From assembly GCA_021825585.1 (NCBI GenBank), contig JAKAGT010000013.1, positions 1-64,000 of the forward strand: a stretch of DNA of 64,000 nucleotides. Direction: 5' to 3'. Below, in pieces: positions 1 to 64,000 of this stretch (positions are counted from its first letter, which is position 1; the number at the start of each line of letters is the position of its first letter). Origin of the DNA: Bacteroidota bacterium (GTDB lineage: Bacteria; Bacteroidota; Ignavibacteria; Kryptoniales; JAKASW01). The notes beneath the pieces are model-generated. The model was given only the letters and a program-made list of their open reading frames with translations. It searched no databases and was not told the origin of the DNA. The translations under genes were made by a program, and so were the position numbers.

Positions 1-800
1 CTGCTGTTGCAGTCGGGTAAGTTGTCGTGTCGGAAACAGTGTTACTATAGGCATCGGTCAGAGTTGATGTGACCGTAACCTGCTGTGTGCCCGCAGCGAT
101 TGTTGTCGGTGAGGCCGATGGGCTCGCAGCAACCGCATAGAAAGAACCCGGCAGTAGTTTATACAACCTGCCTGTGAATGAAGGTGAATTTAAACTGGCG
201 GGATAATTGCTTAGCGTATCCACCGCCACACCGAGTGAATCTCTGGTAGTTCCGGCGTTTGAAGCCGTGTAAGTACCTGTCGTGGCATTGCTGGATACGG
301 GCATAACCTTGGCACCCAACACGTATACCGTGTCGGTCGCAGCCGCCGGTCGGAATCCGACGATCAGTGTATCCACCTTGGTAAAGTCGCTGGTTGTGTA
401 CCCTTGGGCGACGATTCGCTTAGTCGACGGGAGCGCAACAGGCTTTCCGTTGGTGTATGCCCACACGCTGTCTGAAGAGTTACTGGTCCTTACCACTACT
501 GAGTCACCAGTGAATTTCAGCACGCCCGCGCGGAACACGAATCTTACCATGTAAGATCCGGTCGCGTTCAAGCTGGAGACATAGGCCTTCAGGCTGTCTA
601 TAGTCTGGTTGGCAACTAGAAAGTCCTGCTTGCTGGCGCCGCCAGTATTGGCTAGCTGAACGCTTACAGTGTCTTTAGCCCTTGTAAAAGCTGCTGTCTG
701 CGCTTGTGCATTTCCGAAATCAAGCGCCCCGATGAACATGACGCTCATCAGGAGAAGCAGCCAACTTAGGCTAAGAAAACTGAATCTTCTCTTTAACATT
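1..800 (-). CDS. Secreted Ig-like surface protein, 5' part (cut by window edge)
   Basis: An open frame runs from an ATG at 800 down to base 1 without a stop, about 266 codons, so the C-terminal part lies outside the window. The start has an AGGAGG ribosome binding site four bases upstream. The N-terminus is a signal peptide: basic MLKRR, a hydrophobic leucine-rich core, and a probable cleavage near Ala-Gln-Ala. The mature part is rich in Thr, Ser, Val and Asp with almost no Cys, and its last visible stretch (PTTIAAGTQQVTVTSTLTDA) resembles Ig-like or invasin-type beta domains that list material properties of extracellular proteins. Function beyond being an exported beta-rich surface or matrix protein cannot be assigned. 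It lies downstream of its own promoter at 1101-1129 and has no close co-directional upstream partner. Confidence 0.75.
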
Positions 801-1100
801 GTACCTCCTATTATGGTTACCTTTCTGTCAAATGGCAGAACAAACGGGATGAGCCTGGAAAAACCGCACAGCCCCCGCTTGCGTGTCACTTGTCTTAACT
901 AATGTTACAATTGAATCCAAAACAAAGCCCTCTGAAACCAATTTCCATCTATTCTCCGAAGAACTGCTGTTTTCCTGCTTCGAGAAAGTGCCGATAATTA
1001 GTGCATACTACTCGGTATCAACAACTAGAAAGTGTTGCTCTATCTCATTTATTTGTAAAACCCTGAAAACTCACGTAGCACGTCTCCTATGAACTTCGAA

Positions 1101-1129
1101 ATAATAACGACTCTGGCACATTTAGTCAA
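1101..1129 (-). promoter_or_regulatory. Sigma70-like promoter with A-tract UP element
   Basis: Read on the minus strand, TTGACT (1129-1124) is followed after exactly 17 bases by TATTAT (1106-1101). Two A-tracts directly upstream (plus-strand T runs at about 1131-1149) look like an UP element. It would drive the surface protein gene starting at 800, leaving a leader of roughly 295 bases. Canonical Bacteroidota promoters differ (TAnnTTTG), so a classical sigma70 match also bears on lineage. Confidence 0.5.
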
Positions 1130-1202
1130 GTTTTTTTTGAAGTTTTTTTGATGTTCTGCACGCCCTCGCGCCGGATGTGAAAATGTCTTTTTTTACCGGA
1201 AG

Positions 1203-1673
1203 ATGACTCCATTGGTCGTATTGTCGGAACAAACCCGGCCAACTTTAGCAGGAGCTTCAGAAATGACGAAGAGAGCTAATTTTCTAAGGTTTCAGTTTCT
1301 TGTCCGACAAACCGCTTGCATGACAGCAATGATATCCGACGCCATGGCACTCGCCCAAAATCGACGCACAAAGGAAGATGGAGCGAACCTAAGCTTTGAG
1401 ATCCCCGCAAAAGAGGTTAATTCGACGGGAATAATTTCCCTCCCCCTTTCATGGTTCAACGCAAATCTAATGGTAACCACCAGCTTCGACATGCCGGCGA
1501 AGAGGGTTACCTTCGCCCGCGGGGCGATCCCCTCCATCCCGCCCAACGGCTTTGCCAGCCTGCCATCAGCCGGAGCGCCTGGCCCTTCAGCAGGCAATGT
1601 TCTGTTCCGGCTTGTTTCAGTTCCTCCGGTTCGATTTTCCTCTTCTATCCAATGCGCTCTCCGAAAACGATAG
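1203..1673. other. Gene-free stretch with a possible decayed coding remnant and a long hairpin
   Basis: No convincing gene lies between 801 and 1940. A plus-strand frame of 156 codons opens at 1203 without a ribosome binding site. It has two similar short stretches (SFEIPAKEV and SFDMPAKRV) and a GNVLFRLV segment that faintly recall cohesin-like beta domains. A minus-strand frame overlaps it. At DNA level, GGTAACC (1472-1478) and GGTTACC (1505-1511) form a long hairpin with an inner CTTCG/CGAAG stem. I treat this as either a degraded domain fragment or non-coding repeat DNA; it is not supported as an active gene. Confidence 0.2.
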
Positions 1674-1710
1674 AGTCAACCTGTCTACAATAATGTCAGA
1701 ATCCATTCTA

Positions 1711-1890
1711 CTATAATGTCAGCCCTTCGGGCTTAATCATAATATTCCTTCCGCAATCTTAATCATCCTTGAATTTTGGGCTTTCCAACAAACCAACTAT
1801 TATCCTCAGCCACCTCCAAATCGCGAAGCGATGGCATTATTGTAGCCATTTCCATGGTGTTAATTTTCAACCCTGAAGGGGTGGCATTGT
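1711..1890. repeat. Composite hairpin element, copy 1 (REP/BIME-like)
   Basis: Three small hairpins lie in a fixed order. AGCCC-TTC-GGGCT (1721-1733) has its box on the left. TCGC-GAA-GCGA (1821-1831) is followed by TGGCATTATTGTAG. ACCC-TGAAG-GGGT (1870-1882) is followed by TGGCATT. The linkers between them, not only the hairpins, match the block at 3939-4111 with a few substitutions and small indels, so these are two copies of one roughly 175-bp composite. It sits between the stop codon of the glycosyltransferase gene (1941) and gene-free DNA. Confidence 0.8.
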
Positions 1891-1940
1891 TCTGCACATT
1901 CGAACGACCCTGCTCATCCTTGACAAGGCTGACCGCCGTT

Positions 1941-3539
1941 TCAAAACTCACCTTTCAGCGAAGGCCATAGCTCCTGTATCGACCTTATCTCATTCCGACA
2001 CAAATATATCGTCAGGTCCTGTTCTTCGGGTACGGTCCATTTGTTCACGATGTGTGCCATGGGTGTGACGCTGCGCCAGTTTTTCACCAGATCGAGCGAA
2101 TCGAATCCGATGGATATTGCCGTCGTTCCTGCCTTCCTCCCCGGTCCGAAGAACCAGTATGTCCCCTCGAAACAAACCGAGTGCGGCAACCCGAGTCGCG
2201 GGCCCAGGAAGTCGACGGCACCGGCCTCACCGTAATTCGATGCAATAATGACTGCCTTTGACCGCTCCTCCGGCGGAAGAGAGTGATACGCTCCCGAGAT
2301 CGCATTGACCCGCTGTTCCCATCCGAGCATGTCTGCATAGTCCTGCGGCAGCCTCAGCTCGACGCCCGTGTTCGTTTGCACGGCCTGGGTTAACCCCAGC
2401 GATGCGGCGTACTTTGCCATCTGCTTCGGAGGCAACACCGGCACTCCTATCGGTATGAGCATAACTCCCTGAGCTACAACGAGCACAACCACGGCAATCC
2501 TGAAAACGGCTCCCCGCCATCCCGTTCCAACCTTTTCTAAAATGACGGCGCCTGCGCCGAGCATTGCGGGATAAATCGGGCCCAGGTAGTAGGCCTTCGA
2601 ATGGATCATGAAAAGAACGGCGAAAGTTCCCGCAAATATCCAGCCGAGGATTCGAAACCGAGCGAACCGCTTCGAAACAAGAAGTGCAATGATCCCCGTC
2701 AATGCGATCACGAATGGAACGAGACTCAGGATGAAGATCTGCCCGGTCACGAAGTCCGCCCACGAGACGTGGGTAAACTGCACGGACTGGAGATTCTGCA
2801 TCATCCCGATGAATGGGAAGCCGAGCCTGATCTGGCCGACGATACTTGGACTTCCGATGATGAAGGTAACTGCAAGAGCTATCCACGGCCACGGGGTGAA
2901 TAGAATCCTGCGACCCTTTGTTGCAAGAAGACCGACAAGCACACCGAATCCGAAAACGAATATGCTGAATTTTGTCAGGAGCCCGAGCGCCATGACAACG
3001 CCGAGCGGAATCCACCATCTCCCGTCCTCCGTTTCCCGCCAGCGGATTATCACCCAAAGGCCGAGCGTCCACCAAAGCTGGTCGAAGACTACCGGCTGGA
3101 ACAAGGCGCCGGGGCGGAGGAAAATCGGCGCGAAGAACACGAGGAGGGCGGCGAGGAGCTGGGCAAAGGTTTTGCCGCCCAGACGGCGGGCAATATCCGC
3201 GGCGAGCAGGACGATGATGGACGCCGCCAACGCAGGGAAGAACCGGATGGCCCACAGTGAATCGCCGAGAATCCCGCGGGTTAGGTCGGCGATCGCACCT
3301 ATGAATGGAGGAGAATCCATTCGCCAAAGATGGAGGTGCGCCCCCTGCGCTATATACAGGAACTCGTCACGATGAAAACCGTATGGAGTGAATATGTTGA
3401 CGATGATGTGCAGGATAAGAATCCCCGCTGCGAGGGCATATATAAGAGGAGATGCCGTATGTTGTCGATGAGCCTCTTCAGCGAGCGTGGCACCTGAGGC
3501 GGCCGGTTTCCTGGGTTCTGGTTCCTCGTGGATTGCCAT
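1941..3539 (-). CDS. GT39/PMT-family membrane glycosyltransferase
   Basis: This 532-residue integral membrane protein belongs to the dolichyl-phosphate-mannose/ArnT-like glycosyltransferase superfamily (PMT_2 type). Such enzymes transfer a sugar from a polyprenyl-phosphate donor to lipid, protein or glycan on the periplasmic face. Around ten hydrophobic segments are visible from residue 33 to about 385. The first periplasmic loop carries the acidic motif characteristic of the family (YGFHRDEFLYIAQG, about 53-66), with the Asp-Glu pair expected to be catalytic. A soluble C-terminal domain of about 140 residues follows. The gene stands alone, with composite hairpin repeats on both sides: copy 1 just past its stop and the 102-bp array just upstream of its start. 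The acceptor substrate is unknown. Confidence 0.8.
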   Translation of the reverse strand: MAIHEEPEPRKPAASGATLAEEAHRQHTASPLIYALAAGILILHIIVNIFTPYGFHRDEFLYIAQGAHLHLWRMDSPPFIGAIADLTRGILGDSLWAIRFFPALAASIIVLLAADIARRLGGKTFAQLLAALLVFFAPIFLRPGALFQPVVFDQLWWTLGLWVIIRWRETEDGRWWIPLGVVMALGLLTKFSIFVFGFGVLVGLLATKGRRILFTPWPWIALAVTFIIGSPSIVGQIRLGFPFIGMMQNLQSVQFTHVSWADFVTGQIFILSLVPFVIALTGIIALLVSKRFARFRILGWIFAGTFAVLFMIHSKAYYLGPIYPAMLGAGAVILEKVGTGWRGAVFRIAVVVLVVAQGVMLIPIGVPVLPPKQMAKYAASLGLTQAVQTNTGVELRLPQDYADMLGWEQRVNAISGAYHSLPPEERSKAVIIASNYGEAGAVDFLGPRLGLPHSVCFEGTYWFFGPGRKAGTTAISIGFDSLDLVKNWRSVTPMAHIVNKWTVPEEQDLTIYLCRNEIRSIQELWPSLKGEF

Positions 3540-3587
3540 AGCCTATTCTCTCCTATTCGTATTAGCTTTTCAAACCGAAATCAATAA

Positions 3588-3961
3588 TGTCACCCCTTCG
3601 GGGTTCCAATCTTGTTTCGGTTCCCATTCTACAATAATGCCAGCCCTTCGGGCTTCTGTTCTGATTTAGACTTCACGGCTCTCTTGCCATGTCACCCCGT
3701 CGGGGTTCTAATTCTGTTTCGGTTCCCATTCTACAATAATGCCAGCCCTTCGGGCTTCTGTTCTGACTTAGACTTCACGGCTCTCTTGCCATGTCACCCC
3801 GTCGGGGTTCTAATTCTGTTTCGGTTCCCATTCTACAATAATGCCAGCCCTTCGGGCTTCTGTTCTGATTTAGACTTCACGGCTCTCTTGCCATGTCACC
3901 CCGTCGGGGTTCTAATTCTGTCTTGGTTCGCATTCTACAATAATGCCAGCCCTTCGGGCTT
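3588..3961. repeat. 102-bp tandem array of paired hairpins, about 3.5 copies
   Basis: The sequence AATAATGCC followed by AGCCC-TTC-GGGCT recurs at 3633, 3735, 3837 and 3939, an exact period of 102 bp. Each unit also holds a second hairpin, ACCCC-GTC-GGGGT (ACCCC-TTC-GGGGT in the first, partial unit at 3592-3604), plus the constant linker ending in CATTCTACAATAATG. Units differ at only a few positions. Because 102 is divisible by three, a fake repetitive reading frame crosses the array on the plus strand; it is not a gene. The array abuts composite copy 2 on the right. Confidence 0.9.
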
Positions 3962-4111
3962 AATCATAGATTCCGCAGTCTTAATCATCCTTGAATTTTG
4001 GGCCTTTCAACAAACCAACCATCATCCTCAGCCACCTCTTAATCGCGAAGCGATGGCATTATTGTAGCCATTTCCATGGTGTTAATTTCCAACCCCGAAG
4101 GGGTGGCATTA
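3939..4111. repeat. Composite hairpin element, copy 2, abutting the transposase gene
   Basis: This block repeats the order seen at 1711-1890: AGCCC-TTC-GGGCT (3948-3960), TCGC-GAA-GCGA (4043-4053) followed by TGGCATTATTGTAG, and ACCCC-GAA-GGGGT (4092-4104) followed by TGGCATTA. The last box runs straight into the stop codon of the transposase gene (4109-4111), so the element end and the gene end overlap. Confidence 0.85.
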
Positions 4112-4570
4112 ATCGATCCATTCAAACAGGTGCCGTTCTTCGAATTTTACATCGAACCGCTTTAACAACTCCAGGTACTCCTCCTTAAAGTCTCTCTTCT
4201 TATGATGCTCTTCCTGATTGAGAATGTAGCTGTAGACTCTCTCTATTTGCGAATGTCCATACGAGAATGCTCCAAAACCTTCTTGCCAGCAGAATCGGCC
4301 TTTCGCAAGATTCCTTTCGTTGACAAAGTTAGTCGAGTTGTTTTTAATATCCCTGACTAGATCGGATACCGCTACCGATGGTTTCAGCCCGATAAAAACA
4401 TGGAGATGATCTGGCATTCCATTTACGATAATCGATTTTTGTTCTTTGCCCCTGATGATCCCTGCAATGTATTTGTGCAGCTCTTCCTTCCATTCACTTC
4501 CAATTAGATTCTCTCTGCCCTTTACGGCAAAAACGACCTGGATGTAAATTTGTGAATATGTCCCTGCCAT
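4109..4570 (-). CDS. tnpA: IS200-like / REP-associated (RAYT-type) Y1 transposase
   Basis: This 153-residue protein has the full set of HUH single-strand transposase features. The HUH pair is in MPDHLHVFIGL (His55 and His57). The catalytic helix is RVYSYILNQEEHH, with Tyr115 the likely nucleophile. The YI-NQ-HH pattern is typical of the IS200-like proteins associated with dispersed palindromes. The frame is intact, with a strong GGGGAGGG ribosome binding site before the ATG at 4570. It is bracketed by inward-facing hairpin elements: ACCCC-GAA-GGGGT plus box at 4092-4111 and the mirrored box plus ACCCC-GTT-GGGGT at 4602-4624. No TnpB or IscB partner is present. The family nicks hairpin-bearing single-stranded DNA, so it is the obvious candidate for having generated the surrounding repeats. 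Confidence 0.9.
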   Translation of the reverse strand: MAGTYSQIYIQVVFAVKGRENLIGSEWKEELHKYIAGIIRGKEQKSIIVNGMPDHLHVFIGLKPSVAVSDLVRDIKNNSTNFVNERNLAKGRFCWQEGFGAFSYGHSQIERVYSYILNQEEHHKKRDFKEEYLELLKRFDVKFEERHLFEWID

Positions 4571-4600
4571 GACATGCCCTCCCCTTTGTGTTTACTTATC

Positions 4601-5390
4601 ACAATAATGTCACCCCGTTGGGGTTCTGATTCTGTTTCGGTTCGCATTCTACAATAATGCCAGCCCTTCGGGCTTCACTTCAGAAATATTTCCATCTTCG
4701 GCTTTCTCCAAATCGCGAAGCGATGGCATTATTATAGGCACCATCAACAACCTAAAATGTCAACCCCGAAGGGGTGGCATTATTTCATCGGCTCGAACAT
4801 GATTCGTCAATTTCATTCGACCGCATATCACCCCTTCGGGGTTCTGATTCTGTTTCGGTTCGCATTCTACAATAATGTCAGCCCTCGGGCTTCACTTCAG
4901 AAATATTTCCATCTTCGGCTTTCTCCAAATCGCGAAGCGATGGCATTATTATAGGCACCATCAACAACCTAAAATGTCAACCCCGAAGGGGTGGCATTAT
5001 TTCACCGGCTCGTACATGATTCGTCAATTTCATTCGACCGCATATCACCCCTTCGGGGTTCCAATCTTGTTTCGGTTCGCATTCTACAATAATGCCAGCC
5101 CTCGGGCTTCACTTCAGAAATATTTCCATCTTCGGCTTTCTCCAAATCGCGAAGCGATGGCATTATTATAGGCACCATCAACAACCTAAAATGTCAACCC
5201 CGAAGGGGTGGCATTATTTCACCGGCTCGTACATGATTCGTCAATTTCATTCGACCGCATATCACCCCTTCGGGGTTCCAATCTTGTTTCGGTTCCCATT
5301 CTACAATAATGTCAGCCCTCGGGCTTCACCAAAGAATTGCCTCTTCTCCAAGAATTTCCCGAATCGCGAAGCGATGGCATTATTATAAAC
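4601..5390. repeat. 217-bp tandem array of four-hairpin units, about 3.6 copies
   Basis: AATCGCGAAGCG recurs at 4711, 4928, 5145 and 5362, an exact 217-bp period. Each unit holds four hairpins: ACCCC/GGGGT and AGCCC/GGGCT with the box on the left (AATAATGYC), then TCGC-GAA-GCGA and ACCCC-GAA-GGGGT with the box on the right (TGGCATTATT). This is a symmetric two-in, two-out arrangement like compound REP elements (BIMEs). Unit 1 carries a three-base loop in the second hairpin, and units 2-4 share a one-base deletion there. The last unit diverges after about 5330 and lacks its fourth hairpin. The array ends 35 bp before the stop of the BtpA-family gene. Confidence 0.9.
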
Positions 5391-5424
5391 ACCATCTTCT
5401 CCGTACAGTCCCGACCAGCAGGTT

Positions 5425-6201
5425 TCAGCCAGCGGCTTTCAGAAATTCCCTGAGAAGCTTGCCATCTACCGGATTGGAGGTCACGCGGTCCACTTTCACT
5501 GCCGTTCCCACGATCACACTGTCGGCATACTTGAGGAGCTGCGCGGCGTTCTTCGGATTTGCACCGCTGCCGATAATTATCCTGGCGTCCCTGAACTTCC
5601 GCCTGAGCGCGCGGAGTTCCTCCATATCGACGGCGACGCCGGTCCTGGAGCCGGTGAGGATGATTGCGTCAGCCATCCCCCTTTCGAGCGCATCGGCTGC
5701 CTGCTGCTCCAATCCGTAATCGCCAATCTGCGAAGAGTGCTTGACACCGACATCGGCGAACAGCAGAACGTGCGAGTCGAGGTTCTTCCTCAACCGCATG
5801 CTTTGGTAAGCCTTCCCCTGAATTATCCCCTGGTCGGCTACAACCGCGCCGACATGCACGTTGACCCTGACGAATTCAGCCCCGACGACCGTCGCTATGC
5901 TGAGAGCTGACTCCGCGTCGTTTCGAAGGACATTTATTCCAAAGCTGATGTTGGTGAACTGCCTCCTGAGCTCCGACGCCACGAACGTCATGGATGCGAC
6001 CGTGACCGGGGGCACTTTCTCGACGGCAAACGGCACATCACCAAAGTTCTCCACGATCACACCCATTACTCCGCCTTGCTCGTAGACTCCGCAGTCCTGG
6101 ACAGCCCGGTCCACGATCGCTCCTACGGAGCCGCTGAAATTCGGGGACCCCGGCAGAGGAAGGAGGTGAACGACGCCGATGATCTTAGGAATCGTCATCA
6201 T
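5425..6201 (-). CDS. btpA: BtpA/SgcQ-family TIM-barrel protein
   Basis: This 258-residue protein matches the BtpA family (named for photosystem I biogenesis in cyanobacteria, also SgcQ in enterobacteria), predicted TIM barrels. Visible family signatures are the N-terminal GVVHLLPLPGSP, GGVMGVIVENFGD near residue 45, an RVNVHVGAVVADQGI segment, a DVGVKHSSQ stretch, and C-terminal IIGSGANPKNA and VIVGTAVKVD phosphate-site-like loops. The enzymatic reaction of the family is not established. No photosynthesis gene is nearby, so a metabolic role is more likely than photosystem assembly. Its ATG overlaps the stop of the upstream 50-codon gene in an ATGA arrangement, indicating translational coupling. 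Confidence 0.85.
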   Translation of the reverse strand: MMTIPKIIGVVHLLPLPGSPNFSGSVGAIVDRAVQDCGVYEQGGVMGVIVENFGDVPFAVEKVPPVTVASMTFVASELRRQFTNISFGINVLRNDAESALSIATVVGAEFVRVNVHVGAVVADQGIIQGKAYQSMRLRKNLDSHVLLFADVGVKHSSQIGDYGLEQQAADALERGMADAIILTGSRTGVAVDMEELRALRRKFRDARIIIGSGANPKNAAQLLKYADSVIVGTAVKVDRVTSNPVDGKLLREFLKAAG

Positions 6202-6350
6202 TCGTGCTGAAGGAGCTGGGACTCGATGTCTCCAGGAGTGAGTTCTTCCTCGGATTCCTCGAATTGCAGTTCTTCGATGGTCTTGACCACGACATATGCA
6301 AGACCCGCGGCGATTGCCGCTGCGCTGACGATAAGAAAAAGCTTTTTCAT
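6198..6350 (-). CDS. 50-residue single-span membrane peptide
   Basis: A short frame begins at an ATG at 6350 after GGTGG and ends in a TGA sharing bases with the btpA start (ATGA). The product starts with MKKLFL, has one hydrophobic segment (about residues 4-22, Ala/Val rich) and ends in a very acidic tail (FEESEEELTPGD). It resembles a small anchored regulatory or assembly peptide. Coupling to btpA and a clean ribosome binding site are the evidence that it is real; no family is recognised. Confidence 0.6.
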   Translation of the reverse strand: MKKLFLIVSAAAIAAGLAYVVVKTIEELQFEESEEELTPGDIESQLLQHE

Positions 6351-6468
6351 TGATCCACCGGGATTTGCGTGATTTTCATAGCTCTAGAAATATACACCAT
6401 TTCTTCCAACGATTCTCAGGATATGCATGTGTACCTGCCACGATCCGGGGAAATCCCGGTGTACCATG

Positions 6469-7674
6469 CTAATCCTTGTGTGACTCTACGATTCTCATCG
6501 TGTCGAGTGCGATTACAAGCTCCTCATTGGTCGGTAAGGCGTAGACTTTCACCCTGGACGCATCACTGCTTATAGGTTTGTCCTTTTCACCGGAATTGTT
6601 TCGTGCTTCATCGACTTCAATTCCGAGGAAACTGAGGTCCCTGCAACTCTCCGCGCGGACGTCCGGACTATTCTCGCCGATTCCTCCGGTGAATACGAGT
6701 GCATCCAGCCCTCCCATCGCGGCGGCATACGCACCGATATACTTCTTCACGCGATAGGAAAAGACCTGGAATGCCAGCTCTGCCTGCCGGTTTCCAGCCT
6801 TCTTTTCGGAGACAATCTCTCTCATGTCGCTTGTCAAACCGGAAATACCCAGCAGGCCGCTGTGTTTGTTCAGGAGCGTGTTGGCTTCCGCGAGCGACAA
6901 ACCTTCGCGCCCGACGACGTGTAGTATGATCGACGGATCGAGGTCGCCGCTGCGCGTCCCCATGAGGAGACCTTCGAGGGGAGTGAATCCCATCGTCGTG
7001 TCTACCGATACGCCTCTGTCCACCGCCGCCATGCTGCAGCCGTTGCCGAGATGAGCAGTGATTATTTTCAGCTCGCTGATCGGCTTGCCCAACAGCTCCG
7101 CCACTTTCTGCGAAACGTAGAAGTGCGATGTGCCGTGGAAGCCGTAGCGGCGGATCTTGTAGCGCCTGTAGAGGAGATACGGAATTCCGTAAAGAAACGC
7201 CTGGGGCGGCATCTTCTGATGAAAGGCCGTATCGAAAACCGCGACCTGCGGAGTACCTGGAAGATGTTTCAGCACAGCCTGAATTCCTCTCAGGTTGTGC
7301 GGATTATGAAGCGGCGCGAGTTCGATGTTCTCACGAATCTCGTTCATAACCCTGTCGTCTATAAGAACGCTTTCGGAAAAACTCTCACCGCCATGCACGA
7401 CGCGATGGCCGACGGCTTCGATCTCCGATTTGTCCTGGATAACTCCGTGATTCTTGCTCAGGAGTACGGCAAGCACGTATTCAATTGCAGTCTGGTGGTC
7501 CAGAACTTCAGCACTGATCTTGACCTTATCACCGTCGTAACGTTCGTGAGTGACTACTGAGTCGCTCATTCCAACCCGGTCGATGACCCCCTTTGCCAAT
7601 ATGGAACGGTTCTTTACATCTATGAATTGATACTTAACCGAAGAACTCCCGGAATTCAGTACAAGGATTTTCAT
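6469..7674 (-). CDS. ackA: Acetate kinase
   Basis: The enzyme interconverts acetyl phosphate plus ADP with acetate plus ATP in the cytoplasm. At 401 residues it has the usual family length. Signatures are the N-terminal phosphate loop LVLNSGSSSVKY, GHRVVHGGE with the substrate-contacting Arg near residue 91, FDTAFH with the catalytic Asp near 148, RRYGFHGTSH, and GLLMGTRSGDLDP with the second catalytic Arg. The C-terminal half shows the ADP-binding FTGGIGEN. It lies 31 bases downstream of the hydroxyacyl-CoA dehydrogenase gene. The phosphotransacetylase partner activity may come from the fused C-terminal domain of the malic enzyme at 36640-38910. Confidence 0.96.
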   Translation of the reverse strand: MKILVLNSGSSSVKYQFIDVKNRSILAKGVIDRVGMSDSVVTHERYDGDKVKISAEVLDHQTAIEYVLAVLLSKNHGVIQDKSEIEAVGHRVVHGGESFSESVLIDDRVMNEIRENIELAPLHNPHNLRGIQAVLKHLPGTPQVAVFDTAFHQKMPPQAFLYGIPYLLYRRYKIRRYGFHGTSHFYVSQKVAELLGKPISELKIITAHLGNGCSMAAVDRGVSVDTTMGFTPLEGLLMGTRSGDLDPSIILHVVGREGLSLAEANTLLNKHSGLLGISGLTSDMREIVSEKKAGNRQAELAFQVFSYRVKKYIGAYAAAMGGLDALVFTGGIGENSPDVRAESCRDLSFLGIEVDEARNNSGEKDKPISSDASRVKVYALPTNEELVIALDTMRIVESHKD

Positions 7675-7705
7675 TTCTGCTTTGCTCTCTATTCTCGAAA
7701 ATATT

Positions 7706-8641
7706 CTACTGGTGAGTTTCTAATTTCTTACCTGATTCATCGTACTTGAAGAAGCCCTGACCGGTTTTTTTGCCGAGGTAGCCCTCGCGCACTTTGCGGC
7801 GCAGTATGGGACTGGCGCGGTATTGCGGTCCGCCGAGTTCATGGTAAAGCGTGTCGAGCCAGGTCAATATCTCGTCCAGACCCATCGAGTCTGCCATTTC
7901 CAGCGGGCCGACGTTCAAACCGTAGCCCAGCTTTATGGCAGTGTCGATTCCGTCTGCCGTAGCAATCCCTTCGAGAAGGACCTGCATAGCTTCATTCAGC
8001 ATAGGCAGGATAACCCGGGTGGTTACGAACCCGGGATACTCGAAGACTTCGACGACAGTCTTCCCCAAATCCTCGGCAAACTTCTTAATCTTCAGGAAAG
8101 TGTCGTCGCTCGTTTTGAGTGCGCGAACCACTTCGACAAGAGGAATCTTCGAAACGGGGTTAAGGAAGTGCATCCCGATTATTCTGTCCTGGCGGGCGGT
8201 TGCCTCGGCAAGCTTCGTCAGACTCAGCGTAGCCGTATTGGAAACAAAAATTGTGCTCGGCGGGCAGTTCTTATCGAGTTCCCTGAAAATTCCCTTCTTC
8301 GAAAGGAAGTCCTCGTCGATTGCCTCCACGACCAGATCGCATTCCGAGACCTCGCTCAATTCAGTCGATAACTTGATTCGTGCGAGTATTGCCTTCTTTT
8401 CGTTTTTCGTTAAAGCCCAGCGGTCTATTTCGCTGTCAAGAGTTTCTGCTAATCGTTGTTGGCATGTTTCAGCCCCTTCGATATCCTTCTCTATTATGAG
8501 GACGTTGATTCCTGCGCTGGCAGCAGTCTGAGCGATTCCCCTTCCCATAAGCCCGCCCCCGACGATTGCGATATAACCCGTCCGGTCGGACTTTGGGTGC
8601 GAAATATTAAAGATTTCTGAGATGGTTTCTTCTTGTGACAT
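7706..8641 (-). CDS. 3-hydroxyacyl-CoA (3-hydroxybutyryl-CoA) dehydrogenase
   Basis: The product (311 residues) oxidises 3-hydroxyacyl-CoA to 3-ketoacyl-CoA with NAD, or works in reverse in butyrate-type metabolism. It shows the two-domain layout of the stand-alone family. An N-terminal Rossmann fold with GGGLMGRGIAQTAASAG spans about residues 28-44. The catalytic His-Glu region is IIGMHFLNPVSKIPLVEVV near residue 155. A C-terminal all-helical dimerisation domain contains GYGLNVGPLEMAD. About 25 residues precede the Rossmann fold. It could be Hbd-, PaaH- or FadB-like; which substrate chain length it prefers cannot be read from the sequence. It sits 30 bases upstream of ackA. Confidence 0.9.
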   Translation of the reverse strand: MSQEETISEIFNISHPKSDRTGYIAIVGGGLMGRGIAQTAASAGINVLIIEKDIEGAETCQQRLAETLDSEIDRWALTKNEKKAILARIKLSTELSEVSECDLVVEAIDEDFLSKKGIFRELDKNCPPSTIFVSNTATLSLTKLAEATARQDRIIGMHFLNPVSKIPLVEVVRALKTSDDTFLKIKKFAEDLGKTVVEVFEYPGFVTTRVILPMLNEAMQVLLEGIATADGIDTAIKLGYGLNVGPLEMADSMGLDEILTWLDTLYHELGGPQYRASPILRRKVREGYLGKKTGQGFFKYDESGKKLETHQ

Positions 8642-8728
8642 AATTCAATTGTTGGGTTAGTGATGCAACAAGTTAGAAAACACCGCCAAGTTAATCAAGA
8701 AAATGGGCTTTCCCGGGTTTACGTCTTT

Positions 8729-10201
8729 TCATCCTTTGTTTCTCCTTTCTATTTGTCTAATCTTCAGGAACAGCAGCACTGCGAGCAGCGTGATTATAAG
8801 CGTAGCCACGCCGAGTCCATGTCTCCTGAAGTAGTATTCATCGACCGCCGCTAGCGCGCTCTTCTGAGCCCCGGCGACTATTTTCAATCCAGGTGCAGCC
8901 GCCGACTCCACCGATGTAGCGGCGAACGAATGAACCTGCACCCGCGCCTCTACCAGCGACTGATTGACATCTTTGAGAGAGTAGACCGCATCAGACACAT
9001 CCATTCCGAGTTGTTCTGCCCGTGAGAGAAGTGCCTCTGCATCTTTTCTGCCGCGCGTCAGACTGTCGAGTGTCCATCGGATTGCGATTATTGCGCCCGC
9101 AGCAGGGTCCGAAGTCATGTTTTTGTGGCATTTCCCGCATACACCACCTCCGTCGAATGCTATCATGGCGTCGAATGGTGGTTTCACGAGGTGATTGCTG
9201 TGACACACCACGCAGCCGGGGAGTTTCGCTTTCGCGAATGCCGCCCTGTGTACGCTCTTGTCGAACAAGTCCGCATTTGCCTGATGGCATGTTCCGCAGA
9301 CAGACGCGACTGACGACACGCCCGGAGGTACGGCCCCGTGATTACCGTGACAGGAATTGCATGCCGGCGCGCTCAAATCTGAATTTTGCAGGAGCGCTAT
9401 TCCATGCACGCTCTGTTTGTAATTCTCGTACTGGTCCGTGGGGATATGATATTCGGCCATGTACGCTTTATTGCTGTGACATCTGGCGCATGTCTCAGGG
9501 ATATTCGTCGGGTACACGGGCGAGCGCGGATCCTTGACTGGCCGGATGAGGTGATTCGAGTGGCAGCTTACACATGTCGCCGGTTTGGGATCTCCGGCCT
9601 CGTTTCGCTCGCCATGCACGCTCGTCAGATACTTCTCGTACTGGTCGACGGGTAATCCCGGGTTGAACTTTTTCATGTAATCCGGATTGCTGTGGCACTT
9701 TGCGCATGTCTTTGGGACATTGGTCGGATAAGCCGGCGACTTTACGGAACTTACGTCCGCGATATTATGTATACCGTGGCACGATATGCATGTCGGACCG
9801 TCGCTGCTCTGATTCAATGCCCTTCCGTGAACGCTTGACATAAACTGGTCCACCACATCGTCGAGATGATATTCATTCCTGAACGTCGTTCTCGCCAGCC
9901 CGTGACACTTCCCGCACATCTGCGGGATGGCGGATGGCTTCGGAACTCCGATGTATCCCTTCTTCGGATTCATCGCGGCATCCTGGTCCTCGACACTCGC
10001 GTTGCCGCCGTGACAGCCTGCACATGTGACACCGGCCTTGAAATGCACGTCGCTCATGTAAGACGCGGCTTCGTCGCTGCCGATGTCCGTATGGCAGCTT
10101 AAGCACTTGTCGACAGGCTTCTTCTCCTGCGTCCGTGCGTTGGAAACATTCGGCAAGGCAATCACAGCCAGAAAAACGAGAAAGATAATTATCTTTTTCA
10201 T
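8729..10201 (-). CDS. Membrane-anchored 11-heme cytochrome c
   Basis: Eleven CXXCH heme-binding motifs lie between about residues 33 and 375, in order CLSCH, CAGCH, CGKCH, CISCH, CAKCH, CVSCH, CARCH, CNSCH, CGTCH, CVVCH and CGKCH. The N-terminus is a signal peptide (MKKIIIFLVFLAVIALP) and a single hydrophobic anchor lies near the C-terminus (about 465-482), followed by basic residues. The frame is open further upstream to 10618, but the correct start is the ATG at 10201: it begins the signal peptide and overlaps the cytochrome b stop as ATGA. A stretch of about 85 heme-free helical residues separates the last heme from the anchor. As the third gene after Rieske and cytochrome b, it probably takes electrons from that complex in the periplasm. 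Confidence 0.93.
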   Translation of the reverse strand: MKKIIIFLVFLAVIALPNVSNARTQEKKPVDKCLSCHTDIGSDEAASYMSDVHFKAGVTCAGCHGGNASVEDQDAAMNPKKGYIGVPKPSAIPQMCGKCHGLARTTFRNEYHLDDVVDQFMSSVHGRALNQSSDGPTCISCHGIHNIADVSSVKSPAYPTNVPKTCAKCHSNPDYMKKFNPGLPVDQYEKYLTSVHGERNEAGDPKPATCVSCHSNHLIRPVKDPRSPVYPTNIPETCARCHSNKAYMAEYHIPTDQYENYKQSVHGIALLQNSDLSAPACNSCHGNHGAVPPGVSSVASVCGTCHQANADLFDKSVHRAAFAKAKLPGCVVCHSNHLVKPPFDAMIAFDGGGVCGKCHKNMTSDPAAGAIIAIRWTLDSLTRGRKDAEALLSRAEQLGMDVSDAVYSLKDVNQSLVEARVQVHSFAATSVESAAAPGLKIVAGAQKSALAAVDEYYFRRHGLGVATLIITLLAVLLFLKIRQIERRNKG

Positions 10202-11277
10202 TTCGCTCTCGCTCCGATTACTGTGAAGACTATGATGTAGAGAACGACTCCGATCCCGACGTAATTGACAATCCTGTTCCGTGAACCTTTCGACGTTTTG
10301 GAATCCCAGAACGGGACAAGGAACCACAGAAATCCCGCGAGCCCGAAGAGCGATATACCCAACACCTCCCCGTCGACGCCGAGAAGCTTTGGCGGGAAAA
10401 ACCTGAGCGACTGGAACATGAACAGGAAGTACCATTCGGGCTTTATGCCTATAGGAGCCGGAGCGAAAGGCTCCGCCTTGTGCCCGAGTTCCCAGGGGAA
10501 ATAGACAGCTAGAATTGCCAGCACGTTTAGCACGATAAGCCACAGAAGGACATCTCGCAGGACGAAGTTCGGGAAAAACGGGATATGGCTCTTCTTCGAT
10601 TCCGGCAGATACTTCCATGACTCCGGCTCGCTTATACCCTGTACCTGGATGAAAAGAAGGTGAACACCGAGGATGACCGTGAATAACGCGGGAAGCACCG
10701 CAACGTGAAGAGCGAAGAACCGGGTCAGCGTTGCGGTCGTTACATCGGAGCCATTACGGAGGACCTCCATGACCGGCTTGCCGACGAACGGCACGACGCC
10801 GACAATCTCCGTTCCGACCTTCGTCGCAAAATATGACAGGGTATTCCAGGGAAGCAGGTATCCGCTGAATCCGAAGGTCAGGCAGAGCGCAAGGAGGATA
10901 AAACCCGAGTACCAGGTTAGTTCTCTCGGTTTTCGAAATGCTTTTGTGAAATAAACGGAAAACATATGGATAATGACGGAAAGGATCATGAGATTAGCCG
11001 ACCAGCTGTGTATCGATCTGATCAGCCATCCGAACTGGACTTTCATCACGATAAACCTGACGCTCTCGTAAGCAGTCTGCGCACCAGGCTGGTAATACAT
11101 CAGGAGCAAAATTCCCGTCACCACCTGTACGATAAACAGGAAGAGGCTTACACCGCCGAAGTAATACCAGAACGAGCCTCTGAAATGCGGGACTTTTTTT
11201 TCTTCCGCGAAGTGCTCGATCAAGCTGAGATTGTAACGTTCATTGAGCCAGCGCATCATCTTCGATTCTTTGTTCAT
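10198..11277 (-). CDS. Cytochrome b of a Rieske/cytochrome b complex
   Basis: This 359-residue polytopic protein is a full-length cytochrome b, that is, a b6-type N-terminal part fused to a subunit IV-type part. The two heme-ligating His pairs are visible in RSIHSWSANLMILSVIIH and FFALHVAVLPA...GVHLLF. The quinol-site PEWYF motif occurs in IKPEWYFLFMFQ. About eight membrane spans are present, the last near the C-terminus. An AGGAGG-type ribosome binding site precedes the ATG. The gene starts 11 bases after the Rieske stop and its own stop overlaps the cytochrome c start, so all three subunits are probably made together. It would oxidise (mena)quinol in the inner membrane. Confidence 0.95.
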   Translation of the reverse strand: MNKESKMMRWLNERYNLSLIEHFAEEKKVPHFRGSFWYYFGGVSLFLFIVQVVTGILLLMYYQPGAQTAYESVRFIVMKVQFGWLIRSIHSWSANLMILSVIIHMFSVYFTKAFRKPRELTWYSGFILLALCLTFGFSGYLLPWNTLSYFATKVGTEIVGVVPFVGKPVMEVLRNGSDVTTATLTRFFALHVAVLPALFTVILGVHLLFIQVQGISEPESWKYLPESKKSHIPFFPNFVLRDVLLWLIVLNVLAILAVYFPWELGHKAEPFAPAPIGIKPEWYFLFMFQSLRFFPPKLLGVDGEVLGISLFGLAGFLWFLVPFWDSKTSKGSRNRIVNYVGIGVVLYIIVFTVIGARAK

Positions 11278-11287
11278 CTCTGCCTCC

Positions 11288-11737
11288 TCAGCTCTTCGAC
11301 ACGACTATGTCGTCGCCTTTGACAGCAACTTTATATCCAGTCAACGGTCTCGGAGGCGGACCGGAGATGTTTCTACCGTTGAGGTCGTATACTCCGCCAT
11401 GACACGCGCACCATATCCTCTGCATGTCGGGACGGTATTGGACTGTGCATTGCAGATGAGTGCACACGGCACTGAACGCCTCGAGCTTCCCGTCCGGTGT
11501 GTCGACGAGGATTGCCGGTTCATTCCCGAATCTGAAAACTTTCCCGGAGTTCGGCTTAAAATCTTTGACTGAACCGGCGACGACGCTGGAAGGAGCCGCC
11601 TCGGTCTGTGGAGGGACTCTGAAGTAGTCGATTATCGGGTAGAGAACGGCGGCAAGCCATGCTACAACGCTGAGCCCCAGAAAATAATCAAGGAATGTTC
11701 TCCGGGACATCTTCCCGGTACTGGGAACGTCCATCAT
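11288..11737 (-). CDS. Rieske iron-sulfur protein
   Basis: The 149-residue product carries the [2Fe-2S] Rieske motifs CTHLQC and CACHGG. Cys92, His94, Cys110 and His113 are the predicted ligands, with Cys97 and Cys112 placed to form the stabilising disulfide. Near the N-terminus MSRRTFLDYFLG is a twin-arginine type signal-anchor followed by one membrane span. The C-terminal GPPPRPL loop is typical of the family. A good AGGAG site lies upstream of the tandem ATG codons at 11737. It is the first gene of the quinol-oxidising complex operon, with cytochrome b and the multiheme cytochrome c downstream. Confidence 0.95.
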   Translation of the reverse strand: MMDVPSTGKMSRRTFLDYFLGLSVVAWLAAVLYPIIDYFRVPPQTEAAPSSVVAGSVKDFKPNSGKVFRFGNEPAILVDTPDGKLEAFSAVCTHLQCTVQYRPDMQRIWCACHGGVYDLNGRNISGPPPRPLTGYKVAVKGDDIVVSKS

Positions 11738-11800
11738 TCGCGCCTCTCCTTTTGTCAGGTTGAATACTTTAGGGTACAGCCAAAGGCATGAAGAAGAGAC

Positions 11801-11818
11801 ACTACCGGGTCAGGTAGT
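11801..11818. promoter_or_regulatory. Short dyad upstream of the Rieske gene
   Basis: ACTACC and GGTAGT flank a six-base centre about 65 bp upstream of the Rieske start codon. It could be an operator or a leader hairpin. The rest of the 207-bp gap to the DUF2339 gene shows nothing I can name. Confidence 0.25.
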
Positions 11819-11944
11819 CCAAGGAAACGGCGAAGTCGGCTCGAACAGATATTTTGATGATGTAACAGAGCCATCGAAGCGGAAAATCCTTTGGCGTTAT
11901 GTGCTTTGATTCTCCGAGATAGAATACTATCCGGCAGTGTTCTT

Positions 11945-13588
11945 CTAACTATCTTTTGGACCCGATTTCATCCTAGTCCGGGCGTAAAAAAAAGAAATTA
12001 CAAGAAGCACGACACCTAATGCGAGAAATGAAACGATGCGAAACACCGGTTCGAGCTTGATGATACCGACGATGACAAGGTAAAATGCGGTCAGAAGAAA
12101 GGTAAGAAGTGCCATCCATCGATACTTCGTGTTCTTGAGAACCAGGCTGATGACGTAATAAACCAAAGCGACCGAGAGCCACGAGAGACTGACGTAATTG
12201 CCCGGCACGATATGGTACAGGGCATAGGGGAAGATGAAGAAAGCAGCCACGAGATATGCGGTGCGCATTTTGTCGGTCTTCAGTTCGAGCCGATTCTGCT
12301 GCCAGTTGAGAATGCGTGCACTCAAGAGTGCCACGACTCCGAAACTCAGACTCGTAATGCTCACGGTACCCGCAAGAGCCAGATATGCTATGAATATTAT
12401 TGTGTAGATGACGAAATTCGTGACGACGATGGACTTAGATCGGAACCATACGGCCGTCGAGACTACGAGGAGGCTCTGCCAGCACAGGAGAATAAAGAAA
12501 TTCGGCGCGCCGAAGTTTGCGACGATGGCCACGCTCATTGCCGCATATCCCGTCATCGCATAGAAGAAAGTCCGATATCTGCTCTTCTCCTTCAACCAGA
12601 AAGCAATTGCAAGCGCCAGGAACAAGACGGATGCCGCGAGATGTAACAGCCCCAGCTTCTCTTGAAACTTCGATACAGTTATAAGAAAGAAGATCCCGTA
12701 GCCAAGAAAGGCATTCAACAAAGAGGCGGAGATTGCATTCACTCCTTCCTTCTCTTCGGCCGGACGAAATGACACACCGAAAGCAAAGAGAACCGGCCAG
12801 AAGAGAACGGCGAATGCCGCACCGTACGGAATCGCCCTAAGCGCCAGCGGATTCCCGACAAGGGGATCATTGAGGAGCCATAAGAGGTTCGCAAAATAAG
12901 TTAGTGCCAAGCCATAGATGAGAAACTTCTGCCAGCCATACTTCGCAGTGACATAGACTGCTGATACGGCGGCGGCGACCGTAATGCCGAAGAACGAATA
13001 AAGCTCCCCGCTCAACAAAGCAGCGGCGAATCCCATCGCGAGACTGAGCGACACCAGATAAACGGATTTTCGCCGGAGTGAGACGGTAAGGCCAATCGCC
13101 ACGATTAACAGGAGGAGCACTACTTCAGCTGTTCTCCCGCTCAGAGCCGGATGAAGGCTGAAATAATGAAGACGCAATGTGGAGAGGAACAGAAGTACTA
13201 ATCCGCTGCCGAGAAGATAACCCGAAAGGAGCGGGGATGGCTTGCGGAGTAACCGGGAAACCAGTATCACCCCGGCTGAAAGGACGTACCCGAGAATTGG
13301 AGCAAACGCCGGACTCAGTCCGTTAAATGGCCGGAGCAGAAGGAACCCGACACCGATCATCAGCGTGACAATTCCGACCTTGGCGAACCAGTAAAGACCG
13401 ATCCTGAATTCCAGGCTGTCGCCGCTCTTCCCTGCTCTTTCTTCCCCCGTGGCCTGAAGCGATGAATCGGTTCGTTGAGGCGGCTCGATATTCAGCTCTT
13501 TTTCAATGCGGGTTATCCTGGCTTCCAGGTTTTGGAGAATCTCGTATAGCGACTCCGGATTTCCTACCTGCGTACGGTCATAAGACAT
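11945..13588 (-). CDS. DUF2339-type polytopic membrane protein
   Basis: A 547-residue protein. A soluble N-terminus of about 70 residues begins with a short coiled coil (ILQNLEARITRIEKELNI). A dense series of hydrophobic segments, probably 16-18, then fills the remainder and ends in a basic tail. This layout and the YWFAKVGIVTLMIGVGFLLL entry into the membrane domain match the DUF2339 family, whose function is unknown. It is not part of an obvious operon: the Rieske gene is about 200 bases upstream of the plus-strand left side and the sugar-nucleotide genes lie 550 bases to the right. Confidence 0.75.
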   Translation of the reverse strand: MSYDRTQVGNPESLYEILQNLEARITRIEKELNIEPPQRTDSSLQATGEERAGKSGDSLEFRIGLYWFAKVGIVTLMIGVGFLLLRPFNGLSPAFAPILGYVLSAGVILVSRLLRKPSPLLSGYLLGSGLVLLFLSTLRLHYFSLHPALSGRTAEVVLLLLIVAIGLTVSLRRKSVYLVSLSLAMGFAAALLSGELYSFFGITVAAAVSAVYVTAKYGWQKFLIYGLALTYFANLLWLLNDPLVGNPLALRAIPYGAAFAVLFWPVLFAFGVSFRPAEEKEGVNAISASLLNAFLGYGIFFLITVSKFQEKLGLLHLAASVLFLALAIAFWLKEKSRYRTFFYAMTGYAAMSVAIVANFGAPNFFILLCWQSLLVVSTAVWFRSKSIVVTNFVIYTIIFIAYLALAGTVSITSLSFGVVALLSARILNWQQNRLELKTDKMRTAYLVAAFFIFPYALYHIVPGNYVSLSWLSVALVYYVISLVLKNTKYRWMALLTFLLTAFYLVIVGIIKLEPVFRIVSFLALGVVLLVISFFYARTRMKSGPKDS

Positions 13589-14136
13589 ATGCGCTCCTTC
13601 CCTCCGCAGCCGGTCCCTTCATGCAAAGGTTAGCGGCCTCTAAGATGACAGAGAGATGTCATGTTTGTTTAAGTGCGACGATCGCGGGCGCTACGTGCCG
13701 CGATCCGAATAACAGGATTCCGAATTCAACTGAAGAAACAAGAGCAACTTAGAAACGCACGTAAATGCCGTTGGAAATGCAGAGAGAATGTGCCCCCTTG
13801 TCAACATCTGATGCGCTGCGGATTTTCAGAGACTCTCCGGCCGCAGATGCGACGAGGATCTCTCAGCCTCAAATTATTGCCTATGCCTGTCATATTAACG
13901 GGCCGCCGGACAATTGTCAAGAGTGTCGATACGGGCCCAGCCCCGAAGCACACCCTTTGTTATGTCTTTCTTTCACGCCCGATAAGCCTTTGCACAGCGC
14001 TATGGCGTCATGGCCTTGCAATCCTGCCGGCCCGCGCTCCTGCCCGGGCAGCGCTGTGTCCGAGTGCACTACAGTCCCGCCCGTTCGCTTCCGCACCGCC
14101 GGCAACACGGCATTGGCTGAAGCGTTCCAATCGCAA
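13589..14136. other. Gene-free region with strong hairpin
   Basis: No credible gene is present in these 548 bases. A perfect 8-bp stem GATCGCGG/CCGCGATC with a ten-base loop occupies 13680-13705. A smaller ATGACA/TGTCAT stem lies at about 13644-13661. Both would fall in the 5' leader or promoter area of the DUF2339 gene on the minus strand. A CTGCCCGGGCAG perfect palindrome lies near 14039-14050. The role of these structures is unknown. Confidence 0.4.
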
Positions 14137-15081
14137 TCATTTGATTCCCAACTTGGTCTTGAAGTAGCCGATCGTTCTTCTTAGGCCCTCGATTCTCGGC
14201 ACCTTCGGCTCCCAGCCAAGCGTCTCTCTCGCCTTGGTTATGTCAGGCTGCCTTACTTTCGGATCATCTTCCGGCAACGGCATGAACGAGATCTTGCTCT
14301 TGCTTCCTGTGAGTTGAATTATCTCCTCGGCAAACTGCATTATGGTTATCTCATCCGGGTTTCCGATGTTGACGGGATCGATGCAATTTGACCGAAGCAG
14401 ACGGACAACTCCCTCGACCAGGTCATCGACGTAACAGAAGCTCCTCGTCTGCATCCCGTCTCCAAATGCTGTGAGGTCCTCGCCGGTCAACGCCTGCTTC
14501 ATGAAGGCAGGTAAAACCCTTCCGTCGTCCAGCCGCATTCGGGGACCAAATGTATTGAATATTCTGACGATTCTGGTTTCAAGGCCGTGGTAACGGTGGT
14601 ACGCCATCGTCATCGCTTCGGAGAATCTCTTCGCTTCGTCGTAGACCCCCCTGACTCCGATTGGATTGACGTTCCCCCAGTACTCCTCCTTCTGTGGATG
14701 CATAAGGGGGTCGCCGTATACTTCACTCGTCGACGCGAGCAAGAAAAGTGCGTTCTTGGCCTTTGCAAAACCGAGCGCCTTATGCGTGCCGAGAGAACCG
14801 ACCTTTAAAGTCTGGATAGGAAGTTTGAGGTAATCTATCGGCGATGCAGGGCTGGCAAAATGCAGAACCGCATCTACCTTCCCCTCGACGTAAATGAATT
14901 CCGTAACATTATATTGCACAAAAGTGAATTTCGGATTCCCGAACAGATGAGAAATATTATCGGGACTTCCGGTCAGGAAATTGTCCATGCAGATGACTTC
15001 GTCCCCTTCGGCAACAAACCTGTCGCAAAGATGGGAACCTATAAATCCGGCACCGCCGGTTATTAGTACTCGTGAGCTCAT
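14137..15081 (-). CDS. UDP-glucuronate decarboxylase (UDP-xylose synthase), SDR family
   Basis: The enzyme converts UDP-glucuronate to UDP-xylose using tightly bound NAD. It is an extended short-chain dehydrogenase with the nucleotide-binding [10 protein letters not shown] at the start, a STSEVYGDP segment carrying the catalytic Ser, and the Tyr-x3-Lys dyad in VYDEAKR. The [10 protein letters not shown] and CYVDDLVEG motifs are typical of UXS proteins. The upstream neighbour is UDP-glucose dehydrogenase, which makes its substrate, so the pair forms a UDP-xylose route for surface glycans. I prefer the ATG at 15081; a GTG six bases upstream (15087) is also possible. Confidence 0.88.
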
Positions 15082-15097
15082 TAGCACACTTTCATTT

Positions 15098-15132
15098 TAG
15101 TAAACAGTAAGTAGAAAGAAGTAGGTAGAAAA
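15098..15132. repeat. Purine-rich short direct repeats, 3' side of the four-helix-bundle gene
   Basis: AGTAAAC, AGTAAGTAG and AGTAGGTAG follow each other in 35 bases. A similar AGTAAGGA series lies on the other side of the gene at 15151-15540, suggesting that the gene travels with such repeats. Confidence 0.5.
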
Positions 15133-15150
15133 CAGAACTGTACGCTGCAA

Positions 15151-15540
15151 TCAATGGCAGAATTTCTCCGGATGATTAATCATACCGCTCAGCATTTTGT
15201 TCACTCCGCCATATTTTTCGAGGAGTTCTACTTTTCTCTCCGCCGTTAGGTATCCATGGTCTGCAGAAAAATCAATCCATACCTCAGTTTCTCCCGCTTC
15301 GCCGGACGAGTCGGAAAGCTTGTTCACAAACGATTTTGGATATCTTCGCTTGTACCAGGCTTCTGCGATGTTCGCGGGTACCGACCGCGATGATCTCCTC
15401 AATTGGTCTACTAGAGAGTACCTTTCCTCCTTAGGAAAGCTCTTGGTTGCTTCGAATATTTCCAAGGCCAAACGATAAGAGAGTTGAAACACTCTCAAGT
15501 CTCTGAACCCACCGTAGCTACTCCTCAAGCCATTCTCCAT
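15151..15540 (-). CDS. Four-helix-bundle protein (23S rRNA-intervening-sequence / S23 family)
   Basis: The 129-residue product matches the four-helix-bundle family first noticed within 23S rRNA intervening sequences. Family features are FRDLRVFQLSYRLALEI at the start, a central QLRRSSRSVPANIAEA, and the E-x-W pattern (TEVWIDFSADHGYLT) before the last helix. The frame is open 23 codons further upstream, but the ATG at 15540 has an AGGAGGGG site and gives the usual family length. It sits between ugd and the decarboxylase gene, interrupting what would otherwise be a direct pair, and is flanked by short purine repeats. The molecular function is unknown. Confidence 0.85.
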   Translation of the reverse strand: MENGLRSSYGGFRDLRVFQLSYRLALEIFEATKSFPKEERYSLVDQLRRSSRSVPANIAEAWYKRRYPKSFVNKLSDSSGEAGETEVWIDFSADHGYLTAERKVELLEKYGGVNKMLSGMINHPEKFCH

Positions 15541-15556
15541 GCAGCCCCTCCTTTCC

Positions 15557-15600
15557 CTACTTACTTGATTCTCCTTACTCCTTACTGGCTCCTTACTCAG
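15557..15600. repeat. AGTAAGGA direct repeats, 5' side of the four-helix-bundle gene
   Basis: On the plus strand TCCTTACT occurs three times at 15572, 15579 and 15590, with a related CTACTTACTT beginning at about 15558. On the coding strand this reads as an AGTAAGGA series directly upstream of the ribosome binding site. Confidence 0.6.
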
Positions 15601-15619
15601 GCGACTCACAGGCTACGGT

Positions 15620-16972
15620 CTATTTCCTCCCTATCCCGTAATACTCGAACCCCAGCGATCTGATCTTCTCGGGGTTATAGATGTTTCGGCCGTCGAAAAT
15701 GATCAGTCCTTTCATAAGCTTCTTCATCTGCTCATAGTCCGGCTCTCTGAACTCCTGCCACTCCGTAACGAGTATGAGGGCGTCGGCGTCCTTGAGCACT
15801 TCGTACTGCTCCTCGAGGAATCTGACACTTCCCTTCATTTTCTTCCCTTCGAACAACATCTTCGCATTCGGAACGGCTACAGGATCGTATGCATCGACCC
15901 TTGCACCGGCCTTAACGAGTTTATCTATTATCACGAGCGACGGAGCCTCGCGCATGTCGTCCGTTTTTGGTTTGAACGACAGTCCCCACATCGCAAACTT
16001 TTTACCGATGAGCTTTTCGCCAAAGCGCTCTGCGATTTTTTGATGGATGATTCCCTTTTGTTCATCATTGACCTCATTCACCGCCGAAACCAGCCGCGTG
16101 ACAACGGATGCTTCTTCACCCATCTTGATCAGCGCCTTCACATCCTTCGGGAAGCAGCTACCTCCCCAGCCGATTCCGGGGAACAAAAACTTAGGTCCAA
16201 TTCTGTTGTCGTAACCGATGGAGGTCCGTACCTTATCCACGTCGGCACCGAGCCTTTCGCAGAGTCGGGCTATCTCGTTCATGAACGAGATCCTGGTCGC
16301 CAGGAACGCATTTGCCGCGTATTTAACCATCTCGGCGCTCCTGATATCCATGACCAGAATCGGCGCTCCCGTCCTGACGAACGGCCGGTACAGCTCGCTC
16401 AATATCTCTTCTCCTCTCGGGTCTTCAACACCGACTACTACCCGGTCGGGGAACATGAAATCCTGTATGGCGCTCCCTTCCTTCAGGAATTCGGGATTAG
16501 ATGCGACCTCAAGCCTCACCCCGGTGTATTTCCTGAAAATCTCCCTGACCTTGTCGCCCGTTCCGACAGGTACAGTGCTCTTCGTCACGATCAGCTTGTA
16601 GACTGACCCGGCCTGCGATCCGGCCGACTTGCTCATCTCGCTTGTGAGTTTTCCGATCTCCTCCGCGACCTGCATGACAAATTTCAGATCGGCGCTTCCG
16701 TCGGCGCCAGGAGGCGTCGGCAGGCAGAGGAACAACACATCGGCTTCTTCCAGCGCACTCTTGAGTCTTGTAGTAAAGGAGAGCCTCTTTGCCTTGATGT
16801 TTTTCTCCAGCAAGGAGTCCAGCCCTGGCTCATATATCGGAGATTTCCCGCGTTTCAGCTTTGCGATTTTATTTTCGTCGACATCTACACAGATGACATG
16901 GTTACCTGTCTCTGCGAAACAGGTACCCGTGACGAGTCCGACGTATCCCGTTCCTACAATGGAAATCTTCAT
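15620..16972 (-). CDS. ugd: UDP-glucose 6-dehydrogenase
   Basis: It oxidises UDP-glucose to UDP-glucuronate with two NAD. The start is the ATG at 16972, which has GGGAGAAAA upstream and begins directly with MKISIVGTGYVGLVTG, the NAD-binding fold; the longer open frame to 17056 only adds unrelated residues. The 450-residue length is standard. The catalytic Cys is in the GWGGSCFPKD motif near residue 266, and LKEGSAIQDF and the NAFLATRISFMNE helix are conserved. It is transcribed ahead of the four-helix-bundle gene and the UDP-glucuronate decarboxylase. Confidence 0.95.
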   Translation of the reverse strand: MKISIVGTGYVGLVTGTCFAETGNHVICVDVDENKIAKLKRGKSPIYEPGLDSLLEKNIKAKRLSFTTRLKSALEEADVLFLCLPTPPGADGSADLKFVMQVAEEIGKLTSEMSKSAGSQAGSVYKLIVTKSTVPVGTGDKVREIFRKYTGVRLEVASNPEFLKEGSAIQDFMFPDRVVVGVEDPRGEEILSELYRPFVRTGAPILVMDIRSAEMVKYAANAFLATRISFMNEIARLCERLGADVDKVRTSIGYDNRIGPKFLFPGIGWGGSCFPKDVKALIKMGEEASVVTRLVSAVNEVNDEQKGIIHQKIAERFGEKLIGKKFAMWGLSFKPKTDDMREAPSLVIIDKLVKAGARVDAYDPVAVPNAKMLFEGKKMKGSVRFLEEQYEVLKDADALILVTEWQEFREPDYEQMKKLMKGLIIFDGRNIYNPEKIRSLGFEYYGIGRK

Positions 16973-17389
16973 TTTTCTCCCATACTGTTTTTTACAATTA
17001 AGAGGTATGTATTCTGAATTTAAGAGGCGCGCCCCACATTTCCACGCCGCAGACACGAATCCATCCGTAATGCCTCACTGAAAGGGTTATTTCTCTCGCA
17101 AAGGCGCCAAGAACGCAAAGAAATGTTGACGAGCGGTTCGCTTGGCGAGAAACCATAAGTGAGGGGTTACAATCCATCCCGCTTTCATGAGTCTCAAATG
17201 CGCAAGTGGTAAAGGACAGCCATGATATTCTTATAACGATATAGACACTCGCAGAACTCATGGAACACCGCGACTCGAGACCAGGATTCGTCATGACATC
17301 CTTCTCCTACGAAGCTTATGGATAGGGCCAATGCATCTTACGGCCAATTCCGAGGCCTATAGCCCGAGAAAATTCTTCCGATAATATGT
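16973..17389. other. Divergent intergenic region with a CGCAAAG repeat
   Basis: This 417-base gap separates ugd and the TonB receptor gene, which diverge, so it must hold both promoters; I could not place them with confidence. At 17097-17123 the sequence is a degenerate triple repeat of CGCAAAG/CGCCAAGAA/CGCAAAGAAA, a short oligomer repeat. No gene or RNA is supported. Confidence 0.4.
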
Positions 17390-19930
17390 ATGAAGGAAAG
17401 GTTTAAGGTCATGGAAGACAGCCGGACAGAGCCATCTCTATATCAAAATCCACGCATATCGATCCGACGAGCGTCGAGGAATTCCATTTCTTCGGAGCGC
17501 ACCACGATACTCGGTTCGATTCGAAAGCGATACATATCTTTTCGCGCGGCGGCAATACTGCTTCTGCTCCTTGCTGCAGTCCCGAATACTGCACATTGCG
17601 CCGAAACACGTTATGTGATCAAAGGCAGGGTTGTCGATGCTTCGACAGACAAAGGCCTTCCCTTTGCAAACATCCTGATTGAGAACGCCAATATCCGTAC
17701 GAGTACAAATGAAGAAGGAGATTTCACGCTCACGCTTCCCGTGCGTGAGACCAGGATGAGGGTATCGTACGTCGGATACAAGGCGCAGTCTGTGAATGTA
17801 AGAGGAGATGGGTCGGCGCTGATCGTCAAGTTGACGCAGGCAAACTACCAGATGCAGGAAGTCAACGTCGTTGCCGCGAAGCACTCGGCGGCGATGATAA
17901 ATTCCATCCAGCTCGGAAACGCAGAGATAAAAGATTTCGCGGGCGTGACGAGAGATCCGCTGCGTTCGCTCCAACTAATGCCGGGAGTCAGTACAGACAA
18001 CGAGGCGAGTGCCAAAATGGACGTCAGGGGCGGGACATGGGACGAAAACTCGATCCTGATTGACGGCGCGGAGATACACAATCCCTATCATTTAAAAGAA
18101 ATCTCGCTGGCGAGCATCGGCATTTTCAACCTAGACATGGTTAAGAACATCGATTTCAGCGCGGGCGGCTGGGGGGCAAAATACGGAGACGCATTGAGCT
18201 CGATTACGATCATCGATTATAAAGAGGGAAGCACTGACCGCTTCGATGGGAATCTCAATGTAAGCCTATTTGACCTTTCGGGCTCGTTCCAGGGACCCAT
18301 CAGCAAGAACAGTTCCTTCATCGTGGCGGTCAGAAGGAGCTATCTGGGCGATTTGCTGCAGCTGGCTCACATGAGCCCCGGCATCTACGCCGGCTATTAC
18401 GATGTTCAGGGAGATGTCGATTACCGGTTCGACAGCCTGAACAAACTAAAGGTAGATTTCATTTACTCCAACGATGTCGCTACTCAGAGCCCATCCAACA
18501 TATCAGGCATGTACGCTTATTCGGGGAGTCTTCTCGGACAAAACACTCTTGTATCAAGACACACTAACCTGATGCGGAGTTTCTGGGGCCGCTATTCGAG
18601 TTTCTTGTTCTCCGTAAACTCCCGCAATGTACTCACAGACCGGTTTATCAGCCGGACATTACTCTATTACTCCGGCGACATAGAACACGAAAGGCCGATC
18701 CAAATCACGAGCATAGATATGACGTACAAAGGGTTTCCGGATTTGTGGTTGAACCAGACTTCGAAAGCGAACGCAAGTTATGACCTCGACATGAGAACGC
18801 TTTCTATTAGTCAAGAACTGGATTACAAGTCGACACCATTCCTTGATCTGCAGGCCGGCGTCGGACTGAAAAGGATATTCTACAATTATTTTCCAGACTT
18901 GTATTCATCCGTCACGTCCAAAACCAATACTACTCATTTTCCCGATACGACGGTTTCTGTCAGTTATGGGAGCCTGGCAACCCATGATACAATGGCACTG
19001 ATAGGACCAAGCTATGCCATGGATAGTTATTTTCAGCAGACTTTTCAGATTGGGAGCAACCTGATCGTGAATCTTGGAGCCAGATTCGATTATTATGATT
19101 TAGACAAACAGGGAGAATATTCTCCCAGGGCAAACGTATCGTATGAAATGCCGTTCAGAATAAGAATGGATGCGGCATGGGGAATCTATTACCAGTTGCC
19201 GAACTTCGACCAGATCCGGATGTCAGAGCCATCCAAAGACAATACTCACTTCCAGAAGGCTAACCATTACATCCTTGGTTTTGAAAAGCACTTCCTGGAT
19301 GCGGCCAGTTTCAAGATACAATTCTACCAAAAATACTACTCCGATTTAATTCCAACTATCAGGCTGGCTTACGGCAGTCTCTTTTACGGCACGAAGCAAA
19401 ACGATGCCGTTGGATTTGCAAAGGGGATGGATCTTCAGTTCTCGTTGAATCTTAAGGCCGTCGACTTCTTTCTTAGCTACAGTTACCTGGTGGCAAAAGA
19501 AAAGACCCCCGGAACGGAGTACTATCCGAGATGTTCCGACCAGAGGAATACAGCCTCGATCGCGGTGGTACTAAACCCGGGAAGTGGATGGACATTGGAC
19601 GTGAGAGGGTACTACGGCAGCGGCTACGCGTACACGCCTTCCATAGGCGAACTCGACCCGACAACAATGATGACCACTTGGACTCGGGGAAACACCAACT
19701 CGAGCCATTATCCGGCCTACGAGAGAGTGGACGTCAGAATCAGCAAGAAGTTTTTCGTCCTTCACAGCCCTCTGCAGGTTTATCTGGATGTAACAAACGT
19801 CCTGAACAGGCGCAACGTCTGGTCGTACAACTACACTTACGACACGCAGGGGAACCCGAGGATAGAGCCGATGCTATTGCTGGGAATCGTCCCTACTATT
19901 GGAACGAGCTACTCTTTTCAACTGAATTGA
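17390..19930 (+). CDS. TonB-dependent outer-membrane receptor with carboxypeptidase-regulatory-like domain
   Basis: An 846-residue outer-membrane transporter. A signal peptide core (AAAILLLLLAAVPNTAHCA) ends near residue 70. Next is a CarboxypepD_reg-like beta sandwich (YVIKGRVVDASTDKGLPFAN to about residue 158). The plug domain follows, with a PGVSTDNEASAKMDVRGG and SILIDGAEIHNPYH region. The rest, from about residue 270, is a beta barrel with a C-terminus ending in a terminal aromatic strand (YSFQLN). No SusD partner is adjacent, so the substrate is unclear. The first 48 residues before the signal peptide are unusually long; a second ATG at 17411 has AAAGG upstream, but no start closer to the signal peptide exists in frame. 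It is one of only three plus-strand genes. Confidence 0.9.
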   Translation: MKERFKVMEDSRTEPSLYQNPRISIRRASRNSISSERTTILGSIRKRYISFRAAAILLLLLAAVPNTAHCAETRYVIKGRVVDASTDKGLPFANILIENANIRTSTNEEGDFTLTLPVRETRMRVSYVGYKAQSVNVRGDGSALIVKLTQANYQMQEVNVVAAKHSAAMINSIQLGNAEIKDFAGVTRDPLRSLQLMPGVSTDNEASAKMDVRGGTWDENSILIDGAEIHNPYHLKEISLASIGIFNLDMVKNIDFSAGGWGAKYGDALSSITIIDYKEGSTDRFDGNLNVSLFDLSGSFQGPISKNSSFIVAVRRSYLGDLLQLAHMSPGIYAGYYDVQGDVDYRFDSLNKLKVDFIYSNDVATQSPSNISGMYAYSGSLLGQNTLVSRHTNLMRSFWGRYSSFLFSVNSRNVLTDRFISRTLLYYSGDIEHERPIQITSIDMTYKGFPDLWLNQTSKANASYDLDMRTLSISQELDYKSTPFLDLQAGVGLKRIFYNYFPDLYSSVTSKTNTTHFPDTTVSVSYGSLATHDTMALIGPSYAMDSYFQQTFQIGSNLIVNLGARFDYYDLDKQGEYSPRANVSYEMPFRIRMDAAWGIYYQLPNFDQIRMSEPSKDNTHFQKANHYILGFEKHFLDAASFKIQFYQKYYSDLIPTIRLAYGSLFYGTKQNDAVGFAKGMDLQFSLNLKAVDFFLSYSYLVAKEKTPGTEYYPRCSDQRNTASIAVVLNPGSGWTLDVRGYYGSGYAYTPSIGELDPTTMMTTWTRGNTNSSHYPAYERVDVRISKKFFVLHSPLQVYLDVTNVLNRRNVWSYNYTYDTQGNPRIEPMLLLGIVPTIGTSYSFQLN

Positions 19931-19958
19931 TCGGCGGAGGGATCCAGCGAGGAGGTCC

Positions 19959-19979
19959 GGATTGGTCTTCCGACCAACC
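19959..19979. terminator. Possible shared hairpin between convergent genes
   Basis: TTGGTC (19962-19967) and GACCAA (19972-19977) form a stem around a TTCC loop, extended by two further G-C pairs across a single bulge. It lies between the stops of the plus-strand TonB receptor and the minus-strand LysE gene. There is no T tract, so termination activity is uncertain. Confidence 0.35.
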
Positions 19980-19994
19980 AGGCCGCCCTACCTG

Positions 19995-20639
19995 CTAATG
20001 CAGCAGGGTGTCGATCGACGTTCCGAGGAAGTAGAAAGACAGGAGGACAAGGACTATCCCGAGTCCGTAGTTCACTTTCTTCATCATCTCGTTTGAAATG
20101 AATTTCTTCGCCCAGTGGAGTGTATTGGCAAGCGTGAACAGATAGGATGCAAGTCCGAGCCCGCCCGCGGCCAGGAACATCAGGGACAAGTTTGTGTCGA
20201 AGTTCTCGACCAGCGCAAGGTCTCTTATGATTCGCACACCTATCAGCCACCATACGATCATCATCGGATTAGTGATGGCGAGCGAAAACCCCGTGACGAA
20301 AGACAGTCTCTTGCTCTTCAGAGTGACGTGTGTGAGCTCGAGCATGTTCGCCTTCGTGCCGTCGCGAAACGTAAAGAACGCCAGGAGCCAGAGTATGAGC
20401 GTGGCAACCAGACCGAATATGCCGAGGACAAGTTTGTTCTTCAGGAAAGGTACGACCCCGAACAGGGCTATTGAACCGTACATCATATCGGAAGTGACGG
20501 AGCCGAGAGCGACCATGTACGCCGCGCGCAGGTGATTGTTCAAAGAACGCTTTGCGATTTCAATCTGGGTGGCACCTATCGGGACGGCCGTCATGAAGCC
20601 CATGACATACGTAATGAAAAGGAATAAAAAGGTCTTCAT
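19995..20639 (-). CDS. LysE/RhtB-family exporter
   Basis: This 214-residue inner-membrane protein has six hydrophobic segments and the family start VPIGATQIEIAKRSL (LysE proteins usually show a PGP or PIGP motif at this place). The ITNPMMIVWW segment is typical of the fourth helix region. LysE-type proteins export amino acids or other small metabolites in exchange for protons. The substrate cannot be predicted here. It precedes the GT9 gene end by 28 bases on the same strand, so it may be cotranscribed with it. Confidence 0.8.
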   Translation of the reverse strand: MKTFLFLFITYVMGFMTAVPIGATQIEIAKRSLNNHLRAAYMVALGSVTSDMMYGSIALFGVVPFLKNKLVLGIFGLVATLILWLLAFFTFRDGTKANMLELTHVTLKSKRLSFVTGFSLAITNPMMIVWWLIGVRIIRDLALVENFDTNLSLMFLAAGGLGLASYLFTLANTLHWAKKFISNEMMKKVNYGLGIVLVLLSFYFLGTSIDTLLH

Positions 20640-20667
20640 CAGCTCAACTCAAATGTAAGATAGGGTT

Positions 20668-21993
20668 TTATTTCGCAAGAATCTGCAACCGTTCTCTATA
20701 CCGCGATCTGCGGGCAGCCTCGAGGTGGACGGAGATTTCGGAGACAATCTCGTCAGTATCCAGAGAGAGGAAGCACCTGACCTCTTTGCATGTCTTTGCC
20801 ATCTTGTTTATGCAGGTGATATTTCTGCACGTGTTGCCTGCAACGAAAGTCCTGGAAGGCGCATCCTGATTGGCGGGGAAAAACCCGGGCGCGGATGAAT
20901 CATATCCGTATATCTTCGGGGGCGTGCCGCCAAATATAGAGATAACTGCCGTCCGGTTTCTTAGACTCTGCCCGGAGCCGCGAAGAAACTTGCGTGCCGC
21001 TGCGAGGTGAAGAGGACCGGTGTCTCCGCTCACGTAAACGTCGGACAGATCAACCAGAGCCGCATAGACATCGAGTCCCGTAGCCCGCGGGACAATCACA
21101 ACCTTCCTTCTCTTGCCCGGCGGAAGCGAATAAACCAACTCATGTTCAATATATCTTTCTACGTGTCCTGACCCGAGAAGAATTGTAACGTCGAAATCAG
21201 AAAGCTTGTTCAATAAGTTCAACTGCAAATCGAAAGGCATCCTGGTGTATTTCGCCGAGGCATCCGGGTTGAACATTATCAGCTGCTGTTCCCGGGACAA
21301 GTCCTGACTCAAGAGGAATGCCGACGCCTCTTCGAGCGCTTCGCCGGATAGAAAGATCCGGGCACCGTTAAACCTGGAGTCCAATTCCGCGTTAGCATGA
21401 TCCTGAAACACAGTGCCGACAAAGTTGTGCGCCTGGTAGACGACGTTATTGCCCGCCCCCGCTATACCCTCGTTACGAATGAGCTGGGCGGCCATCAACG
21501 AATAATTGACGACACGTTTGCTGCCGAACACCTTATCGCCGATCATTGGACTGAAGTTGACGATTACATCGTAGTCTTTGCTTCGTGCAATTCTCGAGAG
21601 CTCCCTCAAATCGCTATCCGCCGGATACGGAGCTCCGACGTAAACAGGGTAAAGGTTCAGGATGTCCGGATCGCCGAGGAACAGGTTCATCGTGGACTTC
21701 TTCACCACGCAGTCGATCTCCGCATCGGGGAAGATCTCCCTGAGCGCCGCAATTCCGCCCTGTGCAATGACGGCATCGCCGATATTCAAATCTGCCGCGA
21801 CCAGAAATTTCCTGAACCGGCCTGCCCCCTTAAGCCGCCGCCCGGCCTGATGTGCGACGGCCTTCATTACAAACATGTTGCCCAAAAGATTCTTGAATGA
21901 GAGATCGAGAAATTTCGCGCCGCCCGCCGGAAAAGTATCCGTAATCATGCTTGTCAACCGGAAGAATCGTCTGAACTGCACCTCTTTCGTCAT
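20668..21993 (-). CDS. GT9-family (heptosyltransferase-like) glycosyltransferase
   Basis: The 441-residue protein has the two-Rossmann GT-B layout of ADP-heptose:LPS heptosyltransferases. The N-terminal half has KFLVAADLNIGDAVIAQGGIAAL, the acceptor-side motif with a key Asp, and a Lys/Asp-rich second segment. The C-terminal half has IMFNPDASAKYTRMP, followed by ILLGSGHVE and VSGDTGPLHLAAA, the conserved donor-phosphate loop. Near the C-terminus six Cys cluster (CRNITCINKMAKTC and CFL), unusual for the family and possibly a metal site. An N-terminal extension of about 60 residues precedes the fold. It probably adds a sugar to a cell-surface glycan. Confidence 0.82.
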   Translation of the reverse strand: MTKEVQFRRFFRLTSMITDTFPAGGAKFLDLSFKNLLGNMFVMKAVAHQAGRRLKGAGRFRKFLVAADLNIGDAVIAQGGIAALREIFPDAEIDCVVKKSTMNLFLGDPDILNLYPVYVGAPYPADSDLRELSRIARSKDYDVIVNFSPMIGDKVFGSKRVVNYSLMAAQLIRNEGIAGAGNNVVYQAHNFVGTVFQDHANAELDSRFNGARIFLSGEALEEASAFLLSQDLSREQQLIMFNPDASAKYTRMPFDLQLNLLNKLSDFDVTILLGSGHVERYIEHELVYSLPPGKRRKVVIVPRATGLDVYAALVDLSDVYVSGDTGPLHLAAARKFLRGSGQSLRNRTAVISIFGGTPPKIYGYDSSAPGFFPANQDAPSRTFVAGNTCRNITCINKMAKTCKEVRCFLSLDTDEIVSEISVHLEAARRSRYRERLQILAK

Positions 21994-22368
21994 TCGAACT
22001 CCTCTATGCGCTCTGCCTCGCGGCAGCGATTCCTCGTTTCACAGTCATGCTGGACGATGATAGATGTCTCCTATTTTGCAGCTTATTCTTTCAGGATATG
22101 AAGCAGTTTCAGATGATTAGCAGTAAGATTCTCTACATACGCAAAGCTGTCGGCTGACTAAAATTTAGGCAATTTAGATCAAATAAAAACGGATAGGGTT
22201 GAAGAAAAGTGCCTCCGGCAATTCGACGGATGCACGCTCAAATTTGCGAAATCCCAAGGGGTACCGACTCACAGGGCACGCTCTAGCTCCTGTCCAGTAT
22301 CTCATTTACTCAGGATAACTTTTCTGCCCGTCATTTTAAAAGCCGACGGACCGGACGCTCACCTCCGA
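21994..22368. other. Intergenic region without recognised features
   Basis: I see no gene, hairpin with a T tract or repeat in these 375 bases. They carry the promoter region of the GT9 gene and the 3' end of the histidine kinase transcript. Confidence 0.5.
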
Positions 22369-25053
22369 TCAGGCGTCCTGCTCTCCTTTGTTAACCACGC
22401 GCAGGACTTCAGAAGCAAGCTGACGGACAGTAAACGGCTTCATGATCACTTCACAGCCCGTCTCCTTCAAAAAGTCCTGAGTGCTTTCTCTGGCTGTATC
22501 ACCGCTGCTGAAAATGAAACGCTTAGAGTAGACAGGCTGCGTTGACGTCAGCTTCCTGTAAAATTCCTCTCCGTCCATTATCGGCATTCTCAGGTCGGAG
22601 AGAATCACATCGTATTCTGCCAGACCGATCTGATTAAGGGCATCGACACCGTTATCAACAGAAGTGACGAGGCACCCGTATTTCTCAAGCGCCTCCTTGG
22701 CCATTACGCGCATCTCCTCTTCATCTTCGACGAAGAGAACCCGCACCCCTTTGAGCCCTGAAAAATCTGGTTCGGGCTCCACCTGCCGGGAGGTATCTGC
22801 TGAGACCGCGGGAAGCTCCACAATGAATGTCGCGCCCTTTCCGAATTCGCTCTCCACCCTTATTTCGCCCCCGAAAGATTTCAGAATACTGTAGGTAACA
22901 CTGAGTCCGAGCCCTGTCCCTTTTCCAACAGCCTTCGTGGTGAAAAACGGATCGAATATCTTCCCGAGTATCCCCGGTTCGATTCCCGGGCCATTGTCCG
23001 AGACAACCGCAACTAGTTTCTCTCCGTCATGGAAAGTCTTCACGGTAATTACACCGTTCCCGGTTCCTTCCATGGCCTGCATTGCATTAGTAAACAAATT
23101 GAGGAAGACCTGCTGAAGCTGCTGAAAATTGGCAAAGGTCTCGTCCCTGCCCGGCGGTTGTTCTCTTACCACCGAAATTTTATTTACGTTCAGCGGATGA
23201 GAAATCAAATCCAGGACGCTGTCGATTACCCCAGACAGGCTGACCACCGTCCGTTTAGGTGCTTCCTTTCTCGCGAAGGTCAGAAGGTTCCTTACGATAT
23301 CGGACGCCCTGATTGCTGATTCTTCAATTCTTCGAAGATACCCCGAAAGATGTTGATCCGTAACATTCGCTCTCGCAAGCTGCGAAAAGCCGAGGATGAC
23401 GCCCAGCGGATTGTTCAACTCGTGGGCGACCCCCGACACTAATTGTCCCACCGCCGAAAGTTTTTCGGACTGGACGAGCTCATTCTGGAGAGTCTGGATT
23501 CTTTCAAAATCCTCGCTGAGCCTTTTAAACAAATATGAATTCTGAATTGCAATTCCTGCCTGGTTGGCAAAAGTCTCGAGCAGCTTCATATCATCAGGGA
23601 TGAAATCGGAGTGATCCTTCGTGTTGGAGACAGTCAGGGCTCCTATGGGCTTTCCATCGGCCATTATCGGGGCACACATAATATTTCTAACGCGGTCAGG
23701 GACTCTCTTCCCGCGATATAAATTCGGGCCGCCCCTTCCTTCATTTGCCACAACGGTCCGGCCCTCTTTGAAGGCGATTTGACACAACCCCTCGTTAAGG
23801 GGTAATTCGAACATGGCAATTTCGGATTGAAGCATCCCGAACGGTCCCTTAACCTTTAGGATGCCGCCTTCATGGGGCATCATTACGGCGGCCAATTCAG
23901 CATCGAGCGCCGAGGCAGCCGACTTGCTTATTCGATTGAAGATATTGTTCTCACGGATATCGACGATGACAGATGAGCTGAATTCATTCAGCGCGTCTAT
24001 CTGGCTGTACTTTCGTTCGAGCGACATAGTCATCCCATTGAATGAATCAATGAGAAGCTTCATCTCGCCGCTTGACTTAGCCTCGATCTTTGAGAACTCT
24101 CTGTTCGCCGCTTTGTGCATGGCCTTCAGAAGACCATTGAGCGGCCTCGCCATAGAATTGGAAATGATATAAGAGACTACAAATATCAACACCAAACCGA
24201 TACCGAACATCCATGCATAGTTCTCCTTGAGGTGCGTGAGCTCTGCATCAAGCTCTGTGACAGGTTGCTCAACCGTCACATACCATGGGGTCATGGAAAT
24301 TTTCGCGTATGTAACCACGTCCCCGTTCTTCCTTTCAAATGCCCCGCTATCGTTTAACTTGGCCGCAGTTCTCTCACCATGACTGCTTGGGGAGGCTTCA
24401 AGGTTTATTGCGCCGTTTGAGCTGATTCCTGCAAGGGAGCCTGTAATTTCCATGTAGCCGTGGACGCTGTTCGTAAAATCCTTCAAGGATTTGGCAAACG
24501 CCGTGCTTTCGAAATCCACTATCTCGTTCAGTGTGCCACGAAAGTCGCCGTTGCTCGCGAGACACGGGACCGATATGATTATATATTCCCCCGACTTGGC
24601 CACTCGGAAGTCCCGCGCCGATTCCGATCGGTAGATCAATCTCTTTAATTCATCGAAGGCCGTCTTGGTTTCGGCCCTGACAGAATCCATCCCGGCTTTG
24701 ACCGCAGAGCTGTTGTATTCAATATTCCCGGCTGATGAGTAAACGAGGAAATAGACTTTCTCGTCGGACTGTTGTTCTTGACTTTCGAGCCGGCTGAGGT
24801 CGTTTCGAAGCACCGCTTGATTGTCGACGCTCGGATAGGTGTACTTGTCGGCGACAAGGTAGGCTTTCTGAACCTGGTCGGATATCCATTGTGAAAGCTC
24901 CCTCGCTTCCTCTTTGGCGAAACCGAGGTTCGCCCTCTCTTTGGATACTATCCATTCACTTGAGACCAATTGTATTGTGACGTACACAAAAGAGGCGCTG
25001 AATACCAGTAACGACAATGACAGAACTAATAAGAACTTATTCCTGAGCGACAT
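22369..25053 (-). CDS. Hybrid sensor histidine kinase (Cache-like, HAMP, GAF, HisKA, HATPase, receiver)
   Basis: Starting at the ATG at 25053 (AAGGA six bases upstream) the product is 894 residues; the frame opens 14 codons earlier without benefit. A first membrane span lies at about 5-25. An extracytoplasmic Cache-type sensor fills about 30-280, then comes a second span and a HAMP linker. A GAF domain spans about 375-515. The dimerisation helix has HELNNPLGVILGFS with the phosphorylated His. The ATPase shows N, G1 and G2 boxes (NLFTNAMQAM, DNGPGI, GTGLGLS). The C-terminal receiver has FVEDEEE and a phosphoacceptor Asp in ILSDLRMPIMDG. No DNA-binding partner is adjacent; it lies downstream of the partner-switching genes and may feed into the same stress output. 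Confidence 0.92.
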   Translation of the reverse strand: MSLRNKFLLVLSLSLLVFSASFVYVTIQLVSSEWIVSKERANLGFAKEEARELSQWISDQVQKAYLVADKYTYPSVDNQAVLRNDLSRLESQEQQSDEKVYFLVYSSAGNIEYNSSAVKAGMDSVRAETKTAFDELKRLIYRSESARDFRVAKSGEYIIISVPCLASNGDFRGTLNEIVDFESTAFAKSLKDFTNSVHGYMEITGSLAGISSNGAINLEASPSSHGERTAAKLNDSGAFERKNGDVVTYAKISMTPWYVTVEQPVTELDAELTHLKENYAWMFGIGLVLIFVVSYIISNSMARPLNGLLKAMHKAANREFSKIEAKSSGEMKLLIDSFNGMTMSLERKYSQIDALNEFSSSVIVDIRENNIFNRISKSAASALDAELAAVMMPHEGGILKVKGPFGMLQSEIAMFELPLNEGLCQIAFKEGRTVVANEGRGGPNLYRGKRVPDRVRNIMCAPIMADGKPIGALTVSNTKDHSDFIPDDMKLLETFANQAGIAIQNSYLFKRLSEDFERIQTLQNELVQSEKLSAVGQLVSGVAHELNNPLGVILGFSQLARANVTDQHLSGYLRRIEESAIRASDIVRNLLTFARKEAPKRTVVSLSGVIDSVLDLISHPLNVNKISVVREQPPGRDETFANFQQLQQVFLNLFTNAMQAMEGTGNGVITVKTFHDGEKLVAVVSDNGPGIEPGILGKIFDPFFTTKAVGKGTGLGLSVTYSILKSFGGEIRVESEFGKGATFIVELPAVSADTSRQVEPEPDFSGLKGVRVLFVEDEEEMRVMAKEALEKYGCLVTSVDNGVDALNQIGLAEYDVILSDLRMPIMDGEEFYRKLTSTQPVYSKRFIFSSGDTARESTQDFLKETGCEVIMKPFTVRQLASEVLRVVNKGEQDA

Positions 25054-25383
25054 GTGAAATCCTTGTAATGCAAAAGTCTTTCTTTCATGTAACAAAACGG
25101 TGCGACCGGATCCGCGGCAACCAAGCCATAGTCACTTAACACTTTGATTTCACAATTGATACTCCATCAACCCGTCCAATCGGCCTTGCTCTTCGGTCCT
25201 AAGCCTCAAATGGGCTTCAGTTATTCAATCCTTCCGTCACATCGCCTGCAAATTTTTCTAAGTACAAATCAAGTGCGTGTAATATAATCTCATTTGTTAC
25301 AAAAAGTACGCCACAATCTTATCGCAGAAATCGGTCTCCATAGATGATTAAGCAGGGCAGATGGATCGGCTTGACTAATATTG

Positions 25384-25433
25384 TTCACCGGCGAAAGGAA
25401 ATATTCAAAGCCCGCCAGGGACCAACCGGTGAA
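25384..25433 (-). terminator. Long-loop inverted repeat after the second SpoIIE gene
   Basis: TTCACCGG (25384-25391) pairs perfectly with CCGGTGAA (25426-25433), 120 bases downstream of the stop at 25552 on the minus strand. It separates the partner-switching genes from the histidine kinase. The loop is long and there is no T tract, so it may instead be an operator pair. The remaining gap from 25054 to 25551 shows no gene. Confidence 0.3.
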
Positions 25434-25551
25434 ACCTTGGATCCTTTACATTTGACGGCGTTTTGCTTTGAGTCGCATGCAGGAGAGAAAACAGAAGGTG
25501 AGTGAACCGGCTAAACTAAGCAGCCGGCGTTACCTAATCGGAAGGTATATA

Positions 25552-27312
25552 TCACAAAAACTTCACACACACCTGAGTTATATCATCGCTCTGCGGGGCG
25601 TCCCCGACAAAATTCACTATTTCGTTTCGGACAGCCTCGAGAATCGCGGCCGGCCTCAATGTGGAATTCAGCCTCAATATTCCCTCAAGCCTCTCCTCAG
25701 TGAACTGCTCTTCGCTCAGGTTGAGCGCCTCGCTGACGCCGTCGGTAAACATGTAAAGTACGTCACCGTTATCGACTGGCTCGTCTCCGGTCTCATAAGC
25801 TGCACGCTGCACGATTCCGAGAATCAAGCCCCCCTTGTCAAGCCTCACAATCCGTCCGTCGGATTTCATCAGGAATGGGTAGTTGTGTCCAGCATTCACA
25901 TAAATCAGATGCTTGCTCACAGAACTGTAGACCGCGGCAAAGAAAGTTATGAACTTGTCGAAGTCGGTATTTCCGAAGATGATGCTGTTCAGCCGTTCCG
26001 TTATGCCGGCCAGGTCCAGTTCGGCAGCCATCAAGGCTCTGAAGGCTGATTGGAGATTTGCCATTAGAAGAGCCGCCGGAAATCCCTTGCCTGATACATC
26101 TGCAATCGCGACGCAGATCAGGTTTTCATTCAACTTAATGACGTCAAAGTAATCGCCCCCGACCTGTTTCGTCGGGATATGAAAAGTTGCGACGTCAGAT
26201 CCCACAAAGGAGGGCATCTCTCTGGGTAAGAGTTTCTCCTGAATCGCATGAGCGAGATTAAGCTCTTCTTCCAGACGCTGTTTCGCGAGCGATTCTTTGA
26301 AGAGGTGAGCGTTGTCGATGGCCATTGCAGCAAGATTGCAGAGAGACGAAAGGAAGTTAATTTCAGAATCGAGATAAGGACTCTTTGAGAGTCTTTCACC
26401 GAGTAAAAGCAAGCCGCTTGTTCTGCCCTTCAGTTGGAACGGTATGACAATTTCAACTCCCTTCCTGGCAAGCTCCGCAGCCACGGCGGGCTCGGTCATG
26501 CTGTCTGTAAGCCGCAGAGCCTGATCGAGAGAACAAAGCGGACGCAGGTCCAGCGACTCGATCCCTGGGATCCTGTTGACCACGACCCTCGGCTCTTTTC
26601 CATTTGAGAGGCAGACCGCATACTTGCGTGCCCCGGTCTGTCCCATGATCGCAAACTCGAGCGTTCTCAGGGCGCGTGGCTCGTCGACGAGCAGGCTGAA
26701 TTCTTTGCTCAACTCAAAAAGAGTTTGAAGCTCCTGCACGCGGCGCTGAAGTTCGGAGTTGGAGTCCTTGTATTGCTGGAACACACTCGCGTTCTCGATT
26801 GCTGCCGCGGCTATATTGCACAATGTGGACACAAATTCTATTTCAGTCGGCGCGAGGCCTGTGCCGATGAGTTTCCTGCCGATGAAGAAGTAACCGAACA
26901 ACCTGTGAGATGTGCGTATGGCAAATATCCTGTTCACCCCTGAGTCGGCCAGTTTTTTCGCCAGCGAGTTGTGTACGCCCGATGCGTCGACCGAGCCTTC
27001 CAGGTCGATCTGGTACAATTCGTCCAGGACATCGTCGCTCAACGATATCCCTTTACCTATTCTTATCCGGCTTCCCTCGCCCTGCTGCGCTCCCCCTTCG
27101 GCGCGAACGACAGCCGCCGTCCTGGAGACCGCCAGCTTTCCCATCGAGGCGAGCATGATGTGATTCAGTATAAACCTGTAATCGAGGGAGGTATTGAGTA
27201 TCTTGGCAGTTTCGATGAGAGAGGTCAGCTCAATAAGCTGATCGTTCACCGGTTGTCCCGGGGGCCCTTGCGGTGAAGTCCCGCTCAGGGCATTGTCATG
27301 GTTTTGGTTCAT
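25552..27312 (-). CDS. GAF-GAF-SpoIIE serine phosphatase (RsbU-type)
   Basis: This 586-residue soluble protein holds two GAF-like sensor domains (about 25-185 and 195-345), a short coiled linker (LEEELNLAHAIQEKLLP), and a C-terminal PP2C/SpoIIE domain. Metal-binding Asp residues are visible in VGGDYFD, ADVSGKG, MFTDGVSE and the final DDIT. Such enzymes dephosphorylate STAS anti-anti-sigma proteins and so release a sigma factor from its kinase. It overlaps the end of the RsbW-like gene by 17 bases, and the STAS substrate is two genes upstream, completing a partner-switching cassette. Confidence 0.92.
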   Translation of the reverse strand: MNQNHDNALSGTSPQGPPGQPVNDQLIELTSLIETAKILNTSLDYRFILNHIMLASMGKLAVSRTAAVVRAEGGAQQGEGSRIRIGKGISLSDDVLDELYQIDLEGSVDASGVHNSLAKKLADSGVNRIFAIRTSHRLFGYFFIGRKLIGTGLAPTEIEFVSTLCNIAAAAIENASVFQQYKDSNSELQRRVQELQTLFELSKEFSLLVDEPRALRTLEFAIMGQTGARKYAVCLSNGKEPRVVVNRIPGIESLDLRPLCSLDQALRLTDSMTEPAVAAELARKGVEIVIPFQLKGRTSGLLLLGERLSKSPYLDSEINFLSSLCNLAAMAIDNAHLFKESLAKQRLEEELNLAHAIQEKLLPREMPSFVGSDVATFHIPTKQVGGDYFDVIKLNENLICVAIADVSGKGFPAALLMANLQSAFRALMAAELDLAGITERLNSIIFGNTDFDKFITFFAAVYSSVSKHLIYVNAGHNYPFLMKSDGRIVRLDKGGLILGIVQRAAYETGDEPVDNGDVLYMFTDGVSEALNLSEEQFTEERLEGILRLNSTLRPAAILEAVRNEIVNFVGDAPQSDDITQVCVKFL

Positions 27313-27739
27313 TTTTCAAATAGCGAATGAGTCTGACTTCATTCATGGTCTCTCTTCCCTGGAATTCGACCGAATCCATCAGTTTCCGCATCAGGAATAT
27401 CCCCAATCCTCCTGCCTTGTGTCTCCCAATTTTCCCCTTTATGTTGGGCACGGGAACTTCTTCCGGTTTGAAACCTGCCCCCCAATCTCGGACGACGACC
27501 TGAAATTCGATTCCGCCGGCGGTAATCCTGACCTCAAACTCGAAGTTCGGATCGCTCTGGTAGGCGTGCTTGATCACGTTGGTGCATGCCTCATCGACGG
27601 CAAGCGTGATCTCGGAAACCTCCTTTTCACCGAATCCGAAACTCAAGGCATTGTCTTCCACAAACTGGCGTACCTCCGAGAGCGCCGTCGTAGTGCTCTT
27701 GAATATCCTCTTATTCTCTATTTTGTCTGCCCTTTTCAC
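27296..27739 (-). CDS. RsbW/SpoIIAB-like anti-sigma serine kinase
   Basis: The 147-residue protein is a GHKL ATPase of the anti-sigma type. The N box is LAVDEACTNVIKHAY, the G1 box DWGAGF and the G2 box GGLGIFLMRKLMD. In partner switching it binds a sigma factor, or another target, and phosphorylates the STAS antagonist. It starts 27 bases after the STAS gene and overlaps the SpoIIE gene. No sigma factor gene is present within the block, so its target is elsewhere or is not a sigma factor. Confidence 0.9.
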   Translation of the reverse strand: MKRADKIENKRIFKSTTTALSEVRQFVEDNALSFGFGEKEVSEITLAVDEACTNVIKHAYQSDPNFEFEVRITAGGIEFQVVVRDWGAGFKPEEVPVPNIKGKIGRHKAGGLGIFLMRKLMDSVEFQGRETMNEVRLIRYLKNEPKP

Positions 27740-27766
27740 AGTACCTTTGCTGAATACGTGAGAGCT

Positions 27767-28117
27767 TTATTGACTGTTGAATTTCTTCAACGCTTCGTCC
27801 TGGTCCTTGTAGATCTCATAAAGGAACGGGAAACCGAGAAGGTCGAACACGTTGAAGACCTTCTGCTGCATGTTTGCCAGCTTGATATCGCCGTGATTGC
27901 CGCGCACCTCATCGATATATGCCATGAACACCCCGAGCCCTGCGCTTGAAATGTAATTCAGCGCATCGAAGTTCACGACAATATTGAATTTGCCCTTGCC
28001 GATGAGCTCCGCGAAAGTTTTTTCAAGATCCGGGGCAGTATGGGCGTCAAGAAAACCGTGGAGATCCATGACAACTGCATTGCCCGAATCCCGAGTCAGC
28101 ACTTTAAACTCGTTCAT
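27767..28117 (-). CDS. STAS anti-anti-sigma factor (RsbV/SpoIIAA-like)
   Basis: The 116-residue STAS domain protein starts at an ATG at 28117 with GGAGG five bases upstream; an ATG four codons earlier is less likely. The helix-capping loop NYISSAGLGVF carries the Ser that kinases of this system phosphorylate. It stands between the membrane SpoIIE phosphatase and the RsbW-like kinase, the classical arrangement in which phosphorylation state decides which partner is bound. Confidence 0.92.
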   Translation of the reverse strand: MNEFKVLTRDSGNAVVMDLHGFLDAHTAPDLEKTFAELIGKGKFNIVVNFDALNYISSAGLGVFMAYIDEVRGNHGDIKLANMQQKVFNVFDLLGFPFLYEIYKDQDEALKKFNSQ

Positions 28118-28177
28118 TACATCCTCCATCTCTGCTAAAATATTTCGCTATGCTGCTTCCGCCAGACATTTTCGGAT

Positions 28178-30274
28178 TCATCTCCATTTTAAAATCAAAA
28201 CTGTTGTGTCGTCAACAGCATCTGTGCCCTGTGAAAACTCAGCCAAAGCGCGGATAATGCCTCCCTTCATCTCTTCCGCCGTACCGCTGCTCAGCTCACT
28301 CAACAAATCATAAAACCGTTCTTCACCAAACTCGTTCCCGCCGGGATCCCTCTGGTCCGTAACGCCGTCGGTATAGAATACGAGTGTGTCGCCGTGATCG
28401 AGTACAACCCGCTCCTCCTCGAGGTGCCTTCCGAAATCCTTCGACTGCTCGAGGCCGAGCCCGGCTCCTGCGGGTCTCAACAGCCGGTAGCCTCCCTTCC
28501 GTATGAGAACGCCGGGAGTGTGTCCGGCCCTGACCATGTCGACTTCACCCGTACGGACGTCGAGAAGGGCATGGATCATGGTTATAAAGTAGTTTTTCTG
28601 AAGCGTACTCTCGACTGCCTCGTTGGCCGCCATCATGAATTCAGAAGGGGACTTCGCCGAGGCCGACAACGACTGGAAGACTCCCTTCATGAAGGCCATA
28701 TAGAATGCCGCCGAGGTGCCCTTCCCTGAAACGTCACCTACGACGAACGCATATTTATCGCCGTCAATTTCCGAATAATCAATATAGTCGCCGCCGACCT
28801 CGAACGCAGGGAAAGAAAGAAAGTCGCTCTGGAACTTATCCGTACACGGGAACGAAGTGGGAAGGAGTTTCAGCTGCATTTCGTGCGCTATGCGCAGTTC
28901 ATGCTGAAGACGCTCGTTTTCAAGAGACTTCGTAAAAAGGAGCGAGTTCTGGATGGCAACAGCAGCGGTGTCGGCGAACGCGCTCACGGTCGATATTTCT
29001 TCTTCGTCGAACGCGTAAGGCAAATCGTGGGCGGCGTACAGGACTCCTATCAAATCGTCATGAGCGGTTAGAGAGACGGCAAGGAGCGATTTAGCCGGAA
29101 AATTCTTCAGACCGAAACCGGCAAATCCTTCCACATTCTGCACCATAACACTCTTTTTTGTCTGAACCGCATCGCGGAGCAGGTCAAAATTGAAGGGAGA
29201 GAGTTCGTACTGGCTTGTCTTGTGGGTAGCACTCATCTTGAACTTGCCGGCTCCGCTTTCCGCGCTGTTCGAGTTCCTCAGCTCGATCCACACCTTGCTT
29301 GCCTGCGTAACAGTCCCCACCACCGAAACCGTATTGTTCAACACCTCGGTCGTGTCCATGACGTTCGTTATTACTTTGCTCAGGTTCTGGTATGAATCCA
29401 GTTCACGTTTCTTCTTCTCGAACACGCCGCTGGTCGGGATGTGAAACACCGTGACCACGAATGCCAGCGAAAAGTATATCGTGAGAAAGAGAAAGACAAT
29501 CTTCGCAAATTCATCCATCGGCACACTGTAGAATTCCAGAACGCCGCCGGCGAGTTCTGCCGGCCCCACCGACGCATATGAGTAGCCGAAAAGGAGCATT
29601 AATACGAAAGAGTGAACAAGCGATCTGTATTTTTCCTTGCGTGTGAGGAAGACTATCCAGTTCATGCTGACAATGTGGAAAACGGCAACTAAAACGGAAA
29701 TCCCGAACGCGATATCGACCAGTGTGCTGATAAACGGGACGCCTTTGAAGATGCTCAGGAAAGCCGCTGCGAGAGCGAACGCGAGAAAAAGTTGAAACCT
29801 CCTCCTCACCTTCTTTTCCGGCCGGATGTATAGGATATCCGCTGTGTACATCAGAAGAATGACTACCAGCGCGGCAATCCCGAACGCATAGCCGGTAGTC
29901 GCGAGAAGCTGTGCGACATTCTGCGGTGCAAACCTGCCGCTGGCCCCATCTTTGTTCTCGAGAAGTACTCCCCACGTCGAGATTATCGCCGCAGTGAAGA
30001 AACCGTATGCAACAAGCCTGCGAAGTATCTCCAACGGTCTGGACTGCTTCCGGCTTCTCAGTGAGTTCATGGCCACAAATAGCAGAACGAATGCGACGAT
30101 GGTAAAGAGGTTTCTCAGTCCGTTCAGGATGGGATCTTCCAGGTTGATCGTGATGCGGATCCAATCATAAATTAAAAGAAGAATTGCGATCGTACCCGCC
30201 GACACGAAATAGAGGCTATTTCTTATGCTTATTCGCATGCGATTCAATCTAATCCTACTCTTCGCATTCTGCAA
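28178..30274 (-). CDS. Membrane SpoIIE phosphatase with seven-span N-terminus and GAF domain
   Basis: The 698-residue protein has six to eight hydrophobic spans in the first 275 residues. A GAF-like domain follows at about 300-455 (RDAVQTKKSVMVQNVEGF region) and then a SpoIIE/PP2C domain. Conserved Asp motifs are VGGDYIDYSE, VGDVSGKGTS, FYTDGVTDQRD and DDTTVLIL. It would sense a membrane or small-molecule signal and dephosphorylate the STAS protein encoded next. An ATG at 30238 (MRISIRNSLYF) is an alternative start with a better fit to the first membrane span. It heads the cassette SpoIIE, STAS, kinase, SpoIIE. Confidence 0.9.
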   Translation of the reverse strand: MQNAKSRIRLNRMRISIRNSLYFVSAGTIAILLLIYDWIRITINLEDPILNGLRNLFTIVAFVLLFVAMNSLRSRKQSRPLEILRRLVAYGFFTAAIISTWGVLLENKDGASGRFAPQNVAQLLATTGYAFGIAALVVILLMYTADILYIRPEKKVRRRFQLFLAFALAAAFLSIFKGVPFISTLVDIAFGISVLVAVFHIVSMNWIVFLTRKEKYRSLVHSFVLMLLFGYSYASVGPAELAGGVLEFYSVPMDEFAKIVFLFLTIYFSLAFVVTVFHIPTSGVFEKKKRELDSYQNLSKVITNVMDTTEVLNNTVSVVGTVTQASKVWIELRNSNSAESGAGKFKMSATHKTSQYELSPFNFDLLRDAVQTKKSVMVQNVEGFAGFGLKNFPAKSLLAVSLTAHDDLIGVLYAAHDLPYAFDEEEISTVSAFADTAAVAIQNSLLFTKSLENERLQHELRIAHEMQLKLLPTSFPCTDKFQSDFLSFPAFEVGGDYIDYSEIDGDKYAFVVGDVSGKGTSAAFYMAFMKGVFQSLSASAKSPSEFMMAANEAVESTLQKNYFITMIHALLDVRTGEVDMVRAGHTPGVLIRKGGYRLLRPAGAGLGLEQSKDFGRHLEEERVVLDHGDTLVFYTDGVTDQRDPGGNEFGEERFYDLLSELSSGTAEEMKGGIIRALAEFSQGTDAVDDTTVLILKWR

Positions 30275-30417
30275 CGCTTTGTTTCAAAAAAGTATTTCTG
30301 CGGGTATGTTTCTCAAGAGAGAAGTGTGACACTCAAGCGTGTTTGAACATATTTGAACGGCGGATCCGTCTGTCACAATCCACCGACAAATCGGCCAGGC
30401 TCCCTGCAAGAGATGGA

Positions 30418-31068
30418 TCACTGGCCGGAGAACTTCATCTCCCCCGCTTTGACGGGAACGTCGAGATGATTCTCCTTCGGAACGATCGGACAACTGAAGT
30501 TATGGCTGTACGCACAGTAAGGGTTGTAGGCATAATTGAAATCGAGCGTATATTCTCCCGAATGGTTCTCGCTCATGTCTATATATCTTCCGCCAGCATA
30601 CGAGGTGTTGCCGCAGGTCTCATCGGTGAAAGGGACAAAAAGCTCGTTCGAATCGTCCCCGAGCATCTTGTAAACGTGAAGCTCCAGATTCTTTCCGTCG
30701 ATTTGAAATTGAAGTCTCCCATACTCCTCGGCAGGTCTGGTCTCGCCGCCAGTTGCCTCGATTCCGATACGCTTCGGATTAGCATTCTTCAGCAGCTTAA
30801 CATGAAAAACCAGGTCGAGGTTTGGAGGATAGTAATTGAGCCGCTCGAAGGTCGTCTTCTGCATGCTCGTCAGCGGCGACTCGGGAGCCGTCTTGAAGAA
30901 GTTGTCCTTCTCCTGCCTGAAACTTATGAGGTCGTCGACATAGACCGTCTTCTCATGGGAATCGAACTTCACATGCTTGAAGTTCCCGGAACAGGAAGCG
31001 AGGATAAGCGCCAGGAGGAGGAGCGGCGGGCGAAGGGAATTACTTATCGTTTCCGAGGATAAGCTCAA
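30418..31068 (-). CDS. DUF1684-family lipoprotein
   Basis: The product carries a lipoprotein signal ending in the lipobox LILASC. The C-terminal half has the DUF1684 signature: LFVPFTDETCGNTSYAGGRY, then DFNYAYNPYCAYS, then SCPIVPKEN. Function of the family is unknown. There is no ATG close to the signal peptide; I propose the TTG at 31068, giving 216 residues and a 29-base overlap with the porV-like gene. The frame remains open to 31119. Four Cys in the conserved part could form disulfides or bind a cofactor. It is the last gene of the lon-dnaX-porV operon. Confidence 0.75.
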   Translation of the reverse strand: MSLSSETISNSLRPPLLLLALILASCSGNFKHVKFDSHEKTVYVDDLISFRQEKDNFFKTAPESPLTSMQKTTFERLNYYPPNLDLVFHVKLLKNANPKRIGIEATGGETRPAEEYGRLQFQIDGKNLELHVYKMLGDDSNELFVPFTDETCGNTSYAGGRYIDMSENHSGEYTLDFNYAYNPYCAYSHNFSCPIVPKENHLDVPVKAGEMKFSGQ

Positions 31069-32056
31069 GTGAAATCCGGTGTGTATCTCCGAGCGAGTTG
31101 GCGTAGGCAAACCTGGCAAAAGAATAGTCGATTTCGAGTTTTGGCAGGCGGAGACCGGCGCCGACCGTGAACTGCTTCACTTCGTTGTACCCCGCACGGA
31201 TTGCAATGACATTGCTGTAGTCGACTTCAGCTCCAGCGCGCAGATCCGCACTGAGTGGCCCCAGATGTACGGTCGAGGAATAGCGCATATTATCGATATT
31301 GAAAAGGAGATCGAGAGCCGGGGTAACGGTGACCGGCCCGATCGGGAGGTTATATGCCGCACCCGTCGCGAGCGTAGGACTCAGGAGTTCCGTTGTTCCC
31401 GTGGTCCATGCGACGACAGTTGTGGTTGCATTCTGAAGATTCGCACCAAGCCTAAAGTTCTTAAACGGCAGGTAAAGCGCCCCGACATCGAATCCGATCC
31501 CGGTTCCATAAGTCGAACCGATGCTGCGGCGAATAAACTTCACATTTGCGCCGTAGGAGAAATTCGAGCTGTAACGTTTCGCATAGCTCCCAATCAGGGC
31601 AACGTCGGTCGCGCTGAAAAACGTAATCTTCGAGTAGTCGAGCCTGTCGTTCCCATCGAAGATACCGTTGCCGTTGTAGTCGATCAGAGCGTTCAGAGTG
31701 TTTGGGATCCCGCTGACGCTGAGGACAATCGCACTAAGCCCGACGGTCTCGTCTTTGGACAGCGGCATCGCAGCCGCGCCATAATTGAAGCTGACGATGT
31801 CGCCATAACGCTGGTCGTGCATCAGCATTATCTCGGGATTCTTGATTTCGGACAGGCCCGCGGGGTTCCAGTAGCCGGCAGTCACATCGTTGGCAATGGC
31901 TGTGTAGGCGCTTCCCATCCCGAGCGCCCTCCCGCCGACGCCGATCGTTAAAAAATCGTCCGCGTATTTGCCGAACGTTACCTGGGCCTCAGCACATGGA
32001 ACGAAGAAAAACGCGGAGAAAAGCAGCGCAACCAGTCCTAATTTTGCCGCACTCAT
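31040..32056 (-). CDS. PorV/PorQ-family outer-membrane beta-barrel protein
   Basis: From the ATG at 32056 this is 338 residues with a clean signal peptide (MSAAKLGLVALLFSAFFFVP, cleavage near Ala-Glu-Ala). The start of the mature part, FLTIGVGGRALGMGSAYTAIANDVTAGYWNPAGL, carries the PorV/PorQ family pattern related to FadL-like barrels. Alternating strands follow to a C-terminus of the outer-membrane type. In Bacteroidota, PorV is the shuttle protein of type IX secretion, but the wider family has other roles, and no other T9SS gene is visible here. An insertion DYNGNGIFDGNDR looks like a calcium-binding loop. An ATG at 32098 would overlap dnaX; I prefer 32056, 14 bases after the dnaX stop. 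Confidence 0.82.
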   Translation of the reverse strand: MSAAKLGLVALLFSAFFFVPCAEAQVTFGKYADDFLTIGVGGRALGMGSAYTAIANDVTAGYWNPAGLSEIKNPEIMLMHDQRYGDIVSFNYGAAAMPLSKDETVGLSAIVLSVSGIPNTLNALIDYNGNGIFDGNDRLDYSKITFFSATDVALIGSYAKRYSSNFSYGANVKFIRRSIGSTYGTGIGFDVGALYLPFKNFRLGANLQNATTTVVAWTTGTTELLSPTLATGAAYNLPIGPVTVTPALDLLFNIDNMRYSSTVHLGPLSADLRAGAEVDYSNVIAIRAGYNEVKQFTVGAGLRLPKLEIDYSFARFAYANSLGDTHRISLELILGNDK

Positions 32057-32069
32057 TCCGTTGAAGAGA

Positions 32070-33788
32070 CTACTCGATTGGTTCGGCACCAAATTCATCC
32101 TTCAAAAATTTCACCAGAGGGTCGTTGTCATCTGAATCAGCCCTATGCTCGCCTTCCACAATTGAAAAATCAATAGCTACTCTCATCCCAAGCGTTCTCA
32201 GGATCGCATCCTGTATATATGTCTTGTAAGGTCTGGTCATTCCGATGACGACTTCATTAGGCGCCCCGAGCACCAGCCAGCCGTTTCTGACTCCCAGCGG
32301 TTTCAAATTGATGAGCTGCGACCACACTGCGATTCTTTCTTTCCTGACGGCCTGCAGCAGCTCATCCCATCTTACGCTCACCTCCTGGAAAGAAGATTCG
32401 CTTGTCGCATCATCCGGATACACTGGCTGTTCTTCGGAGTTGCGCGAAGACGACCGTGCGGCAGAAGAGTTCCCCCCATTCCTGCGGTTAGGCATTTCAG
32501 CCTGCGCGGGGTTTGGACTGGCAGAGGAGAAAGACTTCTTTTCCGGGTACACCGGACGCGGCTCCCTCGTCGCCTTTATCGCGGCATTCCCCACGACCGG
32601 CGCAGGATGAGATACGCCGCCGTTATCGGCGGGCGGATCCCGGCGGATCAAGTTTTTTTTTAACTCCTCTACCTGCTGCAGAAGCTCCCGGAGTCTCACA
32701 GCGCGCTCCATATTCACAAGCTGCAACAACGTCATCTCCAGCTTTATCCTCGGCTGGGAGACGTACTTTATCTGCTGCATTGCCTCGCTCGTCGATTTTA
32801 GAAGGCGCAGTAGATCCAGCTTGTCGAACCTGGCGGCGCTATCCAAATACCTCTTGCGATAGTCTTCAGAAGCTTCGATAAGATCGGCCTTGCCCGTTGT
32901 CGACGCAATCAGAAGGTTTCTCAAATGTCCGGACAGGCCTTCGAGGAAGTCGACGGCGTCGTATCCGCGTGAGACGATTTCCGCCGCAAGCTCCACCGCG
33001 CCTTTCGAATCGTTCTTCTCAATGAGCGATGTCGTCCTGAAAAACAGCTCCTCGTCGACAAGGCTCAATGCGCTTATTACGACATCATGTTTAATATCGT
33101 TTCCGCAAAACGCCGCAACCTGGTCAAAAATGCTCAGGGCGTCGCGCATCGAACCGTCGCCTTTTTTCGCTATCGTGACAAACGATTCCTCATCGACGGA
33201 AATATTCTCCTTGCCGGCAATCAGGCGGAGACGTTCGATTATCTTTTCAATCTCTATCCTCTTGAAATCAAATCGCTGGCATCTCGTAAGGATTGTCGGG
33301 AGGACTTTGTGCGGCTCTGTCGTCGCCAACACAAACATCGCATAGGACGGAGGCTCTTCAAGTGTCTTCAAAAGTGCGTTGAAGGCTTCTTTGGTAAGCA
33401 TATGCACTTCGTCTATGATATATACTTTGTATTTCAGTCTTGAAGGCGAATACCGCACGGACTCACGAAGGTCCCTTATCTCGTCTATCCCACGGTTGGA
33501 AGCGCCGTCTATCTCGATGACGTCAAGGCTTCTACCTTCCGTTATTTCCCTGCATATGTCGCACTCGTTGCAAGGCTCTCCGTCTTTGGTGTTCGGACAG
33601 TTTATAGCCTTCGCAAGAATGCGCGCGGTGGTCGTCTTACCCACACCGCTCGGCCCGCTGAAAAGGTATGCGTGGGCGATCCTGTTCCGCAGGATCGCAT
33701 TCTTCATCGTCACCGTGACATGCTCCTGCGCGGTCACCTCATCGAAGCGCATCGGACGCCACTTGCGTGCGGTTACAAGATAGCTCAT
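32070..33788 (-). CDS. dnaX: DNA polymerase III gamma/tau subunit
   Basis: The clamp-loader ATPase (572 residues) shows a Walker A motif GPSGVGKTTTARIL near residue 45. The four-Cys zinc module is CPNTKDGEPCNECDIC, followed by Walker B with DEVHML and sensor 1 in ATTEPHK. The domain III collar region extends to about 370. A variable Pro/Ser-rich linker follows, then a tau-like C-terminal domain of about 120 residues. Its ATG overlaps the stop of lon as ATGA, so the two are translationally coupled. Confidence 0.95.
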   Translation of the reverse strand: MSYLVTARKWRPMRFDEVTAQEHVTVTMKNAILRNRIAHAYLFSGPSGVGKTTTARILAKAINCPNTKDGEPCNECDICREITEGRSLDVIEIDGASNRGIDEIRDLRESVRYSPSRLKYKVYIIDEVHMLTKEAFNALLKTLEEPPSYAMFVLATTEPHKVLPTILTRCQRFDFKRIEIEKIIERLRLIAGKENISVDEESFVTIAKKGDGSMRDALSIFDQVAAFCGNDIKHDVVISALSLVDEELFFRTTSLIEKNDSKGAVELAAEIVSRGYDAVDFLEGLSGHLRNLLIASTTGKADLIEASEDYRKRYLDSAARFDKLDLLRLLKSTSEAMQQIKYVSQPRIKLEMTLLQLVNMERAVRLRELLQQVEELKKNLIRRDPPADNGGVSHPAPVVGNAAIKATREPRPVYPEKKSFSSASPNPAQAEMPNRRNGGNSSAARSSSRNSEEQPVYPDDATSESSFQEVSVRWDELLQAVRKERIAVWSQLINLKPLGVRNGWLVLGAPNEVVIGMTRPYKTYIQDAILRTLGMRVAIDFSIVEGEHRADSDDNDPLVKFLKDEFGAEPIE

Positions 33789-36196
33789 TTCTTTTTCGTC
33801 CGGTTGGTGTTCTTCTTTCCCGAGGCACCGTCAAAAACATGCTTCACCGCATCTTCGATCTTCTCGACCGGGACGACTGTGATCCCCTCCTTCAGCTTCT
33901 CGGGCATCTCGCTCAAATCCCTCATGTTCTCTTTCGGGATGATGACCTTCTTCAACCCGTATCTCTTCGCGGCGAGCAGCTTCTCCATTAATCCACCGAT
34001 AGGGAGAACTTCTCCGTTCAGGTTTATTTCGCCTGTCATCGCCACATCGGTTCTGATGGGCTTCCTGCCTGCGGCCGAGATGAGAGCTATTGCCATCGTT
34101 ATGCCTGCGGAAGGGCCGTCCTTCGGAGTTGCTCCTTCGGGAACATGGATATGAATTTCTCTCCTCTTGTAGAAGTTCCTGGGTATTCCGAATCGCTCAG
34201 CGTTGGCCCGAACGTATGTCAGCGCCGCCCTCCCGGACTCCTGCATAACGTTTCCGAGGCGGCCGGTAAGCTGCAATCTCTCCGGTCCTTCTATCAATGT
34301 CGCCTCAATGTTTAAAATATCGCCACCTCCGGAGGTCCAGGCAAGCCCGAGAGCCACACCTACGCGGCTTTTTTCGCTTATATGTTTGGAATGAAACCTC
34401 GGAACACCAAGGAATTCTTCCACCCTGGCATCGTCGACGACAATAGGCACAAACTTCTTTGACTTACCGTTTCCCCTGTTTACAATCTCTTTCGCAATCT
34501 TCCTGCATATGCCGGCGACGGAGCGTTCGAGGTTTCTGACTCCCGCCTCCCAGGTATACTCCCGGATCATCTTCATGAGCGCCGAATCTTCCCATCGCAC
34601 ATACTTCTCATCGATGCCGTGGACCTTCAACTGCTTCGGGATAATGTGGCGTTTCACGATCTCTATCTTGTCGTAATCCAGATATCCGGGAAGTTCTATT
34701 ACCTCCATCCTATCCTCGAGCGGCTCGGGAATATTCTCGCGGACGTTCGCAGTCGTGATGAAGAAAACCTTTGACAGATCGTAGTCCACCTCCAGATAGT
34801 GATCCTGGAACGCATGGTTCTGCTCCGGATCAAGGACTTCAAGGAGCGCCGCAGCCGGGTCGCCGTGAAAATCAAACGCGAGCTTGTCGACTTCATCGAG
34901 AAGTACGACGGGATTCACGACTCCGGCCTTCTTCATAGCCTGGATGATCCTGCCGGGAAGTGAACCGACGTAAGTCCTTCGATGGCCCCGAATCTCCGCC
35001 TCGTCTCTGATCCCTCCAAGAGAGAGTCGGACAAATTTCCTTCCGAGTGCGCGGGCGATCGACTTTGCCAGGGAGGTTTTGCCGACCCCGGGAGGGCCCA
35101 CAAAGCATAAAATCTGCGAGCGCATCTCCTTCACCAGACTCAGGACGGCCATCTGCTCGACAATTCTCTCCTTCGCCTTCTCCAACCCGTAATGGTCCTC
35201 GTCCAGTATTTCCTTTACATGTTTGACGTCGAGATTATCGTGCGTCTTCTTGTACCACGGCACATCGAGAAGCCAGTCGAGGTAGTTGCGTATAACCGTA
35301 GCCTCCGGAGAGAATGCCTGCGTCCTCTTCAGCTTGTCGAGCTCATCGACCGCCTTCGCCTTGGCTGGTTCCGGGAGCCGTGCCGCCTCGATCTTCTCTT
35401 TCAATACGGCGAACTCGCTTGTCGGGCTGTCGTCGCCCACTTCATCCTGCATGATCCTTATCTGTTCCTGCAGGTAATATTTCCTCTGATTCTTCTGGAT
35501 GCTGTCCTGTACTTTATCGTCTATTTCCTGTTCTATCTTCAGGATGTTTATCTCTTCTGTAAGAAGCCTTATCATTTTTTCGTACTGGGACTCCAGTGAC
35601 TTCACGCTGAAAATCTCTATCTTGTCCGGAACGGACAGATCCATATTGGCAAGGATATAATAGAACTTGCGATCCGGTTCGTCGACATTCTCGAAAGACA
35701 TTATGGTCTCGAGCGGAATGTCCCGGCTGTTCCTGACGTACTCGCGGAAGAGCTGCCCCGCGTGCTTCATGTAAGCTTCAAGCTCAACATTCTTCTTGGA
35801 GGTATACAGATTCGGGCTGTATTCACCGTGGAGAATCTTCTTCTCTTCGTAATACTTCTTCACAAAAGCCTGTGCAACGCCGTCGACGAGGACTTTCAAA
35901 AGCCCGTTGGGGAGCTTAAGCACCTGCAGGATTCTGGCCACCGTCCCAACCTTGTAGAGCTCATCCCTGGTGGGATCTTCGAGCATGCTGTCCTTCTGCG
36001 CCACAAGCAATATGAACTTGTCGGACTTCGCGGCCAGCTCGACCGCTTCGACGGACTGTTCCCTGCCGACGAGGATGGGGAAAAGCATATATGGAAGAAC
36101 CAGCGAATCCCTTAGCGGAAGTACCGGCAGGCGAGTAGGGATATCTTCAACATTCTTTATGTCACTCACTTGTTCAAGTTCGTCAAAAGCGCTCAA
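33785..36196 (-). CDS. lon: ATP-dependent protease Lon, copy 1
   Basis: An 803-residue LonA-type protease. The N-terminal substrate-binding domain starts at PVLPLRDSLVLPYM, a helical bundle follows, then the AAA+ module with Walker A GPPGVGKTSLAKS, Walker B VVLLDEVDK and sensor motifs. The C-terminal protease domain has the Ser-Lys dyad: Ser696 in KDGPSAG and Lys739 in GGLMEKLLAA, the standard 43-residue spacing. The acidic N-terminus and Lys-rich C-terminal tail are copy-specific. It heads the operon with dnaX. A second, diverged lon lies at 58557-60971. Confidence 0.96.
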   Translation of the reverse strand: MSAFDELEQVSDIKNVEDIPTRLPVLPLRDSLVLPYMLFPILVGREQSVEAVELAAKSDKFILLVAQKDSMLEDPTRDELYKVGTVARILQVLKLPNGLLKVLVDGVAQAFVKKYYEEKKILHGEYSPNLYTSKKNVELEAYMKHAGQLFREYVRNSRDIPLETIMSFENVDEPDRKFYYILANMDLSVPDKIEIFSVKSLESQYEKMIRLLTEEINILKIEQEIDDKVQDSIQKNQRKYYLQEQIRIMQDEVGDDSPTSEFAVLKEKIEAARLPEPAKAKAVDELDKLKRTQAFSPEATVIRNYLDWLLDVPWYKKTHDNLDVKHVKEILDEDHYGLEKAKERIVEQMAVLSLVKEMRSQILCFVGPPGVGKTSLAKSIARALGRKFVRLSLGGIRDEAEIRGHRRTYVGSLPGRIIQAMKKAGVVNPVVLLDEVDKLAFDFHGDPAAALLEVLDPEQNHAFQDHYLEVDYDLSKVFFITTANVRENIPEPLEDRMEVIELPGYLDYDKIEIVKRHIIPKQLKVHGIDEKYVRWEDSALMKMIREYTWEAGVRNLERSVAGICRKIAKEIVNRGNGKSKKFVPIVVDDARVEEFLGVPRFHSKHISEKSRVGVALGLAWTSGGGDILNIEATLIEGPERLQLTGRLGNVMQESGRAALTYVRANAERFGIPRNFYKRREIHIHVPEGATPKDGPSAGITMAIALISAAGRKPIRTDVAMTGEINLNGEVLPIGGLMEKLLAAKRYGLKKVIIPKENMRDLSEMPEKLKEGITVVPVEKIEDAVKHVFDGASGKKNTNRTKKK

Positions 36197-36512
36197 AATT
36201 TACTCCGTAGAAAAAGAATTGATTGGGATTCGATCACGAAAATATAGCAGAGTCAGCAGGGTTAAACAAGGCGGCGTGTGTCTCCTGCCGGCCCATCTAT
36301 CATGGAAAGAAGCGGGGCTGCGTACTCATCCTTTATAACCAGACCTCACTTTGTTCAGTGCACTTTTGCATTCTGCCGGACAAATCGGGCGAACAGGATA
36401 ACAGAAGGGACCAGTCTTACGCAACAGTCATCGGCTCAATTCTCATGGTAACAAGAGTGGCTTTGAACTTTCAATCCACGCTGAGTACCTTTTTGAAGCA
36501 ATGTCCACAAGA

Positions 36513-36590
36513 TTAAGGCGAGCTCCGCAAGGCAGCTCGACGAAGCGAGTCGTTCCCGAAGCCTCTTGCCTTAGGATTGAAATTTCGGCC
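36513..36590 (+). ncRNA. Structured leader of the malic enzyme gene (unassigned)
   Basis: Several nested inverted repeats lie 50-130 bases before the maeB start. GAGCT/AGCTC encloses CCGCAAGGC, an adjacent CGAC/GTCG encloses GAAGCGA (alternative CTCG/CGAG), and an outer AAGGC/GCCTT spans them. The mutually exclusive pairings suggest a folded leader or attenuator. It matches no riboswitch class I can recognise. The remaining part of the 443-base gap from 36197 holds no gene. Confidence 0.3.
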
Positions 36591-36639
36591 TGCACCGATA
36601 AAGGCATGGCCCCGGGCGATATCTAGAAAGGAGTATTAA

Positions 36640-38910
36640 ATGAAAATTCGATTAGAAGAGGCCCTTCAGTACCACTCCTCTGGTAGAAGGGGAAAAGTTG
36701 AAGTTGTCCCGACAAAACCGTGCGTAACTCAGCGAGATTTATCACTCGCCTACACACCCGGGGTGGCCGAAGTGTGCAGAATCATCGACAAAGATCCCGA
36801 AGCAGCCTATGAATACACATCCAAGGCCAACCTGGTGGCGGTGCTCTCAAACGGCACGGCAGTCCTCGGGCTCGGGAATATCGGTCCACTTGCGGGAAAA
36901 CCGGTAATGGAAGGCAAGGGGGTTCTGTTCAAGAGGTTTGCAGACATCGATGTATTTGACATCGAAATTAACGCGAAGACACCTGAAGAGATCGTCGCCG
37001 TGGCGAAAGCACTCGAACCAACGTTCGGCGGAATAAACCTGGAAGACATCAAGGCGCCGGATTGCTTTTATGTAGAGGAGAAGCTCAAAGAGACCATGAA
37101 TATTCCCGTGTTCCACGATGACCAGCACGGAACCGCCATCATCAGCTCGGCCGCCCTCCTTAATGCTCTCGAGGTGGCGAAGAAGGACATATCGAAAGTC
37201 AGGATAGTAGTAAACGGTGCGGGGGCAGCGGCGATTGCCTGCACAAAACTGTACATAAAGCTCGGGGCGAAGCTCGAAAACGTCATCATGTGCGATTCGA
37301 AGGGGGTCATCTACAAGGGAAGAACCAATGCAATGAACCCTTACAAGGAGGAGTTCGCTCAGCCGACGGAACTGCGCACCCTTCCGCAGGCGATGGTAGG
37401 AGCGGATGTGTTCGTCGGACTTTCCGTGGCAAACGTCGTCACGAAAGAGATGGTTCGTTCCATGGCCGCAAATCCAATAGTCTTTGCAATGGCAAATCCC
37501 GACCCGGAAATAGCCTACGAGGAGGCTGTGGAGGCGCGCGGGGATGTGATAATGGCCACCGGAAGAAGCGACTACCCGAACCAGGTAAACAATGTGCTCG
37601 GTTTCCCTTTTATATTCAGGGGCGCTCTTGACGTTCGTGCGCGGACAATCAACGACGAAATGAAAATAGCGGCCGTGAGGGCACTTGCCAGGCTGGCCAA
37701 GGAAGCGGTACCGGATTCCGTCAAGAGGGCCTATGGAGGCATAGAACTCGAGTTTGGAAAAGACTACATCATCCCAAAACCGTTTGATCCGAGAGTGATT
37801 ACATGGGTTGCACCCGCCGTTGCCAGGGCCGCGATAGAAACTGGCGTGGCGAGGATCGAAATCAAAGACTGGGACAAATATGAGGACCAGCTGAAGGAAA
37901 GAATGGGCATCACGCGTGAGATAGTCAGGACCGCAATATCGAAGTCTCAAAAGAGCGGAAGGAGAATAGTGTTCCCCGAAGGCGAAGAGACCAAGATACT
38001 CCATGCGGCCCAGGTCATAGTGGACGAACAAATCGCAAGCCCCGTCCTCCTCGGCAGGAAATCTCATATCGAGATGAAGGCGCACGAGATGAAAATCGAC
38101 CTGGAGGGTATCGAGATAATCGATCCGACAAACTTCCCTAAGAGGGAAGAATATGTGGAGAAGCTCTTCCAGATGCGCCACAGGAAAGGAATGACGCGTG
38201 CTGAAGCCGGCAGGTTCGTGGAAAGGCCCAATTATCTGGGCGCTATGATGGTACACATGAACGACGCTGACGGCCTGGTATCGGGATTGACACAGTCTTA
38301 TCCCAACACAATAAGACCAGCGCTTCAGGTTATAGGCATGGCAGAGGGTCGCAACCGGGTAGCAGGACTGTACATCGTCATGACGAAGCGCGACACCTAC
38401 TTCTTCGCGGACACTACGGTGAACGTCGACCCGACCGCGGCGGAACTTGCCGAGATTGCCATCATGACCGCGGAAGTCGTCCAGCGCTTCAACATCACTC
38501 CGAGAGTCGCTATGCTTTCATTCAGCAATTTCGGCAACACCCGCCTGCCGCAGTCAATCAAAGTTCAGGAAGCGGTGGAAATAGCCCACAGGCTGGCACC
38601 GAACCTGATAATCGACGGCGAGGTCCAGGCAGATGTCGCACTTTCTCCGGATGAGCTCGAAGAGGTTTACCCGTTTTCGAGCCTGAGGAACGGCGTGAAT
38701 ACTCTGATATTCCCCGACCTCAATGCGGGCAATATAGCTTACAAGCTCATGGGTAAAATCGGGGGCGCCTCTCTTCTCGGTCCTATCCTTATGGGAATGA
38801 AGAAACCAGTCCACGTCCTCCAGCAGGGTTGCGACGTGGACGCCATCGTAAACATCGCGGCCGTTTGTGCAGTGGAAGCCATAGACAAACAGCGTAATAG
38901 CGGCAAATAG
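36640..38910 (+). CDS. maeB: Malic enzyme with C-terminal phosphotransacetylase-like domain
   Basis: This 756-residue protein has the MaeB layout. The malic enzyme part (about 1-420) decarboxylates malate to pyruvate with NAD(P). It shows the YTPGVAEVC start, the metal-binding ED-x-KAPDCF region, [11 protein letters not shown] and the Rossmann [12 protein letters not shown] phosphate acetyl/butyryltransferase-like domain (about 430-756, starting at [12 protein letters not shown]) follows; in MaeB proteins it is usually regulatory and binds acetyl-CoA. An AGAAAGGAG site precedes the ATG. It is monocistronic, with a leader structure upstream and a clear terminator downstream. With ackA elsewhere in the window it belongs to the C3/C2 branch of central metabolism. 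Confidence 0.95.
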
Positions 38911-38930
38911 CCGATTTTCAGCTCTTATCA

Positions 38931-38982
38931 GAGGCCTTCGTTGTCCTGAAGTTTCATCGTTAGGGCATCGAAGGCCTTTTTT
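38931..38982 (+). terminator. Rho-independent terminator of maeB
   Basis: AGGCCTTCG (38932-38940) pairs with CGAAGGCCT (38969-38977) and is followed by a run of T, about 20 bases after the maeB stop. The loop is 28 bases long and may fold further. Confidence 0.8.
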
Positions 38983-39273
38983 ATCCATGGGACAGGTTTA
39001 ACACGGGCTTGGGCCAGGCGAAGCCTTCCCGCCTGCCACCGAAAATGATTGAGCCAAGCAGGCATCTTGACTCAGTCCCATTCAACCCATATATTAAGAT
39101 AAAAAAGTCCGATATTATTCGAGAGACAATTGAAAATCATCTTCGCGTTAATCAGTCAACCGACGGAGATAGTCTGCAACTCCAGGATGAGATTGGGATA
39201 TAACGGATTTTGCCTTAGATTCTCTCTCGAGGAATCACGGGAATCGATTTCCAAATAAACAGGAGGTGTATAG
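38983..39273. other. Intergenic region with a small hairpin
   Basis: The stretch ahead of the hemerythrin gene contains CAGGCG/CGCCTG (39015-39020 and 39030-39035) and is otherwise AT-rich promoter-like sequence. A weak TTGA...TCAA half-site pair near 39127-39160 is too imperfect to call an FNR site. Confidence 0.3.
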
Positions 39274-40140
39274 ATGGGACCGCTCGAAAAGCTCCATATT
39301 CATCATGAAAAGCTGATAAGCACGATCAAGTCATTGGCTGAAAGGGCGACGAAGAATCCGGCCGATACTTCACTGCTCCTAGCCTATTGCAACGAATACC
39401 TGGTATCACACGCCGAGGCGGAAGAGGTAACGTTGTATACGGTTGATGACGATCCGAATTTCGTAAACAACATGATTCACGAACATAAAGAGATCAAACA
39501 TTCTCTCGACGTGATCGATGCCGCCTTCTCACGCGGAGAAGCAGGCACACTGACTGCGGAGATTCATAACTTCTTAGCCCTGCTGAACAAGCATTTCGGA
39601 GAAGAAGAAAACACGCTGATGCCGCGGATCAGCAAGAAAATTACCGAGGAGGAGCTGGAATCTCTTATCGGTGAAGCTCACCAGATAGAAGCGGAAAAGA
39701 AAAAATCAGACGTGTGGTCGCTCTTCGAGTACGACCACAAAAGAATTGATCTCAATTTATCGCAAATAAAGAGTTCGAAGGGAGACCCGGGGAAGTCTGC
39801 GGAATACTATTCCATAATGAGGACACAGCTTCTTAATCATATCGAGCTGGAAGAAACCATCCTTTTCCCGGCCTTCGGTGAGCACACAACCCCCGACCAC
39901 TTGGGACCGGTGAACGTCATGATCCAGGAACACCAGATCATAACCTCGTACCTTCCCTCTCCCTCTGACAAGGACGGCGTAACAAGGGCGTTCGATGTTC
40001 TTCACGAGCTGATTGGGAAACTAACCGTTCACAACAAGAAGGAGGAGTTGATACTCTACCCGATGATAAACCGTGAACTGCCCCGGGGAGAGAAGGAGAA
40101 AGTTTTCAAGGAGTGCCTGGATAGGTTTATGAAAGTCTGA
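39274..40140 (+). CDS. Tandem hemerythrin-like (HHE) domain protein
   Basis: The 288-residue cytoplasmic protein has two HHE cation-binding domains, about 1-135 and 145-285. Each shows helices carrying spaced His and Glu: LHIHHEKL, SHAEAEE, IHEHKEIKH and HFGEEENTLMPRI in the first; FEYDHKRID, NHIELEETILFPAF, IQEHQ and HNKKEELILYPMI in the second. Both diiron ligand sets look largely complete. Such proteins bind oxygen or nitric oxide or act in iron-sulfur repair. AGGAGGT lies six bases before the ATG. It converges with the PAS-domain gene across a shared hairpin. Confidence 0.85.
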   Translation: MGPLEKLHIHHEKLISTIKSLAERATKNPADTSLLLAYCNEYLVSHAEAEEVTLYTVDDDPNFVNNMIHEHKEIKHSLDVIDAAFSRGEAGTLTAEIHNFLALLNKHFGEEENTLMPRISKKITEEELESLIGEAHQIEAEKKKSDVWSLFEYDHKRIDLNLSQIKSSKGDPGKSAEYYSIMRTQLLNHIELEETILFPAFGEHTTPDHLGPVNVMIQEHQIITSYLPSPSDKDGVTRAFDVLHELIGKLTVHNKKEELILYPMINRELPRGEKEKVFKECLDRFMKV

Positions 40141-40158
40141 CAGGCCGTCAGTGCGACT

Positions 40159-40185
40159 CTGCCTGCGAAGCGTGTTCGCAGGCAG
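40159..40185. terminator. Bidirectional hairpin between convergent genes
   Basis: A perfect 11-bp stem, CTGCCTGCGAA (40159-40169) and TTCGCAGGCAG (40175-40185), around a five-base loop lies between the hemerythrin stop (40140) and the PAS gene stop (40194). Position and stability fit a shared terminator, although T tracts are missing. Confidence 0.55.
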
Positions 40186-40193
40186 GAGACTAG

Positions 40194-40646
40194 CTACGAC
40201 CTCAATGCTCTCGCACGGAGCTCGGTGATTTCCCGCTGCAGCGCCTCCAGCTGGTTATAGAGGTCGATCAGATGTTCATACATATGGTTCTCCAGGATTC
40301 GCAACTGTGAAATATCATCGAACTGGAAGACGATCCCGCCTTCGTCGCCGTTCATCTGGTAAGCCACAACTCTGTAGTATTTCTCGACGCCTCTCTGCTT
40401 GAGGGTCCCTACACTTCCACCCTGAATCTTGCACTCCGACGCCATATGATCGAATCCCGGAGAGTCCTCGTGCTGCAAAAATTCGTCCACCTCGATCTTC
40501 TCACCGGGTCTCAAAATCAGAGGAAGAGTCTCTACCGCGTATTCGTTAGCGTAAATTAGTGTCAGGTCCGAATCCGTGATAAGAAGCGGGACTTTGACCT
40601 TCTGAAGAACCTTGAACGAATCGAATGTGATATTTTCTTTAGCCAC
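40194..40646 (-). CDS. Small PAS-domain protein with C-terminal coiled coil
   Basis: This 150-residue protein consists of one PAS-like fold (LLITDSDLTLIYANEYAVETLP at its start, ending at GIVFQFDDISQLR) and a helical tail with heptad character (MYEHLIDLYNQLEALQREIT). It has no output domain, so it probably acts as a sensor or adaptor binding a separate partner through the tail. It faces the double-hemerythrin gene, which may indicate shared redox sensing, but that is inference. Confidence 0.75.
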   Translation of the reverse strand: MAKENITFDSFKVLQKVKVPLLITDSDLTLIYANEYAVETLPLILRPGEKIEVDEFLQHEDSPGFDHMASECKIQGGSVGTLKQRGVEKYYRVVAYQMNGDEGGIVFQFDDISQLRILENHMYEHLIDLYNQLEALQREITELRARALRS

Positions 40647-40816
40647 GTCGCATCATCCTTGCAACTCTGCCGACCCCTCCGCATCTCAGGGGCAGCAATT
40701 GTCCGGTGCCGTTCGTACTTAACGAACCGGAATAGTTAAGTATTCTTAAGTGCTCTGCACGTCGTCCATACAAAAGGGGCAACGCTGTAACATGAATTTA
40801 CCGAAGAAGATATTTC

Positions 40817-41176
40817 TCAGCTGCCGAGATAGATTATCTCGACACGCTTGACATCTCGCAGCTCTTTTGCCGTGATGGTTCTCACACCGGGCTGTTGAAA
40901 GTTAATCTCGGCATGTTCGTCACCCTTGGTACGATCCAACCGGACCAGGACATTGCTTGAACCGCGGAGCGTAATCCCTGGTTCTGCCGATAGGACATTT
41001 CCTGTCGCTATCACTGAAGCATCTTTGAGGCTGACCGGAGAAAAGTCCACTTCCGGCGCAGGGATAACAGTGACCGAGACTGTAATCGCTGCAGCCACCT
41101 GGGCACTTGATGTCGAAGCAAAAAGCACCAAACCGGCGAAGGTCAAGAGCGGCAATATCTTCAACGTATGTTTCAT
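40817..41176 (-). CDS. Small secreted beta-rich protein at the end of the fimbrial cluster
   Basis: From the ATG at 41176 the product is 119 residues, with a signal peptide (MKHTLKILPLLTFAGLVLFAS, cleavage near Ser-Ala-Gln). The mature part is about 94 residues and starts AAAITVSVTVIPAPEVDFSP, the same Val/Thr-rich opening as the pilins at 46.9-48.5 kb. It may be a truncated or minor pilin subunit. It is 285 bases downstream of the usher gene and separated from it by a hairpin, so it may be transcribed at a lower level or independently. Not recognised as a named family. Confidence 0.6.
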   Translation of the reverse strand: MKHTLKILPLLTFAGLVLFASTSSAQVAAAITVSVTVIPAPEVDFSPVSLKDASVIATGNVLSAEPGITLRGSSNVLVRLDRTKGDEHAEINFQQPGVRTITAKELRDVKRVEIIYLGS

Positions 41177-41413
41177 TGTCTCTGAGCACAAAGCTTCTAA
41201 GACAATGCCAAACGAGTTTCATTAGACGAAAGAGCCGGCCGCCCCTATATTCTATTGATTCTACGTTAGTTACAGAGTCGCCCTTTAGCCAGGCGGCTTT
41301 TCTCAGACCCGCGTTCAGGTAACTCTTTCTCAATTACATGAAAAAATTACCTGCGAAGGATGGCACTTGGGTTGGGGCAGCGGTCTGATGAAGGCGGAAG
41401 TCTCTTGATGGAG

Positions 41414-41452
41414 GAAACCTTCTTCGTCGGTATGGCCTTCGCCGAAGGTTTC
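41414..41452 (-). terminator. Hairpin after the usher gene
   Basis: GAAACCTTC (41414-41422) pairs with GAAGGTTTC (41444-41452), ten bases after the usher stop on the minus strand, with further pairing inside the loop. There is no T tract; it may be a terminator or an RNA-stability element before the small secreted gene. Confidence 0.4.
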
Positions 41453-41461
41453 GTTAATCTT

Positions 41462-44400
41462 TCAGGGGAGTGAGATCAGGCGGGATGATGAGTACCCCTC
41501 AAAAGCTTGGATCAGCTTCAGTGCTGCCGATGCTTCTGCTCTGGTCTGGTATGTCGGTGTAATTACCATGAATTTCATCGTCTCATTATCGAAGTCTATG
41601 AGTGCAGTAAGACCGGTACGTCTTTGAAATTCGGCGGCGAAGTTTACGGCAGAATTGTGATTCAAGAACGTCCCAAGGAGTACCGTGAACAGATCCTTTG
41701 TCCGTTCCAAACCATAAACCGTTACAAAAGCACCGCTGTATCCGGGAGTCTTCTTCAAAGTATCCGCTGCCTCCTCGCATTCTCTTCTGCTATTGAAGAG
41801 TCCTATCATTACCGAAAAAAGCTGCGTAGACCGTCCGAACTGAACAATAGACTGCATGCCGTTTTCCTTGAGAATCCTGCTTGAATATTCCTTGGCAGCA
41901 GTCATTGAATGGAAAGCGGCGACCTGGATCGAAAACAAATAGTTCGTCCCCTGGTCAGAGGATGACACGATAAATGCGTCCCTGTAACGAGTCTGTCTGA
42001 TGATTGTCCTAAGCACATTCAACGCCCCCTCCTTGCCGTCCATCCTCTTTGTTTGCACGACATACAAACCCAATTTGACGTTGAAGTGCGTTCCGAATTT
42101 CATACCGGTTCTTGCCCTCGCCTCTTCGGCAAATAGCGTGGCACGACCCCGGCTCTTGAAGGATCCTATCTGCACGGAGAACCGGGCAGGAATAACAACG
42201 GAACGTGTTGTCTGAGCCTGCGGCACAACTGCATTGCGAGCGGGGGATTTTCCCGCAGGCCGGGACGACTTGGCCGATGTTCTGATCAGAGTTTCAGCAG
42301 GCGGTTTTTCCTTAGACTGGGCGGATTCCTGAGGCTTCCTGTCCCTCAATATTATCTTGAGTCCTTCGACATAATCGCCGTTCTTCGTCGGCTTGACATC
42401 AAATAGCAGTTTGGCCGGATCCGAATAGACACCGAGAACTGCAAGCTGGCTGGAGTCCACATACGCCTCATACCTGCCCGGCGGAAGTCCCATATAATAG
42501 AAACTGCCGTCGTAGAAAACAGTGATACTCCTATTGAATTCTCCGGACACCGATTTTAATTCCAGGGTCAGTCCGGAAATCGCGGACAATTTCCCGTCTT
42601 GCGACTTCAGTACGTGGCCGTCAATTACTCCTCCGACAAAGAAAGGCACATCGATTTTCTTGTAAGAATCGGGATCCGTAATAAATGAGAATGAGCTCTT
42701 CTCCGGTATCCATAAAGGGTTTCTGATGGAGTTTATGTCTACATCTGCACTGTACTGAGTGTAAGGAAGGAGATTCCAGTCTCTAATGATCCCGTCATTC
42801 GATCTCTCCGTAGACACGGCTTGTCTCAAAGGGACGTTTCCTTCCCTTATGACCTTTTCTCCCTCGTCATATTTCCCGTTGCCGTTAGCGTCGACAAACA
42901 TTCTTATCGACGCAGCTGAATGCCCTACCCAGCCTAGATCGTTGAACAAGAACTTTCCGTAATTGCTGTCGAAACCAACGGAGCCGCTGACGTTCTCAGT
43001 ATAATATCCGGAGCGGTTGTGGAACTGCGCGGAGGTCGTGGACCGTGTGAACGGGAGGTCGGCTATGATTTGCAGATTGAAAGTCGTCGCCCTGTTTATG
43101 TAATCCCTTTCAGCTGAGAAGGCTATTTGTATGTACTGCTGAATATTCCTGGTGAGTTGAAATGAAATGTTGTCGAGAGAGTTCTTCAGTACACCGTATC
43201 TACCATTCACGTTGAGAAGTGTCCCGTTCAGTAGATTAAAAGGACCCTGCCTGAAGAAGAATGAGTAGAGTATCGTCCCGGTGAGACTGTAGCTATTATA
43301 GGTCGCGCTGCCATAATCGATGATCGATTTGAGATAACCGATCGATGCGTTGAGCTGCGACAGGCTCGTCGAAAAATAACCGGAATAGCTGAAAGATTTC
43401 TGACCCCCCATGAATTCCTGGGCGTTTCCAGCCATCCTGAAATTGAAATTGGTACTCCCGATTGAGAAGGGCAGGTATGCATCCGCCTGCGCCTGTTGGG
43501 TCTGCATGCTCGGGTTATAGAGCAAATTCTGACGGTACTGCGTATACATCACATCGAAGGCTGCCTGGGACGCGTATAGGGCGTTGAAGGTTGACCTGTA
43601 GAACGCAGACGGAGCGGCGTCGATGCTCATCGTGTACTCCGATCCCAGCCTCAGATATAGCGAGTTATAGAGGAGTGGCTTTGAAAAGAGCGGGCTGTCC
43701 AGATAGTCCATTCCGATCTTGTCGCTCATCCAGTCAGTTACCCCAAACGCGACATTTCCCGATAAGAAATTATAGTCAGTGTTGTTCAGTTTTCCGCCGC
43801 TGATGGTGTAGTTGACTTGTCCGGCCGGAACGAAGGAAAAGGGTATCTGCAGTCTTCTGTCCGTCTCATTGAATTCCCCGTTCGGGCCGTAGTACTTAAG
43901 CTGTATGAACGAAGTCCCGTATACCAGAGGGATAGAGAATTCGGCTTTTCCCTGCGCATCAGCGCGCTTGTAGCCGACGAATTGACCGTTCACATAGAGA
44001 TCAACGTCCCAGTTAGGGCTTGTTTGAGCTCTTACTGTATACTCCCCGAAAAGCGTTCTGACGGCAAGGGGTTCATTGGATATCTGTGCGCCGCGGTATC
44101 CGTACGATGTCAAGCCGTCCGAGGAAAGGTTTCCAAGTGCGGCGTATGTTAAGTAAACCGAAGAATCGACGGCGTACTTCCAGCTGAAGGTGCTCGAGTA
44201 GATGCTCGAAGTGTTCCCCACGAAGGCACCAAGCACGCTACCCTGAGTCTCGCCTCCGAGAATCTCTGCGCCACCGGTAAGCTCGTAATTATAATTCGAC
44301 CGTCCCGCGCCATCATAGGCCGACAACGAATAATTAAGCACGCCGCCATTCAATAGATTCCTTTTTCTCGGGAAGGCCAGCGGTGCCTGGAGCAAGTTCC

Positions 44401-44911
44401 CCGTGGGTGAGAAAAGCTCGTATCGCCTCCGTATTTGTCTCTTGTAATCCTCGACAATTGGCAATTTCTGATCGGTAGTGAGCGATAAGGAGAGAGAACT
44501 GAAATCGACACTGAAATTCAGGCCAAATATTTTCCTGAAGAATGACGGCAACGCATAAAAATCGAGTTGACCTGCTATTACCGTTGAAGTGTCGAACCTG
44601 ATTTCTTTCCCTCCGACTCTCGCAACACCTGCTGCAAAGTCAATCTGATATTTATCTGAGGGGGCTGTGTAAAATCCCTTGAGCGTTTTCGAGCGCAAGT
44701 CCAAAGAGTTGTCAACCCTCAGCTGCTTGAAGACCGCACTAACTGGAACATAAACGGAGTCGTTGAGATAGAGGGCTGTAATTACGGTGTTGACCAATCC
44801 GCTGAAGGTAAAAGATAGATATATTTCCTCTGCCTGCGAATTCCCGGGGACTGCCTTTACAGGAGATTCCTCGGATCCCGCTGCTGCGCTGGAAGCAGCG
44901 AGTAATGTCAC
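41462..44911 (-). CDS. Usher-like outer-membrane protein with C-terminal SPOR-like repeats
   Basis: This is the outer-membrane assembly platform of the fimbrial operon, 1149 residues from the GTG at 44911. The N-terminal periplasmic part (about 30-150) is followed by a long beta-barrel region. A plug-like beta domain contains VDLYVNGQFVGYKRADAQG and FIQLKYYGPNGE, a pattern seen in FimD/PapC ushers. A calcium-loop-like DANGNGKYDEGEK (about 690) and a carboxypeptidase-regulatory-like sandwich follow. A Pro/Lys/Ser linker then leads to three similar units of about 80 residues with SPOR character (FSVQIGSFKSRGRATLFAEE, FSIQVAAFHSMTAAKEYSS, FTVLLGTFLNHNSAVNFAAE). SPOR domains bind denuded peptidoglycan. 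The frame continues upstream to an ATC at 44947 that would give a complete signal peptide; see findings. It follows the chaperone gene. Confidence 0.82.
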   Translation of the reverse strand: MTLLAASSAAAGSEESPVKAVPGNSQAEEIYLSFTFSGLVNTVITALYLNDSVYVPVSAVFKQLRVDNSLDLRSKTLKGFYTAPSDKYQIDFAAGVARVGGKEIRFDTSTVIAGQLDFYALPSFFRKIFGLNFSVDFSSLSLSLTTDQKLPIVEDYKRQIRRRYELFSPTGNLLQAPLAFPRKRNLLNGGVLNYSLSAYDGAGRSNYNYELTGGAEILGGETQGSVLGAFVGNTSSIYSSTFSWKYAVDSSVYLTYAALGNLSSDGLTSYGYRGAQISNEPLAVRTLFGEYTVRAQTSPNWDVDLYVNGQFVGYKRADAQGKAEFSIPLVYGTSFIQLKYYGPNGEFNETDRRLQIPFSFVPAGQVNYTISGGKLNNTDYNFLSGNVAFGVTDWMSDKIGMDYLDSPLFSKPLLYNSLYLRLGSEYTMSIDAAPSAFYRSTFNALYASQAAFDVMYTQYRQNLLYNPSMQTQQAQADAYLPFSIGSTNFNFRMAGNAQEFMGGQKSFSYSGYFSTSLSQLNASIGYLKSIIDYGSATYNSYSLTGTILYSFFFRQGPFNLLNGTLLNVNGRYGVLKNSLDNISFQLTRNIQQYIQIAFSAERDYINRATTFNLQIIADLPFTRSTTSAQFHNRSGYYTENVSGSVGFDSNYGKFLFNDLGWVGHSAASIRMFVDANGNGKYDEGEKVIREGNVPLRQAVSTERSNDGIIRDWNLLPYTQYSADVDINSIRNPLWIPEKSSFSFITDPDSYKKIDVPFFVGGVIDGHVLKSQDGKLSAISGLTLELKSVSGEFNRSITVFYDGSFYYMGLPPGRYEAYVDSSQLAVLGVYSDPAKLLFDVKPTKNGDYVEGLKIILRDRKPQESAQSKEKPPAETLIRTSAKSSRPAGKSPARNAVVPQAQTTRSVVIPARFSVQIGSFKSRGRATLFAEEARARTGMKFGTHFNVKLGLYVVQTKRMDGKEGALNVLRTIIRQTRYRDAFIVSSSDQGTNYLFSIQVAAFHSMTAAKEYSSRILKENGMQSIVQFGRSTQLFSVMIGLFNSRRECEEAADTLKKTPGYSGAFVTVYGLERTKDLFTVLLGTFLNHNSAVNFAAEFQRRTGLTALIDFDNETMKFMVITPTYQTRAEASAALKLIQAFEGYSSSRLISLP

Positions 44912-45026
44912 AAGAACGCCTACCCAAAAATACCTTCGCGCGCGGATTTGCTACTCCCACGTAATTCTTTTTGCCAACCTGCCAACGAGACCTTTAAGGA
45001 AAGACACCCTACGGAATGATGCGCAA

Positions 45027-45848
45027 CTACTGGATGCTGAAACTAATCGTTTTCTCGACTGCTGGAATCTTTAGCAGGTCTTCACTCGCAATATCATTCC
45101 TTTTAGATTCCAGTTTAAATTCAGCAGTATAGTTGCCGGCGTGTAAATCGGAAAGAGGCACGGTGAATCTTATAAATGCAGCGCTTTGGTAAATGGCGAG
45201 GACCTCCTCATTTGTGTAGACGCTTCTGCCCGCGCCGTCCTTTACGACTATCGACATCGTGCCGAAAAATGGAGAATTCCCTCCGTGGGAAACGTGCGCC
45301 ATCAGACCCATTGCCGTAGAATCAGGGATTGTATCAACTTTCCCGATATCAACAGTTGTGTTAACATAGCCCTTCTTGTAGATGACGGTAGTAACCTGTT
45401 GAAGGATGAAGGTGATACTCGTCCTAATGCCGCTCCCCGCCGTGTCGATGGCCTTTGCCTGAGGTGTCGAGCTCGTGACCAATCTCGTCCAATATTCACC
45501 GTCCGGGATATCTGCTGGGCCCGTAACCAAGAGTCGGACCACCTGCTCTTGTCCTGGGTTGATAATAAATCTCTGAGGAAATCCCCGCAGCCATTGTTGG
45601 CATGAATGCTCGCGAGCCATCAACGTGTCATTATATTGCATGCTTAAATTGCCAAGAGAGTCGTATGCCGGGAATCCGAACTTGAACGAAATCGTGATTT
45701 CCTGAGGAGAGTCTGACCGATTCATAACGAGAAAAGTGCCGAAGGGTGACTGATCGCTCAAGAACAGTACTGTGGGCGCAACGACGACCTGAGCTCGCGC
45801 GGCAGTAATTGACGCCAGAATCAAGAGAGCAGATAATATCTTCTTCAT
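45027..45848 (-). CDS. PapD-like fimbrial chaperone
   Basis: The 273-residue periplasmic protein has a signal peptide (MKKILSALLILASITAARA) and an Ig-like domain of the pilus chaperone type. It begins VVVAPTVLFLSDQSPFGTFLVMNRSDSPQEITI, like the G1 strand region of PapD/FimC-type and DUF4402-associated chaperones. FIINPGQEQVVRLLV corresponds to the conserved Pro-Gly segment ahead of the F strand. A second beta domain (about 150-273) follows. It would hold pilin subunits and deliver them to the usher encoded next. The neighbours, pilins before and usher after, support the call more than any single residue. Confidence 0.82.
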   Translation of the reverse strand: MKKILSALLILASITAARAQVVVAPTVLFLSDQSPFGTFLVMNRSDSPQEITISFKFGFPAYDSLGNLSMQYNDTLMAREHSCQQWLRGFPQRFIINPGQEQVVRLLVTGPADIPDGEYWTRLVTSSTPQAKAIDTAGSGIRTSITFILQQVTTVIYKKGYVNTTVDIGKVDTIPDSTAMGLMAHVSHGGNSPFFGTMSIVVKDGAGRSVYTNEEVLAIYQSAAFIRFTVPLSDLHAGNYTAEFKLESKRNDIASEDLLKIPAVEKTISFSIQ

Positions 45849-45888
45849 GGTCTCAATTTATAAGGATTTAGTGTTACACTCCAATCGC

Positions 45889-46830
45889 TCAATAGCTTAC
45901 AGTAAGAGTGAATGTCCCTTTGTAGCTGCCGGACTTCTTCGTACGTGGGACTGATTTCAGCATGCCCCCTAACCAGAAATAGTAGTTCCCAGTTTCACCT
46001 CTGCTCAGTTCCAACTCAGTCCCGGAGGGGACCGGAGTAGAGCCGGTCTGATTCACCTGACTGCTTGAACCATAGACACTGGGAGTGAATGTCAGCGTAT
46101 GACCGTGGCAGTCACTCAAGGTTACCGTTGAATGATATGAGACAGAAATTTCCTTGCCCGGGGCTCCTGCAGCAGTGAACATCGGCACATTTGGATCATA
46201 CTGTGCGCTCAAAGAGGGAGGATGAGTACCCGCAACAATCTGCCCGAAATCAAGCGACCCGGCGGCTGCGAGCGAGAGAGTCGGGATTATTGTTACCCTG
46301 ATATCTATCGTTTGAGTGGCCGTCGCTGTCTTGCCTTCGCCGACATCCACCGTCCCGACCACCGTTATCTCCCCTCTGTAGATCCCGGCAGCTTGTTCGA
46401 CATCCGGACTTATGGTTGCTCCGATCCAAAAATAAATTGTCGTCCGAGTGTTGGGTGCGACCGGTATTCCAGCTAGTCCCTGAGATGGGTCAAAACATGT
46501 GCTCCCCGATAGGCAGTTTGCAGAATTGTAGGCCGCCGAGTTTGCTCCAAAAATAATTGGCAGCGTATTGCCCTCCGATGTTAGATTCCTGGGTAAAGCG
46601 AAATTGAACGAGGCTATACCTGCCTTCTTGCTATTAGTTTTGAAGCGGGATGCAATTTCCCCCGCGCCCGGTCTGAAAACAGTAATGTTAATGCTTGTAT
46701 TAGTAGGCACCGTGCCAAACGACACGTCCTGGACGAGAGTAAATGCGATTTTAGGATTTTGCGCACTCGCTTTCCCTGAACCGAGCAGCATTGCGACAAT
46801 GAGAACGGCGCCGCATAACGCTCGATTCAC
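45889..46830 (-). CDS. Two-domain pilin or tip adhesin (DUF4402-like)
   Basis: The GTG at 46830 has GGAGGGGGA upstream. The 313-residue product has a signal peptide and two DUF4402-like beta domains. The first (about 25-175) carries a Cys pair in ANCLSGSTCFDPSQG. The second (about 185-313) starts SLAAAGSLDFGQIVAGTHP and ends with the same YYFWLGGML...GSYKGTFTLTVSY as the single-domain pilins. A two-domain subunit in a chaperone-usher operon usually sits at the fibre tip and binds a ligand. It is the last structural subunit before the chaperone gene. Confidence 0.75.
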   Translation of the reverse strand: MNRALCGAVLIVAMLLGSGKASAQNPKIAFTLVQDVSFGTVPTNTSINITVFRPGAGEIASRFKTNSKKAGIASFNFALPRNLTSEGNTLPIIFGANSAAYNSANCLSGSTCFDPSQGLAGIPVAPNTRTTIYFWIGATISPDVEQAAGIYRGEITVVGTVDVGEGKTATATQTIDIRVTIIPTLSLAAAGSLDFGQIVAGTHPPSLSAQYDPNVPMFTAAGAPGKEISVSYHSTVTLSDCHGHTLTFTPSVYGSSSQVNQTGSTPVPSGTELELSRGETGNYYFWLGGMLKSVPRTKKSGSYKGTFTLTVSY

Positions 46831-46883
46831 AAAGATCCCCCTCCATATTCATTCATGAGTGGCGAGATAACGACTTTCCAAAC

Positions 46884-47450
46884 TCAATACGTTACCGCTA
46901 CCGTATATGTCCCGCTGTAACTGCCGGCGGGGACGCTCCCCACATTGATTGATCCGTATAAATAAACGTAACCCTGATAGTTTTTACCGGCCACATGGGT
47001 GTTTAGTTTGAAACTCGTTTGTCCTGAGGGAAACATCGATGTGGCGGTAGAAGGATCGTCTGCCGACGAGTTGTAACCGGCTCTCGGAGTATAGACAATG
47101 GTGTTGCTGCCATTCGTCAGCGAGGAAGGCGGCGTCAGAGTGACATAAACGGTCTTATTGCTTCCCCCGATTGTGACGTGACCGGCGCTTGTGCTGGTAA
47201 TTGCCACCGAATCGACGCCTGTTCCGGAGACAACGCTCCCGAAACTAAGATTCCTATCTACGTAGATTGTCAGGCCTGCGGCAACCCCAATCTTGATAGT
47301 TGCGGTTTGTGTGGACGAAGTCTGGGCTAAGATGCTGGACGGCGTTGAGAAGCTGATAATCAAAATCGCCAAGACAATCGCCCACAGTCTTGCCCAAGGC
47401 TGTGAAGGAGTTGTACTCCAGAATTTCCCTATGTAAACTTTCCATTTCAT
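46884..47450 (-). CDS. DUF4402-like pilin, third subunit
   Basis: This 188-residue secreted subunit starts at an ATG sharing one base with the stop of the preceding pilin gene (TGATG). The signal peptide is longer than in its siblings (hydrophobic core ending at ILAQ, about residue 43). The mature part opens TQTATIKIGVAAGLTIYVDR and ends GSINVGSVPAGSYSGTYTVAVTY, the shared C-terminal strand of the family. The last strand pattern (alternating hydrophobics ending in Tyr) is what chaperone-usher donor-strand systems use, but here it lies at the C-terminus. Confidence 0.78.
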   Translation of the reverse strand: MKWKVYIGKFWSTTPSQPWARLWAIVLAILIISFSTPSSILAQTSSTQTATIKIGVAAGLTIYVDRNLSFGSVVSGTGVDSVAITSTSAGHVTIGGSNKTVYVTLTPPSSLTNGSNTIVYTPRAGYNSSADDPSTATSMFPSGQTSFKLNTHVAGKNYQGYVYLYGSINVGSVPAGSYSGTYTVAVTY

Positions 47451-47983
47451 CAGTATGACACCGTTAAACTGAAAGTACCCGTATACGTCCCGCCTGCCTG
47501 ACCACTTGGTACAACGACGCTTCCACCCAACCAGATATAATAAGAACCTGTGCTGCTTATCGTTATCTTACCGCCGCTCGACAAAGCGGGTGCAGTTGAC
47601 TGGTTGCTGGACAGTGTGTCTCCAACAACCTGCGGTGTAAATGTCAATGGGGTATAAGTACTGTCCGACAGTGTAACTGGCGTCGTGAAGGAAAGGTTCA
47701 TCAGCATCCCGGCTCCTCCACCAATTGTGAACAGACCCGCTGAGGAGCTTGTGTTGGGATTGACCGTCCCCATGCTCCCATCAAGAACCAAACTGAAGTT
47801 GAGGGTGCCAGCCCCGTCGCTTCCGCCCGAAAGAGTAGTGGAAACGGGTGCTACAACCGAAGCTGTAACGGCCACATTGGAACTCTGTGCATTTGCAGCA
47901 TTCACCAGGAAAAGAACCAGAAGGCCCAGCGCAACGGCCAGGCCTTCCCTAATTCTACGGAAATTTAGGAAGCTGCGAATCAC
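47450..47983 (-). CDS. DUF4402-like pilin, second subunit
   Basis: The 177-residue product has a signal peptide (hydrophobic LAVALGLLVLFLVNAANA) and a single DUF4402-like domain with the ending YYIWLGGSVVVPSGQAGG and TGTFSLTVSY. The only start that keeps the signal peptide is a GTG at 47983. An in-frame stop lies three codons upstream and no ribosome binding site precedes it; instead the reverse complement of one (AACCTCCT) is there. Expression probably depends on re-initiation after the first pilin gene, whose stop is 18 bases upstream. Confidence 0.75.
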   Translation of the reverse strand: MIRSFLNFRRIREGLAVALGLLVLFLVNAANAQSSNVAVTASVVAPVSTTLSGGSDGAGTLNFSLVLDGSMGTVNPNTSSSAGLFTIGGGAGMLMNLSFTTPVTLSDSTYTPLTFTPQVVGDTLSSNQSTAPALSSGGKITISSTGSYYIWLGGSVVVPSGQAGGTYTGTFSLTVSY

Positions 47984-48001
47984 AGGAGGTTATACGATGT
48001 T

Positions 48002-48505
48002 TTAATAAGCAACAGTAACTGTCAGTGGCTTACCACTAAGGTTGGCTGTTGAATAGCTTCCCGTAGGAGCGGACCCGGGATTGATGCTGCCGCCAACTGA
48101 TATGTAGTATGTGCCAGTCCCCGAGATAGTACCTGAACTCCCTGTGTTAGTGGTTAAGTTTCCACCTGACACACCGGCTGAGACACTGCTGCCATATAGA
48201 GCAGGCGTGAAGCTTATTGGGTTACTGCCATTGCCATCGGTAAGCGTAACATCCGTGTTCCAGCTGATTGTGAAAGCTGTGCTCGCTTGACCGGACACGG
48301 TGAGCTGTGCAGCGCTGCCGCTTGTTGCGGAGACCGTCGTGGTCGTGTTTTGAGCGACGTTTCCCATCGCCAGGGTTGCGGTTGTTGCTGTTATCGATAT
48401 AGGTGAGATTACAGTTGCCGTGACAGCAACATTCGCACTCGTTTGCGCGAGCGATATCCCGGCAAGTCCGAGAACCATCGCCGTGGCGAGCATTAGTTTT
48501 TTCAT
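48002..48505 (-). CDS. DUF4402-like major pilin, first subunit
   Basis: The ATG at 48505 has AGGAGG seven bases upstream and starts a clean signal peptide (MKKLMLATAMVLGLAGISLA). The 167-residue product is Thr/Ser/Gly rich without Cys or His. It matches the DUF4402 family: TSANVAVTATVISPISI at the start, SFTPALYGSSV in the middle and YYISVGGSINPGS to the end VTVAY. First position and strong ribosome binding site suggest it is the major fibre subunit. A 329-base leader separates it from the upstream GH31 stop. The frame is open further upstream to 48793 but that part is not protein-like. Confidence 0.82.
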   Translation of the reverse strand: MKKLMLATAMVLGLAGISLAQTSANVAVTATVISPISITATTATLAMGNVAQNTTTTVSATSGSAAQLTVSGQASTAFTISWNTDVTLTDGNGSNPISFTPALYGSSVSAGVSGGNLTTNTGSSGTISGTGTYYISVGGSINPGSAPTGSYSTANLSGKPLTVTVAY

Positions 48506-48610
48506 TTCTAACCTCCTGTGGATTAATTTGTTGTTTGAAATCTTCCGGTAGAAACTTCTTACCTTAATATCTTCTTGAAACTGTTCAGGAATCTTATGTC
48601 CCTTGACCGA

Positions 48611-48703
48611 GGCGATACGACAAACCGTATGCCGGAGAAAAGGCTCTGATCCGAAAGGAATTCGATGTTTTTGGGGGGTGCCTTTTCGACTGGTTACGTA
48701 ACC
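48611..48703 (-). promoter_or_regulatory. Pilin operon leader: hairpin and 12-bp palindrome
   Basis: In the 329-base gap upstream of the first pilin gene, GGTTACGTAACC (48692-48703) is a perfect palindrome next to an AT-rich TTAAATATTAC on the minus strand, fitting an operator at a promoter. Downstream, GGCGATACG/CGTATGCC (48611-48619 and 48626-48633) forms a hairpin with one bulge. No known riboswitch consensus, including the c-di-GMP types, could be recognised. Confidence 0.4.
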
Positions 48704-48834
48704 GTAATATTTAATCCGGCAAATGTAACACACAGGAAAGGCCGATCCGCCGGAGAAGGCAAAACCACATGGACTCGCCAAGCCACACTGCAAGAAAGCC
48801 TATGTGAGCCCTGTGATTATGTGGTTAGAAATTA

Positions 48835-51255
48835 CTAGAAAGTAATTGATTCGATGTTTGCGCTGAACGGGAAAGTAAACTCCACCCAGGATTCACCCAT
48901 CCGTTCAACTTTGGCTTTTTCTGTTTTTCCCCTGCCGGTTTTCATAACCGCAATCCGACCCGCCATATTGGAGATGTTCTCTCGGTGGGCGGAGCAGATC
49001 CGAACAGTCACATATTTATAACCCGGATGATAACTTCCTTCGCTTTTGAAGTTGAGTGATCCGCCGGTGCCGTTCGTCTTGCAAAACACGTTCATAATAA
49101 AATAACCCCCGTTCCTGTAGGCATATGTCTCGCCATCGTCAAAATATGCACTTCCATCTGCTGACCTTCTGGCGGCGTAGACCCGAAGTATGAGCGTGTC
49201 CGCCTGCTCGCTTGTAGACTGGACGACGCTCTGCGTAAAGAGTATCGTTCCATCCTTCACGAAGACAGGAGTGTGACCCAGGGGGGCCTCAACTTTGTGC
49301 CATCCCCGATCTAGTTCCTTCCCATTGTAGAAGCTGAGCCACTTCTTCCCGGGCAGGTAAACATCTTTTTGAACCGCGGCAGAATCAAGCACGGGGGCGA
49401 CCAGTATTCTGCCGCCGAACATAAACTCGTCCGAGAGTTTGTAGGCCTCATTGTCATCCGGGTAATCGAGATAAAGCGGTCTTACTATCGGGAGGCCGTC
49501 AAGATGCGCATTCCGGAAGGCCGTGTAGATTTCGGGCAGAAGTTCATATCGCCTGTCAATTATCTCACGATTCAGCTTCGTGTACTTCGCTCCGAACGCC
49601 CACGGCTCCCTAGGCTTCGAGCCCCAAGTGCTGTGGGTTCTGAAAAAAGGTGTGAAGACACCGAGTTCCAGCCATCTCGAGAACAGCTCGGGACTTGGAT
49701 TTCCGACAAACCCGCCGACGTCGCTGCCGACAAAAGGCTGTCCGCTTACTCCTATGTTAAGGAACATCGTAAGCGCAAGTTTCAGGTGGGCGTAACTCGA
49801 GACGTTATCGCCGGTCCACATCGCAGAGTAGCGCTGACCGCCTGCGTAATTAGAGCGGGTCAAGACGAACGGCCGCTTGTCAGGCTCGAGTCTCTCCAAC
49901 CCCTCGCGGGTAGCACGCGCCATCTGCATGCCGTAAACGTTATGTACCTCCGCATGAGTCACATTCTCGCCATCGCCGGTTGTTTCCATTACATTTAGAG
50001 GAAACGTCTTATTCGGGGTGTTGAACACGCTCGGCTCGTTCATGTCGTTCCACATTCCGTCGACGCCGGCAGCAAGGAGGGGCTTGTACTGATTTCCCCA
50101 CCATTCCCTGGCTTTCTTGTTCAAGAAATCCGGGAAGACACACGCCCCCGGCCAAACGTCACCGACGAAATACTTGCCGCTCGGCTCTCTCACAAAAGCG
50201 CCCTTCTCCAGCCCGCTCTCGTAAACTCCGTAAGTGCTGTCGGCCTTGATGCCCGGGTCAATAATCGTAACAACTTTGAACCCGAGATCATGCAGTGTGT
50301 CGAGCATCGGTTTCGGTGTCGGAAAATCCTTCGGACTCCAGGTGAAACACCTGTAACCGTCCATGTAGTTTATGTCGAGGTAAATGACGTCGCATGGGAT
50401 GTTCCTTTTCCTGAAGCCATGCGCCAGGTTCAGCACGGTCTGCTCAGGATAGTAGCTCCACCTCGATTGCTGATAGCCGAGGGCCCATATCGGAGGCATG
50501 TTCATCTTTCCGGTAAGCTGGCTGAATCTCTCGACCACCTGAGCGGGATCTTTTCCCGTCACGATATAAAGCTGAAACGCCCCCTTTGATGCCGAGTAAG
50601 CAAGCGTGCTGCTGTCCGTTGCGCCGATATCGAAACTTGCGCGAGAAGGATTGTCGAAGAACAGCCCGTAGGCGCCTTTCGGGTCCGCCTTCAAGAGGAA
50701 AGGTATGCTTTCATACAGCGGATCGTAAGTCAAAGGATAGGCGGGGAAATCGGTGTTCCACATTGTGCACTTGCTGCCGTATTTGTTGTATGGCAGAGTC
50801 TTCTCGCCCAGTCCGTAGAAATTCCGTGCCCCGTGAATATCAAACCTGGCAACTACACCGCTGTCGCTGAATTGGATGTCTTCCAGGTCCAGGACCTCTT
50901 TCCCGTTCGCGTCTTTGAAGCTCAGCTTCATCGAGCCCGGCATGAACTCTATTGTGCCGTCCGGAAGATCTACACCCATATTTCTTCCTGTGGCCTTGAC
51001 CTTATGGCCGGTCAAATTCTCCGGAGACTCTATGACTGCAAACGATTTAAGTGCGGCACTATCCCGCTCGATGGAAAGGTGCACAATCCCCGGCTTGAAG
51101 AGCTCCAGCTTTGCCTGGCCGGATTGGTAATACGCCGCCAATTCGTTTCGGGACTTCTCTACTTTGACGAGCTTACCTGGCGTGGTATTCTGTGCAGCCC
51201 TGCCGTTGAATCCCAACTGCGCTCCGATTAACAAGATAAGCCCGTAAACGAGCAT
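48835..51255 (-). CDS. GH31 alpha-glucosidase/alpha-xylosidase-type enzyme, secreted
   Basis: The 806-residue enzyme has a signal-like N-terminus (MLVYGLILLIGAQLGF) and the GH31 layout. An N-terminal beta sandwich with FYGLGEK precedes the catalytic barrel. CDVIYLDINYMDGY begins the conserved strand; the nucleophile Asp is in GMWNDMNEPS near residue 414, and the acid/base Asp is in MWTGDN. GGFVGNPSPELFSRW and FFRTHS complete the active site. C-terminal beta domains follow. GH31 enzymes release glucose or xylose from alpha-linked glycans in the periplasm or outside; exact specificity is not evident. It lies three bases downstream of aspS. Confidence 0.92.
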   Translation of the reverse strand: MLVYGLILLIGAQLGFNGRAAQNTTPGKLVKVEKSRNELAAYYQSGQAKLELFKPGIVHLSIERDSAALKSFAVIESPENLTGHKVKATGRNMGVDLPDGTIEFMPGSMKLSFKDANGKEVLDLEDIQFSDSGVVARFDIHGARNFYGLGEKTLPYNKYGSKCTMWNTDFPAYPLTYDPLYESIPFLLKADPKGAYGLFFDNPSRASFDIGATDSSTLAYSASKGAFQLYIVTGKDPAQVVERFSQLTGKMNMPPIWALGYQQSRWSYYPEQTVLNLAHGFRKRNIPCDVIYLDINYMDGYRCFTWSPKDFPTPKPMLDTLHDLGFKVVTIIDPGIKADSTYGVYESGLEKGAFVREPSGKYFVGDVWPGACVFPDFLNKKAREWWGNQYKPLLAAGVDGMWNDMNEPSVFNTPNKTFPLNVMETTGDGENVTHAEVHNVYGMQMARATREGLERLEPDKRPFVLTRSNYAGGQRYSAMWTGDNVSSYAHLKLALTMFLNIGVSGQPFVGSDVGGFVGNPSPELFSRWLELGVFTPFFRTHSTWGSKPREPWAFGAKYTKLNREIIDRRYELLPEIYTAFRNAHLDGLPIVRPLYLDYPDDNEAYKLSDEFMFGGRILVAPVLDSAAVQKDVYLPGKKWLSFYNGKELDRGWHKVEAPLGHTPVFVKDGTILFTQSVVQSTSEQADTLILRVYAARRSADGSAYFDDGETYAYRNGGYFIMNVFCKTNGTGGSLNFKSEGSYHPGYKYVTVRICSAHRENISNMAGRIAVMKTGRGKTEKAKVERMGESWVEFTFPFSANIESITF

Positions 51256-51258
51256 GCC

Positions 51259-53088
51259 TCAGATCACTTTTAAGTGCAATTCTATGAGTTGATCGCGGCT
51301 GACTTCGTTCGGCGCATCGTCCATCAGAGACATCGCACTGCTGGTTTTCGGAAATGCGATTACATCGCGGATAGACTTGCTTCCCGTGAAGAGCATGACG
51401 AGTCTGTCGAAACCGAACGCGATTCCGCCGTGCGGCGGCGCACCGTACTTGAAGGCCTCCATGAGAAAGCCGAACTTCTTTTCAGCTTCCTCTTTTGAAA
51501 TGCCCAGGCAGCTGAACATCTTCTGCTGGAGCTCCGGATGGAATATTCTGATGCTTCCGCCGGCTATCTCGTTTCCGTTCCACACAAGGTCGTACGCGCG
51601 CGCGCGCGCTTTGTTGACAGAGTTTTCCGATAGCCATCTTTTCTTTTCCGCATACTCCTTCAACCCGTTGTCAAGATTGACAACGTCCTCTTCCCTCGGA
51701 GAGGTAAACGGATGATGCATGGCCGCAAACCGCTTCTCATCTTCCGACCATTCAAGAAGAGGGAATTCAGTCACCCACAGGAGTGCGTTTTGATTTTCGT
51801 CGATAAGCCCGAATCGTTTCCCCAGCTCCAGCCTGAACAGGCCAAGAGTTTGGTAAATCCTTCCCCGCGGCTGCGTGACTAGTAAAATAAGGTCTCCGTT
51901 ATTGGCCGAGAACTTTTCGTGCAGCTGTTTCAGCTGTTCGGCTGAAAAATGTTTCGCAGTGGGAGACTCGAGAGAATCCCCGACGACCTTGAAGTAAACA
52001 AGCCCGGCCGCACCGCATGACTTGGCCAGCTCCGTCAGTTCATCAATCTGTTTCCGGCTCACGCCTGCCTGACCCGGCAGGTTCACCCCGCACACGAGGC
52101 TGCCGCTCTGTATGGCCGACTCGAAGACCTTGAATTCCGAACCGCGCAGCGTCTCGGTTACGTCTTCGATGGGGAGACCGAATCGCAAATCAGGCTTATC
52201 GCTCCCGTATCTTGTCACTGCCTCGTCGTAGCTCATCCGGGGCAAGGGCGTCTTGATGTCGATTCCCTTCACCTCTTTGAAGAGCGTTTTGACAAGGCCC
52301 TCCGCCATCTTATAGATGTCTTCTTCCTGAATAAACGACATTTCTATATCAATCTGCGTGAACTCCGGCTGACGGTCCGCGCGAAGGTCCTCGTCCCTGA
52401 AACACTTTACGATCTGGAAATACCGGTCGAATCCCGATACCATCAAAATCTGCTTGTAGGTCTGGGGCGACTGAGGCAGCGCGTAGAATTTCCCCCGATG
52501 AATCCTGCTCGGGACAAGGTAATCGCGTGCACCTTCCGGGGTGCTCTTCATCAGAAACGGAGTCTCGATTTCCAGGAAGTCCAGCCCGTCGAGATAGCGC
52601 CGAACGACCTGTGCCATCTTATGTCGTGTCGTCAGGTTTCGCTGCATCGGCTCCCGTCGCAAATCGAGATAACGGTACCTCAAGCGAAGGTCTTCGCTCG
52701 TGTCGATGTCGCTGTCGATCGGGAAAGGAGGTGTCTCCGCCTCGTTCAGAATCACCAGATCGTCCGCGAGCACTTCGACTTCACCTGTCGGAAGGTTCTG
52801 GTTTGTCGTGCCTTCCGGTCTGTGCTCGACCTTCCCGGAAACCGATATGACATCCTCTCCCCTCAGCTGTTTAGCAACCTGATATACCGACTCGTTATGC
52901 TGCGGGGCGAACACGACTTGCGTCTTTCCATATCTGTCCCGGAGATCTATGAAGATTACCCCGCCAAGATCTCTACGCCGGTCAACCCACCCGTTCAGTG
53001 TTACTGCTTTATTGATATCACTTGCCCTAAGTTCACCACAATTGTGCGTTCGCTTCTTTCCACGCAAAGATACTTTTGTTTCAGACAT
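51259..53088 (-). CDS. aspS: Aspartyl-tRNA synthetase
   Basis: It charges tRNA with aspartate in the cytoplasm. At 609 residues it is the long bacterial type, with an N-terminal OB-fold anticodon-binding domain (VTLNGWVDRRRDLGGVIFIDLRDRYG), class II motif 2 (CFRDEDLRADRQPEFTQID) and a GAD insertion domain at about 310-420. Motif 3 near the end is PPHGGIAFGFDRLVMLFTG. Whether it is discriminating or also charges tRNA-Asn cannot be decided from sequence inspection alone. AGGAAA precedes the ATG at 53088. Confidence 0.97.
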   Translation of the reverse strand: MSETKVSLRGKKRTHNCGELRASDINKAVTLNGWVDRRRDLGGVIFIDLRDRYGKTQVVFAPQHNESVYQVAKQLRGEDVISVSGKVEHRPEGTTNQNLPTGEVEVLADDLVILNEAETPPFPIDSDIDTSEDLRLRYRYLDLRREPMQRNLTTRHKMAQVVRRYLDGLDFLEIETPFLMKSTPEGARDYLVPSRIHRGKFYALPQSPQTYKQILMVSGFDRYFQIVKCFRDEDLRADRQPEFTQIDIEMSFIQEEDIYKMAEGLVKTLFKEVKGIDIKTPLPRMSYDEAVTRYGSDKPDLRFGLPIEDVTETLRGSEFKVFESAIQSGSLVCGVNLPGQAGVSRKQIDELTELAKSCGAAGLVYFKVVGDSLESPTAKHFSAEQLKQLHEKFSANNGDLILLVTQPRGRIYQTLGLFRLELGKRFGLIDENQNALLWVTEFPLLEWSEDEKRFAAMHHPFTSPREEDVVNLDNGLKEYAEKKRWLSENSVNKARARAYDLVWNGNEIAGGSIRIFHPELQQKMFSCLGISKEEAEKKFGFLMEAFKYGAPPHGGIAFGFDRLVMLFTGSKSIRDVIAFPKTSSAMSLMDDAPNEVSRDQLIELHLKVI

Positions 53089-53154
53089 TTTCCTGGGATT
53101 CTATCTATTCTTGTTTGAAAATCGTGAAGTTCAATATAAGTATGGGCCCGAATT

Positions 53155-53188
53155 AAAGTCAAAATTCAAAGGTCAAAAGTTAAAAAGG
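53155..53188. repeat. Degenerate TCAAAA oligomer repeat
   Basis: The gap between aspS and mutL contains AGTCAAAATTCAAAGG followed by TCAAAAGTTAAAAAGG, a degenerate tandem of a seven- to eight-base unit. Similar low-complexity oligomers occur at 17097 and around 15100-15600. Nothing else is visible in this 185-base gap. Confidence 0.4.
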
Positions 53189-53273
53189 AGAAACGGAAGG
53201 GAACCTGTCCGGAAGCGAGGCTGATTCGTCCGCCTAAGCATCTTTGCCTTTTGCTTCTTGACCCATGGTCTCT

Positions 53274-55067
53274 CTAAATCCTCCCAAACTTCTTGTCTAG
53301 TTCGAGAAGTGGTATCTTCACGAGCACAGGTCTGCCGTGAGGGCAAACGTACGGCACTTCGGCATTGAAAAGCTGATCGAGAAGCGACTCCATCTCTTCA
53401 ACCGTGAGATAATCTCCCGCTTTTACTGCAGCCTTGCAGGCGTAAGTTTTGCACAGCTTCTCGCGCGGAGTAAGCCTCAGATCGTTGTCTCGTTTGTAAT
53501 CCTCGATCATCTCTGTCAATATCGTACTCTCTCTCCCCGCCTTCAGGTCGACAGGCACTCCATCCAGGACCACAGTAGATCCGCTGAAGAGCTTTATGCT
53601 GAACCCCATCTGGTTGAGGTCGCCGATCGTTTCTTCGACAACCGAAAAGTCGCCCGGATCAAGGTTAAGGCTGATCGGGAAAAGGAGCTGCTGGGTATTC
53701 TGTCCATGTTCGCCGAACCGCTTCAAAGTACGTTCATATATGATACGTTCGTGGGCAGCATGCTGATCGACGACCAACAGGCCGGTGGATATCTGCGAGA
53801 TGATGTATTTATTGTGAAGCTGATATATAACCCCGCCGGGACTCTCGACGACCTCACCCCCGCCGTTCGATTCTCCCGTTGAATCCGGCGACAGCCGGGG
53901 CTGCGGAAGCCTCAAAGCGAACAGCGGATCGACGGCATCGGACATCCTCTCGTCCTGAATGTAACGCTGAGTCGCCCTCGCGTTGAACATAACGGGGACA
54001 ACGCCGCCACGCGACGATTCCGCTGTCGGGCGGCTGACAAACCTGCCGGTATCCGACGAGACCATAAGTTCCGGTACCAGGTCGCTCCTTACCAGCGCAC
54101 CCCGGGCTGCGGAACGGATTGCGCCGTAAATGCTTCGCTCATCCCTGAATTTCACTTCAAGTTTCGAAGGGTGAACGTTTACATCCACTTCGTTCGGAGG
54201 AACTTCGATAAAAATCACGAAGAACGGGAAGTCCCCCTTGTCGATCAAATTCTCGTATGCAGAGAAGGCGGCATGGTTTATCGCCTTGCTGACGACGTAC
54301 CTTTTGTTCAAAAACAAGAACTGTTCGCCACGGGTGCGTTTCGTGTACTCGGGCTTGCCGAGAAATCCGCTCACCTTGAGGTGGTCGTAATCTTCTCCGA
54401 ATGCAACGAGCGAATCCGTGAACCTCTCGCCGAACACCTCGTCCAGCCTTCCGCGCACAGTGTCCGACTTGGCACGAAGCACAACGTCGTCGCCGGACTG
54501 AAGCATGAACTCGATCTCCGGGAAGGCGATTGCGTAGTGCGAGACCGTTTGGTAGATATGCCTGAACTCGGTCGGATTGCCTTTCATGAAATTCCGCCTC
54601 GCGGGGGTGTTGTAAAAGAGGTTCTTCACGATAACCGACGTACCCTTGCCGTGAGACGTTCGTGAGCGTTCCTCGACCTTTCCCCCGTCGATTCGCAGGT
54701 AAACCGCCGCGTCATCGGCCCCGGTTTTCGTCTTCAGCTCTACCTGTGCCACCGCAGCAATGGAATAGAGCGCCTCTCCCCTGAACCCCAGAGTGTTTAC
54801 ATTCTCAAGCTCCTCGTACGTCGAGATCTTGCTGGTCGCGTGTCTGCCGAAGGCAAACCCGGCATCCTCCTCTGACATCCCATCGCCGTCGTCGGTAACA
54901 CGTATGAAGGTCTTGCCCGAATCTTTCACTTCTACGACTATGGATCTCGCACCGGCGTCGATTGAATTTTCGATCAGCTCTTTGACGACCGATCCGGGGC
55001 GCTGTACGACCTCCCCGGCCGCAATCTTGCTGGCTAATTCTTCGGAGAGCACCTTAATCTTCCCCAT
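53274..55067 (-). CDS. mutL: DNA mismatch repair protein MutL
   Basis: The 597-residue protein has the GHKL ATPase N-terminus (IAAGEVVQRPGSVVKELIENSIDAGA region, GFRGEAL, and a transducer domain to about 330). A Pro/Ser-rich linker leads to a C-terminal dimerisation domain. This carries the endonuclease motif DQHAAHERIIYE together with ACKAAVKAGD and CPHGRP, so it is of the nicking type found where MutH is absent. GGAGG lies nine bases upstream of the ATG. Confidence 0.96.
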   Translation of the reverse strand: MGKIKVLSEELASKIAAGEVVQRPGSVVKELIENSIDAGARSIVVEVKDSGKTFIRVTDDGDGMSEEDAGFAFGRHATSKISTYEELENVNTLGFRGEALYSIAAVAQVELKTKTGADDAAVYLRIDGGKVEERSRTSHGKGTSVIVKNLFYNTPARRNFMKGNPTEFRHIYQTVSHYAIAFPEIEFMLQSGDDVVLRAKSDTVRGRLDEVFGERFTDSLVAFGEDYDHLKVSGFLGKPEYTKRTRGEQFLFLNKRYVVSKAINHAAFSAYENLIDKGDFPFFVIFIEVPPNEVDVNVHPSKLEVKFRDERSIYGAIRSAARGALVRSDLVPELMVSSDTGRFVSRPTAESSRGGVVPVMFNARATQRYIQDERMSDAVDPLFALRLPQPRLSPDSTGESNGGGEVVESPGGVIYQLHNKYIISQISTGLLVVDQHAAHERIIYERTLKRFGEHGQNTQQLLFPISLNLDPGDFSVVEETIGDLNQMGFSIKLFSGSTVVLDGVPVDLKAGRESTILTEMIEDYKRDNDLRLTPREKLCKTYACKAAVKAGDYLTVEEMESLLDQLFNAEVPYVCPHGRPVLVKIPLLELDKKFGRI

Positions 55068-55117
55068 CAGGAAATTTCCTCCGTATGTGATTCTGCTAGT
55101 CTATTGCTGCGAATGAA

Positions 55118-56056
55118 TTAATCATGGCTGTCCTGGTCGGAGAAGAGCGCGTCAACAAACGTCTTTCTGTCAAACGGCTGCAGGTCGTCTATCCCCTCGC
55201 CTACTCCTATATACTTAACAGGCAGCGAAAGCTCCTGGCTTATTGCGACGACTATACCGCCCTTTGCAGTGCCGTCGAGCTTAGTGAGGACGATTCCAGT
55301 GACTCCCGCGGCTTCCAGGAACTGGCGTGCCTGGACAAGCCCGTTCTGGCCGGTGACCGCATCGAGGACGAGGAAGACCTCGTGCGGGGCTTCCGGGATG
55401 ACTTTCTGTACCACCCGCCGGATTTTTTTCAGCTCCTCCATGAGATTAGTCTTGGTGTGGAGCCTGCCCGCCGTGTCGATGAGCACCACATCAGTGCCGC
55501 GCGACTTCGCGGCAGAAACCGCATCGTACGCAACCGCTCCCGGATCGGTACCGGGTTGCTGCTGGACGATATCCACGCCGGCCCTGTCCGCCCATATCTT
55601 GAGCTGCTCGTTTGCTGCAGCCCGAAAGGTATCTGCGGCTGCTATGAGAACCTTCTTCCCGTCATTACTGTAATTGAACGCGAGTTTGCCGACAGTCGTC
55701 GTCTTTCCAACGCCGTTCACGCCGACTATCATTACAACGTGCGGCGGCGCAGGCCCTGCCTGCTCAGCACCGTTCGCCTCCATCAGGTATTTTGCAATTT
55801 CTTCCTTCAACAGGACCCTCAATACCCCGGAGTCCTCATAGCCTTCCGCCTTCACACGAGCGCGAATGTCGCCGACGATTTTCTCCGTCGCCGTAAATCC
55901 TACATCCGCCGACAGGAGCGCCTCCTCAATTTCATCTATGAGCTCGTCGTCTATCTTTGTTTTGCCGGTTATGATCTTCGAAATTTTGTCGACGAAGTTC
56001 GTACGTGTACGCGACAGCCCTTCCTTTATTTTCTTGAAACGATCAAGCAATCCCAT
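55118..56056 (-). CDS. ftsY: Signal recognition particle receptor FtsY
   Basis: The SRP-type GTPase docks ribosome-nascent-chain complexes at the membrane. Motifs are GVNGVGKTTTVGKLA (G1), DTFRAAA, DTAGRLHTK (G3), TKLDGTAKGG (G4) and the closing GVGEGIDDLQPF. I place the start at the ATG at 56056 (MGLLDRFKKIKEG), giving 312 residues with only a short N domain and no acidic A domain. The open frame to 56155 lies inside pgsA. The 14-base overlap with the pgsA end implies coupling. Confidence 0.95.
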   Translation of the reverse strand: MGLLDRFKKIKEGLSRTRTNFVDKISKIITGKTKIDDELIDEIEEALLSADVGFTATEKIVGDIRARVKAEGYEDSGVLRVLLKEEIAKYLMEANGAEQAGPAPPHVVMIVGVNGVGKTTTVGKLAFNYSNDGKKVLIAAADTFRAAANEQLKIWADRAGVDIVQQQPGTDPGAVAYDAVSAAKSRGTDVVLIDTAGRLHTKTNLMEELKKIRRVVQKVIPEAPHEVFLVLDAVTGQNGLVQARQFLEAAGVTGIVLTKLDGTAKGGIVVAISQELSLPVKYIGVGEGIDDLQPFDRKTFVDALFSDQDSHD

Positions 56057-56612
56057 TCTTTGCCATTCTTTCCCGGTAAATTCTCGTGTAAACAAACAGC
56101 GATACGAAGACCGCAATTGTACTAAGATATAAGAAGAAATCCTTGACGGAGGCAAGCGAACCTATCTTCAGCGTCGCAAGTATGAGATAAGCCGCTATGA
56201 AGCTGACCGCCCACTTCCCCGTCCATACCGATTGCACGACCACTTTTCGGCGGTTCATTATCTTCAGGCTTCCGATTACAATGATTATGTCCCTCATTCC
56301 CACGAGGATGGCATACCATAACGGCACGTCTCCTGCTATGACCAGCGCAAGGGCCCCGGTGATGATACAAATCTTGTCTGCCACCGGATCGAGAAGCCTC
56401 CCAAAATCCGTTACCTGGTGCATGGTGCGGGCGAGCAAGCCGTCTAAGAAATCCGTAGCTGCGGCAAGTAACATCAGGGCAAGTACCGCTATCCTGTATT
56501 CATTGCCTGGGCGCAGGATAAGAACAACTATGGGAATGAGAAGTACAATGCGGCTCAAACTCAGAATGTTCGAAACTGTCCATCGCTTCTCAACACTCAG
56601 GATGTCGTCCAC
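56043..56612 (-). CDS. pgsA: CDP-diacylglycerol-glycerol-3-phosphate phosphatidyltransferase-like
   Basis: The 189-residue inner-membrane protein of the CDP-alcohol phosphatidyltransferase family has the signature D-G-x2-A-R-x8-G-x3-D-x3-D, seen as DFLDGLLARTMHQVTDFGRL followed by LDPVADK. Five or six membrane spans are visible. It most likely makes phosphatidylglycerophosphate for anionic lipid synthesis; another CDP-alcohol transfer is possible. It is followed by ftsY with a 14-base overlap. Confidence 0.85.
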   Translation of the reverse strand: MDDILSVEKRWTVSNILSLSRIVLLIPIVVLILRPGNEYRIAVLALMLLAAATDFLDGLLARTMHQVTDFGRLLDPVADKICIITGALALVIAGDVPLWYAILVGMRDIIIVIGSLKIMNRRKVVVQSVWTGKWAVSFIAAYLILATLKIGSLASVKDFFLYLSTIAVFVSLFVYTRIYRERMAKNGIA

Positions 56613-56697
56613 TCGGATTTACTCCGGATTTTTAATTAGAGGTCTTGTCAGCCCGGCTCCTCCCAGGATTTCGAGAGGCGGTTCTTAATATCTGGAT

Positions 56698-58206
56698 CTA
56701 TTCCCTTGCCTCGTTGATATTCGCCTCGAACTCCTCCTTGCTGTTACTCTCGACTTCTGTCGGATACTCGCCGCTGAAACACGCGGTACAGTAATTCCGC
56801 CGTTCATCGACCGGAACGGAGTCGAGCAGTTTTTCGAGCGAGAGGTAGGAAAGCGAATCTACATTCAGTTCCTCGGTCATTTTCTCGATATTACCATCGA
56901 ATTGATTTGCAAACAGCTCCTTCTCTGAAGGAAAATCCATCCCATAATAACAAGGATGCATTATCGGCGGCGAGCTGACGCGGAAATGGACCTCAGACGG
57001 CTCAGCCTCCCTGATGAGTTTTACGAGCTGCTTACTCGTCGTCCCGCGCACAATCGAATCATCAACGATGACAACCTTTCTTCCTTTCAACACGCCCTTG
57101 ACGGTGTTGAATTTCATTTTCACCTTCAGATCGCGTATATCCTGGCTCGGTTGGATGAAGGTCCTGCCTATATAATGACTTCTTATCAGGCCGATTTCAA
57201 ATTTAGCCTTTATCCCCATCTTAAGACTCTGGGAGACGTAGCCGAGGGTGGCGGTGTTCGATGAGTCCGGAACGCTAATTACAACGAGTTTTTCGTCTTC
57301 ATCGTTCTGGACCGGCGACTCTTCGGCCAAACCCTTCCCGATTTTTCTTCTCACCTTGTCCACGCTCTCTCCGAAGATCTTGCTGTCGGGGCGCGAGAAA
57401 TAAATAAACTCGAATATGCAGTGGCGGGACTGTTTCGGAATTTCCGGAAGAAACATCGAGCGGACCTCTCCTCTTTCAACGGCCTCATCATCCATGACGA
57501 GCATCTCGCCGGGTTCAATATCCCTGACGTATTCGGCGCCGATGACATCGAGCGCGCAGGTCTCCGACGCGGCGATGAACGCATCTCCCAATTTGCCAAG
57601 CGCGAGCGGACGAAAGCCGTACGGGTCTCTCGCCACAATCAGCTGATTGTCAGAGAGTATCACAAGCGAGAAAGCCCCCCGGATTTGCTGCAGCGCCTCA
57701 TAAACCTGCTCGATGACTGTCTCTTTCTGGCTTCGGGCGATCAAGTGAAGGATTATTTCCGTGTCGGTCGTCGTCTGAAAAAGGGTTCCTGCATCCGTCA
57801 ACTCGTCGCGTAGCCTGTGCGAATTTGTAAGGTTTCCGTTGTGAGCTATGGCCAGATTACCTTTCCTGTAATTCACAACGATAGGCTGGACGTTCTTCCC
57901 GCTCTCCGCTGCTCCTGTCGTCGAGTAACGGTTGTGCCCGATTGCCGCATCACCCCTTAGGACTTCGTGGAGGACCTTGTCGTCTTTAAAGACGTCCGAA
58001 ACCAGACCGGTCCTCTTGTGAACATTGAAAAATGTCTTGTCTGAAGTTCGCTCTCGCGTGACAATACCGGCCGCCTCTTGACCGCGATGCTGGAGGGCGT
58101 TAAGTCCGTAGTAAACATAATTTGAGGCGCCCTCAGCGCCGTACACTCCGACTATTCCGCAAAAAGTCTTGGGTTTTTCTATCTTTAAGGTTAACTCGTC
58201 CATCAT
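56698..58206 (-). CDS. purF: Amidophosphoribosyltransferase
   Basis: The first committed enzyme of purine synthesis moves ammonia from glutamine to PRPP. The start is taken at the ATG at 58206 because GGAG lies six bases upstream, giving 502 residues. A short propeptide would be removed to expose the catalytic Cys16 in FCGIVGVYG, as in the iron-sulfur type enzymes. The GHNRYSTTG motif belongs to the glutaminase domain, and VVIVDDSIVRGTTS is the PRPP loop. Cys residues in the C-terminal NYCTACFSGEYP fit a cluster site. Confidence 0.95.
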   Translation of the reverse strand: MMDELTLKIEKPKTFCGIVGVYGAEGASNYVYYGLNALQHRGQEAAGIVTRERTSDKTFFNVHKRTGLVSDVFKDDKVLHEVLRGDAAIGHNRYSTTGAAESGKNVQPIVVNYRKGNLAIAHNGNLTNSHRLRDELTDAGTLFQTTTDTEIILHLIARSQKETVIEQVYEALQQIRGAFSLVILSDNQLIVARDPYGFRPLALGKLGDAFIAASETCALDVIGAEYVRDIEPGEMLVMDDEAVERGEVRSMFLPEIPKQSRHCIFEFIYFSRPDSKIFGESVDKVRRKIGKGLAEESPVQNDEDEKLVVISVPDSSNTATLGYVSQSLKMGIKAKFEIGLIRSHYIGRTFIQPSQDIRDLKVKMKFNTVKGVLKGRKVVIVDDSIVRGTTSKQLVKLIREAEPSEVHFRVSSPPIMHPCYYGMDFPSEKELFANQFDGNIEKMTEELNVDSLSYLSLEKLLDSVPVDERRNYCTACFSGEYPTEVESNSKEEFEANINEARE

Positions 58207-58460
58207 TCGAAGCTCCAATCCATTGGCTCCCGCATGACCTCGGGATTAAACTGATGGGGAAAATTCGCAACTCCGGTTCATATCCACTTGTTTCTTTCCC
58301 TTTATATCGTGAACCAATATCAAATTAAGCAAGTGTGCAAAGGAAAACAATCCTGACCAATCCGGAGTATTTTCCGCTTCACTCAGTCATACCGTGATTG
58401 AAGGGCAAGTCCCGATCATCGGGCTAAACGAAAGTCCATCTCCGGACACGCAGTCGCGAA

Positions 58461-58503
58461 ATAAAAAAGGGACGTTGACTCGAACAATGTTTCTCAACGT
58501 CCC
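58461..58503 (-). terminator. Rho-independent terminator after the second lon
   Basis: GGGACGTTGA (58469-58478) pairs with TCAACGTCCC (58494-58503). On the minus strand the stem is followed by a run of six T (58468-58463). It lies 54 bases past the lon stop and ends the hsp20 operon. The rest of the 350-base gap to purF shows no gene. Confidence 0.85.
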
Positions 58504-58556
58504 GGAATTCGAACTCCCCGGCAGAAACCGGGTTTGAATTACTCTCTAACGAATGC

Positions 58557-60971
58557 TCAGTTTGCTATGGGAGCTTCCGCGCGGGCAGAAGGCTTTTCCT
58601 CCTTCTTCACCGGACGCAGGGCAAAATCCAGAACTTCAGGCATCTCACTTACGAACTTGAACTTGACCTGATCCCGCACGTTCGCCGGGACATCTTCAAG
58701 ATCGAACTCGTTCTTCTTCGGGAGTATTACCGTTTTAATGCCCGAGCGGACTGCCGCTATCACCTTTTCCTTCACGCCGCCGATCGGCAACACAGCACCA
58801 CGAAGGGTGATTTCACCCGTCATCGCAAGGTCATTCCTGACGAGCCTTCCGGTCAGGAGAGAGACGAGCGCGGTGAGCATGGTCACCCCGGCAGAAGGGC
58901 CGTCTTTTGGAACGGCGCCTGCAGGGACGTGGACGTGTATATCGTATTTCTCGCGGAAGTCCGGTTCAATCCCGAGCCGCTCGGCATTTGCACCGATAAA
59001 ACTCAGGGCCGCCTGCGCAGACTCTTTCATAACATCGCCAAGCTGACCTGTCAGTATAAGATTTCCTTTTCCCTTCATCTTCGATGCTTCAATGAAGAGT
59101 ATGTCTCCTCCGACCGGGGTCCAGGCGAGCCCGGTTGCAATTCCAGGCTTATTGATTCTCTCGGAGACTTCAGAATAGAACTTCTGATGGCCGAGGTACC
59201 TGACAACAAGATCTTCGTCGATCTTGAAATGTTTCTTTGCGCCTGCTGCCACCTCCATCGCCACACCCCGGGATATATCGGCAATCTTCCTCTCCAGATT
59301 GCGCACCCCGGCTTCCTTGGTGTAGCCAGAAATTATGAGACGAAGCGCTTCGTCCGAAAATTCTATCTGCTGCTTCTTGAGTCCGTGCTCCGCTTGCTGC
59401 TTCGGGACGAGAAAGTTCTTTGCGATGTGGAGCTTTTCATCCTCGACGTAGCTCGGTATTTCAATTACCTCCATACGGTCCCTGAGAGCAGGAGGAATCG
59501 GTTCCATCATGTTCGCCGTCGCTATGAACAGTACCTTCGACAGGTCGAACGGCACCTCAAGGTAATGATCGCTAAACGAGAAATTCTGTTCGGGATCGAG
59601 AACTTCGAGCAGTGCGCTCGCCGGGTCGCCCCTGAAATCCATTCCGATCTTGTCCACCTCATCGAGCATGAATACCGGGTTGTTCGAACCGGCCTTCTTG
59701 ATTCCCTGAATTATACGTCCGGGCAGGGCACCGATATATGTTCTCCTGTGTCCACGGATTTCTGCTTCGTCATGGACGCCGCCGAGTGAAATTCTCACGA
59801 ATTTTCTCCCCAGAGCGTTGGCAATCGATTTTCCCAGGCTCGTTTTTCCGACACCGGGAGGGCCTACGAAGCAGAGGATCGGGCCCCTCATGTCGTTTTT
59901 CAACTTCCTGACGGCAAGATATTCGAGAATCCTCTTCTTTACCTTGTCGAGGCCGTAGTGATCCTTCTCGAGCGACTTGCCGGCCGCTTTGATGTCCAGA
60001 TTGTCATCAGTCGAAACACTCCACGGAAGGTCAAGCAGCCAATCAAGATATGTCCGGGCAACCGTATACTCAGCGCTCGACGGATGCATTCTCTGCAGCC
60101 GGTCGAGTTCCTTTCCGGCCGTCTTCTTAACCTCTTCGGGATAATTTCCCTCTTCGATCCGCTTGCGAAGCTCGTTTATCTCGACGTTCTCGTCATCTTC
60201 CCCGAGCTCATGTTTGATTGCCTTCATCTGCTCCCGGAGGAAATAGTCGCGCTGGCTCTTGTTGATCTCGTCCTGCACTTCCGTCTGAATCTTGTTGCCT
60301 AGCTCGAGACGCTGGACGAGTTTGCTCAAATACAGGTTGGCTTTTTTCAGCCGCTCATTTATATTGAGCTCCTCAAGTACCTCCTGCTTTTCCTTGACAG
60401 GTATGTTTATGAGCCACATTGCCATATCTGCAACCTGGCTCGGGTCATCCGTATTTAGAATCAGGCCCAGGTGTTCCGGCGTCAGATCGGGCGCCATGTC
60501 GACTGCTTTCTTAAAACCGTTCTTTATCGTTGCAATAAGTGCATCGATCTCGATTCCTTCTCCCTTCACCTCTTCGACCTTCTGCACGAAGCCTTTCAAA
60601 TACGGCTCCTGCTGAACGAGGTTGAAAACCTGAGCGCGGTACAAACCCTGGACGAAAACACTCTTCGAACCGTCTGGAAGGTTATATACTTTTAGTATCC
60701 GTACAACGGTGCCGAATTTATGTATATCTTCCGTGGTGGGACGCTCGATGTTCGCGTCTTTCTGGGCAACCAATAAAACGGGGAGATCGTCCCTGAACGC
60801 TTCATCGACAAGTTGAATCGTACTCTTTCTCCCGACCGAGAGTGGCATCATCTGACGCGGAAAGAACACGGAATTTCGCAGGGGCATTATGGGCAGTATT
60901 TCCTGATTCCGAAGCGTCCCCGGGTCTTTCATCACTATCTGTTCGTCTTTTTCAAATTCTTCGTTGGTCAT
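58557..60971 (-). CDS. lon: ATP-dependent protease Lon, copy 2
   Basis: An 804-residue LonA-type protease complete in all parts: N domain from ILPIMPLRNSVFFPRQ, helical linker, AAA+ with GPPGVGKTSLGKS and FMLDEVDK, and protease domain with Ser693 in KDGPSAG and Lys736 in GGVKEKVIAA. It differs widely from copy 1 outside the motifs and ends in an Ala/Glu/Lys tail. Being the third gene after hsp20 and a helical protein, it is probably the heat-inducible copy, while copy 1 is coupled to dnaX. Confidence 0.96.
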   Translation of the reverse strand: MTNEEFEKDEQIVMKDPGTLRNQEILPIMPLRNSVFFPRQMMPLSVGRKSTIQLVDEAFRDDLPVLLVAQKDANIERPTTEDIHKFGTVVRILKVYNLPDGSKSVFVQGLYRAQVFNLVQQEPYLKGFVQKVEEVKGEGIEIDALIATIKNGFKKAVDMAPDLTPEHLGLILNTDDPSQVADMAMWLINIPVKEKQEVLEELNINERLKKANLYLSKLVQRLELGNKIQTEVQDEINKSQRDYFLREQMKAIKHELGEDDENVEINELRKRIEEGNYPEEVKKTAGKELDRLQRMHPSSAEYTVARTYLDWLLDLPWSVSTDDNLDIKAAGKSLEKDHYGLDKVKKRILEYLAVRKLKNDMRGPILCFVGPPGVGKTSLGKSIANALGRKFVRISLGGVHDEAEIRGHRRTYIGALPGRIIQGIKKAGSNNPVFMLDEVDKIGMDFRGDPASALLEVLDPEQNFSFSDHYLEVPFDLSKVLFIATANMMEPIPPALRDRMEVIEIPSYVEDEKLHIAKNFLVPKQQAEHGLKKQQIEFSDEALRLIISGYTKEAGVRNLERKIADISRGVAMEVAAGAKKHFKIDEDLVVRYLGHQKFYSEVSERINKPGIATGLAWTPVGGDILFIEASKMKGKGNLILTGQLGDVMKESAQAALSFIGANAERLGIEPDFREKYDIHVHVPAGAVPKDGPSAGVTMLTALVSLLTGRLVRNDLAMTGEITLRGAVLPIGGVKEKVIAAVRSGIKTVILPKKNEFDLEDVPANVRDQVKFKFVSEMPEVLDFALRPVKKEEKPSARAEAPIAN

Positions 60972-60990
60972 TCTCTTGATTCCTCTTTTC

Positions 60991-61485
60991 TCAGGAAAGT
61001 CTCATTACTATATCTAGTAACTCTTCTTTCTGTCTCTGCATGTCTAAAACTAATGCATCGATCAATCTGATTACATCCGGATCCTTGATCTGATTTCTTT
61101 GATGCATCATAATTTCGGTTCTCGAAGCGTGCTCTTCCATATCACCCACCAGCCTTTTGACATTTTGCCGGAACTCCATGAGGTCCCGGTTTTCCATCGA
61201 GACTTGCGGAAGTTGACCGTCAAGTTCGGCGATCTTGATACGCAGGGCTTCGGCCTGCGCACGCATTTCTTCGGCGATCTTTTTTAATCGGGTTGAGAGA
61301 AATGGGTAAGGGATCCATCTTGAATGGGAAGACAGGTTTGCAGCGATTCTCACCGCTGCCGCGTAATCATCGCACAAGAAAGCGATATCGCACGCGATCT
61401 CTTTTTTCTCGGACGTGTCATGAAATACCCCGTCCAACCAGCCGAATCTCTTCGCACCTTTACTAACTGTGGTCTGCTGCAGCAT
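60991..61485 (-). CDS. Unknown helical protein between hsp20 and lon
   Basis: A 164-residue soluble protein with a strong GAGGAG ribosome binding site. It appears almost entirely alpha-helical. An N-terminal part (VSKGAKRFGWLDGVFHDTSE) is followed by a segment with CDIAFLCDD, then a coiled-coil region (LKKIAEEMRAQAEALRIKIAELDG) and a C-terminal helix pair ending QKEELLDIVMRLS. It contains no membrane span, signal peptide or catalytic motif I can recognise. The position 19 bases before lon and after hsp20 suggests an adaptor or chaperone-like role in protein quality control; this is inference from context only. Confidence 0.7.
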   Translation of the reverse strand: MLQQTTVSKGAKRFGWLDGVFHDTSEKKEIACDIAFLCDDYAAAVRIAANLSSHSRWIPYPFLSTRLKKIAEEMRAQAEALRIKIAELDGQLPQVSMENRDLMEFRQNVKRLVGDMEEHASRTEIMMHQRNQIKDPDVIRLIDALVLDMQRQKEELLDIVMRLS

Positions 61486-61509
61486 TTGTTCTCCTCTGAA
61501 AGCGGTACA

Positions 61510-61532
61510 GGGCTCCCCGTAGCGGGGAGCCC
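61510..61532 (-). terminator. Strong intercistronic hairpin after hsp20
   Basis: GGGCTCCCCG (61510-61519) and CGGGGAGCCC (61523-61532) form a perfect 10-bp GC-rich stem around a three-base loop, between the hsp20 stop and the next start. It lacks a T tract. It probably acts as a partial terminator or an mRNA 3'-end stabiliser that makes hsp20 mRNA more abundant than the rest. Confidence 0.6.
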
Positions 61533-61550
61533 CGGATGCTTAGTCTGGTT

Positions 61551-62018
61551 TCACGAAACCTTCACTTCGATTTCTTTTGGTTTTGCCTCTTCGACCTTCG
61601 GCAGTGTCACCGTAAGTATTCCGTCTTTGTAGGATGCATCGATCTTGTCGCTCTTTACGCCGGTCGGCAAAGCAAACTGCCGCTCGAACGTTCCGTAGGA
61701 GCGCTCGATGCGATGGTAGTTCACGTCCTTCTCTTCCTTTTCCTGCTTCTTCTCTCCTCTGATCGAGAGGACATTCTCGTGCAGAGTGATCTTGACGTCA
61801 TTCTTGTTTACTCCAGGCATCTCCGCCTTGATAATGTAGGAATCCTGTTGCTCCATCACATCAACGCGGGGCGCCCAATCGGCGACAAACACATCGCCTT
61901 TGGCGTCCGAGAACAAGTTATCGAATACCCGTCCGAGTTCCCGCTGCATGTTTACGAGATCTCCGAAAGGTGACCAGGTTGAAAGTTCTCTTTCGGGTTT
62001 CCATCTTGTCAGTGCCAT
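61551..62018 (-). CDS. Hsp20-family small heat shock protein
   Basis: The 155-residue alpha-crystallin-type chaperone has a bacterial class N-terminus (MALTRWKPERELSTWSPFGD). Its crystallin domain runs from PRVDVMEQQDSYIIKAEMPG through LSIRGEKK to a DGILTVTLPK strand; the family IxI motif at the C-terminal end appears as IEVKV. It keeps unfolded proteins soluble until they are refolded or degraded, fitting with lon downstream. AGGAGG lies eight bases before the ATG. Confidence 0.95.
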   Translation of the reverse strand: MALTRWKPERELSTWSPFGDLVNMQRELGRVFDNLFSDAKGDVFVADWAPRVDVMEQQDSYIIKAEMPGVNKNDVKITLHENVLSIRGEKKQEKEEKDVNYHRIERSYGTFERQFALPTGVKSDKIDASYKDGILTVTLPKVEEAKPKEIEVKVS

Positions 62019-62044
62019 AATCTATTCCTCCTTTTTTGTTTTCA

Positions 62045-62062
62045 GTTGAACTATAGATCAAC
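62045..62062 (-). promoter_or_regulatory. Candidate operator dyad in the hsp20 leader
   Basis: GTTGA and TCAAC flank an eight-base centre just upstream of the hsp20 ribosome binding site. On the minus strand TGGCAC and TTGA, five bases apart, lie immediately upstream of it and overlap its far arm; this partly resembles a sigma54 element but lacks the essential GC. No CIRCE element is present. The gap to 62231 otherwise holds nothing. Confidence 0.3.
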
Positions 62063-62231
62063 CGTTGTGCCAACAAAAAAGGCTCGAAACACACTTCCGT
62101 GAAGGACTTCGCACCTTCCGGAAAACCCTTCGGACAAATCGAAGAAATAACACGTCATAATCAGAAAAATCTCCGCCTGTAAGATGTCAAATTGTCAGGA
62201 CGGGATCAAACGAGGAGAACAAATCACCTCT

Positions 62232-62855
62232 TCATAGTCCGATAGATTCCATAATCGACCGGGCGACCAGCTTATTCCCTCCGTCATTCAGATGAACACC
62301 ATCTATGGTAAGAATGTTCTCACGGACATTATCCTGATTATTCAATCGAAGGTAGGCGACGAATATCTTATGCAGGTCGCACAAGGAGACTCCTGTTTCC
62401 TTTGCTATCTCCCGGCTTATCCCCGAGTATTCGTCGAGCATCGTGTCCTGCGGATTCCCGCCATTATGTTTCTCGCCGATCACGCTCGGCGTGCATAAAA
62501 TAACGGCCGCCCCCGTGGCACGTACACGCGAAACGACGTCCCTCAACCCCGCTTCATAAACATCTTTCGGAGTCCCGCCCAACCCCGGCGACGCAAAATG
62601 CCAGACATCGTTTATCCCGATATATACGACGACAACGGTTGGTTTCTTGGAAAGTACATCGCGGTCCAATCTGGCTTGAAGATCCGTGACCTTGTTCCCG
62701 CTTATTCCTGCATTGATCACAGCGGGCGCATGCTCACCATATTTCGCCCTCAGTGAATCGGTCACGATCGTAACATAACCGCGGGGACCGCCTCCCTGCT
62801 CCGTGATAGAGTCACCGAGAAATATGATCTTATCCCTTGGGCCAAGTGCTTTCAT
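62232..62855 (-). CDS. SGNH/GDSL-family hydrolase
   Basis: This 207-residue esterase-type enzyme has all four SGNH blocks: the nucleophile Ser in IIFLGDSITEQ, Gly in GISGNKVTDL, Asn in VYIGINDVWH, and the Asp-x2-His pair in TIDGVHLND. No signal peptide is present, so it is likely cytoplasmic. It resembles acyl or acetyl esterases acting on carbohydrates; the actual substrate is unknown. GGAG lies eight bases before the ATG. Confidence 0.9.
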   Translation of the reverse strand: MKALGPRDKIIFLGDSITEQGGGPRGYVTIVTDSLRAKYGEHAPAVINAGISGNKVTDLQARLDRDVLSKKPTVVVVYIGINDVWHFASPGLGGTPKDVYEAGLRDVVSRVRATGAAVILCTPSVIGEKHNGGNPQDTMLDEYSGISREIAKETGVSLCDLHKIFVAYLRLNNQDNVRENILTIDGVHLNDGGNKLVARSIMESIGL

Positions 62856-63043
62856 TAAAGATTCTCCATGTCTGAAAGGGAGCTACGGATTGAATACTAT
62901 TCCGCTTGAGTCGACAGCAGGTTTTTTCGTCCGACAAATTGATCCGTCAATCTCTTCGCCGGTTCTGCTGGAAATAAGACGGAGCAAGAACGGGGAATCA
63001 ACAGGAACGAACCGGCGGGAGAATCCAGACTTTAAGAAGTCCA

Positions 63044-64000
63044 TCAAGCTTCGGGGTAACTCGTGAAGAGCTTGCCCCACTTCGTTCTCTTCCGGACTCC
63101 GGCCTGTATCCTCTTGCCCTTTGTCGGCCACCACAAGAAGTCATGATAGAAAAAACTGCCGAACACGAACGCGTAGACGAGAGGCGTCCTGAAAAAGAGC
63201 TTCTGAAATATCCTCATAGGAGAGAACCACAAGACGTCTCCTACCCGGCTGGCGGCATTATCGCCGACAAAGAAATGCAGGTTGACGCCTCTTATGTCTT
63301 CTCCAACGATCTCGATCCGGCTCGGATCACCCATACCGAGTCCCGCCTCATGAGCGAGTCTGATATATTTAATTGACAAAGGATCAAAGCCCATCATTTT
63401 TGCGGAAACCGCGTCTATCGCAACCTGGTCTGCGGAAGCGAGTATAAAATCGGTCTCCACGGGTATCATCGTCCGCGGACCCGGACCGTTGCCCGCCACT
63501 GTTCCGTCCATGACGGCAAATATTCCCGGGTGAATTTCTTTCTGTATGGCGAGTAAATCGACGAGTGTCTCATGAATCCATGAATGCGCATAGTGGCGCC
63601 TGCTGTTCAGCAATCCTCCGAAAGCATTCTTCATCGCGCCCGTCGTAGTTGTATAGATGTGCGTCTTCATCGTCGGCAGGTGGACGATGTTCTTTCCGAT
63701 GAAATATTCCGGGACATCGATCCCATCAGGGAAAATCTTATCAAGCGCGAAGAGCCTGGTTTGAGGTGCATAACGGACCCACTTGATTTCCTCAGGCAGG
63801 AAGTTGTTCTTTTCTTCTACGTTGTATTTCCTATATACCGGAATCAGGCGATTCAGCTTCTCACCTTTTTCGGAATCGGTGACAACCGTGTTGTTATGTA
63901 CCGCGACGAGCTCTCTGAAACCCGCCCCCCTCAACGATCGAATAGTTCCCTCCAGCTGCCATGGAGTCGTGTTGGCAGAAAGATACGGGAAATGCCAGCT
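63044..64000 (-). CDS. DUF362-family protein, 5' end cut by window edge
   Basis: The frame is open from base 64000 down to the stop at 63044, 318 codons seen. The internal methionine-like TTG at 63934 is not the start, since the preceding codons (SANTTPWQLEGTIRS) are family sequence. Further motifs are HLPTMKTHIYTTTTGAMKN and AVMDGTVAGNGPGPRT. DUF362 proteins are often found with ferredoxin-like domains and may act in cofactor or redox chemistry; no Cys cluster is present in the visible part. The C-terminal 70 residues contain hydrophobic aromatic segments (FFRTPLVYAFVFGSFFYHDF). Confidence 0.82.
   Translation of the reverse strand, partial: SWHFPYLSANTTPWQLEGTIRSLRGAGFRELVAVHNNTVVTDSEKGEKLNRLIPVYRKYNVEEKNNFLPEEIKWVRYAPQTRLFALDKIFPDGIDVPEYFIGKNIVHLPTMKTHIYTTTTGAMKNAFGGLLNSRRHYAHSWIHETLVDLLAIQKEIHPGIFAVMDGTVAGNGPGPRTMIPVETDFILASADQVAIDAVSAKMMGFDPLSIKYIRLAHEAGLGMGDPSRIEIVGEDIRGVNLHFFVGDNAASRVGDVLWFSPMRIFQKLFFRTPLVYAFVFGSFFYHDFLWWPTKGKRIQAGVRKRTKWGKLFTSYPEA

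Follow-up and report, generated by a model that had tools for sequence, protein, structure and literature searches.

A divergent usher with three C-terminal SPOR domains and its probable tethering to peptidoglycan

The closest described relatives of the system considered here are the classical ushers FimD and PapC (Pfam PF00577), which combine a 24-strand barrel, a plug after strand 6 and C-terminal Ig domains, and whose chaperone and subunit genes lie upstream. Pili carry load, and to our knowledge little work has addressed what keeps a chaperone-usher platform in place in the outer membrane. The second point of comparison is the SPOR domain. These domains are septal markers and in vitro bind glycan from which the peptides have been removed; in the RlpA-glycan complex side-chain contacts are made by Q270, R302 and R309, F274 has a packing role and R311 belongs to the basic patch (PMC6895207).

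We analysed a 64,000-nucleotide stretch of a Bacteroidota genome (contig JAKAGT010000013.1, positions 1 to 64,000), referred to as the window. An intact reading frame on its minus strand (41462..44947) had been described in an earlier note, from the sequence alone, as an usher-like protein ending in three SPOR-like repeats. All window features given below lie on the same strand. We assign a probability of about 0.68 to the reading that the window encodes a divergent chaperone-usher platform whose SPOR tail would tether the pore to peptidoglycan.

Usher core and operon

Counted from GTG 44911, its earliest ATG, GTG or TTG, the frame 41462-44947 gives 1149 residues, and none of these three codons stands ahead of the signal peptide. 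At position 44947 an ATC codon begins (44945-44947), preceded by a GGGAG Shine-Dalgarno sequence. The block GGGAG-N6-ATC(-TGC-GCA), at 44945-44960 of the window, is kept in several congeners (L036-L043). This conservation suggests a rare ATC start codon, and ATC 44945-44947 appears more likely to be the usher start than GTG 44911.

The AlphaFold2 model of the usher was built with 27 sequences (mean pLDDT 80.9). It contains a barrel (residues 187-648, 42968..44353) of 6+18=24 strands, a count taken from the order of DSSP elements and not from coordinate inspection; by the same order, a six-strand plug (residues 287-356, 43844..44053) is inserted between strands 6 and 7. Two C-terminal Ig-like domains follow (strands within residues 665-857, 42341..42919), with weak Pfam similarity to SdrD_B and CarboxypepD_reg. 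The periplasmic N-terminal domain (residues 28-145, 44477..44830; weak Cu_amine_oxidN1-like match) is folded in the model, and the VIA-align rows against ushers begin only at about residue 168. In a Foldseek search of the PDB, ranks 1-19 are all FimD or PapC (E 2.4e-31). The same proteins come out on top in VIA-align, with Z 23.1 across 623 residues, and the alignment with FimD reaches model residue 854.

Pfam PF00577 gave no match to the window usher at E 1, the curated cut-off of 27.1 bits not being reached, and none to 27 relatives at 0.01; a sequence-profile search of the PDB with the core found no usher. The relative L213 matches PF00577 (E 3e-4), and it is in the plug region that the weak PF00577 matches of relatives fall. 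When the family profile was compared by hhalign with 11 PF00577 ushers from other genomes, a match of 636 collinear columns was obtained (Prob 98.8, E 4.7e-17). The 11 ushers were required for it, a single classical usher giving only Prob 1.2; the chaperone profile, as a negative control, gave Prob 0.25. Judged from the profiles and the model, the window protein is a true but remote usher homologue, lying outside PF00577 as drawn, and in this respect the earlier note was right.

The chaperone and DUF4402-type genes sit upstream of the usher, up to 48793. The PapD-like periplasmic chaperone (45027..45848) matches PapD_N weakly (E 0.005, under the Pfam cut-off); 9 of 18 relatives match it as well, the best with 1.6e-6, and a PapD-like chaperone gene adjoins the usher at nearly all loci. 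Beyond it are encoded a secreted protein with two DUF4402 stretches, a candidate tip subunit (45889..46830; Pfam E 2e-11), two DUF4402 subunits (46884..47450, narrowly short of the cut-off with E 4e-5; 47450..47983, E 4.5e-6) and a DUF4402-like subunit with its true start inside the ORF (48002..48793; E 0.02). Downstream of the usher lies the gene of a small secreted subunit-like protein without a Pfam match (40817..41191), and eight further members of the genus likewise have a homologue of this protein behind the usher. A second usher copy of similar length, 29-45% identical, is present in several genomes of the genus (G001, G002, G007, G009, G011 and G012); PF00577 ushers were found neither in the window's genome nor in the two congeners checked. 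The order DUF4402 - chaperone - usher also occurs on plasmids of Polaromonas, Novosphingobium and Pseudoalteromonas, where the ushers are annotated as 'carboxypeptidase-like regulatory domain', 'SdrD B-like' or 'hypothetical'. DUF4402 chaperone-usher systems across several phyla have been missed by annotation.

Tails and motor genes across the usher family

The usher core was found in 89 of the 395 genomes sampled from the phylum, spread over 32 of 170 genera, and also in Proteobacteria, Thermodesulfobacteriota (Desulfobacterota), Acidobacteriota and Myxococcota. Those relatives that have a name are MAGs entered as Bacteroidetes bacterium or Candidatus Kryptoniota. Tails of at least 75 residues are present in 61 of 121 distinct homologues. 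The survey for fused SPOR domains that had been proposed earlier finds them in 38 of these 61, with TPR in eight, OmpA in two and LysM besides SPOR in one by Pfam; a few of the SPOR labels depend on weak matches (L117 E 0.05, L055 E 0.004). The OmpA-type domains (ushers of L022 and L023) and the SPOR plus LysM combination (L018) occupy the same C-terminal place. To place SPOR on the tree of cores, 14 changes of label are required, at least 12 of them falling on well-supported branches. Given this recurrence among homologues, we rejected the view that the tail is peculiar to a single genome.

Five gammaproteobacterial loci (Vibrio, Thalassomonas, Marinifaba, Catenovulum and Pseudoalteromonas) have separate SPOR genes a few kb at most from the usher and on its strand; the chance of such a neighbour, estimated from genome SPOR density, is about 2% per locus. 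They were called from Pfam results mapped by exact ORF length, our own SPOR model being too insensitive. In most betaproteobacterial relatives the tail is absent and no SPOR neighbour was detected, and the same holds for Massilia, Polaromonas and many other relatives. Since so many members have neither, anchoring is not essential to the core machine.

A different arrangement is found in f38, one family of the phylum. There, ushers that lack SPOR have a TPR segment at their C-terminus, and directly 3' of them, on the same strand, follow genes for a FliG-type protein, a TPR lipoprotein-like protein, MotA and a MotB-like protein in which OmpA and SPOR domains are combined. The FliG-type protein, about 620 aa long, matches FliG_M (E 8e-12), FliG_C (E 3e-11) and FliG of the PDB (E 2.6e-20); in 3 of 7 there is in addition a weak match to FliF-C. 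The MotA match has E 1.7e-16. The PDB match of MotB is of the MotB/PomB type (E 8e-26), and its Asp D33, beside the membrane plug motif, is invariant; the f37 MotB has no SPOR domain. The loci with the motor block are L199-L205 and L212-L214 (f38/f37). Among rows with typed tails the block accompanies all eight TPR tails (seven in f38, one in f37) and none of the 15 SPOR tails, and tail and motor switch in six phylogenetically independent pairs, in one direction throughout (sign test p 0.03). By ORF length alone, a FliG-type gene adjoins the f38 usher in 14/14 genomes where the latter has 996-1028 aa and in 0/22 where it has at least 1163 aa. Within f38, SPOR tail and motor block exchange in gene content. 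The possibility that the SPOR tail was born by recent deletion of motor genes was rejected, because the usher cores of L133 and its sister L200 are close, yet the L133 tail is only 27.7% identical to the SPOR region of the L200 MotB. The window usher has no motor genes alongside, and the sole FliG of its genome is encoded elsewhere and has an ordinary size (383-aa frame).

L209 (6829-11901), L210 (7595-12684) and L211 (4692-9723) contain a paralogous FliG-type/MotA/MotB locus, the second of its kind, which has no usher but includes two more genes of unknown type; in these motor-bearing genomes the paralogous FliG-type loci adjoin rpoBC (L211) and a penicillin-binding-protein gene (L209). At L199 the TPR tail of the usher looks, by eye, similar to the TPR lipoprotein whose own gene (9994-10494) is the second one downstream, and the two might possibly form a docking pair.

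We put forward, tentatively and with the odds somewhat against it, that the usher family exists in two exchangeable forms. One, represented by the window, would be static, its usher fastened to the wall by the SPOR tail; in the other, motorised form an otherwise similar usher would be acted on by MotA, MotB-OmpA-SPOR and a FliG-type rotor protein, the last perhaps carrying a FliF-like fusion. The latter form would be an ion-driven flagellar-type motor turning or pulling a chaperone-usher pilus. If this is the case, the exchange of SPOR tail and motor would reveal motor-driven chaperone-usher pili, of which we found none described: the open-access literature gave nothing on topic for FliG/MotB and ushers in Bacteroidetes, and a review of ion-driven 5:2 motors leaves ushers unmentioned (PMC9389320).

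SPOR units and the role of the tail

The Ig-like domains are followed by a Pro/Lys-rich linker (residues 860-907, 42191..42334), noticed earlier in the sequence and disordered in the model (pLDDT under 50), and by SPOR units 1 (residues 911-983, 41963..42181), 2 (992-1066, 41714..41938) and 3 (1074-1148, 41468..41692). In a separate model of residues 905-1149 (pLDDT 88) each unit has the order beta-alpha-beta-beta-alpha-beta of an RNP-like fold. Pfam SPOR (PF05036) matches the tail with E 5e-15 and 56 bits versus a cut-off of 21; one match is centred on unit 2 and one straddles units 2 and 3. Nearly all of the highest VIA-align rows come from known SPOR domains: unit 1 pairs with that of CwlC (Z 10.4), unit 2 with that of DedD (Z 8.0) and unit 3 with that of RlpA (Z 9.7). 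The top row is 6ozd, an uncharacterised exported protein (Z 11.5, unit 1), and with this exception the rows for non-SPOR structures have Z 5.0 or less. Foldseek alone puts a generic ferredoxin-like fold above SPOR, which is expected because the SPOR fold is small and common. Modelling, which the earlier note had named as the check on both halves of the protein, thus returned a 24-strand usher barrel and SPOR folds for all three units (VIA Z 8-10 versus solved SPOR domains).

Of 19 aligned tails, 18 keep the Gln equivalent to RlpA Q270 in unit 1 (Gln914) and most keep it in unit 2 (Gln996); both units retain the QxxS/A-F motif. In unit 3 the glycan-contacting Gln is replaced by Leu1078. At the positions of RlpA R309/R311 there are V/Q in unit 1, S/M in unit 2 and M/I in unit 3, so that the arginine patch is missing. 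However, CwlC has K/Q at these positions, which makes the patch (R302/R309/R311) a feature of RlpA and not universal to SPOR domains. Units 1 and 2 are plausible as putative glycan binders.

In the wall-tethered platform that we favour, the PapD-like chaperone would hand DUF4402 subunits to the usher pore, which would polymerise and export them. After the Ig domains, a flexible 48-residue linker would lead to three SPOR domains in the periplasm. These would tie the pore to peptidoglycan, so fixing the usher within the outer membrane, and the tether would transmit the pulling force of the fibre to the wall. Fibre formation, peptidoglycan binding and load bearing are what we infer beyond the observed fold, homology, operon and recurrence. 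The peptidoglycan tie suggested earlier is strongly supported by comparison: SPOR has been gained or lost repeatedly, other wall-binding domains stand in its place, and separate SPOR genes accompany ushers in other phyla. Since SPOR, LysM, OmpA and MotB-OmpA-SPOR share wall attachment, the most economical reading is that in many lineages the family needs a mechanical link to peptidoglycan, either direct, as in the window, or via a partner. What counts against a tether is that RlpA R309/R311 are not retained in units 1-2, that Gln is missing from unit 3 and that many relatives show neither a tail nor a SPOR neighbour. As this widespread family repeatedly gains wall-binding parts, wall anchoring of ushers becomes directly testable.

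The best surviving alternative, which we consider unlikely but deserving attention, is that the tail serves as an address label: by binding denuded glycan, it would make pili appear at septa or at newly formed poles. Such a role agrees with the glycan preference and septal marking known for SPOR domains (PMC6895207) and with the motif retained in units 1 and 2, whereas the missing arginine patch and the degenerate unit 3 speak against it, and the swaps with OmpA and MotB-OmpA-SPOR, which are general wall anchors, favour anchoring. Septal or polar placement, the less supported half of the earlier proposal, would be a further property of SPOR; it draws no support beyond the presence of these domains and is possible at most. 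The lost arginines and the lost Gln of unit 3, together with the TPR tails at the equivalent place in other members, could alternatively mean that the units have turned into protein-protein modules that dock a periplasmic pilus partner and no longer bind glycan. We find this more doubtful still, because the Gln is so widely kept in units 1 and 2 and because wall binding is the sole property common to the OmpA and LysM replacements. Least probable is that the exported DUF4402 proteins form a surface coat without fibres and that the anchor merely spaces pores, for although we found no published DUF4402 function (the open-access literature yielded no mention of the domain, an absence that is not proof), the plug, the chaperone, the several subunit genes and the two-domain candidate tip gene fit the layout of a chaperone-usher pilus.

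Comparison with known systems

The earlier statement that no usher so built is described agrees with our searches of the open-access literature, where usher and SPOR met only in incidental co-mentions and no published description of either the usher-SPOR or the usher-motor arrangement was found. It needs to be amended in that the architecture is common and has been overlooked, because RefSeq does not name such proteins ushers.

The window usher thus shares with FimD and PapC the barrel, the plug, the Ig domains and the upstream chaperone and subunit genes. In contrast to them, it is PF00577-negative, only 11-14% identical to solved ushers and extended by a linker and three SPOR domains, and its subunits are of the DUF4402 type instead of the classical pilin families. 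With CwlC, RlpA, DedD and FtsN it has in common the SPOR fold of all three units and the Gln motif of units 1-2; unlike in these proteins, the SPOR domains form a tandem triplet, are joined to an outer-membrane secretion pore and have lost the arginine patch. As to the MotB/OmpA wall anchors, MotB-OmpA-SPOR would assume the wall-binding role in related operons. However, MotB is an inner-membrane stator, whereas in the window it is the outer-membrane pore itself that bears the putative anchor.
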